Below are positions 1-43,123 of a stretch of DNA of 43,123 nucleotides, one piece after another (the stretch's first letter is position 1; every line of letters begins with the position of its first letter). This DNA is from Flavobacteriales bacterium (lineage in GTDB: Bacteria > Bacteroidota > Bacteroidia > Flavobacteriales_F > PHOS-HE28): assembly GCA_017987115.1 (NCBI GenBank), contig JAGNUG010000021.1, positions 1-43,123 on the forward strand. Reading direction: 5' to 3'. The translations under genes and the position numbers were made by a program. The notes under the pieces were generated by a model. That model searched no databases and was not told where the DNA came from. It saw nothing but the letters and a program-made list of their open reading frames with translations.

Positions 1-568
1 CCTTATAGTCGTGTTCGATGTATTCCTGACTGTAAGAGAAACGACCTAACATCATCTTTGCCCGTACCGCACTGAAGGCACCGTCACTCCCAAAAACAAC
101 ATCTGCTCGGACGCTTAACGGCTCAGAGGCGCTCTTATCCGCTTGAAAGTAACAGGTACCATTTTCAAGATCAACATCCATACACCGCTCATTGAAGTGT
201 AACGTCACGTTCGGCAACTTCTCTGCTTCGGTGAGCAAACGACGATTGAGTTCACCCCGGCTTACACTAAAGATCGCTTTGTTCTCGATGCTGTAGGGCA
301 CTTTGTTCAAGTTGCCTTCTCGATCATGCATCATGCGCGCATAAACGGGCACAACGATCTCTTTCACGGCTTGGTCCACACCGGCTGCTTTCAATGCGGT
401 CCAGCCGCGATGACTTACGACCAGGTTGATGCTCCGTCCAGCATAGACATCGGTCTTGCGTGGATCAGCGCGGCGTTCGTACACATTGATCTTATGCCCG
501 CGCTTTGCAAGAAAGATGGCGAGCAGGCTACCTACCAATCCGCCGCCTACAATGGTAATGTTCTTCAT
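1..568 (-). CDS. kmo: Kynurenine 3-monooxygenase, partial (C-terminus beyond left edge)
   Basis: FAD-dependent hydroxylation of L-kynurenine to 3-hydroxykynurenine in tryptophan catabolism and NAD synthesis. The minus strand from the ATG at 566-568 reads without a stop to the window edge (189 codons). It begins MKNITIVGGGLVGSLLA, a Rossmann dinucleotide-binding motif (GGGLVG near residues 8-13) ending in YERR, followed by RSINLVVSHRG, typical of aromatic-ring flavoprotein hydroxylases of the KMO family. The gene lies 107 bp downstream of kynureninase, the next enzyme of the same pathway, on the same strand, which supports kmo over other flavin hydroxylases. The substrate-binding and C-terminal parts are not visible. 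Confidence 0.9.
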   Translation of the reverse strand, partial: MKNITIVGGGLVGSLLAIFLAKRGHKINVYERRADPRKTDVYAGRSINLVVSHRGWTALKAAGVDQAVKEIVVPVYARMMHDREGNLNKVPYSIENKAIFSVSRGELNRRLLTEAEKLPNVTLHFNERCMDVDLENGTCYFQADKSASEPLSVRADVVFGSDGAFSAVRAKMMLGRFSYSQEYIEHDYK

Positions 569-675
569 TAACTATTACTTTATCTACGCTACAGCTAAAA
601 CGTCCAAGATCAGTGCACTCCCCCTATGCCGCATGTCGACCCAGTGGGTCGAGGATACGGGTGCGACATGCACGA

Positions 676-1956
676 TCAGCGCGACACGTCCAAGCATTCC
701 GTCAATATTTTTCCGAACCGATACACATCCTCGAACGAGTTATAAAGCGGCACAGGTGCCATGCGGATCACATTTGGTTCGCGCCAATCCGCAATTACTC
801 CACCCTCGGTAAGATCATCGAACAACGACTTGCCTTTACCATGTGCCAACACGCTCAATTGCGCTCCGCGTTGTTTCGGATCGCTCGGCGTGATGATCTC
901 TAATTTCGTGTTCGTGGCTTTTGCGACTTCTCCAATAATGAACGCCAAATACGTTGTAAGCTGTTCGCTCTTTGCACGCAATCCGGACATACCAGCACGA
1001 TCGAATTGTTCCAATGCTACACGATGCACGGCCATGCTCAACACAGGCGCATTGCTCACCTGCCATGCCTCCGCCGTAGGAATGGGCTTGAAGACAGGCT
1101 CCATTTTGAATCGGTCTTTCTTATCGTGTCCCCACCAGCCGGCGAACATTGGTAAGCCTTTACCGTGATGCCTTTCATGCACGAATACACTGGCTACACT
1201 TCCGGGTCCGCTGTTCAGGTATTTGTAACTGCACCAACAAGCGAAATCCGCATTCCAATCGTGCAAATTCATTTTGAGATTACCAGCGGCATGAGCCAGA
1301 TCGAACCCTGCGACCGCACCTACTTTATGCGCCGCTTCGGTGATCGCTTTCATGTCGAATGCTTGTCCGGTATAAAAATTCACCCCACCGAAACAGACGA
1401 GTGCAAGTTCACTTCCAAGTTCTTTGATCTTCGCGACAATGTCCTCCGTGCGTAAACAATGCTCACCCTTGCGTGGTTTCACTTCTACAAGATCGGTCTT
1501 CGCTTTACCACCATGAAAAGCGATCTGTGAGGCAAATGCGTAGGTATCACTTGGGAACGGTCGTTGCTCGGTAAGGATCTTTACGCGCTTACCTTTTGGT
1601 CTGAAGAAGGAAACCAACAAGAAATGCAGGTTACTCGTGAGTTGGTTCATCACGACCACTTCGCTCTTCTTTGCCCCGACCAGCTGAGCAGCACTTTTGT
1701 TCAACTCCTCGTGATAGCTGAGCCAAGGATGCTTTGCATGGAAATGCCCTTCCACACCGAATTTTGCCCAATCATCCAATTCTTGTTTCAACGCACCTGC
1801 GGCAGCTTTCGGTTGCAACCCAAGCGAGTTTCCAGTGAAGTAGATCACGGGGTTACCGTTCAGTTTTGGGAATAGGAATTCATCGCGAAACGAGCGCAAT
1901 GGATCCGCCTTGTCCAAGGCCTTAGTAAATGCCAATGTATTTTGAAAAGCGTTCAT
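676..1956 (-). CDS. kynU: Kynureninase
   Basis: PLP enzyme that splits 3-hydroxykynurenine (or kynurenine) into 3-hydroxyanthranilate (or anthranilate) and alanine. At 426 residues it is full length for the family. Visible family features are TGNSLGLQPK near residue 41, the aspartate-containing GFDLAHAAGN segment (217-226), and the PLP lysine in CSYKYLNSGPGS (K245). It lies 25 bp downstream of the UbiA-like gene and upstream of kmo on the same strand, so the enzymes are probably co-transcribed. Together they would carry kynurenine to 3-hydroxyanthranilate, the quinolinate/NAD branch. No tryptophan dioxygenase or kynurenine formamidase is in the window. Confidence 0.95.
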   Translation of the reverse strand: MNAFQNTLAFTKALDKADPLRSFRDEFLFPKLNGNPVIYFTGNSLGLQPKAAAGALKQELDDWAKFGVEGHFHAKHPWLSYHEELNKSAAQLVGAKKSEVVVMNQLTSNLHFLLVSFFRPKGKRVKILTEQRPFPSDTYAFASQIAFHGGKAKTDLVEVKPRKGEHCLRTEDIVAKIKELGSELALVCFGGVNFYTGQAFDMKAITEAAHKVGAVAGFDLAHAAGNLKMNLHDWNADFACWCSYKYLNSGPGSVASVFVHERHHGKGLPMFAGWWGHDKKDRFKMEPVFKPIPTAEAWQVSNAPVLSMAVHRVALEQFDRAGMSGLRAKSEQLTTYLAFIIGEVAKATNTKLEIITPSDPKQRGAQLSVLAHGKGKSLFDDLTEGGVIADWREPNVIRMAPVPLYNSFEDVYRFGKILTECLDVSR

Positions 1957-1981
1957 AGTAGGTCCTCAAATGTAGGTGGCA

Positions 1982-2971
1982 CTATTTGAAAATGCTTCCT
2001 ATCCAACCGAGCAATGGGATCAAGAGTAGCGCTCCATCCAGCCAGACCTTATAGTACCATTCATTCGTTCCCGGCTTAGCGCGTGCAATAATGAATGCCG
2101 TCAACACCAGACCGGACAGTGGTAATACGTCCATGAGATCCAACGCTTGACCATTTCTATCCGGATCTTCGAGTACATGGCTCAAATACATGGATATGAT
2201 GTAGAACGCGCACCACGGCACCAATAGAATGATGGCCAACAACTTTGTCCCTGTTACACCGAACACTTGCGGGAATGTTCTTAGGCCACGGTCATCATGA
2301 TCAACATCGGCGATATCATACGTAGCGGTAATAGCAAGGAAGAATGCGAATTGCGGTATCGCGATCCATTTCAGCATTTCTCGTTCGACGACAAAAACAA
2401 CATCAGCAGAAAGACCGATCGTTACCAACGTACAAACACCTGCGATCAATGGCGCTTTAAGGAAAGGGATATTCCTTAGGCCGATGGAACTACCTTTTTT
2501 ATTGCGCAAGGGAGTAAGGTAGAGTGCTACCAACACGGCCGCCACCAATGTCCATCTACCGAATACGAAATGTAAAGGATAGACCGCGAACAACGAAATA
2601 ACGGCCCCACAGATCGTTATCATGGTCATGATCGACCTATTCTGGATAACCCAATTAATGTGAGGCGATGGGATCGGGTGTGGCTCCAATGATCGCAGGA
2701 TCCGCATGGTTCCGTATGCAGCGATCAGTCCCGCACCTATTGCCAATGCAGGACGAAGGGCTGAAAAGCCGAACAACTCTCCCATCCATAGCACTTGGGC
2801 GGCCATACCAATTGCTAGCCAGAAATGTGAGTAGATCAGGAATCGCAACGCTTTGAATGGCAACTGATCCTCAGTCGAATAAACGTTTGGCGTGCTCGTT
2901 TCAGGACTTATTTCCAAAGGACCGATCATTGAACCCGGATCATGCAGAACAAAGGTGATACTTTGTACCAC
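1982..2971 (-). CDS. UbiA-like polytopic membrane protein
   Basis: A 329-residue protein with about eight hydrophobic segments. The stretch TYDIADVDHDDRGLRTFPQVFG (about 217-238) resembles the second Asp-rich motif of UbiA prenyltransferases, followed by the usual aromatic/Gly context. The first Asp-rich motif (NDxxDxxxD) expected near residues 85-110 is not recognisable; that region reads RILRSLEPHPIPSPHINWVIQN. Fold membership is likely, but prenyltransferase activity is uncertain. The start used is GTG at 2971; an in-frame ATG at 2929 (residue 15) is a good alternative. It sits between a small exported protein and kynU in one minus-strand operon. A link to kynurenine metabolism is inferred from position only. 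Confidence 0.7.
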   Translation of the reverse strand: MVQSITFVLHDPGSMIGPLEISPETSTPNVYSTEDQLPFKALRFLIYSHFWLAIGMAAQVLWMGELFGFSALRPALAIGAGLIAAYGTMRILRSLEPHPIPSPHINWVIQNRSIMTMITICGAVISLFAVYPLHFVFGRWTLVAAVLVALYLTPLRNKKGSSIGLRNIPFLKAPLIAGVCTLVTIGLSADVVFVVEREMLKWIAIPQFAFFLAITATYDIADVDHDDRGLRTFPQVFGVTGTKLLAIILLVPWCAFYIISMYLSHVLEDPDRNGQALDLMDVLPLSGLVLTAFIIARAKPGTNEWYYKVWLDGALLLIPLLGWIGSIFK

Positions 2972-2996
2972 ACCTTATAGACCCCTTGGTGCGATA

Positions 2997-3632
2997 CTAA
3001 TATCCGTCCAAATTCGGATTGATGATCAGTTGTCTCACAGCTAACCCTACAACTACACCTGCTGCAGTGGAGATCAGTGTTCTAATGATGCGTTTGGACT
3101 TTCCCACCTTAGCGTATCCCATAGCGTAATACTCATCACCTTCCATGATGGGATCCGTGATGGAACCCGGCGTGACATGAACACGCGGTAACGCCATGGC
3201 ACCCGAATATAACGGAGGTAGAAATAGTGAATTCACTTCAAGGTTCAGGCCGATGGTGACACCTGCTCCAACAACAAAACCACCGACCATTGGCCAGAAG
3301 GGTTTGTAACCTGCACGTGCATCCTGTTCCCCTTTAATGAACCAACGCATTTGATCAATGGAAAGGTCATTCCCGAATGCGGAGTCATAGAAATACCATA
3401 TGCGTTCGCGCCCAATACTATCCGTTACGGAGAAGACCTCTTCGGTCGGGATCTCCCGAACTTTCAACTTCCCTTTACGCAACGTCTGATAACGGACCTC
3501 CAGGGAACTTTGACCAACGATCTTTGCTGGGATGACCTGACCATTCATCATCTGGATCATTTCCTGAGCGTTGATGATGGTGCCGAAGCAAACAAAACAG
3601 ATAAGAAGAATGAACCGTCGTATATCGCACAT
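2997..3632 (-). CDS. Exported hypothetical protein with C-terminal hydrophobic segment
   Basis: I do not recognise this 211-residue protein. The ATG at 3632 is chosen over an upstream in-frame ATG at 3683 because it gives a clear signal peptide (MCDIRRFILLICFVCFGTII, then NAQ) and lies just downstream of a TATCTTTG box. The region after the signal has the look of a small beta-rich domain (MMNGQVIPAKIVGQSSLEVR), with QDARAGYKPFWPMVGGFVVGAG in the middle. The second half has two Gly/Val-rich hydrophobic stretches, the last being TLISTAAGVVVGLAVRQLII. Such small envelope proteins are common in Bacteroidota. It is first in the operon with the UbiA-like gene, kynU and kmo, with 25 bp to the next gene. 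Confidence 0.75.
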   Translation of the reverse strand: MCDIRRFILLICFVCFGTIINAQEMIQMMNGQVIPAKIVGQSSLEVRYQTLRKGKLKVREIPTEEVFSVTDSIGRERIWYFYDSAFGNDLSIDQMRWFIKGEQDARAGYKPFWPMVGGFVVGAGVTIGLNLEVNSLFLPPLYSGAMALPRVHVTPGSITDPIMEGDEYYAMGYAKVGKSKRIIRTLISTAAGVVVGLAVRQLIINPNLDGY

Positions 3633-3645
3633 GGTCGTTGGCGGC

Positions 3646-3653
3646 CAAAGATA
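3646..3653 (-). promoter_or_regulatory. -7 box TATCTTTG for the kynurenine operon
   Basis: The minus strand reads TATCTTTG, an exact match to the Bacteroidota sigma-ABfrA -7 element TAnnTTTG, 13 bases before the ATG at 3632. Transcription would start only a few bases before the start codon, giving a very short leader. I see no convincing -33 TTG at the usual distance. Confidence 0.55.
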
Positions 3654-3721
3654 GCGGTCCGCTTGAACCTTGACATTGGTCATGTTGAGCGTTTGATCGC
3701 GAAGCGCACCGGTTCGCCCGG

Positions 3722-3729
3722 TATATTTG
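3722..3729 (+). promoter_or_regulatory. -7 box TATATTTG for gcvP
   Basis: TATATTTG matches TAnnTTTG exactly and ends 22 bases before the gcvP ATG. A TTTG lies at 3692-3695, but the gap of 26 bp is longer than the usual 19-21. The leader is too short for a glycine riboswitch. Confidence 0.5.
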
Positions 3730-3751
3730 CAAACTATTTCAAAGTTGAATT

Positions 3752-6622
3752 ATGACCCCCGCCACCTATCAAGAGCGCCACATCGGCCCCAATGCGAAAG
3801 CCACATCCGAAATGTTGACCGCCATTGGTGTGGCCTCATTGGATGAATTGATCGACCGTACCGTACCCAGCCGGATCCGTTCGCCGAAGCCATTGGACGT
3901 TGGACCGGCATTAACGGAGCGCGAGCATCTGGATCGGATGCAAGAGCTTGGCGCGTTGAACAAGGTGTTCCGGAGCTACATCGGCTTAGGGTACAGCGGC
4001 ACCCTTTTACCGCCTCCCATTCAACGGAACGTGTTTGAGAATCCAGGCTGGTACACAGCTTACACGCCCTATCAAGCGGAGATCTCACAAGGACGGTTGG
4101 AAGCGTTGTTGAATTTCCAAACCATGACCAGTGATCTGACAGGGTTACCGATCTCGAACGCGTCACTGTTGGATGAAGCAACAGCGATCGGCGAAGCCAT
4201 GCACATGTTGCACGCGGCTCGACCAAAAGAATTGACGGGAGCAAAAAAATTCTTTGCGGACAATGGTCTATATCCACAGAACATTGAGGTACTCAAAACC
4301 CGTTGCGTTCCGATCGGGGTGGAATTGGTCGTTGGCGATGTGAAGAACTTTACGCCTGATGGTTCCTACTTTGGTATTGCGCTTCAGTACCCGTCCTTGG
4401 ATGGCGGAGTGCATGACCATCGCTCACTTGTGGAGAAAGCAAAAAAAGCAGGTGTCCGAATAGCGGTTTGCGCGGATCTTCTCGCCCTGACATTGTTGAC
4501 GCCGCCGGGCGAATGGGGAGCCGATGTCTGTGTTGGAAATACGCAACGATTCGGTGTCCCTATGGGTTATGGAGGGCCGCATGCTGCCTTCTTTGCGACT
4601 ACGGAAGAATTCAAACGGATCCTTCCTGGTCGTATCATTGGTGTAAGTCAGGATCGTCGTGGCCAAAGCGCATTGCGTATGGCACTGCAGACCCGCGAAC
4701 AACATATCCGCAGAGATAAGGCTACCAGCAATATTTGCACTGCCCAAGCTCTGTTGGCTGTAATGGCCAGCATGTATGCAGTGTACCATGGACCGGACGG
4801 GCTGAAGCGCATTGCGCATAATGTTCATGAACGAACACACCGTTTAGTAGTGGCTGCAAACAAGTTAGGCTACGAACTGGTGAACCACGTGTATTTCGAT
4901 ACCGTAACATTCAATCTACCTGCAACCTCATCGATCGAGAAAGTGAGATCTTCAGCAGAGTCAAGAGGTATCAACTTCAGGTATGGAAAGGACAAGTTCA
5001 CGATCGCATTCGATGAGACAGTAAGGTATGAGGATGTGAATGATGTGATCGCTTCATTAGCCGAGGCATGTGGTGAAAAAGCATTCCCATGCGCAAGTCA
5101 AGGAGCACCAACCGTGCTTCCGGAATATGTTCAGCGACATAGCCGCTTCATGGAACATCCGGTCTTCAACTCGTACCATACTGAGCTTGAAATGCAGCGG
5201 TACATCAAGAAGTTGGAGAACAAGGATTTCAGCTTGATGCACGGAATGATCCCGTTGGGTTCATGCACGATGAAGTTGAATGCTGCGAGCACATTGATCC
5301 CGCTGAGCTGGCCGGAATGGGCGAATATCCACCCGTTCGTACCAGTGGAACAAACAGCAGGATATCAACAGGTCTTCGAAGAACTGAGCGATGCATTAGC
5401 GAAGGCTACTGGTTTTACCGGGGTAAGCCTACAACCGAATAGTGGAGCACAAGGTGAATATGCCGGACTGCTTACGATACGCGCCTTCCATGAAGCGAAT
5501 GGCGACCTGAAGCGGAACGTTGCGTTGATCCCGAGCAGTGCACATGGAACCAATCCAGCAAGTGCGGTCATGGCAGGGATGCAGGTAGTTGTTGTAAAGG
5601 CTGATGAAGAAGGCCATGTGGATACCGTTGACCTCAAGGCAAAAGCAGAGCAATACAAGGACACGCTATCGTGTTTAATGATAACCTACCCGAGCACACA
5701 CGGCGTGTACGAAAAAGGGATCCGTGATATTACCGGTACGATCCATGCCAACGGCGGTCTGGTCTATATGGATGGTGCGAATATGAATGCGCAGGTCGGT
5801 CTCACAAGTCCGGGTGAAATAGGAGCGGATGTTTGCCATTTGAACCTGCACAAGACCTTTGCAATTCCGCATGGTGGAGGAGGCCCAGGCATGGGTCCGA
5901 TCTGTGTGAATGACAAACTGAAGCCGTTCCTACCAGGACATCCATTGATCAAGACCGGCGGAAATAAAGCAGTGTCCGCGGTCAGTGCAGCGCCATGGGG
6001 AAGTTCGTTGATCCTCTTGATCAGCTACGGTTACATTAAGATGCTTGGCGGAAAAGGACTAACTGATGCAACGCGTTATGCGATCCTGAATGCCAACTAC
6101 CTGAAAGTGAAACTGGCGGATCACTACCCTATTCTATACACTGGAGATGAGGGAATGGTAGCACATGAAATGATCTTGGATTGCAGAGGATTCAAACGCA
6201 CGTCGGGTATTGAGGTCGAGGATATTGCGAAACGTCTGATGGATCACGGATTCCATGCCCCTACTGTAAGTTTTCCGGTTGCTGGCACCTTGATGGTAGA
6301 GCCCACCGAAAGTGAAGGAAAGCCTGAACTGGATCGCTTCATTGAGGCCATGATCAATATCCGCAAAGAGATCGCGGAAGTAGAGAATGGGAACGCGGAT
6401 AAATTGGACAATGTTCTGAAAATGGCTCCGCATACGAGTAGCGAGATCAGTGCTGATAGTTGGTCGCACCCTTATGGCAGGGAAAAGGCCGCATACCCGA
6501 TGAATAGCATGCACGACTGGAAATACTGGCCTACAGCTAGCCGTGTGGATAGCGCATATGGTGATCGCAATTTGGTATGTACATGTCCACCGATCGAGGA
6601 TTACGCCACTGTTGAGGTGTGA
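3752..6622 (+). CDS. gcvP: Glycine dehydrogenase (decarboxylating), P-protein
   Basis: P-protein of the glycine cleavage system: PLP-dependent decarboxylation of glycine and transfer of the aminomethyl group to the lipoyl H-protein. At 956 residues it is the single-chain form, not the split gcvPA/gcvPB. The N-terminal half opens with RHIGPNAKATSEML and carries the GYSGTLLPPPIQRNVFENP region. The C-terminal catalytic half has GMIPLGSCTMKLNA, GANMNAQVGL and the PLP lysine in HLNLHKTFAIPHGGGGPGMG (K701). The H- and T-protein genes are not in the window. It is transcribed divergently from the kynurenine operon from a 119-bp intergenic region. Confidence 0.97.
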   Translation: MTPATYQERHIGPNAKATSEMLTAIGVASLDELIDRTVPSRIRSPKPLDVGPALTEREHLDRMQELGALNKVFRSYIGLGYSGTLLPPPIQRNVFENPGWYTAYTPYQAEISQGRLEALLNFQTMTSDLTGLPISNASLLDEATAIGEAMHMLHAARPKELTGAKKFFADNGLYPQNIEVLKTRCVPIGVELVVGDVKNFTPDGSYFGIALQYPSLDGGVHDHRSLVEKAKKAGVRIAVCADLLALTLLTPPGEWGADVCVGNTQRFGVPMGYGGPHAAFFATTEEFKRILPGRIIGVSQDRRGQSALRMALQTREQHIRRDKATSNICTAQALLAVMASMYAVYHGPDGLKRIAHNVHERTHRLVVAANKLGYELVNHVYFDTVTFNLPATSSIEKVRSSAESRGINFRYGKDKFTIAFDETVRYEDVNDVIASLAEACGEKAFPCASQGAPTVLPEYVQRHSRFMEHPVFNSYHTELEMQRYIKKLENKDFSLMHGMIPLGSCTMKLNAASTLIPLSWPEWANIHPFVPVEQTAGYQQVFEELSDALAKATGFTGVSLQPNSGAQGEYAGLLTIRAFHEANGDLKRNVALIPSSAHGTNPASAVMAGMQVVVVKADEEGHVDTVDLKAKAEQYKDTLSCLMITYPSTHGVYEKGIRDITGTIHANGGLVYMDGANMNAQVGLTSPGEIGADVCHLNLHKTFAIPHGGGGPGMGPICVNDKLKPFLPGHPLIKTGGNKAVSAVSAAPWGSSLILLISYGYIKMLGGKGLTDATRYAILNANYLKVKLADHYPILYTGDEGMVAHEMILDCRGFKRTSGIEVEDIAKRLMDHGFHAPTVSFPVAGTLMVEPTESEGKPELDRFIEAMINIRKEIAEVENGNADKLDNVLKMAPHTSSEISADSWSHPYGREKAAYPMNSMHDWKYWPTASRVDSAYGDRNLVCTCPPIEDYATVEV

Positions 6623-6718
6623 ACCTATTCTGGACCCACATACGTGCAGAACGCTTTGCTCTAGCTCCTCTCTCAACAAGTTGAATTGTGGATCAGAGGC
6701 AAACCGCTCGCTAACCGG

Positions 6719-6726
6719 TACTTTCG
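6719..6726 (+). promoter_or_regulatory. Possible -7 box TACTTTCG
   Basis: TACTTTCG differs from TAnnTTTG by one base and lies 19 bases before the ATG at 6746. The same TAnnTTCG form recurs upstream of at least three other genes here (12330, 34779, 39078). Confidence 0.35.
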
Positions 6727-6745
6727 CGCCGTGATAATCCATACC

Positions 6746-8533
6746 ATGCCGATCAGATCAATTTTCTTCATCGCACTATGCACATTGCTAAGCGTAACGA
6801 ACAGCGCCTATGGGCAAGCTGAAGCGAGAGCACAAGCCTGCTTTTTTGAGCAGAACTTCGAGAATGGATTGCCAGGTGATTGGGACTTCGGCAACATGGT
6901 TGAGCAACAGACCGATAATGGCGTTGGCCTCGGAGAATTCGTTCCAGCTTGGAACGTTGGATCTACAGCACAACTGAACGGCAGCAGCTATTTCCCGGTA
7001 CCGAACGTACCGAATGGCAATTCATTTCTCATGGCGAACGATGATATAGCGCCATGTAATTGTGACATGAACGATGTGATCGCAACCACACCTGTGATCG
7101 ACCTCAGCGCTCGTTCGCAAGTGTCTTTCTCTTGCCGTACATTCAATGAAATGAATCTTGGGGCTGGTTATGCGATCATACAAGCAACCCCTAATGGAGT
7201 GGATTGGGATACGTTGCTCACCATTCCAGCTATCGAAGATGAATGGCAGAACATCTGGTTGGACCTAAGTACCTACGATGGAACAACGAACTTTCAACTA
7301 CGATTCCGGTGGAGTGACGGCGGTGGTTGGGCCAGTGGATTCGCATTGGACGATGTTTGCCTACGCGAGGCATTCGTGCATGACCTTACGGTGGTCAAAG
7401 CGTACACACATGATATAAGTATTGGACCATTCGTCAATGGCGACCAAAGCTTACGTTATGGGCAGATCCCTTTGGAGCAGGTCGCTCCGATGATCGTTTC
7501 GGCTGAAGTATTGAACACAGGAACCACGACCGAGGCTGTTATTGCGACTGTTACGATCTGGCAGAATGGGGCGGAAGTTTTCAGTGTCTCGCCGCAGCCA
7601 ATTGGCGATCTCGATCCTGGCGAACGGCTCATTGCTTCCATTGAAACTGGTTGGGTACCGACCTCAACGGGTGACGTGGAAGTACGCATTGATGTTCAGC
7701 CTGTTGAAACGGATGTGGACCTTTCCGATAATCTGGGTACTGCTTCTTTGCGCATCACAGGCCAAGGCTGGGATAATGGATATTCCGTTATGGCGGCAGA
7801 TGAAGATAACATCACAGGGGAAGTGGGAAACAGTGAGCAATTCGTGGCTACGGTCCGAATGGAAGTTGCCAATTCCGGAGGCACGATCAGTGGGATCAGT
7901 ATATCGCTGAGTGCATCCTCAGCCATTGGTGAGGAGATCCGGGCGATCCTCATGGATGGCAATCTGGCGTTCTTGGACACCTCTTTTCGACATGTAATTA
8001 CGCAGGAAGACCTGAACACAGCTGCAGCATATGGCTTGCTGTACCTTCCATTGTCCGACCCTATGGAACGTGGATCCGGTGATTATTTTGCAGGCATTCA
8101 ACATTTAACCACTGACAGTAGCGAATATGTTGGTGTATACACCAGTGGAACGCGACCGTTAGGTGCAAATGCCGTTCTACAGGGCGCCACATTCGAAGTG
8201 AACTATATCATGGAAACTCCGATCGTCCGGATACATTTTGCTGAATACCCTGTTGGTGTTAATGAAATTGACCCAAGCGAAGACCACGCATTGCACGTGT
8301 ATCCTGTTCCAATGAGCGATCACGGTAAGATCCAGGTTGACTTCACGGGACCTGCGGACTTGTTGGTGTTGGATGCATCTGGTCGCTTGGTCGAGAAGCG
8401 GACCCTCGGTTACTTAGGAATATCCAAAGAACGGATCGACCTGGACGTTAGCACCTTGTCCACTGGGATCTATACAGTGATCGTGCGCGGCGAAAGGAGC
8501 CAAGCAACGGGTAAGGTCATTGTTTCTCGGTAG
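6746..8533 (+). CDS. Secreted T9SS protein, choice-of-anchor J type
   Basis: A 595-residue secreted protein. The ATG at 6746 is preferred over one at 6686 because it starts a normal signal peptide (MPIRSIFFIALCTLLSVTNS, then AYGQ). Residues about 32-210 (CFFEQNFENGLPGDWDF to DDVCLRE) have the jelly-roll pattern of the cleaved-adhesin/choice-of-anchor J domain. A CARDB-like Ig segment follows (VSAEVLNTGTTTEAVIATVT). The last 75 or so residues (YPVPMSDHGKIQVDF to GKVIVSR) are a type A T9SS sorting domain. Export is therefore through Sec and then T9SS to the cell surface or medium. The function is not known. The next gene downstream has the same architecture, suggesting tandem paralogues. Confidence 0.85.
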   Translation: MPIRSIFFIALCTLLSVTNSAYGQAEARAQACFFEQNFENGLPGDWDFGNMVEQQTDNGVGLGEFVPAWNVGSTAQLNGSSYFPVPNVPNGNSFLMANDDIAPCNCDMNDVIATTPVIDLSARSQVSFSCRTFNEMNLGAGYAIIQATPNGVDWDTLLTIPAIEDEWQNIWLDLSTYDGTTNFQLRFRWSDGGGWASGFALDDVCLREAFVHDLTVVKAYTHDISIGPFVNGDQSLRYGQIPLEQVAPMIVSAEVLNTGTTTEAVIATVTIWQNGAEVFSVSPQPIGDLDPGERLIASIETGWVPTSTGDVEVRIDVQPVETDVDLSDNLGTASLRITGQGWDNGYSVMAADEDNITGEVGNSEQFVATVRMEVANSGGTISGISISLSASSAIGEEIRAILMDGNLAFLDTSFRHVITQEDLNTAAAYGLLYLPLSDPMERGSGDYFAGIQHLTTDSSEYVGVYTSGTRPLGANAVLQGATFEVNYIMETPIVRIHFAEYPVGVNEIDPSEDHALHVYPVPMSDHGKIQVDFTGPADLLVLDASGRLVEKRTLGYLGISKERIDLDVSTLSTGIYTVIVRGERSQATGKVIVSR

Positions 8534-8725
8534 GATCCGATCTGTTGGAAGGATCGGCAAGGACCGCTTTCTGATCGGAAACGACCGTTCCCCGTTCCTG
8601 TGGTCCACAAAGTCAGATTTTCCTTGTTCATCGTACCATTTCAAGAATATCCGAAGATCTGGAAAGACCGATCTCTGTAACTTAGTCCGCTCGAAAGTGT
8701 CTTTAGAACAAAAACAAATCACAAC
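8534..8725. other. Intergenic region between two T9SS genes
   Basis: This 192-bp gap holds a short hairpin, CCGATC at 8537-8542 pairing with GATCGG at 8552-8557, without a following T-run, so it is a poor terminator. A TAACTTAG at 8678-8685 loosely resembles a -7 box. Its small ORFs look like chance frames. Confidence 0.4.
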
Positions 8726-10651
8726 ATGAACTTCCGTTACACAACGTTAAGCATAGTAGCAATGGCCATTACGGGCAGCGCTATGGCTCAGCTTGCTACC
8801 CCGCGTAGTGCTGTGCATAATTTCGGCCCATCTGCTGAAACCCAATTGACCCCACGCGCACCACAACATGCAGTGGCGAATGCACAACGCGGTAATGGCG
8901 TAGTCTTCTCAGAAGACTTTGCGAACGGTATCGATGGTAATAATGGCATAGGGCCTTGGACCGTTGAAGGACCGAACGGGAATATCTGGAAATTCCAAAA
9001 CACTGGACCAAATGGAGCATATACCACTGGCAATCAATACATTGCATCCACTACGGCTGCGAATGGTGCAGCGATCTTTGCTTCGGATTCAGCGAATACG
9101 GATTGGAGCGTGACACCCATAGTGATCGTTGCTTCGCCGGTGAATTGGGAAGCTTCCTTGGTTTCTCCGTTGATGGATCTCAGTGCATCACCATATGTGG
9201 AGATCGAATTCCAGCAGCGTTCCAGGTTCTGCTGCGATGAATCTCCATTTTTCCTTGAAGTAAGTACTGATGGTGGTTTTTCATGGCCGACCGCGATCCT
9301 GACCAACCCTGGATTACCATTGAACCAGGGAGCGCCAGGAGTTGCTGGTGGACCCGTTACTACGGAGACCCGTGTGTTCAACCTGTCCTCAGCCATCGCT
9401 GCTGATCCAGCCAACGTAAAGATCCGTTTCCGCCATAATAGCGAATCCGGAACATCGCATTACTTCTGGCAGTTGGATGATATTGAGATCCGTATGGTAG
9501 GGGAATTCGACCTGCGCTTGGTCTCTGCTGCCAATACCTCATTTGACCTCGCCGCAGCTGCTACCTATGATTCATTGGCATATACGATCTTCTCATTCAA
9601 CCAATTGCGTCCTTTGGGATTGAACATGACCGTTCTGAACAACGGTTCAATGGCACAAACAGATGCTGTTGCGAACTTTACCGTGATCGAGGGAAGCAAT
9701 ACCGTATTGGATCAGGACCAACCTGTTCCTGATTTCCTACCTGGTGAAGAACGCGTGGTTTTCGTCAATCCTGACTTTACACCACCTGCAGTAGCTGGTA
9801 CGTACAACGTCGACTATTCGATCACTTCCAGCGCTGTCGATCCTGTTGCGGACAACACGGGCAGTTCCTCTTTCAAAGTGGATGCTAACATTTATGCACG
9901 GGATGGTGGATCAGCCAGTGGATATGAGGATGGTGATGGAGCCGGTGGTGTATTCATTTTCGGCAACATGTTCTACGCGTCGAGCACCGCTGATCTCTAC
10001 AGTATTTCAGTTCTTTTAGGAGCACAATCCGTAGTAGGTGACCTAGTGGTTGGACAAGTGCGTGCTACTGATGAAGACTTCAGCCTTATTGCTTCTACCG
10101 AGGAGGTGGAGATAACCGCTGCCATGTTGAATGGTACCGGTGGCACGAACTTTACAGAACTGTTGTTCAGCTCACCATTCCTGGTTGAGGAAGGAATGGA
10201 CTATTTGATCGCGATCGAAGTTTATGGTAGCGCTCGAATTGGAGTTAGCGGTACAAGTGAAGCACAAACTTCATTCATCTATTACAACAGCCCAACACAG
10301 GGTGAGGATTGGTTCTACACGACCACAACTCCGATGGTGCGTATGAATTTCGATGCTACCGTAGGCATCGAAGAAAGCGATCTTTCCAGTGGTGTTGGTC
10401 TGGGACAGAACATTCCGAATCCTGCCAATGGCACAACAATGATCCCTTACGCGTTAGAGGTTCCTGCAACAGTGAACTTTGAAGTGCGTGATCTCAGTGG
10501 AAAACTTGTTCAATCCATAAACCAAGGAAAGCGTGGTGCTGGTTCATACCGCATTACGATGGACACCAGCGCATTGAGTGAAGGTGCTTACACGTATACC
10601 ATCATTGCTGGTGATGTGAAGCAGACCAAACGGATGACGGTGGTTCGCTGA
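8726..10651 (+). CDS. Secreted T9SS protein, choice-of-anchor J type
   Basis: A 641-residue protein with signal peptide MNFRYTTLSIVAMAITGSAM then AQ. Residues about 55-260 (VVFSEDFANGIDGNNGIGPW to FWQLDDIEIRM) form a jelly-roll domain of the choice-of-anchor J kind. A CARDB-like region follows (LRPLGLNMTVLNNGSMAQTD), then a second beta-rich region repeated in the upstream paralogue (both have YDS or GYSVMA-like openings before a serine-rich strand). It ends in a type A T9SS sorting domain (LGQNIPNPANGTTMIPY to QTKRMTVVR). The role is unknown; adhesion or surface binding is an inference from the domain class. A strong terminator follows immediately. Confidence 0.87.
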   Translation: MNFRYTTLSIVAMAITGSAMAQLATPRSAVHNFGPSAETQLTPRAPQHAVANAQRGNGVVFSEDFANGIDGNNGIGPWTVEGPNGNIWKFQNTGPNGAYTTGNQYIASTTAANGAAIFASDSANTDWSVTPIVIVASPVNWEASLVSPLMDLSASPYVEIEFQQRSRFCCDESPFFLEVSTDGGFSWPTAILTNPGLPLNQGAPGVAGGPVTTETRVFNLSSAIAADPANVKIRFRHNSESGTSHYFWQLDDIEIRMVGEFDLRLVSAANTSFDLAAAATYDSLAYTIFSFNQLRPLGLNMTVLNNGSMAQTDAVANFTVIEGSNTVLDQDQPVPDFLPGEERVVFVNPDFTPPAVAGTYNVDYSITSSAVDPVADNTGSSSFKVDANIYARDGGSASGYEDGDGAGGVFIFGNMFYASSTADLYSISVLLGAQSVVGDLVVGQVRATDEDFSLIASTEEVEITAAMLNGTGGTNFTELLFSSPFLVEEGMDYLIAIEVYGSARIGVSGTSEAQTSFIYYNSPTQGEDWFYTTTTPMVRMNFDATVGIEESDLSSGVGLGQNIPNPANGTTMIPYALEVPATVNFEVRDLSGKLVQSINQGKRGAGSYRITMDTSALSEGAYTYTIIAGDVKQTKRMTVVR

Positions 10652-10672
10652 TCGGGATATATCTTTAACATG

Positions 10673-10710
10673 GAACGCCCATTGGTTTGACCAATGGGCG
10701 TTCTGCTTTT
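10673..10710 (+). terminator. Intrinsic terminator after the tandem T9SS genes
   Basis: GAACGCCCATTGGT (10673-10686), a 3-base loop, and the exact complement to 10703 form a 14-bp stem, followed by TGCTTTT. It ends the upstream genes and separates them from the convergent Mla operon. Confidence 0.85.
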
Positions 10711-10724
10711 ACAACGATCAGATG

Positions 10725-11501
10725 CTAGTCAAGTGCGCCTGGATCCTTTATCAAGACTTTCTTCACTATTCGCATAAGACCTCCTGCGAAGATGAATTCG
10801 TTCAGCTCGGCATTGTCACTGTTCATTAGTTCATTCCGCGTTCCTTGCCACCAGTTCTGACCTTTATGGATGAACATGATGTTCTCACCGGTCTCCATTA
10901 CTGAATTCATGTCGTGAGTTATAATAATGGTCGTTGTGTTGAACTCCACTGTCAATTCCTTGATCAATTCATCGATCAGAATACTTGTCTGTGGATCCAG
11001 GCCACTATTCGGTTCATCAACAAAAAGGTACTCCGGGGTCATTGCAATGGCGCGTGCAATACCAACACGCTTCTGCATTCCACCACTCAACTCGGACGGA
11101 AAGAGACGATCCTTGTCGAGTATGTTCACGCGTTTCAAACAAAAATGTGCGCGATCCTCCATTTCACTTTTGGACATGTCCGAGAACATCTGCAGCGGGA
11201 ACATTACGTTCTGCATTACACTCAGGCTATCGAACAACGCAGAACCTTGGAACAACATTCCGATCCGCTGACGGATCTCCCGCTGTTCGTCGGGCCCCAT
11301 ATCATGAAAGCTCTTGCCTTCGTAAAGGACCGAACCTTCATTGGGTTTGTGTAACCCTACGATGCACTTTGCAAGCACGCTCTTACCCGATCCGCTCTTA
11401 CCAATGATCTGGTTGATCTTACCTTTTCGGAATTGCGCACTGATATTGCTAAGTACTTGCACCGAGCCGAATCGTTTCGATAAGTTCTTTACCTCGATCA
11501 T
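10725..11501 (-). CDS. mlaF: Mla-type lipid ABC transporter, ATP-binding protein
   Basis: ATPase subunit of a Mla/Ttg2/YrbF-type importer or exporter that moves lipids between membranes. In 258 residues the Walker A motif GKSGSGKS (34-41), the signature LSGGMQKR (138-145) and Walker B YLFVDEP (158-164) are intact. The LSGGMQKRVGIARAIAM and PNSGLDPQTSILIDELI segments are characteristic of the MlaF family. It sits 6 bp downstream of its permease partner on the same strand. No mlaD-type substrate-binding gene is next to it here; in Bacteroidota it is often elsewhere. Confidence 0.92.
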   Translation of the reverse strand: MIEVKNLSKRFGSVQVLSNISAQFRKGKINQIIGKSGSGKSVLAKCIVGLHKPNEGSVLYEGKSFHDMGPDEQREIRQRIGMLFQGSALFDSLSVMQNVMFPLQMFSDMSKSEMEDRAHFCLKRVNILDKDRLFPSELSGGMQKRVGIARAIAMTPEYLFVDEPNSGLDPQTSILIDELIKELTVEFNTTTIIITHDMNSVMETGENIMFIHKGQNWWQGTRNELMNSDNAELNEFIFAGGLMRIVKKVLIKDPGALD

Positions 11502-11507
11502 CCGGAC

Positions 11508-12248
11508 TCAGATCAACAACACTTGCGTTAGCGCATAGTTCGCAATGAGGATCACCACATTACTATAAACAACTGCTCTTGTGCTGCTCACGCCGACCTC
11601 GCGCGTACCGCCAGTGGTGTAATACCCTTGATACGCGGAAACGGTCGCAATGATGAATGCAAATACAACGGTCTTGATCAACGCATAGGTAACGTGGTAA
11701 GGATTGAAGTCCGACTGGATCCCTTGAATAAAATCCGCACCACCAACGATCCCTGTACCTACTCCGGCGAGATAGCCACCGAGTATGCTCAGGAACATGG
11801 AAATGATCACAAGAAATGGGTTCATCAGAATGGAAGCCACGATCTTGGGCAGGATCAAGTAACCGGCGCTGTTCACGCCCATGATATCCAACGCATCGAT
11901 CTGTTCCTTAACACGCATGGAGCCAATTTCAGCGGCAATATTGGAACCGACCTTACCGGCCAGAATGAGCGAAATGATCGTGGGACTAAACTCCAGGATC
12001 GTGCTTTGACGAACCGCAAATCCTACGATATACTCCTGGATCAAAGGGCTATCCATGTTGGTCTTGGTCTGGATGGTAACCACCGCACCCATGAACAAGG
12101 AGAGCAGGGCCACTATACCTAAACTATTGACACCCAGCAGGTCCATCTCCTCCAAAGTCCGTCTCCAGTAGAGTTTTAACCGCTCAGGCCGGCTAAAGGT
12201 CTCCTTAAGCAGCATGAAATAGCGGCCAATATGGAATAATACGGTCAT
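11508..12248 (-). CDS. mlaE: MlaE-type ABC transporter permease
   Basis: Membrane permease of the Mla/YrbE family, 246 residues. Family features are the early GAVVTIQTKTNM segment, ILEFSPTIISLILAGKVGSNIAAEIGSMRVKEQIDALDIMGVN in the middle (the E-I-G-x-M-x-V-x-E-Q-I-D-A-L signature of this family), and a hydrophobic C-terminus ending in LTQVLLI. It is the first gene of the two-gene operon with mlaF and is divergent from the small lipoprotein gene at 12347. Confidence 0.92.
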   Translation of the reverse strand: MTVLFHIGRYFMLLKETFSRPERLKLYWRRTLEEMDLLGVNSLGIVALLSLFMGAVVTIQTKTNMDSPLIQEYIVGFAVRQSTILEFSPTIISLILAGKVGSNIAAEIGSMRVKEQIDALDIMGVNSAGYLILPKIVASILMNPFLVIISMFLSILGGYLAGVGTGIVGGADFIQGIQSDFNPYHVTYALIKTVVFAFIIATVSAYQGYYTTGGTREVGVSSTRAVVYSNVVILIANYALTQVLLI

Positions 12249-12329
12249 CCAGGGAATTGAAAGGGCTAAAATTAGTTGTTGCGGTTCATCTCACTGACCA
12301 AGAAGGGTCAACACATGAATGTGTATCCG

Positions 12330-12337
12330 TAATTTCG
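12330..12337 (+). promoter_or_regulatory. Possible -7 box TAATTTCG
   Basis: TAATTTCG, a one-base variant of TAnnTTTG, ends 9 bases before the ATG at 12347. It supports that start over the upstream in-frame TTG at 12257. Confidence 0.35.
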
Positions 12338-12346
12338 GGGTCTCTG

Positions 12347-12586
12347 ATGAGCACCCGCACACCCAACTCGCTGATCCTCAAGACGCTGATCATTATACTG
12401 GTCATATTAAGCGTAACTTCCTGTAATTCAAGACCTTCCAAATATCGAAAGAAAAAAGAGTGCGATTGCCCCAAATGGAACCATCGGAAATTACCTTTGG
12501 ACAATGGTGTACATGCTAATTTGGACCACCATAAGGCCTATATCACAAACTCTCAGGTGAACAAATTGACCGCGATCGGCTCTTAA
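12347..12586 (+). CDS. Small lipoprotein with CDCPKW motif
   Basis: A 79-residue predicted lipoprotein. A hydrophobic stretch (LILKTLIIILVILSVTSC) ends in a lipobox-like LSVTSC with the lipidated Cys at 26. The mature part is short and basic (RPSKYRKKKECDCPKWNHRK), with two close cysteines. I chose the ATG at 12347 rather than an in-frame TTG at 12257 because it leaves a normal signal peptide and a promoter-like box just upstream. The stop is 4 bp from the SprT-like gene, suggesting co-expression. I recall similar short lipoproteins in other Bacteroidota, but the function is unknown. Confidence 0.65.
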   Translation: MSTRTPNSLILKTLIIILVILSVTSCNSRPSKYRKKKECDCPKWNHRKLPLDNGVHANLDHHKAYITNSQVNKLTAIGS

Positions 12587-12590
12587 TTAA

Positions 12591-13223
12591 ATGGTACACT
12601 TATCCGACATCGATAAACTTCGAAAACACATTCCTTCAGGAGCGTATCCTATCGTTGTACAATGGTTGCGTCGAAACCCTGTACAACTTAGCATTGTTCG
12701 TCCACGCCAAACCAAGTTAGGTGATTACCGCAGCGCGATAAACGGAAAACCGCATCGCGTAACGGTGAACAATGATCTGAACAAATATGCATTTCTCGTA
12801 ACGTTGATCCATGAGTTTGCACATTATACGACTTGCGTAACCAGCAAACGTTGGTTGCAACCGCACGGAACCAAATGGAAGAACGAATACCATCGGTTGA
12901 TGCGACCGTTCATGTCGCGCAGCGTTTTTCCAGCTGATGTTCTGAAAGCGTTGGAACATCATTTATACGATGCTCCTGCCAGCAGTTGTACGGACATCGA
13001 TCTGATGCGCGTGTTGCGTAAGTATGATCGCGAACCACGTCCGATGCTGGAGGAATTGGAGGATCGTTCCGTTTTCCGGTTCAACGAAAAGATCTTCGTA
13101 AAAGGTCCGCAGATGCGGCGGCGTTATAAGTGTCACTGTCTTAATGATCGTCGTCTTTACTTCATTGACCCATTGGCTGAAGTACACGTGCATGGTCCAA
13201 TGATCGCACGTAAAGCATCGTAG
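12591..13223 (+). CDS. SprT-like zinc metallopeptidase domain protein
   Basis: A 210-residue SprT-like/gluzincin protein. The zinc site HEFAH (H74, E75, H78) follows a hydrophobic helix (YAFLVTLIHEFAHYT), with a likely third ligand downstream in QPHGTKWKNEYHRLM (H92). The C-terminal YKCHCLNDRRLYFIDPLAEV resembles the treble-clef region of SprT proteins but shows only one close Cys pair. SprT/Spartan relatives act on DNA-protein crosslinks in eukaryotes; the bacterial role is not established. It is flanked by the CDCPKW lipoprotein gene and manC on the same strand. Confidence 0.82.
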   Translation: MVHLSDIDKLRKHIPSGAYPIVVQWLRRNPVQLSIVRPRQTKLGDYRSAINGKPHRVTVNNDLNKYAFLVTLIHEFAHYTTCVTSKRWLQPHGTKWKNEYHRLMRPFMSRSVFPADVLKALEHHLYDAPASSCTDIDLMRVLRKYDREPRPMLEELEDRSVFRFNEKIFVKGPQMRRRYKCHCLNDRRLYFIDPLAEVHVHGPMIARKAS

Positions 13224-13245
13224 AACTTCGGCTGTCAATTTCATC

Positions 13246-14337
13246 ATGACGAATAAACATACCTACTGCGTGATCATGGCAGGCGGCGTCGGAAGCCGTT
13301 TTTGGCCAATGAGCCGTAGTGTTTACCCAAAACAGTTCTTGGATTTTTTGGGACTTGGTCGCACGTTGTTGCAGATGACCTATGATCGTTTTCTTGCGAT
13401 CTGTCCACCCGAGAACATCTACATCGTAACGAATGCACAATACGCGGATCTGGTACGTGAGCAACTTCCGGGACTGAAGGCACATCAGGTCCTGTTGGAA
13501 CCAAGTCGTCGGAATACTGCGCCTTGTGTGGCCTATGCGAATCATGTTATTGCCGCGCGCGATCCGGAGGCATTGATCGTAGTGGCACCGAGTGATCACT
13601 TGGTGATGAAAGAAGAAGCATTCCAGGAAACGTTGCGAATTGCCTTGGATGAAGCGAACAGTGGAGACCGATTGGTGACATTGGGAATTACACCAAGCCG
13701 TCCGGATACCGGTTATGGTTACATTCAATATGTCGAAGGCACCGATACGGTACATGCGCGTGTAAAAAAGGTGAAGACCTTTACAGAAAAGCCCGATCTG
13801 GAAACAGCGGAGCGATTCATTCAGAGTGGTGATTTCCTGTGGAACGCAGGCATTTTCATCTGGAGCGTTAAGAGCATCATGAAGGCATTTTCGGAACACC
13901 TTCCGGAAATGGAAGCACGTTTCGCAGAAGGTGCGAAGAGCTATGGCACAGAGAACGAACGTTCGTTCATTGAGAGTACCTATGCCGATTGTGCGAATGT
14001 CAGCATCGACTATGGCATCATGGAAAAAGCGAAGAACGTATTCACGGTGGTAAGTGAATTCGGATGGAGCGATCTAGGTACCTGGGGCAGCTTGTTCACC
14101 CACATGGATAAGGATGACAATGGCAACGCTGCTGTCGGCGATAACGTTAGGCTTTACGACTGTAAGGACAATATGGTACACGTACACGATGGCCGTTTAA
14201 TGGTATTGCAAGGCTTGGAGGATTACATCGTTGTGAGCACCAAAGAAGCATTGTTGGTCTGCCGTAAGCAGGACGAACAGCAGATCAAGCAATTCGTGAA
14301 CGACCTTACCGCAGAGAGCGGCCCCAAATACGTTTAG
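13246..14337 (+). CDS. manC: Mannose-1-phosphate guanylyltransferase
   Basis: Makes GDP-mannose from mannose-1-phosphate and GTP for surface glycans. It has 363 residues, the length of the nucleotidyltransferase-only form without the C-terminal isomerase domain of bifunctional ManC. The nucleotide-binding signature GGVGSRFWPMSR (13-24) followed by YPKQFL (27-32) is canonical. PSRRNTAPCV, VVAPSDHLV, FTEKPD, FLWNAGIFIW and SIDYGIMEKA are also present. It lies 22 bp after the SprT-like gene, an arrangement I recall in other Bacteroidota. Confidence 0.95.
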   Translation: MTNKHTYCVIMAGGVGSRFWPMSRSVYPKQFLDFLGLGRTLLQMTYDRFLAICPPENIYIVTNAQYADLVREQLPGLKAHQVLLEPSRRNTAPCVAYANHVIAARDPEALIVVAPSDHLVMKEEAFQETLRIALDEANSGDRLVTLGITPSRPDTGYGYIQYVEGTDTVHARVKKVKTFTEKPDLETAERFIQSGDFLWNAGIFIWSVKSIMKAFSEHLPEMEARFAEGAKSYGTENERSFIESTYADCANVSIDYGIMEKAKNVFTVVSEFGWSDLGTWGSLFTHMDKDDNGNAAVGDNVRLYDCKDNMVHVHDGRLMVLQGLEDYIVVSTKEALLVCRKQDEQQIKQFVNDLTAESGPKYV

Positions 14338-14381
14338 TACTGAATAGCAGTCAAATACACGATAGAAAGATCACGTTTCTT

Positions 14382-14735
14382 GTGATCTTGGGATCAGTGA
14401 CCCTCGTTCTTGGGGTATTCTATTTCATTGACCCTGCTTCAGGTCGGCTTTTTTCTTGCCCGTTGAATGAACTCACAGGACTTCTTTGCCCAGGATGCGG
14501 TTCTCAACGCGCATTGCACGCATTATTGCATGGAGAACCGTTTGCTGCTATGCATCACAATCCACTGACTTCCATAGGTATTCCGGCATTGGGCATTCAA
14601 CTGGTCTTGAATCGGGCTTGGTCCGGCAAGGCTTGGCCTGAACTACCAAAATGGAGCGTTATCTCTTGGATGATCGTTATCGGAGGCTGGGGGATCTTAC
14701 GCAATATGCCCGTCTTTAGTGGCTTAGGCAGCTAA
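14382..14735 (+). CDS. DUF2752 small membrane protein
   Basis: A 117-residue protein with three hydrophobic segments. It carries the DUF2752 signature: DPASGRLFSCPLNELTGLLCPGCGSQRALHALLHGE, with the conserved C-P-G-C-G-x-x-R-A core and later MHHNPL. The family function is unknown. The start is uncertain. The GTG at 14382 is the first standard start codon near the end of manC, but the frame is open further upstream and the GTG lies inside a hairpin (14367-14389). Confidence 0.75.
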   Translation: MILGSVTLVLGVFYFIDPASGRLFSCPLNELTGLLCPGCGSQRALHALLHGEPFAAMHHNPLTSIGIPALGIQLVLNRAWSGKAWPELPKWSVISWMIVIGGWGILRNMPVFSGLGS

Positions 14736-14767
14736 GCCCCTTACCTTGCACCATTCACTTCGGCGAA

Positions 14768-15922
14768 TTGACCAGAATCACCGCATCTCCCTCCACCGTG
14801 CCAGCATTTGAATTGATCACTGAACCGGAAGCCCTGAAAAAGCTTACGACCCATTTGGCCCCTACCCAGGTGCTTGCTTTGGATACCGAAGCAAGCAGTT
14901 TTCATCGGTACACGGAGCGTGTCTGTTTGATCCAGTTGAGCAATAGGGATCACACATGGTTGGTAGATCCCTTGTCGGTTGAGAATTTGGATGATCTCGG
15001 GATCCTATTGGCCGATCCAGCGATGGAGGTCGTTATCCATGATGCGGACTATGATCTTCGGATCCTAGCGAAGCATCATAAGATCCGTGTATCCAATATT
15101 TTCGATACGCTTGTTGCTGCCGAATTGGTGAACGAACCGGAGATCGGTCTCGCTGCATTGTTGAAGAAATACAAAGGGCTTCAGATCGATAAGAAATTCC
15201 AGAAAGCCGATTGGAGCAAACGTCCGTTGCCGCAGGACATGTTGGATTATGCTGCTGGGGATACCAGCGACCTGATCGAATTACGCGATATTCTGAAGGA
15301 CCAGTTGATCGCTAAAGGAAGATGGACCTGGGCCGAAGAAGAATTCGCTTTGCTCACGGACATGCCATACAATACGCCAGCAAAAGTGGAACCTGCATTC
15401 ATACGTATGAAAGGTGCCAAGACCTTGAAACCAGCTCAGCTCGCCGTTCTGTGTGAAGTGCATGCATGGCGTGAGAAAGTTGCTGAGCGGATGGATCGTG
15501 CCCCGTTCATGGTTGTCGGCAACAATACGTTGCTTGCTATTGCAGCGCACCCACCATCAAGCGTAAAGGAATTGGCCAAAGTTGCTGGCATGGGCGATAG
15601 AATAATGGTACGCTATGGTAAAGCCATAATGGATGCCATTAAAAAGGGACAGGCTGTACCGAAAGACCAATGGCCCCGCGTAGAAAGGCCCAAACGTTAT
15701 GCGCGAGATGATGATCACGAGGAACGCGTGAAACGCTTGAAGGTCGTGCGCGAAAAGTTGATGGTGGATCACGATCTGAAACCTGGAATCATCGGTGCGA
15801 ATCAATTGTTGGCGGATATTGCACGCACGCTTCCCGGCGATCTGGAAGCGTTAGCTGCATTACCGGGGATCCGCAAGTACCAAGTTGCGAACTTCGGCGC
15901 GGATCTGTTGAAGGCCCTTTGA
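14768..15922 (+). CDS. rnd: Ribonuclease D
   Basis: 3'-5' exoribonuclease for stable RNA processing, 384 residues, the usual length. The DEDD exonuclease motifs are visible: LALDTEASSF (D38, E40), VVIHDADYDLRIL and YAAGDTSDLIEL. Two HRDC-type helical domains follow, the first around LAVLCEVHAWREKVAERMDRAPF and a second ending PGDLEALAALPGIRKYQV. The start is a TTG at 14768; I see no ATG nearby that would keep the N-terminus, and the first 15 residues are poorly conserved in kind. Confidence 0.9.
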   Translation: MTRITASPSTVPAFELITEPEALKKLTTHLAPTQVLALDTEASSFHRYTERVCLIQLSNRDHTWLVDPLSVENLDDLGILLADPAMEVVIHDADYDLRILAKHHKIRVSNIFDTLVAAELVNEPEIGLAALLKKYKGLQIDKKFQKADWSKRPLPQDMLDYAAGDTSDLIELRDILKDQLIAKGRWTWAEEEFALLTDMPYNTPAKVEPAFIRMKGAKTLKPAQLAVLCEVHAWREKVAERMDRAPFMVVGNNTLLAIAAHPPSSVKELAKVAGMGDRIMVRYGKAIMDAIKKGQAVPKDQWPRVERPKRYARDDDHEERVKRLKVVREKLMVDHDLKPGIIGANQLLADIARTLPGDLEALAALPGIRKYQVANFGADLLKAL

Positions 15923-15944
15923 TACACAGTAACACCATTCGGGT

Positions 15945-15958
15945 GTGATGTACATCAC
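15945..15958. promoter_or_regulatory. Crp-like palindrome upstream of the TauE/persulfide-dioxygenase operon
   Basis: GTGATGTACATCAC is a perfect 14-bp palindrome with CRP-like GTGA half-sites. Its centre (15951.5) is 29.5 bp before the first base of the -7 box at 15981. That places it near -40, the class II activator position. The same geometry occurs at two other promoters of the cassette (19046-19059 and 19089-19102). Confidence 0.7.
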
Positions 15959-15980
15959 GTTCGTCCAATGGTCAGACCTG

Positions 15981-15988
15981 TAGATTTG
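15981..15988 (+). promoter_or_regulatory. -7 box TAGATTTG for the TauE operon
   Basis: An exact match to TAnnTTTG, 42 bases before the ATG at 16031. There is no -33 TTG at the usual place, which fits a promoter that depends on an activator bound at 15945-15958. Confidence 0.6.
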
Positions 15989-16030
15989 CAGCACGTAAGG
16001 GAAAACGTGATCCGTTGTTCCTGATCGCGC

Positions 16031-16828
16031 ATGGAGATAGTAGGTTACATAGGAGCACTGGCAATGGGCATTACGCTCGGTTTGTTCGGTGGTGGCGGAT
16101 CAATTCTTATCGTTCCCATACTGGTCTACCTTTTCGGGCAGGACCCCATTACCGCTACGGGTCTTTCGTTGTTCATTGTAGGAACCACGAGCGCTGTCGG
16201 ATCCTTCACCCATCACCGGCAAAGCAACATCCATTGGAGAACTGCTTTTCTATTCGGTGCCTCTTCCGTGATCAGCGTATTCGCAACGCGGTATTGGTTG
16301 ATCCCGGCACTGCCTGATCCATTGCTCATTCTCGGCAGCGTTTCTGTTGGCAAGGGCACTGCGATACTTGTGCTGTTCGCGCTGCTAATGTTGCTTGCTT
16401 CCGTATCCATGATCCGGAAACGAATTGAACGCAACGACCAGCGAAAACAGGGATCAAGTCCAATGGCGCTATTGGTTATCGGCCTACTTTCCGGACTGAT
16501 CACCGGTATACTCGGCGCGGGTGGTGGCTTCTTGATCGTACCGGCGTTGGTGCTTCTTGCAGGGCTTGATATGAAAAAAGCCGTAGGCACATCCCTGTTG
16601 TTGATCACCGTAAATGCCTTTATCGGTTTCATCGGAGATCCAGATATCCACATCAAAGAGCATTACACGATCCTATTACCGCTATTGACCCTCGCTATCC
16701 TGGGAACGATCCTAGGCAGCCAATTGTCGAAACGGATCGATGGAGAACGGCTTCGTCCTATCTTCGGGTGGTTCGTTCTGTCAATGGGGGTCATCATCAT
16801 GATCAAAGAACTATGGATCCTCAAGTAA
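16031..16828 (+). CDS. TauE/SafE family sulfite/sulfur-compound exporter
   Basis: A 265-residue membrane protein with about eight hydrophobic segments and the internal two-fold repeat typical of TauE/SafE. GITLGLFGGGGSILIVPILVYLFG near residue 14 is matched by GLITGILGAGGGFLIVPALVLLAG near residue 157. The family exports sulfite, sulfoacetate or related anions. It is the first gene of the unit with the persulfide dioxygenase-rhodanese fusion 34 bp downstream. The likely role is removal of sulfite or thiosulfate made by that enzyme; the substrate is inferred from context. Confidence 0.88.
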   Translation: MEIVGYIGALAMGITLGLFGGGGSILIVPILVYLFGQDPITATGLSLFIVGTTSAVGSFTHHRQSNIHWRTAFLFGASSVISVFATRYWLIPALPDPLLILGSVSVGKGTAILVLFALLMLLASVSMIRKRIERNDQRKQGSSPMALLVIGLLSGLITGILGAGGGFLIVPALVLLAGLDMKKAVGTSLLLITVNAFIGFIGDPDIHIKEHYTILLPLLTLAILGTILGSQLSKRIDGERLRPIFGWFVLSMGVIIMIKELWILK

Positions 16829-16862
16829 GGAGAGGAACTCATGAACGACAAAAACAGAGAAA

Positions 16863-18275
16863 ATGAAAATTGAACAGATCTATACAGGTTGTCTTGCACA
16901 AGGAGCCTACTACATTGAAAGCAATGGCGAGGTAGCCATCATCGACCCATTGCGCGAATCGCAACCGTACATCGATCGAGCTGAAAAGAGCGGCGCCAAG
17001 ATCAAATACGTTCTGGAAACGCACTTCCATGCTGACTTCGTAAGTGGACATGTGGACCTTGCAGAACGTACAGGAGCGACGATCATCTACGGCCCGAATG
17101 CGAACCCCGATTTCACAGCGCACATTGCAAAAGACGGCGAGGAGTTGAAACTTGGGAATGTCACCATCAAGGTTTTGCATACTCCAGGCCATACCATGGA
17201 AAGCACCACGTATCTATTGATCGACGAGCAAGGCAAACCGCATTGCATCTTCAGTGGAGATACGCTTTTCATTGGTGATGTTGGACGTCCGGACCTTGCG
17301 CAAAAAATGGGATCGATCACCCAAGAGGATCTTGCGGGGTACCTGTATGATTCATTGCACACCAAGATCATGACCTTGCCCGATGATGTGATCGTTTACC
17401 CGGCGCATGGTGCGGGTAGTGCTTGTGGCAAGAACATGAGCAAGGAGACCTTCGACACTTTGGGCCACCAGAAAGAAGTGAACTACGCACTGAAGGCTGA
17501 TACCAAAGAACAATTCATCAAAGAGGTCACCGATGGCATTCTTCCACCGCCTGCTTACTTCCCGCAGAACGTGGCCATGAACAAAGGCACCATCCCGAGC
17601 TTGGATAAAGTGAAGGAAATGGGCATGCGGGCATTAACGCCGGATCAACTGGAACTGGTGGTTGAAGGAGAAGGCGCACTAGTGCTGGACACACGCGCAC
17701 CGCAGACCTTCAAGGATGGATTCGTACCGCGTAGCATCAACATCGGATTGAAAGGTGATTTCGCGCCGTGGGTGGGAGCTATGATCCCGGATGTAAAACA
17801 CCCGATCGTCATCGTCGCTGATGAAGGATCCGAAGATGAGACCGTTACGCGCTTGGCCCGTGTAGGCTACGACAATGTCTTCGGTTATTTGGAGGGTGGT
17901 ATCAACGCATGGAAAAAAGCAGGTCGTGAAGTGGATACATTGGAAAGCATCAGTGCCGAAGAATTCGCAACGCGTATGAAAGCCGAAAAGCTGAATGTGT
18001 TCGATGTACGCAAACAAGGTGAATGGGAAGCGGAACATCTGGAGCATGCCAAGCACGCTTCACTGCAATTCCTGAACGATCATCTTGCTGAGTTCAATAA
18101 GACTGGACCGAATTATATCCACTGCGCTGGTGGTTATCGAAGTATGATCGCAAGCTCTGTGCTGAAGTCACGCGGGTATCACAATGTGGTCGATGTGGCC
18201 GGTGGATTTGCAGCGATCAAGAAAACGGATCTGGCAACCACGGAATTCGTTTGCCCGAGTACGTTGAAGAGTTAG
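16863..18275 (+). CDS. Persulfide dioxygenase-rhodanese fusion (MBL fold)
   Basis: A 470-residue ETHE1-like protein of the CstB/PDO-rhodanese kind, likely to oxidise glutathione-type or low-molecular-weight persulfides to sulfite and transfer sulfur to give thiosulfate. The metallo-beta-lactamase part has THFHADFVSGH (53-63), HTPGHTME with H110, and SGDTLF with D133; by comparison with ETHE1 the iron ligands would be H54, H110 and D133. Two rhodanese domains follow. The first (about 262-355) has VADEGSEDE where the catalytic Cys loop should be, so it looks inactive. The second (about 363-465) has CAGGYRS with C421. It is co-transcribed with the TauE-like exporter. Confidence 0.9.
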   Translation: MKIEQIYTGCLAQGAYYIESNGEVAIIDPLRESQPYIDRAEKSGAKIKYVLETHFHADFVSGHVDLAERTGATIIYGPNANPDFTAHIAKDGEELKLGNVTIKVLHTPGHTMESTTYLLIDEQGKPHCIFSGDTLFIGDVGRPDLAQKMGSITQEDLAGYLYDSLHTKIMTLPDDVIVYPAHGAGSACGKNMSKETFDTLGHQKEVNYALKADTKEQFIKEVTDGILPPPAYFPQNVAMNKGTIPSLDKVKEMGMRALTPDQLELVVEGEGALVLDTRAPQTFKDGFVPRSINIGLKGDFAPWVGAMIPDVKHPIVIVADEGSEDETVTRLARVGYDNVFGYLEGGINAWKKAGREVDTLESISAEEFATRMKAEKLNVFDVRKQGEWEAEHLEHAKHASLQFLNDHLAEFNKTGPNYIHCAGGYRSMIASSVLKSRGYHNVVDVAGGFAAIKKTDLATTEFVCPSTLKS

Positions 18276-18299
18276 AAACAGCTAGAGTCTTTACAAGAA

Positions 18300-18325
18300 A
18301 AGGGCGGCCATTTCTGGCCGCCCTT
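18300..18325. terminator. Bidirectional terminator between convergent genes
   Basis: AAGGGCGGCCA (18300-18310), loop TTTC, and TGGCCGCCCTT (18315-18325) form an 11-bp stem. The minus strand continues TTTCTTGT, which suits the peroxiredoxin gene; the plus strand continues CTTCGTTG. Confidence 0.8.
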
Positions 18326-18346
18326 CTTCGTTGAGTTTCCATCGAC

Positions 18347-18991
18347 CTAAGCCAACTCCTTTTTGGCGAGGTAGAAATCGATCAGTTCAATACCCTTCTC
18401 GTTCAAGCGTGCGTCCAGATCCTTCAAGGTCTTTGGTGGAGGAAGGATCACGCGATCACCTTTCTTCCAATTCAACGGCATGGCGCAACCCTTTTCATCT
18501 GCTGTTTGCATTGCCTCCAGCACACGTTTGATCTCTTCCATGTTGCGACCAACATTCAGTGGGTAGTACATGATCAACCGGATGATCCCCTTCGGATCGA
18601 TGAAGAATACGGCTCTTACAGCAGCGGTACTGCTCGCATTATCATGCAACATCCCATACAAATGCGCCACCTTCATATCAATGTCCGCAATGATCGGAAA
18701 GTCCATGTATACGCCGGTCTTCTCGCGCACATTCTGCACCCAGGCCACGTGGCTGTGGATACTGTCTATGCTTTCACCGATCAACTTCGTGTTCCGTTCC
18801 GCGAACCATTTCTTCTCTTGCGCAAAGCCTGATAGTTCCGTGGTACACACCGGCGTGAAATCTGCAGGATGTGAGAACAGGATGGTCCAGCTATCCTTTA
18901 TGTATTCACTGAACTTGATCGGACCTATGGTCGTTAATGCATCAAAATCCGGAGCAGGATCACCGATCCGGGGCATGTGTGTTGTTTCCAT
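18347..18991 (-). CDS. 1-Cys peroxiredoxin (Prx6 family)
   Basis: Thiol peroxidase of 214 residues from the ATG at 18991, the Prx6-type length. The peroxidatic Cys is C49 in HPADFTPVCTTELSGF. The C-terminal extension (WKKGDRVILPPPKTLKDLDARL) is typical of the Prx6 group, and no resolving-Cys partner motif is seen. An in-frame extension to 19150 is rejected because it would be translated through the promoter and its residues are not peroxiredoxin-like. A Crp-like palindrome (19046-19059) lies upstream with the same spacing as the other sulfur promoters, so this gene is probably part of the same regulon. Confidence 0.9.
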   Translation of the reverse strand: METTHMPRIGDPAPDFDALTTIGPIKFSEYIKDSWTILFSHPADFTPVCTTELSGFAQEKKWFAERNTKLIGESIDSIHSHVAWVQNVREKTGVYMDFPIIADIDMKVAHLYGMLHDNASSTAAVRAVFFIDPKGIIRLIMYYPLNVGRNMEEIKRVLEAMQTADEKGCAMPLNWKKGDRVILPPPKTLKDLDARLNEKGIELIDFYLAKKELA

Positions 18992-19015
18992 TCTTCTATA
19001 TATTGGTTTACTCCG

Positions 19016-19023
19016 CAAAGTGA
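19016..19023 (-). promoter_or_regulatory. -7 box TCACTTTG for the peroxiredoxin gene
   Basis: The minus strand reads TCACTTTG, one base off TAnnTTTG. It begins 29.5 bp from the centre of the palindrome at 19046-19059 and lies 24 bases before the ATG at 18991. Confidence 0.5.
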
Positions 19024-19045
19024 GCTTTTTTCCATTGAACCGGAT

Positions 19046-19059
19046 GTGACATCGGTCAC
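19046..19059. promoter_or_regulatory. Crp-like palindrome for the peroxiredoxin gene
   Basis: GTGACATCGGTCAC has perfect GTGAC/GTCAC arms around four central bases, the same 14-bp size as the site at 15945. Relative to the minus-strand -7 box its centre is 29.5 bp upstream, identical to the other two sites. Confidence 0.62.
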
Positions 19060-19088
19060 CCTTTCCCCGTGTTACACGTGGTCCGAAG

Positions 19089-19102
19089 GTGATGTTCATC
19101 AC
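19089..19102. promoter_or_regulatory. Crp-like palindrome for the small sulfur operon
   Basis: GTGATGTTCATCAC has perfect GTGATG/CATCAC arms with only the central pair asymmetric. Its centre (19095.5) is 29.5 bp upstream of the -7 box at 19125. It is 43 bp (about four helix turns) from the neighbouring site at 19046-19059. Confidence 0.68.
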
Positions 19103-19124
19103 ATACGGACCCGACCGGATCCCG

Positions 19125-19132
19125 GACCTTTG
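19125..19132 (+). promoter_or_regulatory. -7 box GACCTTTG for the small sulfur operon
   Basis: GACCTTTG differs from TAnnTTTG only at the first base and lies 21 bases before the ATG at 19154. Confidence 0.45.
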
Positions 19133-19153
19133 TACCATCAAAACCAGCAACAG

Positions 19154-19354
19154 ATGAAACCGAATATGGGAAGTTTGGATCGCACCATCCGCATTCTAGC
19201 GGCGGTGGGGATCATTGCACTCTACTTTGCGAATGTGATCACCGGAACAATTGGACTATTGGCACTGGCTTTTGCTGCGATCTTCCTGCTAACCGGCTTC
19301 GTAAGTTTCTGCCCACTCTACGCACCGTTCAAGTTCTCCACTCGAAAGAAATGA
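19154..19354 (+). CDS. DUF2892/YgaP-like small membrane protein
   Basis: A 66-residue protein with the DUF2892 layout: a short polar N-terminus (MKPNMGSLDRTIR), two hydrophobic helices, and the conserved tail LTGFVSFCPLYAPFKFST. In E. coli YgaP this transmembrane part is fused to a rhodanese; here a separate rhodanese is encoded two genes downstream. The start follows directly from a promoter-like box. Its stop overlaps the next start (ATGA at 19351), so the two are translationally coupled. Confidence 0.82.
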   Translation: MKPNMGSLDRTIRILAAVGIIALYFANVITGTIGLLALAFAAIFLLTGFVSFCPLYAPFKFSTRKK

Positions 19355-19542
19355 AACGAACGATACTGTATACATCATTGGGAGTATTGCTTGGTGCGGT
19401 AGCCGGATATCTGTACTACCATTTTTATGGTTGCACGAACGGATGCAGTATAACGGGCAGTCCGATCAACAGCACATTGTATGGGTCGTTCATGGGTGGT
19501 CTGCTCGTGAACACCTTCAAGAAGGACAATAAACACGAATAA
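19351..19542 (+). CDS. DUF6132-like small membrane protein
   Basis: A 63-residue protein with a glycine-rich hydrophobic helix (LYTSLGVLLGAVAGYLYYHF), a Cys pair in YGCTNGCSITGSPINSTLYG, and a second short hydrophobic stretch (GSFMGGLLVNTF). I match this pattern to the DUF6132 family from memory. The function is unknown. The start overlaps the preceding stop by 4 bases, and 15 bp separate it from the rhodanese gene. The two cysteines and the location suggest a part in sulfur handling at the membrane (inference). Confidence 0.72.
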   Translation: MKRTILYTSLGVLLGAVAGYLYYHFYGCTNGCSITGSPINSTLYGSFMGGLLVNTFKKDNKHE

Positions 19543-19557
19543 CTCGAACACACTAAC

Positions 19558-19860
19558 ATGCTACGCACTCTTTTTGGAATGGGTCCTAAAGTGGACTATA
19601 AGGAACTTGTCTCTAACGGCGCTACGATCCTGGATGTACGATCCAAGGCGGAATTCGCCAGCGGCCACGTAAAAGGAGCCATCAATATCCCACTGGACCA
19701 GCTCGCTGGCCAGATGAAAAAACTACCGAAGGGCAAACCTGTAGTTGCATGCTGCCTGAGCGGCGCACGCAGTGGCCGTGCGGTGGACATGCTCAAGGCC
19801 GAAGGGATCGACGCATACAATGGTGGCGGTTGGGCAAGCCTGAACAGCGCTCTGAATTAA
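19558..19860 (+). CDS. Single-domain rhodanese sulfurtransferase
   Basis: A 100-residue rhodanese like the PspE/GlpE class. It has ILDVRSKAEFASGHVKGAINIPL (24-46) and the active-site loop CLSGARSGRA with the catalytic Cys at 66, preceded by a second Cys at 65. It binds persulfide sulfur on C66 and can pass it to thiols or cyanide. It lacks a signal peptide, so it is likely cytosolic. The location between two YgaP-like membrane protein genes and before thioredoxin suggests it works with them in sulfane-sulfur transfer. Confidence 0.92.
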   Translation: MLRTLFGMGPKVDYKELVSNGATILDVRSKAEFASGHVKGAINIPLDQLAGQMKKLPKGKPVVACCLSGARSGRAVDMLKAEGIDAYNGGGWASLNSALN

Positions 19861-19870
19861 GGTAACTGGA

Positions 19871-20119
19871 ATGCGCTCATTGCTTCAGAATTGGCCGATG
19901 CCTCGAATTCTGCGACTCGCTTTCGCGGTAGTATTCCTTGCAGCTGGACTATCCAGAGGAGATACGTTGGCCTATTTCATTGCCGCCGTATTTGGAATAC
20001 AAGCGGTATTCAACATCGGCTGTTGCGGAGCGACGTGCGCACCCTCAACTGCAACGAGCCAAGCATCCGATGTGGCTGTGTCAGCGATCAAGGACGTAAC
20101 CTTTGAAGAGGTAAAATAA
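19871..20119 (+). CDS. YgaP-like small membrane protein with GCCGATCAP motif
   Basis: An 82-residue protein resembling DUF2892. The hydrophobic region ([20 protein letters not shown], then [17 protein letters not shown]) leads into GCCGATCAP, a three-Cys cluster directly after the membrane helix, then a polar tail. It is unlike the first DUF2892-like protein of the operon in having this cluster instead of FCPLYAPF. The position 10 bp after the rhodanese and 10 bp before thioredoxin suggests a membrane thiol acceptor, but no function is established. Confidence 0.72.
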
Positions 20120-20129
20120 TCCCATAAAA

Positions 20130-20429
20130 ATGGCAAGCTCATTCAAGGAATTGATCAACGGGGACAAACCAGTATTGGTGGATTTTTTTGCCGAATGGTG
20201 TGGTCCCTGTAAAATGATGAAACCCATTCTTGACGAGTTCAAGGGCCAGATCGGCGATAAGGCCGTTGTGATCAAGATCGACGTTGACAAGAATCAAGCC
20301 GCGGCACAAGCCTATCAGGTGCGCGGTGTGCCTACCCTCGCGATCTTCAAGAACGGTAAAGTAGTTTGGCGTAAGTCGGGTGTACTATCCGCCGCGCAAT
20401 TGAACGAGGCACTGCAACCGTTCCTGTGA
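20130..20429 (+). CDS. Thioredoxin
   Basis: A 99-residue thioredoxin with the active site WCGPC (C24, C27) in [16 protein letters not shown] and the cis-proline loop [10 protein letters not shown]. It is short, cytosolic and has no signal peptide. It is the last gene of the sulfur operon that starts at 19154. Reduction of persulfidated rhodanese, peroxiredoxin or the membrane thiols is the likely job. The stop (20427-20429) abuts the stop of the convergent regulator gene with no space. Confidence 0.93.
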
Positions 20430-21047
20430 TCACTTTGGCTCCCAGGCTGCGCTAACATGTACTTCCAGCGATCCACGTGAGATCGTAACACGACCGCTGT
20501 GCTGCAATTGATGCAATAAGCGTGTGATCACCTCACGGGGTGAATTCAATTCGTTCGCAATATCCTGGTGTGTGGCTTTGATCACATGGGAACCAGTGGC
20601 CTGTACGCGTTTCACCAGGTAATCCCAAAGCTGCTCATCGAGTTTATGGAAGGCGACCACCTCGATCGTTTCCAACAATTCACCGAACCGTTGCGCTTGG
20701 GTCTCACCAACAAAGTGGCGCCATTCAGGATATATCATCCATTCCTCCGCAAAGCGCACAGGAACCATCAAGAGTTCGGCATCCTCTTCCACTATGGCCA
20801 TTACCGAGCTGGTCCGTTTGCTCACACAACAAGTCAAGGACATGGCACAACTCTCACCGGGCATGATGTGATACAGGAAGCGCTCGTGACCTTCAGCGTC
20901 CTGAGCGAGTATCCGGATACTACCTTTCTCCACGATCGGCACATGCGTTATCGAGTCACCAACGCGCATCAATTCCTGTCCTGCGGGAATGGACTTCCGA
21001 ACCACCTCTCGTTCGAATTCAGCTCTTAATGTTGGGTCTACGAACAT
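20430..21047 (-). CDS. Crp/Fnr-family transcription regulator
   Basis: A 205-residue regulator. Residues about 15-110 form the cyclic-nucleotide-binding-type beta barrel, with IVEKGSIRILAQDAEGHERFLYHIMPGESCAMSLTCC, where three cysteines (C67, C73, C74) replace what in CRP is the ligand pocket region. The C-terminal winged helix has THQDIANELNSPREVITRLLHQL; R171, E172 and R176 align with the R-E-T-V-G-R of E. coli CRP that contacts GTGA. Three GTGA palindromes lie in the adjacent operons. It is probably the regulator of the sulfur cassette; sensing of sulfur or redox state through the cysteines is inferred. No palindrome was found in its own upstream region. Confidence 0.9.
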   Translation of the reverse strand: MFVDPTLRAEFEREVVRKSIPAGQELMRVGDSITHVPIVEKGSIRILAQDAEGHERFLYHIMPGESCAMSLTCCVSKRTSSVMAIVEEDAELLMVPVRFAEEWMIYPEWRHFVGETQAQRFGELLETIEVVAFHKLDEQLWDYLVKRVQATGSHVIKATHQDIANELNSPREVITRLLHQLQHSGRVTISRGSLEVHVSAAWEPK

Positions 21048-21110
21048 GATCGGTATCGTTTGTGGTTACATGGATTCCTACTCAACTACGGGTACGACGA
21101 TCAATGTCGT

Positions 21111-22505
21111 TCACCCTCCGGAAACCATTCCCATTGGATCCACCCATTTATCAAAATCGGCAGCACTCACGTGGCCCAACGCAACCGCAGCTTCCTTCAA
21201 CGTGGTGCCTTCCTTGTGTGCTTTTTTGGCGATCTCTGCGGCTTTGTAGTACCCGATGTGCGTGTTCAAAGCGGTCACCAACATCAGTGAATTCTCCATG
21301 TGTTGCTTGATCATTGGCTTATTAGGCTCAATGCCCGAAGCGCAATTATCATTGAAGCTTACACATGCGTCACCGATCAACCGTGCGCTTTGCAAGACGT
21401 TCGCTGCGATCAATGGCTTGAATACATTCAGTTCGAAATGACCATTGCTTCCACCGATACCTACGGCAACATCGTTACCCATTACCTGAGCGCAGACCAT
21501 GGTCAACGCTTCGGGTTGCGTTGGGTTCACTTTGCCTGGCATAATGCTGGAACCTGGTTCGTTATCCGGTATCACGATCTCACCGATACCGCTACGCGGG
21601 CCACTGCTCAGCATGCGGATATCGTTACCGATCTTCATCAGGCTCACGGCGACGCGACGCAATGCACCGCTCAGTTCCACCATGGCATCGTGCGCCGCCA
21701 ATGCTTCGAATTTATTCGGCGCGGTTACGAACGGTAGACCAGTGAGTTCCGAGATCTTCTTTGCGACCAGCACACTGTATCCTTTTGGTGCATTCAATCC
21801 GGTGCCTACCGCCGTTCCACCCAATGCCAGCTCGCTTACCATTACCAATGCATTCTCAACAGCGCGTATGCCGTTGGTGAGCTGTTGCGCGTAACCACCG
21901 AATTCCTGTCCGAGGGTCAACGGCGTTGCATCCATGAAGTGCGTGCGACCGGTCTTTACGATATCCTTGAACGCATCAGCTTTTGACGCAAGTGTATCGC
22001 GCAGTTTCTTGACACCCGGTAACGTTACCTCGGCGGTGAGCTTATACGCGGCGATGTGCATTGCCGTGGGATACGTGTCGTTGCTGCTCTGGCTTTTGTT
22101 CACGTCATCGTTCGGGTTCAACACCTTTTCCGCATCGTCGAGTTTTCCACCGTTCAGAACGTGTGCGCGGTAGGCAACCACCTCGTTCACGTTCATGTTG
22201 CTTTGGGTACCACTACCGGTCTGCCAGATCACCAATGGGAACTGATCATCCAATGCGCCGGTCAGGATCTCGTCGCAGACCTTACCGATGAGATCGCTCT
22301 TCTCCTTCGGTAGTTTGCCAAGCTCCAGATTCGTAAGTGCCGCTGCCTTCTTCAGGTAGGCGAACGCATGAACGATCTCCAACGGCATGCTGGCCGGTGG
22401 ACCGATCTTGAAATTGTTGCGGCTGCGTTCGGTCTGGGCACCCCAGTATTTATCGGCGGGCACGTTCACCTCGCCCATTGTGTCTTTCTCTATGCGGTAG
22501 TTCAT
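21111..22505 (-). CDS. fumC: Fumarate hydratase class II
   Basis: TCA-cycle enzyme interconverting fumarate and malate, 464 residues from the ATG at 22505 ([22 protein letters not shown]). An in-frame ATG at 22526 would add seven residues. Class II signatures present are [31 protein letters not shown] and the mobile-loop serine motif [15 protein letters not shown]. It lies 57 bp downstream of an ArsC-like gene on the same strand and 63 bp upstream of the Crp-like gene. Confidence 0.96.
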
Positions 22506-22562
22506 GTTCTGTGGCGATGCATGCATCGCCCTTGCTAATGGACGACGCTTTGCGGCTCACGC

Positions 22563-22913
22563 CTATCCTATCAAGTCGGTCAGGTTTTCCATTGGCCTTG
22601 CGATCACGGCTTTATTTCCTTTCACGATCACTGGCCGTTCGATCAGCGTCGGGTTCTCGTGCATCACCTTCACCCATTCGTGCTCGTTGAATTTGTACTT
22701 GCTGTATTTCTTCTTGAACATGGGTTCCTTTTTCCGAAGAAGATCCTCAGCCTTCACACCGAGCTTCATCACTAACAGTTCCAATTCTTTTGGGCTTGGC
22801 GGGGTTTTCAGGTATTCGATCACCTTCGGTTCGATCCCGTTCTCTTCCAACAGCGCCAATGCTTTTCGACTTGTGCTGCACCGTGGGTTATGATAGATCG
22901 TGTATTTGGTCAT
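22563..22913 (-). CDS. arsC: ArsC-family arsenate reductase-like protein
   Basis: A 116-residue glutaredoxin-linked ArsC/Spx-family protein. The N-terminal active-site motif HNPRCSTSRKAL has the catalytic Cys at 12. Family hallmarks further on are YLKTPPSPKELELLVMKLG and LIERPVIVKGNKAVIARP, where the R of ERP and the later R support arsenate reductase over Spx. No other ars genes are nearby, so a role in arsenate resistance is not supported by context. It is 64 bp downstream of prfB, across a terminator. Confidence 0.85.
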   Translation of the reverse strand: MTKYTIYHNPRCSTSRKALALLEENGIEPKVIEYLKTPPSPKELELLVMKLGVKAEDLLRKKEPMFKKKYSKYKFNEHEWVKVMHENPTLIERPVIVKGNKAVIARPMENLTDLIG

Positions 22914-22940
22914 TTATTTATTTTCTGTGGCTGGTCACGG

Positions 22941-22963
22941 AAAAGGGCGCATGATCATGCGCC
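22941..22963 (-). terminator. Intrinsic terminator after prfB
   Basis: On the minus strand GGCGCAT, loop GATC, ATGCGCC (22946-22963) is followed by CTTTT. It separates prfB from the arsC-like gene. Confidence 0.7.
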
Positions 22964-22977
22964 GCTATGCCAAATTG

Positions 22978-24078
22978 CTATGACGCGGTCTGGCTTTGTC
23001 CGTGCATCATCAGGTATGCTTTCAGGAATTCATCGATGTATCCGTTCAGGACATCATCTACACTGCTGGTCTCGTATTCAGTGCGCACATCTTTTACCAA
23101 TTTGTAGGGTTGCAGCACGTAGTTCCGGATCTGGCTTCCCCACTCGATCTTCTTCTTTCCGGCTTCGATCACACTGCGCTTGGTCCTCCTTCGCTCCAAC
23201 TCCGCTTCGTACAATTGGCTCTTCAACAACTGCAATGCTTTGGTCTTATTATCCAACTGGCTGCGGGTCTCGGTATTCTCGATGATGATCCCTGTAGGAG
23301 CATGGCGTAGACGAACACCGGTCTCCACTTTGTTCACGTTCTGGCCACCTGCACCTCCACTCCGGAAAGTATCCCACGTAATATCAGCGGGATTGATATC
23401 GATCTCGATGCTCTCATCCACTAACGGGAAAACATACACGCTAACAAAGCTGGTGTGTCTACGCGCGTTGCTGTCGAACGGACTGATCCGGACCAACCGA
23501 TGCACACCGTTCTCTCCTTTCAACATCCCGAAGGCGAACTCACCATCGATCTCGATCGTAGCTTGCTTGATACCCGCAGCTTCACCGTCCTGATAGTCGA
23601 GCACCTTAACATTGTAACCGTTCTTTTCGGCCCACATGCGGTACATGCGCAAAAGCATCAAAGCCCAATCATTGCTCTCGGTTCCACCGGCACCACTGGT
23701 TATCTGCACGACTGCGCTCAACGGATCCTCTTCCGCGCTGAGCATGTTCTTGAACTCCAACTCCTCCAAAGAAAGTGTTGCCTTATTGAACTGTTCATCC
23801 ACCTCTTCTTCAGTAACCTCTTTCGCTTTGTAGAACTCGAACATCACTCCGAGGTCATCCACTTCGCGCTCCACACCTTCGTACAACCCGACCCAGCGTT
23901 TCAGCTCGCGGATCTTGTGCATGACCACTTGGGCTTTTTTCTGATCGTTCCAGAAATCCGGATCCAATGTGTACTTTTCTTCTTCGAGAATACGTCCGCG
24001 CTTATCCTCAATGTCCAAGTATCCCTTCAGGGCATCAAGGCGTGTTCTGAGGTCGTCGACCTTATCGATGGTGATCAT
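22978..24078 (-). CDS. prfB: Peptide chain release factor 2
   Basis: Recognises UAA and UGA stop codons. It has 366 residues, the RF2 length. The stop-codon reading tripeptide SPF (199-201) and the catalytic GGQ (244-246, in [19 protein letters not shown]) are present. Unlike E. coli prfB, the whole protein is read in one frame: the segment KGYLDIEDK (18-26) corresponds to the usual frameshift site but contains no in-frame UGA. The start is ATG at 24078, 23 bases after a TACTTTTG box. Confidence 0.96.
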
Positions 24079-24100
24079 GGCAATTCGCGGTACGGGGCGG

Positions 24101-24108
24101 CAAAAGTA
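24101..24108 (-). promoter_or_regulatory. -7 box TACTTTTG for prfB
   Basis: On the minus strand TACTTTTG matches TAnnTTTG exactly and ends 22 bases before the ATG at 24078. Confidence 0.5.
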
Positions 24109-24183
24109 AGGGTTAAGGAGTAGTGGGAAAGTTCGAAAGAGAAATGGTTCCAGGCCGGTCTTCCCTAGCGATCAGTAGGTCGA

Positions 24184-24651
24184 TCACTCCTTCAATTTCT
24201 CCAGCGCCTTCTCGATCTGGCCGGAGGCATATCCCTTGCCCATGAAGTAGTTGATGATCTTTCGGCGAGCGATGTACGGGTTAATATCATGCAACTTGTT
24301 CAACCGCTTATCCACCGCTTTGAGCAACTCGTTGTCATACTCGTCCGGTTCAATGGATGCAAGTGCTTTGGTTATGCATTGTGGGCTGACCGACTTCAGT
24401 CTTAGCGCAGCTTCGATCTTGCGCTTTCCCCACCCTTTCTGCCGGAACTTGCTCACTGCGAAGTGTTCCGCGAACCGCATCTCATTAAGGAACCGCTCAC
24501 CGATCAGTTGGGAAACAATATTCTCCACCACCGTTCTGTGCCCACCCCAACCGTATAACTTATCGCGTATCTCTTGCTGGCAACGCTCTTGTCGGGCGCA
24601 GTAGTTCTTGGCTTTCGCAAGTAATTCGGTCTCGGAGAATGTACGATCCAC
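24184..24651 (-). CDS. recX: Regulatory protein RecX
   Basis: Modulator of RecA filament activity. It has 155 residues of the three-helix repeats typical of RecX: YCARQERCQQEIRDKLYGWG, IGERFLNEMRFAEHFAVSKFRQKGWGKRKIEAALRLK, and a C-terminal repeat ending YFMGKGYASGQIEKALEKL. The start is GTG at 24651. recA is not in the window. It is upstream of prfB on the same strand and divergent from the TPR/HTH gene. Confidence 0.88.
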   Translation of the reverse strand: MDRTFSETELLAKAKNYCARQERCQQEIRDKLYGWGGHRTVVENIVSQLIGERFLNEMRFAEHFAVSKFRQKGWGKRKIEAALRLKSVSPQCITKALASIEPDEYDNELLKAVDKRLNKLHDINPYIARRKIINYFMGKGYASGQIEKALEKLKE

Positions 24652-24770
24652 GCAGCGAATATGGCGAAAGACCCGGACGTATATCAGATCCTGCTCGCAG
24701 TTTCTTGTAGTTTCCTTATGGGTTCACGGCCCAACATGTAGTTTTGGTTCATCCATTGCGGATAGAATCA

Positions 24771-26498
24771 ATGCGCATAACCAAGGGCTTTTTTGCATTT
24801 CCGATCCGCGCAACGCCGGTTGTTCAATTGATCGTGATCAGCCTTATTGTTCTATTGGCACCACCCCCGGCTTTCGCTCAACAGGACCAACCCGTGTCCG
24901 GTGAAGCTTCGACTGCATTGGGATCTCAGATAGCGCTGGCGAAAGAACTGCTATCAAGCGCCCCCGATTCTGCGCTCATACTTGTGTTGGAGGTCGAAAA
25001 ACGGTTGGATGAACTAGCTTCTTCGGAAGAACAGGCACAGGCACTGATCCTCCTGGGCGATGCCCAACAATCCACCAGCGCTATGCCGGAGGCCTTAATG
25101 GCATATCAGCAGGCACAGCTCTTGATCGAAGAGGCCATCGACAATGACGGTGAGACCGCTTCGCTTGTACTGGCGCGAGCGGACATCCAGTTGAAGATCG
25201 GTGTATTGCATTTCAATCTGCGCAATTTCGACCAGAGCCTGAGTTGTTACAACGAGGCGTTACGCATACTGGATGCGGGCGGCAAGGATCTTTCGAGCGA
25301 AGAGATGGCCATCCGGAAAGTTCGTGCATTCAATAACATCGCGGCGGTCTATATCCAGCGGTCGGACTTTGCTACGGCGCTTCCTTATTTCGAACAGGCC
25401 GTTGCGATCAATAGGCCGTTGAACAATCTGCGGAATGAGAGTTCCTTGAACAACAACATTGGTATATGCCACATGGAAATGGGCAAATACGACCTGGCCA
25501 ACCAGTTCTTCCTGAAGGCGCTTGCCGTTCGGAATGAATCAGGCGATTTGCGCGGACAAGCACAGGTGCTGAACAACTTAGGAAAGAACCAGACCAAGGT
25601 CGGCAACTTTTTAGCGGCGCGGGACCATTATGATCAAGCGCTTGCGCTCGGTAGGGAATCGGGATCCCGCGAATCGATGGTCATTTCACTGGAGTCCCTG
25701 TCCTTGGTGTACGATACCCTTGAGAATTACAGATCCGCAGTGCGAACCTTTCGCGAATTCAAAACACTGAACGACAGTTTGTACAGCGCAGAAAGCAGGA
25801 CCACGATAGCGCGCTTGGAGGATGGCTTCCGTAGGGACAAGGAGAAAAAAGTATTCGAGTTGGAAGCGAAACGGAAGGATGCAGAGAATGAGCGGCAACG
25901 TATCTGGAACATCGCCTTGGCGACGGTAGCCTTTTTCATGTTGCTAACTGCTTTTCTAACGTACAAAGTAATGCGCGCCCGGGTATTGAACAGTGCTCTG
26001 GAACAGGAGCGGCTTCGTCTGGAACAGGAAAAGTTGGAGGCGGAACAGACCATCTTGAAGGAAAGCTTGGACTACAAGGACCGCGAACTCACTGCCAATG
26101 CTTTGTTCCTGTTGAAGAAGAACGAGTTGATCGCACACATCGCCGAACGTTTGCTCAAGGCCAAATCCACATTCAAGCAAGAGAACCAAAAGATCGTGCA
26201 GGACATTGTGCGCGACCTACAGAATAGCCACGACGAACACAATTGGGAGGAATTCGAGGCTCATTTTACGCGCGTACATTCCACCTTCTACCAGACCTTA
26301 CAGGAACAATTCCCGGCGCTTTCGCCCAACGAACGGAAACTCTGTGCCTTTCTCCGGCTCAACATGTCCACGAAGGATGTATCCGCCATTACGCACCAGA
26401 GCTTGAACAGCATAACCGTGGCACGTTCGCGGCTGCGCAAAAAGTTGAATATCGAAGGTGAGGATGTGCACCTGATCGACTTTTTACAGTCGATCTAG
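24771..26498 (+). CDS. TPR-transmembrane-HTH regulator
   Basis: A 575-residue protein from the ATG at 24771. A TTG at 24744 would add nine residues before the signal-like segment. It begins with a signal-type hydrophobic segment (PVVQLIVISLIVLLAPPPAFAQ). Several tetratricopeptide repeats follow at about residues 80-330 (for example ARADIQLKIGVLHFNLRNFDQSLSCYNEALR and NNNIGICHMEMGKYDLANQF). A membrane helix (IWNIALATVAFFMLLTAFLTY) at about 384-405 leads into a coiled coil, then a LuxR-like HTH (LSPNERKLCAFLRLNMSTKDVSAITHQSLNSITVARSRLRKKL). The layout puts TPRs in the periplasm and the HTH in the cytosol. Its target genes are unknown; the T9SS genes downstream are candidates. Confidence 0.82.
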   Translation: MRITKGFFAFPIRATPVVQLIVISLIVLLAPPPAFAQQDQPVSGEASTALGSQIALAKELLSSAPDSALILVLEVEKRLDELASSEEQAQALILLGDAQQSTSAMPEALMAYQQAQLLIEEAIDNDGETASLVLARADIQLKIGVLHFNLRNFDQSLSCYNEALRILDAGGKDLSSEEMAIRKVRAFNNIAAVYIQRSDFATALPYFEQAVAINRPLNNLRNESSLNNNIGICHMEMGKYDLANQFFLKALAVRNESGDLRGQAQVLNNLGKNQTKVGNFLAARDHYDQALALGRESGSRESMVISLESLSLVYDTLENYRSAVRTFREFKTLNDSLYSAESRTTIARLEDGFRRDKEKKVFELEAKRKDAENERQRIWNIALATVAFFMLLTAFLTYKVMRARVLNSALEQERLRLEQEKLEAEQTILKESLDYKDRELTANALFLLKKNELIAHIAERLLKAKSTFKQENQKIVQDIVRDLQNSHDEHNWEEFEAHFTRVHSTFYQTLQEQFPALSPNERKLCAFLRLNMSTKDVSAITHQSLNSITVARSRLRKKLNIEGEDVHLIDFLQSI

Positions 26499-26518
26499 GC
26501 CTCAATAAAGGCCTTTTT
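26497..26518 (+). terminator. Short hairpin terminator
   Basis: AGGCC (26497-26501), an 8-base loop, GGCCT (26510-26514) and a T-run follow the stop codon of the TPR/HTH gene. The stem is short, so the strength is uncertain. Confidence 0.55.
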
Positions 26519-26687
26519 ATACACTTCTGAATTTCAGTAGATTACATCAATCTGTAGGGTGAATGTAAGGTCGAATTCCACGGATGTATCGGCCATGTAA
26601 GGCCGGTCATTGGACTTGTGCAGTTGATGTAATGGTCATATGCTAGGCAACAGCAATTTCGTGGCGCACTTTTGCTGCCAGCCAACA

Positions 26688-26867
26688 ATGAGCAGCGTAA
26701 CACCCCCCGAACAAGACCCCATCCCACCGGATGAAATGGAAGGTCTTGAAAAACTCCATCAGAGAACGAAGGACGAACAGGAAGCATGGCGCAACCTGTT
26801 GGAGAATTTGAACAAACTGAAAACCGAACGAAACAAGCGAACTGAACCAAAAAAGCCGAACACATGA
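26688..26867 (+). CDS. Small charged hypothetical protein
   Basis: A possible 59-residue protein from the ATG at 26688, rich in Glu, Lys, Arg and Pro: MSSVTPPEQDPIPPDEMEGL, then a helical stretch EAWRNLLENLNKLKTERNKR. It has no signal or membrane segment. I do not recognise it. Its stop overlaps the start of the delta-60 T9SS gene (ATGA at 26864), which supports expression by translational coupling. Confidence 0.5.
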   Translation: MSSVTPPEQDPIPPDEMEGLEKLHQRTKDEQEAWRNLLENLNKLKTERNKRTEPKKPNT

Positions 26868-28462
26868 AAAACCACTTCTACTCCATTTTATCCACGATCG
26901 GTCTGCTGATCTGCTCAACGCAGATGCTTCAGGCCCAACCCGGTTCATTAGACCCCACCTTCAATGGAACCGGCTATGTGGTCGCACCGGTGAACACGCT
27001 GGATGTAACACAGAAGATTCTTGTTCAGCCCGATGAAAAGATCCTGATGATCGGCTACAGCTTTGATGCTGGCTATACGGCGCGTGCCCAAGTTTCGCGC
27101 TATACCACTGATGGCATGCTGGATATGACTTTCGGAACAAGCGGCACGTTCACCTATGAATTGGACAATGAAGCTTTGATCAATTCAGCGGTGTTCACCA
27201 GCGATGGAAAGATCGTCCTGGTAGGTGCAACCACGGACTACATGGGGTATCGTATGCTCCTGATCCAACTCAATGCGGATGGTTCACTGGACAACACATT
27301 CGGTAGCAATGGAGTGGTTACGGCGCAGGTGAGTTTACCAACGGAGAATGCCGAGGACTTCGGTTACGATGTTGTACTCGATAGCGCAGGTAACATACTG
27401 GTCTGTGGTAGCTCTGATGACCTCAACTATGTGAACCGTCCGGTGGTAGTACGTTTTACGCCGAATGGCGTCCTTGATAGCACGTTCGGTACAAATGGCG
27501 TAGCTACGATCCCGGTCATGACCGTCGGTAGCAATTCTTTCCAAGGCATTGCGCTTCAACCGGATGGGAAGATCGTTGCATCCGGCTATTTCGGGAATAC
27601 GGAATTGTGGTACGTAATGCTCATTGTACGCTTTGAAACCGATGGCACCCTTGACCCGACCTTTGGTGATGCAGGAATCGTAAAGTACAACTACAGCAAT
27701 GTGGATGATGAAGGCGAGGACCTGAAATTGTTGCCCGATGGATCCATACTCGTGGCCGGTGTTACGGTAACACAATCGTACAATTACAGCGCATTATTGG
27801 CCAAGTTCACGCCAACGGGCCAGATCGACTCCACCTTCGGCACGAATGGTGCGATCAAGGAAGACCTTGCCAATTTCGATTACGCAGCCAACCTGGAAGC
27901 CATGTCCGATGGCACGATCATCATGTCCGGCACTTCCGGTGTAGGTCCACCCAACGGTTTTGACCTTGCGGTCTGGAAGTACAACGCCGAAGGCACACGC
28001 GACAACACCTTTGGTAGCAACGGAGTAGTTCAGCACGCCATACCGAGCTACTATACCATGATCTACGCGATGGATGTACAGGCCGATGGCAAGATCCTGA
28101 TCGGTGGGCAAGCACGGACCACGACCAACCAGAATTACTTTTTCATGGCGCGTTTAGAGAACGATATAATGAGCGCGGTGGAAGAATATGCTGGACAACA
28201 GGAAGCATTGGTGTTCCCGAATCCGGCCAACTCGAATTCCACCATTTCGCTGCGGATCACTGATGCAATTCAATCGAGTTCACTGATCAAGCTCTTTGCT
28301 ACCGACGGTCGCATGATCACTTCGATCACTGCCCAACAGCTTCAGCGCACTGGCAATGTCATCAACTTCAGTGTACCGACCGGGATCTCACCGGGCATCT
28401 ATCAAGTTGTATACGAACAACCCGGTAACCGCATTGCTACGAACATTCTGATCAACGAGTAA
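26864..28462 (+). CDS. Secreted delta-60 repeat protein with T9SS sorting domain
   Basis: A 532-residue exported protein. A signal peptide (MKNHFYSILSTIGLLICSTQ, then MLQAQ) is followed by repeats of the delta-60 type, each centred on a DG.LD.TFG.NG.V pattern: GSLDPTFNGTGYV, DGMLDMTFGTSGTF, DGSLDNTFGSNGVV, NGVLDSTFGTNGVA, DGTLDPTFGDAGIV, TGQIDSTFGTNGAI and EGTRDNTFGSNGVV. These probably build a beta-propeller-like fold. The C-terminus from YPN-type VFPNPANSNSTISL to IATNILINE is a T9SS sorting domain. It is followed after 13 bp by the repeat protein at 28476, in one unit. The function is not known. Confidence 0.85.
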   Translation: MKNHFYSILSTIGLLICSTQMLQAQPGSLDPTFNGTGYVVAPVNTLDVTQKILVQPDEKILMIGYSFDAGYTARAQVSRYTTDGMLDMTFGTSGTFTYELDNEALINSAVFTSDGKIVLVGATTDYMGYRMLLIQLNADGSLDNTFGSNGVVTAQVSLPTENAEDFGYDVVLDSAGNILVCGSSDDLNYVNRPVVVRFTPNGVLDSTFGTNGVATIPVMTVGSNSFQGIALQPDGKIVASGYFGNTELWYVMLIVRFETDGTLDPTFGDAGIVKYNYSNVDDEGEDLKLLPDGSILVAGVTVTQSYNYSALLAKFTPTGQIDSTFGTNGAIKEDLANFDYAANLEAMSDGTIIMSGTSGVGPPNGFDLAVWKYNAEGTRDNTFGSNGVVQHAIPSYYTMIYAMDVQADGKILIGGQARTTTNQNYFFMARLENDIMSAVEEYAGQQEALVFPNPANSNSTISLRITDAIQSSSLIKLFATDGRMITSITAQQLQRTGNVINFSVPTGISPGIYQVVYEQPGNRIATNILINE

Positions 28463-28475
28463 AAAACACATCACT

Positions 28476-30020
28476 ATGAAACACCTCTACCTCTCAGTAC
28501 TTGGTATCGGCTTGGCAGCGACAACAGCGTTCGCCCAATACAATGCCACCATAACCGTTACGGACCTCGTCACTGGACTACCACTACAGGACGCCGAAGT
28601 GATCTTTGACGGAAACTTCCAGACCACCGATGCTGCGGGTATGGTGGTATTCACGGACCTCATCGACTTCGACTACTCATATACCGTATCGAAAGGCTGT
28701 TACACAGCTTACTCCGGCATGCTTACGATCGCTGGTGGAGACAACAGCGATGCCATCGCGCTGGAGCCAACGACGAGCAACGCCGTGTTCTTCTTCATCG
28801 GTTCACCGTTGACCATTCCCGGCGCTACGGTGACCTTGACCGATAACGCGAACTACTTTGAGACGTTGGTTACTGGCGCTCCGTTCGGCGATCTGTTCGA
28901 AAACGTTCCTTTCGGTGAGTATAGCTACTCCATCAGCATTCCTTGCTACGAGCCACTAAGCGGTAACGTAACAGTAAACTGCCCAGAAAATGGTGATGGT
29001 ATCGCGTTGTTCCTGGAACCTGTAGAATTGACTTCCAACGCCGTGTTCTTCTTCGTTGGTTCGCCACTGACCATTCCCGGCGCTACAGTGACTTTGACCG
29101 ACAATGCGAATTACTTTGAGACATTGGTTACCGGCGCTCCGTTCGGGGATGCCTTCGAGAACGTACCCTTCGGTGAGTATAGCTACTCCATCAGCATTCC
29201 TTGCTACGAGCCATTAAGCGGAAGCGTAACAGTAAACTGCCCAGAAAATGGTGATGGTATCGCGTTGTTCCTGGAACCTGTAGAATTGACTTCCAACGCC
29301 GTGTTCTTCTTCGTTGGTTCGCCACTGACCATTCCCGGCGCTACAGTGACCTTGACCGACAATGCGAACTACTTGGAAACATTGGTTACCGGCGCACCGT
29401 TCGGTGATGCCTTCGAGAACGTGCCTTTCGGAGAGTACAGCTACTCGGTCAGCATTCCGTGCTACGAGCCATTGAGCGGTACCGTAACAGTTGACTGCCC
29501 AGAAAGCGGTGATGGTATCGCGTTGTTCTTGGAGCCGGTTGAGATCGTTATTGATGCTTCTGTTACATTATCAGCAAACACGATCGTTGCAACGGCGATG
29601 GACATGGAATACCAATGGTTGGATTGTAATAACAACAACGAACCGATCGCTGGGGCTACCGAGCAAAGTTTTTCACCTCCTGTTAGCGGCCTTTATGCGG
29701 TTATTGTTTCCGACGGCGACTGTTCCCAAACTTCAGAGTGTACGGCTGTGATCGTCAGCGGTGTGGAAGACGACCGTACAAACCAGCAGGCATACACAGT
29801 GTACCCGAACCCGTTCAACGAAAACCTCTTAGTACAGAGCAATGGACAAGCAGGATCAGTACACGTAGAATTGATGAACATGGCCGGTCAGGTATTGATC
29901 AATGAAACCCGCACAGGGATGGAATTGACCACCCTGGCTACAGGGCATCTTGCACCCGGCAGCTATGTGGTACGATTGACCTCTGAGAACGAAAGCACAA
30001 CGCTTAGTGTGATCAAGTAA
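28476..30020 (+). CDS. Secreted T9SS protein with three 86-residue tandem repeats
   Basis: A 514-residue exported protein. The signal peptide is MKHLYLSVLGIGLAATTAFAQ. A related but diverged unit (VTDLVTGLPLQDAEVIFDGN) precedes three near-identical 86-residue repeats, each starting SNAVFFFxGSPLTIPGATVT and ending in GDGIALFLEPVE. They resemble carboxypeptidase-regulatory/Ig-like beta units with one conserved Cys (SIPCYEP) and a second (NCPE or DCPE). An Ig-like part follows (SVTLSANTIVATAMDMEYQWLDCNNNNEP), then a T9SS type A domain (YPNPFNENLLVQS to STTLSVIK). Binding or structural roles at the surface are possible. Confidence 0.85.
   Translation: MKHLYLSVLGIGLAATTAFAQYNATITVTDLVTGLPLQDAEVIFDGNFQTTDAAGMVVFTDLIDFDYSYTVSKGCYTAYSGMLTIAGGDNSDAIALEPTTSNAVFFFIGSPLTIPGATVTLTDNANYFETLVTGAPFGDLFENVPFGEYSYSISIPCYEPLSGNVTVNCPENGDGIALFLEPVELTSNAVFFFVGSPLTIPGATVTLTDNANYFETLVTGAPFGDAFENVPFGEYSYSISIPCYEPLSGSVTVNCPENGDGIALFLEPVELTSNAVFFFVGSPLTIPGATVTLTDNANYLETLVTGAPFGDAFENVPFGEYSYSVSIPCYEPLSGTVTVDCPESGDGIALFLEPVEIVIDASVTLSANTIVATAMDMEYQWLDCNNNNEPIAGATEQSFSPPVSGLYAVIVSDGDCSQTSECTAVIVSGVEDDRTNQQAYTVYPNPFNENLLVQSNGQAGSVHVELMNMAGQVLINETRTGMELTTLATGHLAPGSYVVRLTSENESTTLSVIK
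28776..29549 (+). repeat. Three tandem 258-bp repeats inside a T9SS gene
   Basis: Units run 28776-29033, 29034-29291 and 29292-29549, all exactly 258 bp and in frame. Copies differ by scattered, mostly synonymous changes. The second and third share the longest identical runs, as expected from recent duplication or ongoing gene conversion. Confidence 0.9.
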
Positions 30021-30038
30021 TACGCACAGAAAACACTA

Positions 30039-30087
30039 GAAAGGTGCATCGACAGCGCAAAGCTGTTGATGCACCTTTCTTATTTCA
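30039..30087 (+). terminator. Intrinsic terminator after the repeat protein gene
   Basis: GAAAGGTGCATC-GACAGC (30039-30056) pairs with GCTGTTGATGCACCTTTC (30062-30079) around a 5-base loop with one weak position, followed by TTATTTC. Confidence 0.8.
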
Positions 30088-30145
30088 ACGCAAAGGAAGG
30101 CAACCGGATTCGGACCTTTCTCTAGTCAAGAGAACCGGTACAACA

Positions 30146-30185
30146 AAGAAAAAGGGGAGGCGGTCCGAACGACCACCTCCCCTTT
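30146..30185 (-). terminator. Intrinsic terminator after the Asp/His-rich lipoprotein gene
   Basis: On the minus strand AAAGGGGAGGTGGTC, a 5-base loop, and GACCGCCTCCCC TTT form a 15-bp stem with one T-G wobble, followed by TTCTTTG. Confidence 0.8.
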
Positions 30186-30207
30186 CAACTTCAGCTAATT
30201 GCACCGA

Positions 30208-30789
30208 TCAAATGCTATTCGGCATGTTGTACTGCTGCATCCATACGCGTACTTCCTCCGCTTCTTTCAAAGAGCTCTCACGAACATTCGCCCAGCTCAC
30301 GTCGTCCGCTTCGCCTACTTTCTTGATCAAGCGATCCATGCGCTCCAGGCCTTGGGCCAATTCAGCAGCGCGCTTCTGGTCCGCATCTTTTGCTGCGGCA
30401 TCTGCTCCTGCTGTCTTCAAACGGCCACGAACAGCATCCAGTTCAGCCATCAATGTTGAACGCAATCCATTCAACGCGGTGGTGGTGCCTGTGCGTTCTT
30501 CGGCTGGAGTTTTGTAGGTGATCACCATGAATGTGCGTGCCTCAGTGGCACTTGCATCCAGATTATCCATTCCATTGGCTTGCTCAAGTGTAGCATCACC
30601 ATGTTCATGGTCAGCAGTTCCGTCAGCATGGTCATGACCATCACCAGTGGCTTGGTCCGCCGTGCCATCATTCATCGCTGCTGCACCGTCAGCATCGTGC
30701 GCTGTGCCATCATCGGCTCCACCGCAACCCGTTAGTACTAGACCGGTGATAGCGATGATCCCGGCAATATTCCGAATAGTTCTGTTCAT
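30208..30789 (-). CDS. Asp/His-rich lipoprotein
   Basis: A predicted lipoprotein of 193 residues from the ATG at 30789; the frame extends to 30813 without support. The signal MNRTIRNIAGIIAITGLVLT ends at a lipobox Cys (C22). The mature N-terminus is a low-complexity Asp/His/Gly/Ala stretch (for example DGHDHADGTADHEHGD), of a type that can bind divalent metals. The rest is a helical domain with many Arg/Glu/Ala (TALNGLRSTLMAELDAVRGR and later LKEAEEVRVWMQQYN). A TACCTTTG box lies just upstream. It stands alone between terminators. No function is known. Confidence 0.78.
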   Translation of the reverse strand: MNRTIRNIAGIIAITGLVLTGCGGADDGTAHDADGAAAMNDGTADQATGDGHDHADGTADHEHGDATLEQANGMDNLDASATEARTFMVITYKTPAEERTGTTTALNGLRSTLMAELDAVRGRLKTAGADAAAKDADQKRAAELAQGLERMDRLIKKVGEADDVSWANVRESSLKEAEEVRVWMQQYNMPNSI

Positions 30790-30810
30790 TGTACGTGTTG
30801 ATTGATCCGC

Positions 30811-30818
30811 CAAAGGTA
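30811..30818 (-). promoter_or_regulatory. -7 box TACCTTTG for the lipoprotein gene
   Basis: On the minus strand TACCTTTG matches TAnnTTTG exactly, 21 bases before the ATG at 30789. Confidence 0.5.
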
Positions 30819-30879
30819 TACGTATCGCTCGATAACTCTTCGTCCTACCCTTACGGTTGGGACTTAAAAGGATCCACCG

Positions 30880-32430
30880 TTACACAGGCACCTCATTCCC
30901 ACTTCCGTCGTCCACCTTGTAGGCGAGGAATTGCATGGAACTTTCGGGCTTCACATTCACCCATTTCTTCCAACGCCATGCCCACTTCATTTGGCGGCTT
31001 GGAAATCCTTTGGTGATGTACGCGTGGATGAACGGATGCACGCTCAGGGTCAAGCCGGACATATCCTTTTCGGAGACCAGGTAATTCAGGGTGTTCTCGA
31101 TCTCGTCGACGATCAGGATCGGTGCATCCACTTCGCCGGTGCCGTTGCATGTCGGGCAACTTTCGCTGGTGTCGATCTCGGTCTCCGGACGAACACGTTG
31201 ACGCGTGAGTTCGATCACGCCGAAACGGCTTGGGGGCAATACGTTGTGCTTGGCCTTATCATCGGCCATCGCATCCTTCATTGCGCGGTGCAAGGTGCGG
31301 CGGTTGTCCGCTTCGTAGAGGTCGATGAAATCAATGCAAACGATACCGCCCATATCGCGCAAGCGCAACAAACGGGCGATCTCAATTGCCGCTTCCACGT
31401 TGATGTCGAGCGCGTTCTTTTCCTGCGCCTGATTGCCACCTTTCCGGCTACCACTGTTCACGTCGATAACGTGCATGGCTTCCGTTTTCTCGATGATCAA
31501 GTAGGCTCCGCTAGTGAGCATCACCTGCTTACCGAACGCTTGTTTGATCTGCTTGTTCACTCCGAAATTATCGAAGATGTCCAGCTTGCCTTTGTAATGT
31601 TTTACGATGCCCTTTTTCTCGGGTGCAGTCTTCTCCAGGGTCTGGTAGATGTCCTCCGCCAGGAGTTCATCATCCACCTGAATGCTCGTGAAATCTTTGT
31701 TGAGCACATCGCGCAACAACGCATTGGTACGATCGATCTCGCCCAGCACCTTCTTGGGCGGCTGCGCATTCTTCAGGTTGCGGAACATCACGTCCCAGCG
31801 TTGCAACAAGGTCTTCAGGTCGTCCTCGAGATCCTCGCTCTTCTTATCGGCCGCATTGGTACGGATGATGACGCCGTGGTTCTTCGGACGAATGGCCTGC
31901 ATCAGGTCCTTCAACCGTCTGCGCTCGCCCTCATCCGTAATGCGACTGCTGATGTTCACTTTGTTGATGAACGGCACCAGCACCATGTACCTACCGGCCA
32001 ACGTTATCTCTGCCGATAAGCGCGGTCCTTTTGTACTGATGGGTTCCTTCGCGATCTGCACCAAGATCGTCTGACTGGCGCTCAGGGCATCGGCGATCTT
32101 GCCGTTCTTCTCAATGTCGGCCTCCAACTTCCAGCTGTCCAATGTGGAATCCTTGAGATTACCGTGTACGGCACCTTTCGCGAAGTTGTAGGTATTGCGG
32201 TATTGTGGACCCAGATCGAAGTAATGCAGGAAGGCATCCTTCTCGTGGCCAACATCAACGAACGCGGCATTGAGGCCTGGGGCCACCTTGCGCACTTTGG
32301 CGAGGTAGATGTCTCCAACGGCAAATCCGCGTTCGGTCTTTTCCCTGTGGAGTTCGGCCAAGACCTTATCCTTCATCAGGGCAATAGCCACTTCGGAAGC
32401 GCCTGAACGGATGATCAGGTCAATGTTCAC
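30880..32430 (-). CDS. rng: Ribonuclease E/G family endoribonuclease
   Basis: Endonuclease of mRNA decay and rRNA maturation. It has 516 residues from a GTG at 32430 (reading VNIDLIIRSGASEVAIAL), the RNase G-like length; the frame extends to 32520 with a non-conserved N-terminus. The S1-type domain covers about residues 40-120 (GDIYLAKVRKVAPGLNAAFVDVGHEKDAFLHY). The nuclease part has the acidic motifs MHVIDVNSG and GGIVCIDFIDL and the zinc-link motif CPTCNGTGEV. It follows the COX24-like, TPR and HU genes on the same strand. Confidence 0.93.
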   Translation of the reverse strand: MNIDLIIRSGASEVAIALMKDKVLAELHREKTERGFAVGDIYLAKVRKVAPGLNAAFVDVGHEKDAFLHYFDLGPQYRNTYNFAKGAVHGNLKDSTLDSWKLEADIEKNGKIADALSASQTILVQIAKEPISTKGPRLSAEITLAGRYMVLVPFINKVNISSRITDEGERRRLKDLMQAIRPKNHGVIIRTNAADKKSEDLEDDLKTLLQRWDVMFRNLKNAQPPKKVLGEIDRTNALLRDVLNKDFTSIQVDDELLAEDIYQTLEKTAPEKKGIVKHYKGKLDIFDNFGVNKQIKQAFGKQVMLTSGAYLIIEKTEAMHVIDVNSGSRKGGNQAQEKNALDINVEAAIEIARLLRLRDMGGIVCIDFIDLYEADNRRTLHRAMKDAMADDKAKHNVLPPSRFGVIELTRQRVRPETEIDTSESCPTCNGTGEVDAPILIVDEIENTLNYLVSEKDMSGLTLSVHPFIHAYITKGFPSRQMKWAWRWKKWVNVKPESSMQFLAYKVDDGSGNEVPV

Positions 32431-32543
32431 GTGATGTTGATTTGAAGTGAAGGGCCCCGTGATCCGGGTACCCAATAACGCCACGTAGGCCCCAAGGTCA
32501 TAAACCTTAGGGCCACGCAACGTAAGAGGTCAAAAAGAAAAAC

Positions 32544-32639
32544 CTAGCGGTTCTTCTTCTTGTGCCTATTCTTCCGCAAGCGCTTTTTGCGCTTGTGCGT
32601 GGACATCTTGTGACGTTTTCTTTTTTTACCGCACGGCAT
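32544..32639 (-). CDS. 31-residue AURKAIP1/COX24-type basic protein
   Basis: A very small gene read from the ATG at 32637-32639. The protein MPCGKKRKRHKMSTHKRKKR continues LRKNRHKKKNR, almost all Lys/Arg/His. This matches the short AURKAIP1/COX24-domain proteins of Bacteroidota, related to mitochondrial ribosomal protein mS38, and a ribosomal role is likely. It sits 12 bp from the TPR gene and 113 bp from the RNase E/G gene, on the same strand. Confidence 0.85.
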   Translation of the reverse strand: MPCGKKRKRHKMSTHKRKKRLRKNRHKKKNR

Positions 32640-32651
32640 GAATGCTCAGTG

Positions 32652-33134
32652 TTATTCGTTTTTTAATTGAAGCAGGAAGCGATCGATACCATTGGTGATC
32701 GCCGTATCCTGCGAAGTGCTTTTATACTTTTCCAGACTTGCGATGGCTTGGGGTATGGAATCCAAGGTCGCGTAGGTTCGGCCCAAGTAGAACAAGGCAT
32801 CCGGGTAACCATCCGGGTCCAGTTCAACTACCTTTTTGAAGCGATCGAGGGCTTTATCATACTGTCCGCTTTTGACGCTGAAGAGACCCAGGTTCCAAAG
32901 TGCTTCCACATTGTCGGGTTCCTCTTTCACGATCTCCAGCAGCATTTTGATGCCGCGCATGGGTTCTTGTCCGTTCACCAAGACAACCGCTTCCGCGGTA
33001 CGCGCCTTGGCGGGGTCCATTTTCGCCATTTCCTCCTGCTTCCCGGAAGGCATCCGGGGGGCCAATACCAAAAGAACGATCACTACCACCGCTAAACCGA
33101 GTGCCAGCAATTGAGGCTTCTTCAAGCCATTCAT
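32652..33134 (-). CDS. TPR protein with N-terminal membrane anchor
   Basis: A 160-residue protein. An N-terminal hydrophobic helix (LLALGLAVVVIVLLVLAP, about 9-26) anchors it to the membrane. Two or three TPR units follow: VEALWNLGLFSVKSGQYDKALDRFKKVVELDP, and PDALFYLGRTYATLDSIPQAIASLEKYK. It is encoded 3 bp downstream of the HU gene and 12 bp upstream of the COX24-like gene. TPR proteins bind other proteins; its partner is not known. Confidence 0.85.
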   Translation of the reverse strand: MNGLKKPQLLALGLAVVVIVLLVLAPRMPSGKQEEMAKMDPAKARTAEAVVLVNGQEPMRGIKMLLEIVKEEPDNVEALWNLGLFSVKSGQYDKALDRFKKVVELDPDGYPDALFYLGRTYATLDSIPQAIASLEKYKSTSQDTAITNGIDRFLLQLKNE

Positions 33135-33137
33135 TGC

Positions 33138-33428
33138 TTACGCAGACTTAGCCCTGTTCTTAACCTTATCGACGAACGTGTCGGCAGGTTTGAACGCCGG
33201 CACATCGTGCGCCGGGATGATAATGGTGGTATTACGGGCCAGGATCCTTCCGGTCTTCTGTGCCCTGTGCTTTACCACGAAGCTCCCGAACCCACGCAGG
33301 TGGACGTTCTCGCCTTTCTCAAGGCTCACCTTCACTTCTTCCATGAATGCCTCAACGGTGGTTAGAACAACTTGGCGTTCAACACCTGTCCGTTTTGCGA
33401 TCATACCGACCAATTCTGCCTTCGTCAT
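33138..33428 (-). CDS. HU-family DNA-binding protein
   Basis: A 96-residue histone-like protein that bends and compacts DNA. It opens MTKAELVGMIAKRTGVERQVV and has the conserved GFGSFVVKHRAQKTGRILARNT arm region, then VPAFKPADTFVDKV. Its N-terminal KAELVGMIAKR is HU-like; the arm RNTTIIIP has an Ile-rich variant. It is the first gene of the unit with the TPR, COX24-like and RNase E/G genes and has the best promoter in the window. Confidence 0.92.
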   Translation of the reverse strand: MTKAELVGMIAKRTGVERQVVLTTVEAFMEEVKVSLEKGENVHLRGFGSFVVKHRAQKTGRILARNTTIIIPAHDVPAFKPADTFVDKVKNRAKSA

Positions 33429-33451
33429 GCCCTGCTTTAGATTTGGGGCCG

Positions 33452-33481
33452 CAAAGATAGGTGATCTTCTTGAATGAACAA
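33452..33481 (-). promoter_or_regulatory. Bacteroidota-type promoter for the HU operon
   Basis: On the minus strand TTG (33481-33479), 19 bases, and TATCTTTG (33459-33452) match the TTG-N19-TAnnTTTG consensus. The -7 box ends 23 bases before the ATG at 33428. Confidence 0.7.
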
Positions 33482-33593
33482 CCGATCATTAATACTTCCT
33501 TCATCGCATCGAACGAACCGACGCTCAGTGGGTTCCATAACATGGATGAAGCGCTCGGACAGCAGCGCCTTGCGGACCCGAGCCTGAACACCG

Positions 33594-34667
33594 ATGGCAG
33601 CCCGATCCAACAACAGTAGCGCAGCACTCCAGTGGTTCAGCAAGGCCTTACTGCCGTGGTACCGGGAGCACTTCCGCGACCTGCCTTGGCGACGCACCAC
33701 CGACCCGTACCGGATCTGGCTGAGCGAGGTGATCCTGCAGCAAACGCGCGTCGATCAAGGCATGGCCTACTGGCATCGGTTCGTGGAACGCTACCCCACC
33801 GTGGCCGACCTGGCCTCCGCACCCGAGGATGACGTACTGAAACTCTGGCAAGGCCTCGGCTATTACAGCCGGGCGCGCAACCTCCGCACCGCCGCGCAAC
33901 AGGTCATGGACGACCATCAGGGGCAGTTCCCACGGACCTACGAAGCCTTGAAACAACTGAAAGGCGTAGGCGAATACACCGCTGCGGCCATTGGCAGTAT
34001 TTCATTCAATCTGCCGGAGCCGGTGGTGGATGGCAATGTGTACCGTGTGCTCGCACGGGTATTCGGGTTGGACCTCCCGATCGACAGCACCGAAGGTAAA
34101 AAAGTGTTCCGGTCCCTGGCTGCCGACCTCTTGGATCCGACCCATCCGGGCGACCACAACCAAGCCGTCATGGAATTGGGCGCCACGGTGTGTACGCCGA
34201 AGAACCCGCTGTGCGAAACCTGTCCCATAGCGACCAAGTGCATTGCAAAAGCAACGGATCGCATTACCGAACTCCCCGTAAAAGCGAACCGGACCGCAGT
34301 GCGCACCCGCCATTTCAACTACCTGCACATCACCACCAAGCAAGGAACCTACCTGCGGAAACGAAAAGGCAAAGGCATCTGGGAAGGCTTGTACGAATTC
34401 CCCCAGATCGAATCTGAAAAAGACCTTTGCACCAACCGTTTCGCAGCGCTCTTGGAACGTACCTACGGCAAGGGCTGGAAGCTCACCAATTCCTATGGCC
34501 CGGTAAAGCACGTGCTAAGCCACCAACTCATCCGCGCTACCTTCTGGACAGCCATCCCACCACTCGGTTTTGCTGTTACAGCGGAGTGGGTGTTGGTGCC
34601 GAAAGCGAAGATGACGGACTATGCGGTTCCGCGGTTGGTTGAGCGGTATTTGGGGGAGGGTTTGTAG
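33594..34667 (+). CDS. mutY: A/G-specific adenine glycosylase
   Basis: Removes adenine mispaired with 8-oxoguanine. It has 357 residues. The catalytic Glu is E45 in WLSEVILQQTRV; the helix-hairpin-helix is LKGVGEYTAAAIGS and the catalytic Asp is in VVDGNVYRVLARV. The [4Fe-4S] ligands follow the C-x6-C-x2-C-x5-C pattern (CTPKNPLCETCPIATKC). A NUDIX-like C-terminal domain (HITTKQGTYLRKRKGKGIWEGLYEFP) reads 8-oxoG. It is divergent from HU and first in the mutY-ssb-gldE-gldD row. Confidence 0.95.
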   Translation: MAARSNNSSAALQWFSKALLPWYREHFRDLPWRRTTDPYRIWLSEVILQQTRVDQGMAYWHRFVERYPTVADLASAPEDDVLKLWQGLGYYSRARNLRTAAQQVMDDHQGQFPRTYEALKQLKGVGEYTAAAIGSISFNLPEPVVDGNVYRVLARVFGLDLPIDSTEGKKVFRSLAADLLDPTHPGDHNQAVMELGATVCTPKNPLCETCPIATKCIAKATDRITELPVKANRTAVRTRHFNYLHITTKQGTYLRKRKGKGIWEGLYEFPQIESEKDLCTNRFAALLERTYGKGWKLTNSYGPVKHVLSHQLIRATFWTAIPPLGFAVTAEWVLVPKAKMTDYAVPRLVERYLGEGL

Positions 34668-34778
34668 TGTAATCTTTGCGCTTTTGTAACGCCTTTTTCA
34701 AATGGCAACAGGATATTGCTGTTCAGAGACATTAACTAACGAGCACAATACCAAAAAGTAGAACCCCGCCCGATCTCT

Positions 34779-34786
34779 TACCTTCG
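34779..34786 (+). promoter_or_regulatory. Possible -7 box TACCTTCG for ssb
   Basis: A one-base variant of TAnnTTTG, 18 bases before the ATG at 34805. I see no -33 TTG. Confidence 0.35.
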
Positions 34787-34804
34787 TCCTTCAACACCCC
34801 TACA

Positions 34805-35260
34805 ATGGCCGGAGTAAACAAAGTGATATTGGTTGGTAATCTTGGTGCTGACCCTGAAATTCGTCACCTGCAGAATGGTGCGAGCGTTGCCAATTTTCGA
34901 ATTGCAACCAGTGAGACCTATAAGGACAAGACCACGGGTGAGCGGCGTGAGCAGACCGAGTGGCATAGCATCGTCGCATGGCGTGGGTTGGCAGAGATCA
35001 CTGAGAAGTACCTGCGCAAAGGCAGCAAGGTGTATTTAGAGGGTAAGCTCCGCACCCGCCAATGGCAGGACAAGGATGGCAATACCAAGTACACCACGGA
35101 GATCCATGTGGATGAAATGACCATGTTGGATCGTGCAAGCGACAACACTTCGGGAAATAGCGGTCAACAACAACCCCAAGCACAAGCGAAGGAAACATCC
35201 AGCGCTTCTCAAACTCCCATTGGCCAAGGCGCCGATGATGACGATGACCTGCCGTTCTGA
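34805..35260 (+). CDS. ssb: Single-stranded DNA-binding protein
   Basis: A 151-residue SSB. The OB fold spans about residues 1-110, with [20 protein letters not shown] at the start and [36 protein letters not shown] disordered Gln/Ser linker (about 115-142) ends in the acidic tip DDDDDLPF, which binds partner repair and replication proteins. It lies between mutY and gldE, a common Bacteroidota order. Confidence 0.96.
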
Positions 35261-35274
35261 TTTTAGGTGAATGT

Positions 35275-35340
35275 TCCGGGTCAAGCCCGGAGTGACGGCC
35301 CAGATCGATAGCACGGGATGACCGGCCCGGAATGACGGGA
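35275..35340. repeat. REP-like palindromic repeat
   Basis: Two related imperfect units. The first has TCCGGGTCAAGCCCGGA (35275-35291) followed by GTGACGG; the second is CGGGATGACCGGCCCGG (35313-35330) followed by AATGACGGG. The CCGGGTCAAGCCCGGA..GACGG wording is of a kind known as a dispersed intergenic repeat in several bacterial groups. It sits between ssb and gldE; it may also act as a terminator hairpin. Confidence 0.55.
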
Positions 35341-35410
35341 AAAGAAGGAGCAATCGTTTAACTTGCGCGATCCGAAATACCCTGGCTCTTTAGCGTAAAA
35401 CAAGAATCCG

Positions 35411-36736
35411 TTGGAACCTCCGTCCTCATATTTAGTATTGATCACCTTGCTGACCATAAGTCCAGTGGTGGTGATCTACCTGGTGATCATTGGTGCGTTG
35501 TTGCTGTTGTCGGCGGCCATGTCGGCCAGTGAGTTTGCGTTGTTCTCGTTGAAGCCGGAACACTTGCGCGAACTGAAAGAACGTGGCGGGAATACTGGAC
35601 AACGCGTGATGGAACTTCTGGCGAAACCGCGCCGGTTGCTTGCCACCATTTTGATCTCGAGTGCCTTCGTGAATATGGGCATCATCGTGCTGAGCACGTT
35701 CGCCGTTACGCAGTTGTGGGATGTCTCTGCGATGCCGCGTTACCTGGTGATCACGGTGCATGTATCCGCAGTGGCGTTCTTGATCGTGCTGGTGGGTGAA
35801 GTGATCCCGAAGGTGTATTCCAGCACCGAGCCGGTGAGTATTGCAAAACGGATGTCCGGTCTGTTGATCACCTTGCGCTGGTTGTTCCGTCCGCTCAGCG
35901 AAACGTTGGTACGCAGCACGAATTTCATTGAGAAGCGGTACAGCAAAAAGCAGAAGCAGACCCTTTCCGTGGATTCATTGGGCCACGCGCTGGACCTTAC
36001 ACAGGATGAAAGCTCGAGCGTGCAGGAACAACGGATCCTGCGCGGTATCGTGAAGTTCGGCAACTTCGAGGTCCGCCAGATCATGCGCCCCCGGACGGAG
36101 GTCGTCGGGTTCGCGCAGGAACTTGATTTCAAGCAGTTGTTGGCCGCTATCGTTGAGAGCGGATTCTCACGTGTGCCGGTCTATGAAGAAACCTTGGACA
36201 CGGTGAAAGGTGTGCTCTACATCAAGGACGTGCTTCCGCATATCGAGAAGCCGGCGTTCGATTGGTTGAGTCTGATCCGTGAACCTTATTTCGTTCCGGA
36301 AAGCAAGAAGTTGGATGACCTGTTGAAGGAATTCCAGACCGAGAAAGTACACTTGGCCGTAGTCGTAGATGAGTACGGCGGAACGAGCGGGATCATTACG
36401 TTGGAGGATGTGATCGAAGAGATCGTGGGTGACATCACCGATGAATACGACGATGAGGACCTTTGGTACAGCAAGCTGGATGACCGCACGTGGGTGTTCG
36501 AGGGCAAAGCAGCGCTGACGGATGTTTACCGTGTGCTGGGCATCGACGGTGCACTCTTCGAAGAACACAAAGGCGATAGCGGAACGTTGGGTGGTTTCAT
36601 TCTGGAACAGACCGGTCGTATCCCGAAAAAAGGCGAGCGCATCGATTTCGGGAATTGGACCTTCGTGGTTGAGGGTTCGGATAACAAGCGGATCCGACGG
36701 GTGAAAATGATCATGCACGTGGTGGTTGATGAGTAA
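35411..36736 (+). CDS. gldE: Gliding motility-associated protein GldE (CNNM/CorC-like)
   Basis: A 441-residue membrane protein from a TTG at 35411. The opening MEPPSSYLV resembles GldE starts, and no ATG nearby keeps the first helices. The CNNM/DUF21 domain has three or so membrane helices (SAAMSASEFALFSLKPEHLREL, then LISSAFVNMGIIVLSTFAV). Two CBS domains follow (IMRPRTEVVGFAQ, and VVVDEYGGTSGIITLEDVIEEIVGDI). A CorC_HlyC transporter-associated domain is at the end. GldE is needed with GldD for gliding and T9SS function. The gldD start overlaps its stop. Confidence 0.9.
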   Translation: MEPPSSYLVLITLLTISPVVVIYLVIIGALLLLSAAMSASEFALFSLKPEHLRELKERGGNTGQRVMELLAKPRRLLATILISSAFVNMGIIVLSTFAVTQLWDVSAMPRYLVITVHVSAVAFLIVLVGEVIPKVYSSTEPVSIAKRMSGLLITLRWLFRPLSETLVRSTNFIEKRYSKKQKQTLSVDSLGHALDLTQDESSSVQEQRILRGIVKFGNFEVRQIMRPRTEVVGFAQELDFKQLLAAIVESGFSRVPVYEETLDTVKGVLYIKDVLPHIEKPAFDWLSLIREPYFVPESKKLDDLLKEFQTEKVHLAVVVDEYGGTSGIITLEDVIEEIVGDITDEYDDEDLWYSKLDDRTWVFEGKAALTDVYRVLGIDGALFEEHKGDSGTLGGFILEQTGRIPKKGERIDFGNWTFVVEGSDNKRIRRVKMIMHVVVDE

Positions 36737-37331
36737 CACCAGCGGACATACGGTTTCGGCGCATTGGCGTGCAGTGCTGGGAATGACCATGATCCTGGTC
36801 GTACTTGCCACAGGCTGCACACCTGATCCCGTTCCGAAACCACGCGGTTATTTCCGCATCGACCTTCCCGAAAAAGGGTACAAGCGTTGGAACAGTTCCA
36901 TCGGACTATCCGCTGACATTCCGACCTACGTGAAAATGGCCGAGCGCGATGCGAAGAGCGATGCACGCTGGTATGATATGCGCTTTCCGCAGCAACGCGC
37001 AACCGTCCATCTGACGTGGAGCCCTGTTGGAGGCCAATTGAACAATTTGATCGCGGACGCACATGAATTCAAGAATTCACACGGTACCAAAGCGTTGAAG
37101 ATCGGCAACGAACGTGTGCTCCGCGACAGTGTCCGGGTATTTGGAACGCTCTTCGATGTGGAAGGTGACGTTGCCAGTCCGTTCGTGTTCTACCTCACCG
37201 ATAGCACGGACAATTTCCTTTACGGTGCGCTGTATTTCGATGTGCGTCCGAACGCCGATTCACTCGCCCCCGTTACGGATCGGATCCGCGACGACCTGCG
37301 CCATTTGGCCGCTACGCTTCGTTGGAAGTGA
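36729..37331 (+). CDS. gldD: Gliding motility lipoprotein GldD
   Basis: A 200-residue lipoprotein from the ATG at 36729, overlapping the end of gldE by 8 bases. The lipobox VLATGC puts the lipidated Cys at 30. GldD features are the early PRGYFRIDLPEKGYKRW motif and later PFVFYLTDSTDNFLYGALYFDVRPNADSLAPV. It works in the T9SS/gliding machinery. Convergent ctaA ends 18 bp beyond it. Confidence 0.93.
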   Translation: MSNTSGHTVSAHWRAVLGMTMILVVLATGCTPDPVPKPRGYFRIDLPEKGYKRWNSSIGLSADIPTYVKMAERDAKSDARWYDMRFPQQRATVHLTWSPVGGQLNNLIADAHEFKNSHGTKALKIGNERVLRDSVRVFGTLFDVEGDVASPFVFYLTDSTDNFLYGALYFDVRPNADSLAPVTDRIRDDLRHLAATLRWK

Positions 37332-37349
37332 TACTGCTTCGACGGCACT

Positions 37350-38387
37350 TTAACGCTGAACGGTAACCGATCGACCTGTGCTGTGCATGACCCATAGCAC
37401 GGCAGCAAGCAGCAACAGCGCGCCGAATTGATGGGCAACGCCAAGGGCGATATGCACCTGTGATAACACGGTGAACACACCCAGAACGAATTGCAGTCCA
37501 ACGGCGAACAATAGCCACTTCGAAGGAGCGGCAAAGTCGGCGGTATTCCTGAAACGAACGCCATACCAAACGAATACACCAGCTACCACCCAAGCGAAGT
37601 AGCGGTGGATGAACTGCACGCCATCGCGGTGGTCGGTGAAGTCCTTCAGCAAACTCCCGAATGCGGTAACGTTCTCGGGCATGAGCTCGCCGTTCATCAG
37701 CGGCCAGGTGTTGTACATGTGGCCTGCATCCAGCCCTGCGGTGAATGCGCCCCAGACGATCTGCAGCACTAACAGCACCAACAAGACCCTTGCCCATTTT
37801 CCTTCGCGGGTTCCGTTGGTTGCGAAGGTCCGCCTACCCCTTCGGATATCGAGAACGGTCCACAACACGATGGCGAACACCGTGAACGCTGCACAGAGGT
37901 GAATGGCCAAGCGGTAATGGCTCACATCGGTGCGTTCCTGCAGCCCACTTACCACCATGAACCAACCCAGCGCACCGACCAGTCCGCCGCCGACCAGGAT
38001 CACCCAACTGCGTTTCAGAAGCCAGCCTTTCAACAGGCCCTTTCGCCAGAACAACACGAACGGAATGGCGAAGACCAGCCCCATCATCCTGCCCCAGTTG
38101 CGGTGTAGGTATTCCCAAAAGAAGATCCGTTTGAAACCCGCGAGATCCATGTGCGGGTTGGTCAGCGTATACTCCGGGATCCGTTTGTACTTCTCGAAGG
38201 CCTCCGTCCATTCGGCAGCATTCATGGGAGGCAATGCGCCCATGATCGGTTTCCATTCGGTAATGCTGAGGCCGCTGTCCGTAAGGCGGGTAATGCCACC
38301 GATCGCCACCATGCAGGCTATAAGTACGCAACCTGTGAGCAGCCACGTGATCACTGGTTTAAGTCGGGCCGATCCTTGATCCTGCAT
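37350..38387 (-). CDS. ctaA: Heme A synthase (CtaA/COX15)
   Basis: Oxidises heme O to heme A for cytochrome oxidase. It has 345 residues and about eight membrane helices in two bundles. The alpha-proteobacterial/mitochondrial type is seen: GGITRLTDSGLSITEWKPIMGALPP, EYLHRNWGRMMGL with a conserved His, SHYRLAIHL, FIHRYFAWVV and IALGVAHQFGALLLL. The B. subtilis-type Cys pairs are absent. The ATG at 38387 lies 9 bases after a TAGCTTTG box. Confidence 0.93.
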   Translation of the reverse strand: MQDQGSARLKPVITWLLTGCVLIACMVAIGGITRLTDSGLSITEWKPIMGALPPMNAAEWTEAFEKYKRIPEYTLTNPHMDLAGFKRIFFWEYLHRNWGRMMGLVFAIPFVLFWRKGLLKGWLLKRSWVILVGGGLVGALGWFMVVSGLQERTDVSHYRLAIHLCAAFTVFAIVLWTVLDIRRGRRTFATNGTREGKWARVLLVLLVLQIVWGAFTAGLDAGHMYNTWPLMNGELMPENVTAFGSLLKDFTDHRDGVQFIHRYFAWVVAGVFVWYGVRFRNTADFAAPSKWLLFAVGLQFVLGVFTVLSQVHIALGVAHQFGALLLLAAVLWVMHSTGRSVTVQR

Positions 38388-38395
38388 AGAGGCCG

Positions 38396-38403
38396 CAAAG
38401 CTA
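38396..38403 (-). promoter_or_regulatory. -7 box TAGCTTTG for ctaA
   Basis: On the minus strand TAGCTTTG matches TAnnTTTG exactly and ends 8 bases before the ATG at 38387. Confidence 0.5.
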
Positions 38404-38416
38404 CCACCGCACGCAT

Positions 38417-38442
38417 AAAAAAAGGGAGCCGAAACTCCCTTT
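38417..38442 (-). terminator. Intrinsic terminator after the HMA gene
   Basis: On the minus strand AAAGGGAG, loop TTTCGG, CTCCCTTT (38442-38421) is followed by a T-run (to 38417). It lies just upstream of the ctaA promoter. Confidence 0.75.
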
Positions 38443-38463
38443 TACAAATTCGAACTCAATGGA

Positions 38464-39000
38464 TCACCTGATCAGGATCCGTGATAGGATCGCGAAGAGG
38501 CTCGGGATAATTACGGAGGAAGTCGGGGCACACGAAGCAGCAGCTACGGCACCACTCTCTTTGGGTTTAGCCGCTTCTTTATTACTGGATGTTGCACTGA
38601 TCACTTCTTTGATGACCTTCACTTCCACAACCTTGTATTGTCCTTCATGCAGGGTTTGGATCGCATCGATCATTTCAGCGTCGGTCACCTTCGTATCGTC
38701 ATAGGAAACGATGGCGTGATCCCGCTCATCGCCTTCGATGAACTCGATCTCCGTACTTGCTACGCCTGGAAGTTTGGCCAATGCCTTCTTGATCGAACCA
38801 CCGCACATCATCTCGCACGACATGCCGTCGATGCTGATATCTGCGGTAGCAACGGGTATACCGGAGCTGATCGCGACTTCCTGAACTGTACGCACGAAGC
38901 TCGCAGCCGTCTTCATGTTGGTATCTCCAGCGGCAGAGTGGCCGCAACCAAGGAACAATAGACCAGCAATGAAAAATGGAAGGGCGGATCGGGAGATCAT
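38464..39000 (-). CDS. HMA-domain lipoprotein
   Basis: A 178-residue protein with lipobox LLFLGC (Cys at 19) and a heavy-metal-associated domain (about residues 53-125). The metal motif is GMSCEMMCGGSI, with C-x3-C instead of the usual C-x2-C. A longer loop follows in the domain. The C-terminal region is low complexity (SSNKEAAKPKESGAVAAAS) and ends in a hydrophobic tail (CAPTSSVIIPSLFAILSRIL). The likely role is binding or handing over copper or another soft metal in the envelope; no transporter gene is next to it. Confidence 0.82.
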   Translation of the reverse strand: MISRSALPFFIAGLLFLGCGHSAAGDTNMKTAASFVRTVQEVAISSGIPVATADISIDGMSCEMMCGGSIKKALAKLPGVASTEIEFIEGDERDHAIVSYDDTKVTDAEMIDAIQTLHEGQYKVVEVKVIKEVISATSSNKEAAKPKESGAVAAASCAPTSSVIIPSLFAILSRILIR

Positions 39001-39044
39001 GATTTTCGGGTTTGTATCAGATATGACGCATAGAATGCTGAAAC

Positions 39045-39058
39045 GTTACAAATGTAAC
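39045..39058. promoter_or_regulatory. Palindromic operator candidate GTTAC-N4-GTAAC
   Basis: GTTACAAATGTAAC is a perfect 5+5 inverted repeat around four bases, midway between the divergent HMA lipoprotein and EamA genes. It differs from the GTGAY sites of the sulfur cassette in sequence and in distance to the -7 boxes. Confidence 0.4.
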
Positions 39059-39077
39059 TGCGGTATTCAATACAAGA

Positions 39078-39085
39078 TACCTTCG
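39078..39085 (+). promoter_or_regulatory. Possible -7 box TACCTTCG for the EamA gene
   Basis: A one-base variant of TAnnTTTG, identical to the one before ssb, ending 11 bases before the ATG at 39097. Confidence 0.35.
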
Positions 39086-39096
39086 CGCCGCGTTAA

Positions 39097-40005
39097 ATGA
39101 CCATAAAAAAAGACAAAAACTCGGGCACTATATGGCTCCTGCTGGTCATTTTAGCGCTGATCTGGGGTACCTCCTTCATTCTTATGAAAAGGGGGTTGTA
39201 CAACGATGGCGTGGCGGTCCTTTCACCGTGGCAGGTCGCCACCAGCCGTTTGGCAATTGCGTGGCTTGCACTTTCACCGCTCCTGTTCAAGCACATCGGG
39301 CTGATGCGCAAGCATTGGTTGCCGCTGATCGGCACAGGGGTATTGGGCAATGGCATACCCGCGTTCCTTTTCGCCACCGCGCAAAGCCGGATCGACAGCT
39401 CGCTTTCCGGCATGCTGAACAGCCTGACACCCTTGATGACCATGTTCGTCGGGGCGCTATTGTTCGGGATCCGCATGCGTGGCGCACATGTTATTGGGAT
39501 CATTCTCGGGTTGATCGGTGCCGCAGGACTGATATGGGTGAAACGCGGCGATGGAACACCAACATGGTCGCTGTATGCGATATTGCCCGTGATCGGAGCG
39601 CTGTGTTATGGCGTAAGTGGAAACATCGTAAAGCGGTATTTGTACACGTTGCCCGCTACGGCAACTGCCGCGTTGGCGCTTACGTTCGTCGGCCCCATCT
39701 GCATCGGCCTTGCCTTGGGCAGCGGCCTGCCGGAAACCCTTCGGACCAACCCGCAGGCCTGGACCTCCTTGGGCTACATAGCCATACTCGCCACGTTAAG
39801 CAGCGCCTTCGCACTGATCCTGTGGAACAAGCTCCTGCAATACACCACGGCGTTGCGCGCATCATCCGTAACGTACCTCATGCCGGTGGTCGCCATTGTA
39901 TGGGGTGTGCTGGATGGCGAACGTGTGACGGTACCACAGCTGGCCATGATCGCGTTAGTGCTGAGCGGCGTGTACATTGTGAGCATCGCGGAACGGACCC
40001 GGTAA
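39097..40005 (+). CDS. EamA-family (DMT) transporter
   Basis: A 302-residue permease with ten hydrophobic segments in two homologous halves of five, the drug/metabolite transporter layout. The first half starts LLVILALIWGTSFILMKRGL and has SSLSGMLNSLTPLMTMFVGALLFG; the second has YAILPVIGALCYGVSGNIVKRYL and RASSVTYLMPVVAIVWGVLDGE. Substrates in this family are amino acids, nucleosides or metabolites; none can be named here. It is divergent from the HMA gene and 68 bp upstream of the glycosyltransferase. Confidence 0.9.
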   Translation: MTIKKDKNSGTIWLLLVILALIWGTSFILMKRGLYNDGVAVLSPWQVATSRLAIAWLALSPLLFKHIGLMRKHWLPLIGTGVLGNGIPAFLFATAQSRIDSSLSGMLNSLTPLMTMFVGALLFGIRMRGAHVIGIILGLIGAAGLIWVKRGDGTPTWSLYAILPVIGALCYGVSGNIVKRYLYTLPATATAALALTFVGPICIGLALGSGLPETLRTNPQAWTSLGYIAILATLSSAFALILWNKLLQYTTALRASSVTYLMPVVAIVWGVLDGERVTVPQLAMIALVLSGVYIVSIAERTR

Positions 40006-40035
40006 TCGTAATTCCAGCATTCCGGCCGAAGACCG

Positions 40036-40043
40036 CATCTTTG
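40036..40043 (+). promoter_or_regulatory. Possible -7 box CATCTTTG
   Basis: CATCTTTG is one base off TAnnTTTG and lies 30 bases before the ATG of the glycosyltransferase gene. Confidence 0.3.
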
Positions 40044-40073
40044 CCCAGACCTAGCTGAACGACGAACACGAAC

Positions 40074-40835
40074 ATGTACCAAGGCAAGAACGTAGTTGTA
40101 GTGCTCCCCGCTTACCGCGCAGCACTGACCCTGGAACAAACGTACAAGGAGATCCCCTTTGACCTGGTGGATGAAGTGGTTCTTGTGGACGATAAGAGTC
40201 CGGACAATACCGTTCAGGTGGCCCGCGATCTGGGCATTCGCCACATTGTGATGCATGAGAAGAATACCGGCTATGGCGGCAATCAGAAAAGCTGTTACGA
40301 CAAAGCGAAGGAGCTGAATGCGGACATCGTTGTGATGTTGCATCCGGACTATCAATACACGCCGAAATTGCTGGCGAGCATGATCACATTGATCGGCAAC
40401 GATGTGTATCCCGTTGTGTTCGGGTCGCGCATCTTGGGCAATGGAGCGTTGAAAGGAGGCATGCCGGTGTACAAATACATCGCGAACCGCTTGCTTACCC
40501 TCACGCAGAATATCCTGATGGGGCAGAAGCTGAGCGAATACCACACGGGGTACAGGGCCTTTGGTCGCGAAGTCCTTGATGCGTGCGACTACCACCAATG
40601 CTCGGATGATTTCGTATTCGATAACCAAATGATCGCACAGGTCTTCTGGAAGGGATTCGATATCGCTGAGATCACCTGCCCAACGAAATACTTTGATGAA
40701 GCGAGCAGCATCAATTTCAGTCGCAGCATGACCTATGGCATCGGTGTGGTGGGTGTGAGCTTGCGTTATTTCTTTGCACGGATCGGTATCGCAGGTTGGA
40801 AGATCTTGGGGGAACGCTGCCGTCAAAACCGTTAA
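40074..40835 (+). CDS. Family 2 glycosyltransferase (DPM1-like)
   Basis: A 253-residue GT-A-fold enzyme. The nucleotide-sugar site is seen in VVVVLPAYRAALTLEQTYKE and VDEVVLVDDKSPDNTVQVA. The metal region has DIVVMLHPDYQYTP, close to the DxD position, followed by GSRILGNGALKGGMP. The pattern matches dolichyl-phosphate mannose/glucose synthase-like GT2 enzymes (polyprenyl-phosphate sugar transfer) but there are no C-terminal membrane helices. GDP-mannose from manC in the same window is a possible donor; this is a guess. Confidence 0.85.
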   Translation: MYQGKNVVVVLPAYRAALTLEQTYKEIPFDLVDEVVLVDDKSPDNTVQVARDLGIRHIVMHEKNTGYGGNQKSCYDKAKELNADIVVMLHPDYQYTPKLLASMITLIGNDVYPVVFGSRILGNGALKGGMPVYKYIANRLLTLTQNILMGQKLSEYHTGYRAFGREVLDACDYHQCSDDFVFDNQMIAQVFWKGFDIAEITCPTKYFDEASSINFSRSMTYGIGVVGVSLRYFFARIGIAGWKILGERCRQNR

Positions 40836-40844
40836 TTCGTCGGA

Positions 40845-40967
40845 ATGGGATCTCGCAGTTCGATCCAGGTCCTTATCGTCGTCGCAGCGGCGTTGCTCTT
40901 ATCACAGGCCTTCAAGGTAAAGATATCGAGATCCAGGATCCAGACTTTCCAACGTCGGTTAACCTGA
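40845..40967 (+). CDS. Possible 40-residue single-pass membrane protein
   Basis: An ATG 10 bases after the glycosyltransferase stop opens 40 codons: MGSRSSIQVLIVVAAALLLS, then QAFKVKISRSRIQTFQRRLT. It has one hydrophobic helix and a basic tail, consistent with a tiny inner-membrane protein or the remnant of a larger gene. There is no other support. Confidence 0.3.
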   Translation: MGSRSSIQVLIVVAAALLLSQAFKVKISRSRIQTFQRRLT

Positions 40968-41008
40968 ATTGGCCTATATTGTGGAAGCGTTACCAAAATC
41001 CAACGAAG

Positions 41009-42616
41009 ATGAAAACCTACTCTCTCCTATCCTTCTTACTTCTTATCACCACCGTCAGTTATGGTCAATGGAACACTATTCCGTCGATCTACTGTGTCGG
41101 ATGCGATGTACCGGAACTCTTGGTGGAATGGGATGCTCTTCCCGGAGCGGATCTGATCGAGCTCCAGGACAACAGTATTGCTTTTCGATCCAATGACGGA
41201 ACAGGACAGTTCCCAACTTTCGAAATGATCATGCCGTTGCCGAACTATGCACAGATATCATACTTGCAGGATGTTGATGATGACCAGGATCATGACGTGT
41301 TCATGACCCATGGCGATACCATTTATTTGTATGTGAATGATGATGGAATGTTGACGATGATGTCATTGGATACTGTCTTGATCGATGTAGAGTACATGGT
41401 ATCGCATCAGTTGGACAATGGCTACTTGGCACCGTATGATCTGGACAATGATGGACAAATGGAATTGGTATGGAAAACTCAACAGGGTTCGTTCTTCCAC
41501 TACTACAAGAAGAACGGCAACGCCTATAATAAAATGATCGCTCCCTTGCTCTCACCCTATGATATTCCCTTAAATACCAAAGTGGTCATGTTCGACTGGG
41601 ACGGAGATGGGTGGCGGGATATCGTTCATCTTGGATCCGATACGGAGTTCGATGTTCTATACGTAATACCTGGCGTAAACGGCTCTTCATGGGCTACCAC
41701 ACCGACCACGGTGCAAATGGCAGGTATTCGCGACCTGATCGTTCATGACATCAATTCTGATAGCGTTGAAGACCTGCTCGGTTCTCAGTCCCACTATATC
41801 AGTCATCCGGATTCAGCTCATTACTTTGTCCAAAGTTTAATTAATGGACCGAACTGGGGTGAGTATACCCGTAAGTTGGATATGGACTGTGATGGAGATA
41901 TTGAAATTGTCTCCAAAGGGTTCAATGTCGGCTGGATGGAATTATCGATCCATAACGCTGATCAATTGACCCTATCCAGTGATATCATGTCCTTTAGTGC
42001 GCAAGGCGCTAACGGCAACCCACCCCATGTAGTGGCCGATGTGAACGCCGATGGTGCGCTGGACCTCCTCCTAAGCTCAAACTTGCATGACACCGTTTAT
42101 TTGTTCGTGAACCAAGCATCGCTTCCGATAGTCACGTTTGCTCCTCCTTCCACTAATATACCACCGAACAACATCCTGCTCACTGGCGGTTCGCCGATCG
42201 GCGGCACGTACTCCGGTCCTGGTGTTGTGGATGACAGTCTAATGGTATCCATGTTGCCTGGTGGTGACATAGACATTACTTACACCTATTCCAGTTTTCC
42301 TGGTTGTGTAGATTCCGCAACAGTAACATTCATTGACCTTACTACCGCTATGGTAGCTCTTGAGGACCCGGTTAGTGATTTTACGGCATATCCTAACCCT
42401 GCCAAAGAACTTGTTGTGATCAGGTCTTCCATGGAAAACCCTGCAATTGCTTGGCTGCAAGACGTAACAGGTAGAATGGTCACGGCCTCAATGCGGGTCC
42501 CTGCGCTAGGCATGGCTCAATTACAGGTAACCGATCTACGCTCTGGTACATATCTACTGATCCTCGCGGACGACGAACAGAATATCTTAGGTCAGCAGAA
42601 GTTACTCGTTGAATAA
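41009..42616 (+). CDS. Secreted FG-GAP/VCBS repeat protein with T9SS sorting domain
   Basis: A 535-residue exported protein from the ATG at 41009; the frame is open to 40796 without a signal. The signal peptide is MKTYSLLSFLLLITTVSYGQ. At least six calcium-type FG-GAP motifs are visible: DVDDDQDHDVFM, DLDNDGQMELVW, DWDGDGWRDIVH, DINSDSVEDLLG, DMDCDGDIEIVS and DVNADGALDLLL, as in integrin-like beta-propellers. A short Ig-like part (GGSPIGGTYSGPGVVDDSL) precedes the T9SS type A domain (YPNPAKELVVIRS to GQQKLLVE). A surface or secreted calcium-binding protein is likely. Confidence 0.87.
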   Translation: MKTYSLLSFLLLITTVSYGQWNTIPSIYCVGCDVPELLVEWDALPGADLIELQDNSIAFRSNDGTGQFPTFEMIMPLPNYAQISYLQDVDDDQDHDVFMTHGDTIYLYVNDDGMLTMMSLDTVLIDVEYMVSHQLDNGYLAPYDLDNDGQMELVWKTQQGSFFHYYKKNGNAYNKMIAPLLSPYDIPLNTKVVMFDWDGDGWRDIVHLGSDTEFDVLYVIPGVNGSSWATTPTTVQMAGIRDLIVHDINSDSVEDLLGSQSHYISHPDSAHYFVQSLINGPNWGEYTRKLDMDCDGDIEIVSKGFNVGWMELSIHNADQLTLSSDIMSFSAQGANGNPPHVVADVNADGALDLLLSSNLHDTVYLFVNQASLPIVTFAPPSTNIPPNNILLTGGSPIGGTYSGPGVVDDSLMVSMLPGGDIDITYTYSSFPGCVDSATVTFIDLTTAMVALEDPVSDFTAYPNPAKELVVIRSSMENPAIAWLQDVTGRMVTASMRVPALGMAQLQVTDLRSGTYLLILADDEQNILGQQKLLVE

Positions 42617-42618
42617 TA

Positions 42619-43123
42619 TCAAGCGGGAGAATTGGCAGTAGCACAAGCCTTACGTTCCGTGTTGGCAATGACCTCGGCCAATTCTTTCTCCCGGATAGTA
42701 AGAAAGGCTTTGAGATCCATGCCCAACTCTTGCTTGTACAACACAACGCCATCAAGTGTGAACCGGATCATCTTACCAGCTTCATTCTCCATCAAGTAGG
42801 CATCCACGAGGTCACCGAAGAACTCTTGGAGTTGCACAGCATCGCAAGTAGGGAGGAAGACGCGCAGCACGCGTGGGTCGTAGAAGCGGAAGTAAAGTTC
42901 CTTGCCTTCATCGGTGGTTACCATAAGGAACTGGCGAAAATGATGGTGCAGTTCTCTTAAAGTTGCTTGGCTTTGAATGATGATGGTCCAGTTCTTACCT
43001 GGAGCTTCTTCGGCTAGCCACTGCTTAAATCCTGGTGAATGCGTAGCGTCGAATAACCACGGAGCTACTTCGCCGAGCACTGTTTCGCTATCGCCGATGT
43101 AGAGGCATTGGTGTTCAGAGCAA
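42619..43123 (-). CDS. DUF4123 domain protein, partial (N-terminus beyond right edge)
   Basis: The minus-strand frame is open from the window edge through the GTG at 43080 to the stop at 42619-42621, so the gene starts outside. The visible 167 residues carry the DUF4123 pattern: CLYIGDSETVLGEVAPWLF, then ELYFRFYDPRVLRVFLPTCD and LQEFFGDLVDAYL. DUF4123 proteins (Tap/TEC) load effectors onto VgrG spikes of type VI secretion systems. The C-terminal tail here is a helical extension (LKAFLTIREKELAEVIANTE). It is convergent with the FG-GAP gene, 2 bp apart. A T6SS or effector locus probably continues to the right. Confidence 0.82.
   Translation of the reverse strand, partial: CSEHQCLYIGDSETVLGEVAPWLFDATHSPGFKQWLAEEAPGKNWTIIIQSQATLRELHHHFRQFLMVTTDEGKELYFRFYDPRVLRVFLPTCDAVQLQEFFGDLVDAYLMENEAGKMIRFTLDGVVLYKQELGMDLKAFLTIREKELAEVIANTERKACATANSPA

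Follow-up and report, generated by a model that had tools for sequence, protein, structure and literature searches.

A Crp/Fnr regulator with an invariant cysteine in its former nucleotide-binding cassette: a predicted activator of reactive-sulfur genes

The sulfur gene cluster and its putative regulator

The window – the whole 43,123-nt stretch of Flavobacteriales DNA analysed here – carries a crp/fnr gene (20430–21047, minus strand), and the neighbours read beside it are sulfur genes. A plus-strand pair encodes a TauE/SafE sulfite-exporter family protein (16031–16828; Pfam) and a protein that joins a metallo-beta-lactamase fold to rhodanese domains (16863–18275) and is persulfide dioxygenase (PDO)-like; the Blh model matches it below cut-off. 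A peroxiredoxin with a 1-cysPrx_C domain (18347–18985, minus strand; profile matches) is read leftward. The ygaP-TM operon, again on the plus strand, comprises a YgaP-like transmembrane protein (YgaP-TM, PF11127/DUF2892; 19157–19354; Pfam), which is the most widespread partner of the regulator, a small Cys-bearing membrane-like frame (19357–19542), a single-domain rhodanese (19558–19860; Pfam), an 82-aa small protein with a GCCG motif (19871–20119) that is conserved beside the rhodanese and has no Pfam match above cut-off, and a thioredoxin (20130–20429; profile matches) convergent with the regulator. The small frame between ygaP-TM and rhodanese shows a weak likeness to DUF6132 (18.2 bits, below the cut-off of 23.2) and conserved-looking Cys pairs; no ATG or GTG start was seen in it. 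Upstream of the sulfur cluster, at 14382–14735, lies a DUF2752 protein with a C-P-G-C-G-S motif.

The regulator gene is complete from ATG to stop and encodes 205 aa. Both Pfam domains are above cut-off – cNMP_binding (PF00027) at 38 bits against 27.5 and HTH_Crp_2 (PF13545) at 33.6 against 27 – which places the protein in the Crp/Fnr superfamily, and an AlphaFold model built on a 58-sequence alignment has the Crp fold (mean pLDDT 93.1). Structure searches matched chains of CRP, FNR, Vfr and NtcA, and Foldseek ranked 4ev0 and 3dv8 first; for most of these matches the rmsd is high over the whole chain, and the domain arrangement is therefore not fixed by them.

An earlier, sequence-only reading of this DNA had drawn attention to three cysteines in the motif SCAMSLTCC. 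C67, C73 and C74 are indeed present and, by eye, are all the cysteines that the protein has; their codons (20847–20849, 20829–20831 and 20826–20828, within 20826–20849 on the minus strand; coordinates by arithmetic) fall in the former phosphate-binding cassette. In alignment to 4ev0 the Gly-Glu of that cassette has become A68-M69, and in the AlphaFold model a short helix (residues 68–76) starts just after C67 and bears both C73 and C74. The recognition helix (20520–20537, minus strand; from the sequence and the family alignment) reads S-P-R171-E172-V-I-T-R176, which is the R-E-x3-R in CRP register that the same reading had described. Five PF00027 proteins were found in the genome, which is 95.94% complete, and the R-E-x3-R helix occurs in the regulator only: the other four have T-E-S or P-E-S helices from which the first Arg is missing.

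Two familiar kinds of regulator can be set aside, as the sequence-only reading had already suggested. An FNR-type protein is contradicted by the absence, across the whole 205-aa sequence, of the N-terminal Cys set for [4Fe-4S], by a helix that is R-E-x3-R and not E-x2-S-R, and by the absence of any TTGAT-N4-ATCAA site in the window. A cAMP-type CRP is rejected on two grounds: position 69, where alignment to 4ev0 puts the cassette Glu, is M, L, T, S, V, I or F and never Glu in any of the 170 members tallied (80 loci from Bacteroidota, 90 from elsewhere), and the regulator scores 31.1 bits on the NCBIfam CRP equivalog model, far below the cut-off of 266.

Conservation of the cysteines and of the gene neighbourhood

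A homologue at E <= 0.001 was found in 72 of 98 related genomes, and a phylum-wide search revealed a step in score, with members at or above about 70 bits and other Crp/Fnr proteins at or below about 41 bits. Relatives extend beyond the Bacteroidota to Chloroflexota, Gamma- and Alphaproteobacteria, Calditrichota, Ignavibacteria, KSB1, Neomarinimicrobiota and others. A scan across genomes with proteobacterial members, using patterns that left the cysteine out, gave 581 confirmed relatives, and 80 loci were kept.

The alignment behind the following counts has 258 rows, among them the window protein (L006) and near-identical rows (for example L139/L140), and its counts are of sequences, not independent events; a duplicate of the window gene (L003), a 22% match (L083), re-fetched duplicates (L276, L282) and paralogues (L001, L002, L004, L005) were excluded beforehand. 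C67 is present in all 258 aligned members, drawn from several phyla. C73 is present in 183 and missing in 75, and C74, found in 88, is lineage-bound. R171 and R176 are each present in 258 of 258, and residue 172 is E in 193, V in 64 and A in one. A further, beta-type set of 29 members has C67 and C73 in 29 of 29 each. Among 20 control Crp/Fnr loci, eight had no alignable protein and one (L365) gave a wrong ORF; in the 11 proteins left for comparison Cys never occurs at position 67, and the cassette is about two residues longer in the subfamily than in the controls.

The sequence-only reading had made conservation in orthologues the test of its cysteines. C67 passes it without exception and C73 for the most part, and C74 is confined to a lineage, so that on the alignment the emphasis would move to C67, then to C73, with C74 a lineage-specific addition. 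Sulfur or YgaP-TM genes are found close by even in clades without C73, such as the SFLGG and SFSA types and one group of Chloroflexota, which points to C67 as the core residue and means that a two-Cys bridge is not universal. A strict C67–C73 or C73–C74 pair as universal sensor was accordingly rejected (183 and 88 of 258).

Other features of the subfamily deserve mention. No conserved His flanks C67 in the 170 loci tallied for position 69. An extra Cys at position 33 occurs in 57 of 170 members, apparently mostly non-Bacteroidota, and could partner C67. Three Crp homologues (L073, L074 and L075) lie in open frames of 560–578 codons, which may be fusions or merely long frames.

The neighbourhood is conserved too. 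Genes for rhodanese, YgaP-TM, thioredoxin and PDO accompany the regulator repeatedly in related genomes; in loci of about 7 kb, sulfur genes were found at 36 of 58 family loci in the phylum, and at none of 20 loci for other Crp/Fnr proteins from the same phylum (p 4.5e-7). In other phyla a YgaP-TM gene adjoins the regulator in most loci, and in alphaproteobacteria YeeE/YedE, MBL, SQR-like and SulP genes lie beside it as well.

Operators, promoter geometry and predicted targets

GTGA-N6-TCAC is the classical half-site and spacing of CRP. The GTGA half-sites that the sequence-only reading had noticed nearby amount to five perfect GTGA-N6-TCAC palindromes in the window; shuffled sequence has 1.00 on average, and none of 100 shuffles reached five. 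Three of the five stand in intergenic regions of the sulfur cluster – before tauE-PDO, the peroxiredoxin gene and the ygaP operon – in agreement with the role in the adjoining persulfide genes that had been suggested. Pattern searches place the predicted operator before tauE-PDO, GTGATGTACATCAC, at 15945–15958 (plus strand), with the -7 element TAGATTTG 22 nt downstream (15981–15988, plus strand). The predicted operator before the leftward peroxiredoxin gene is GTGACCGATGTCAC (19046–19059, minus strand), with TCACTTTG as -7 element (19016–19023, minus strand); that before the ygaP-TM operon is GTGATGTTCATCAC (19089–19102, plus strand), with GACCTTTG (19125–19132, plus strand). At all three, nnnnTTTG stands exactly 22 nt on (three found against 0.01 expected from shuffles), an element that resembles the Bacteroidota -7 box, TAnnTTTG. 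With an assumed transcription start offset, the site centre would lie near -41.5, the geometry of a class II activator, and this position suggests activation rather than repression.

The arrangement is not peculiar to the window. Loci of 31 genus relatives contain 60 GTGA-N6-TCAC sites against 4.2 expected from base composition only, the sites recur before the same genes, and 42 of 48 -7-like elements at <= 45 nt from genus sites are at exactly 22 nt. Upstream of the regulator gene itself there is no GTGA-N6-TCAC in the window, and the first half-site survey found no enriched GTGA motif there. Autoregulation through an upstream site was therefore rejected for the window; yet some relatives may autoregulate, as 5 of 76 Bacteroidota loci with E172 (RE loci) carry an upstream GTGA-N6-TCAC against 0.29 expected from base composition only. 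TTGG-N6-CCAA palindromes were seen upstream of crp in 8 of 64 Bacteroidota loci of the V172 (RV) type, against 0.22 expected, and are perhaps another regulator's site.

Just downstream of the gene, the form of the site differs with residue 172. Among Bacteroidota with E172, 29 of 76 loci have GTGA-N6-TCAC and none has GTAAC-N4-GTTAC; among those with V172, none of 64 has the former and 16 have the latter (Fisher p 1.5e-12). A perfect site stands there in only 29 of 76 RE and 17 of 64 RV loci. In the E172 group the spacing to TTTG is 22 nt (7 cases) or 23 nt (12 cases). On a quick tree E and V switched 7 times, giving three supported independent contrasts, all of which agree (p 0.25); with only three, a phylogeny-aware test cannot reach significance. 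On the sequences compared, the half-site appears to follow residue 172, in line with what is known of CRP, where residue 181 and the operator have co-evolved. According to the available text of Rodionov et al. 2005 (PMC1274295), HcpR1 and HcpR2 are Crp/Fnr proteins whose CRP-like or GTAACnnnnGTTAC motif follows residues 180/181. The HcpR2 motif, GTAACnnnnGTTAC, is also the site of the E172V members. HcpR2, by the same partial source, has Pro at the CRP 181 position and controls hcp; the subfamily, in contrast, has E, V or A there (193, 64 and 1 of 258), and its E172V members have Val, not Pro, with rhodanese, PDO and YgaP-type genes as targets. Ser or Gln at that position would also be compatible with HcpR2.

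In other phyla, 68 of the 88 loci covered by an unbiased half-site survey carry GTGA-N5-TCAC immediately downstream of the gene, against 0.47 expected from base composition only; 22 nt is the commonest spacing to a nearby TAnnnT (38 of 68 sites). The operator thus has N5 (13 bp) outside the Bacteroidota versus N6 (14 bp) inside (L088–L176 loci downstream of crp); the half-site is identical and the distance to the promoter element about equal. GTGA-N5-TCAC is missing from a number of beta-type loci whose regulator has a V-R-E-I/M helix (L376–L399, from the order of G098), although YgaP-TM is adjacent.

Searched across the 43 genomes of the genus set, GTGA-N6-TCAC-N26-TTTG gave 174 sites (summed) versus 5 for a reversed-pattern control, and the operator with GAMCTTTG gave 59 versus 0. 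Of 30 GAMCTTTG loci compared with the window genes alone as queries, 20 proved to lie directly before rhodanese, YgaP-TM, thioredoxin, PDO-like or peroxiredoxin genes, several of these loci being the regulator's own cluster. Adding OsmC, DUF302 and DsrE-like proteins raises this to 27 of 30, a figure that is partly circular, since the OsmC, DUF302, DsrE, ArsR and kelch-like queries came from 20 hand-picked unlinked sites. Unlinked genus sites precede rhodanese, SQR, DsrE-like, OsmC, DUF302 and peroxiredoxin genes; the gene behind two hand-picked sites is SQR-like, Pfam giving an oxidoreductase fold only. Outside the window, the genome has operators before an OsmC protein (L233), before a small membrane protein and rhodanese (L255) and before a large secreted-type protein (L256); the genes behind a further operator, L254, include no convincing target. 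Four loci (L256, L402, L407, L412) share, behind the operator, a large secreted-type protein that matches no Pfam family, and in five others (L400, L401, L403, L404, L419) a pair of operators is separated by about 1.9 kb, one preceding a DsrE-like secreted protein and the other a rhodanese.

A proposed cysteine switch, its alternatives and known systems

We regard the regulator as probably an activator of reactive-sulfur genes that works by a thiol switch centred on C67 in a degenerate phosphate-binding cassette. Behind this reading stand the fold, the loss of the nucleotide cassette, the operator, its spacing, the regulon and the invariance of C67, all established computationally. The protein would act as a Crp/Fnr-fold dimer whose cyclic-nucleotide site has been lost, the cassette being remade as a short helix that C67 immediately precedes, with C73 usually one or two turns on. 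A rise in persulfide or polysulfide would convert C67, alone or with C73, to a persulfide or to a di- or polysulfide bridge, and this modification would bring the beta-roll and dimer helix into the conformation that binds DNA. With R171, E172 and R176 reading GTGA-N6-TCAC at a centre near -41.5, the dimer would recruit the Bacteroidota sigma factor at the TTTG-type -7 element (class II activation). Predicted targets are tauE-PDO, the peroxiredoxin gene and the ygaP-TM-rhodanese-thioredoxin operon in the window, and the OsmC protein and a second rhodanese elsewhere in the genome. That sulfane sulfur (persulfide or polysulfide) is the signal is suggested by the target genes; that C67 is the residue modified, by the fact that it never varies and stands at the head of the cassette helix. 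Two marks of sulfane-sulfur regulators bear on this: a conserved reactive cysteine, for which C67 would qualify by conservation alone (258 of 258), and a link to, and control of, SQR, PDO or rhodanese genes, seen here computationally through synteny and operators.

The same regulon admits a broader signal. C67 might be a general thiol redox sensor, oxidised by peroxide, HOCl, NO or electrophiles to a sulfenate, disulfide or S-nitroso form, the sulfur genes then being part of an oxidant-repair regulon. Prx, Trx and OsmC are under the same operators and equally fit peroxide or electrophile stress, and a lone Cys is enough in some redox regulators, as with C183 of FixK2 in the available text of PMC12937710. 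Yet the most repeated targets are rhodanese, YgaP-TM, PDO, TauE, YeeE, SQR and DsrE-like genes, not catalase-type ones, and C67 has been lost in no aligned member; we consider a general redox sensor unlikely. Rather improbable is a small sulfur metabolite – thiosulfate, sulfite, or a low-molecular-weight persulfide or thiol – bound non-covalently, with C67 merely lining the pocket: the sulfur gene context would suit it, and PrfA, activated by reduced glutathione, shows that this fold can take a thiol ligand (PMC12937710, in part), but a bound metabolite leaves unexplained why position 67 is Cys, never Ser or Ala, in 258 of 258.

C67 could also be the axial ligand of haem or another metal, through which H2S, NO, CO or redox state would be sensed. 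A cysteine is an axial ligand of the CooA haem in some states, and a single invariant Cys is what one would expect of a metal ligand. CooA is moreover a Crp/Fnr haem protein with its cofactor in the cavity of the N-terminal domain (PMC12937710, available text); its haem, however, needs loss of the CRP 72–82 region according to the same text, whereas the cassette here is kept and about two residues longer. There is also no conserved His beside C67 in the 170 loci tallied, position 69 being L, M, V, T, S, I or F; we regard a metal centre as improbable. The GTGA sites, whose half-site and spacing are also those of classical CRP, might belong to another Crp/Fnr protein, the position of the gene being incidental. 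A CRP-like form of the site does appear in the available text of PMC1274295, but this explanation is scarcely credible: the first Arg is missing in the genome's other four PF00027 proteins, the site turns to GTAAC exactly where the regulator has E172V, and sites lie just downstream of the regulator gene in many phyla.

How does the C67-centred thiol switch compare with what is known? The regulator shares with E. coli CRP its fold, the R-E-x3-R helix and the GTGA-N6-TCAC half-sites and spacing, and differs from it in that the cassette Glu is replaced and C67 stands in the cassette. Its best PDB sequence match (1.4e-20) is 3dv8, the structural-genomics entry for EUBREC_1222 of Eubacterium rectale, which likewise has Cys at both the C67 and C73 positions (CLLSASC) and a REVITR helix but no equivalent of C74. 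A Firmicutes relative on a plasmid (Pusillibacter; the one examined) is not accompanied by the sulfur cluster. We know of no Cys-bearing cassette of this kind in CooA, PrfA or FixK2. These are Crp/Fnr proteins with, respectively, a haem ligand, a glutathione ligand and a Cys in the DNA-binding domain, as described in the available text of a 2026 structural survey of the FNR/CRP family (PMC12937710), where no mention of 3DV8 was found.

The bacterial persulfide sensors known so far belong to the ArsR, CsoR and Fis families. The available portions of PMC9774590, PMC5823870 and PMC9774250 describe CstR (CsoR-like), SqrR/BigR/YgaV (ArsR) and FisR (Fis), whose cysteines form di- to tetrasulfides and in this way govern SQR, PDO, rhodanese and sulfur transporters. 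CstR and SqrR/BigR act by repression and FisR as a sigma-54 activator, and none has a fold related to Crp/Fnr. The reactive-sulfur regulators named in the accessible part of one review are CstR, SqrR, BigR, PigS and FisR (PMC9774590). The Crp that is persulfidated in A. baumannii is of cAMP type (PMC7315123, in part); that paper, like PMC8014003, PMC6710368 and PMC8148161 in the parts available, has other subjects than the invariant-Cys subfamily. The open-access literature, to which the search was confined (subscription papers lay outside its scope), yielded no description of the subfamily or of a Crp/Fnr sulfane-sulfur sensor. We rate as new a kind of sensor site in a Crp/Fnr activator, for a function so far assigned to other families.

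We see an even chance that Crp/Fnr proteins with the invariant-Cys cassette are activators that sense sulfane sulfur and make up a class that is broad, ancient and has been overlooked – across Bacteroidota, Chloroflexota, Pseudomonadota, Calditrichota, Ignavibacteria and others. In this class a covalent thiol switch would take the place of cAMP, and rhodanese, PDO, SQR, YgaP and YeeE genes would be controlled through one class II operator with a half-site that varies with residue 172. If so, Bacteroidota and many other phyla would control sulfane sulfur through a further, Crp/Fnr-based class, and its operator would be sufficiently precise for regulon prediction; an unnamed 'Crp/Fnr family regulator' would become a testable switch, and a cyclic-nucleotide pocket would be seen rebuilt into a cysteine sensor. 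YgaP-like TM (DUF2892), DUF302, DsrE-like and OsmC proteins would gain a common context. In Azospira suillum the DUF2892 gene Dsui_0042 is about 10-fold up under perchlorate-dependent H2S oxidation (PMC5358917, available text); should Dsui_0042 adjoin such a regulator, its induction would lend our reading experimental support.
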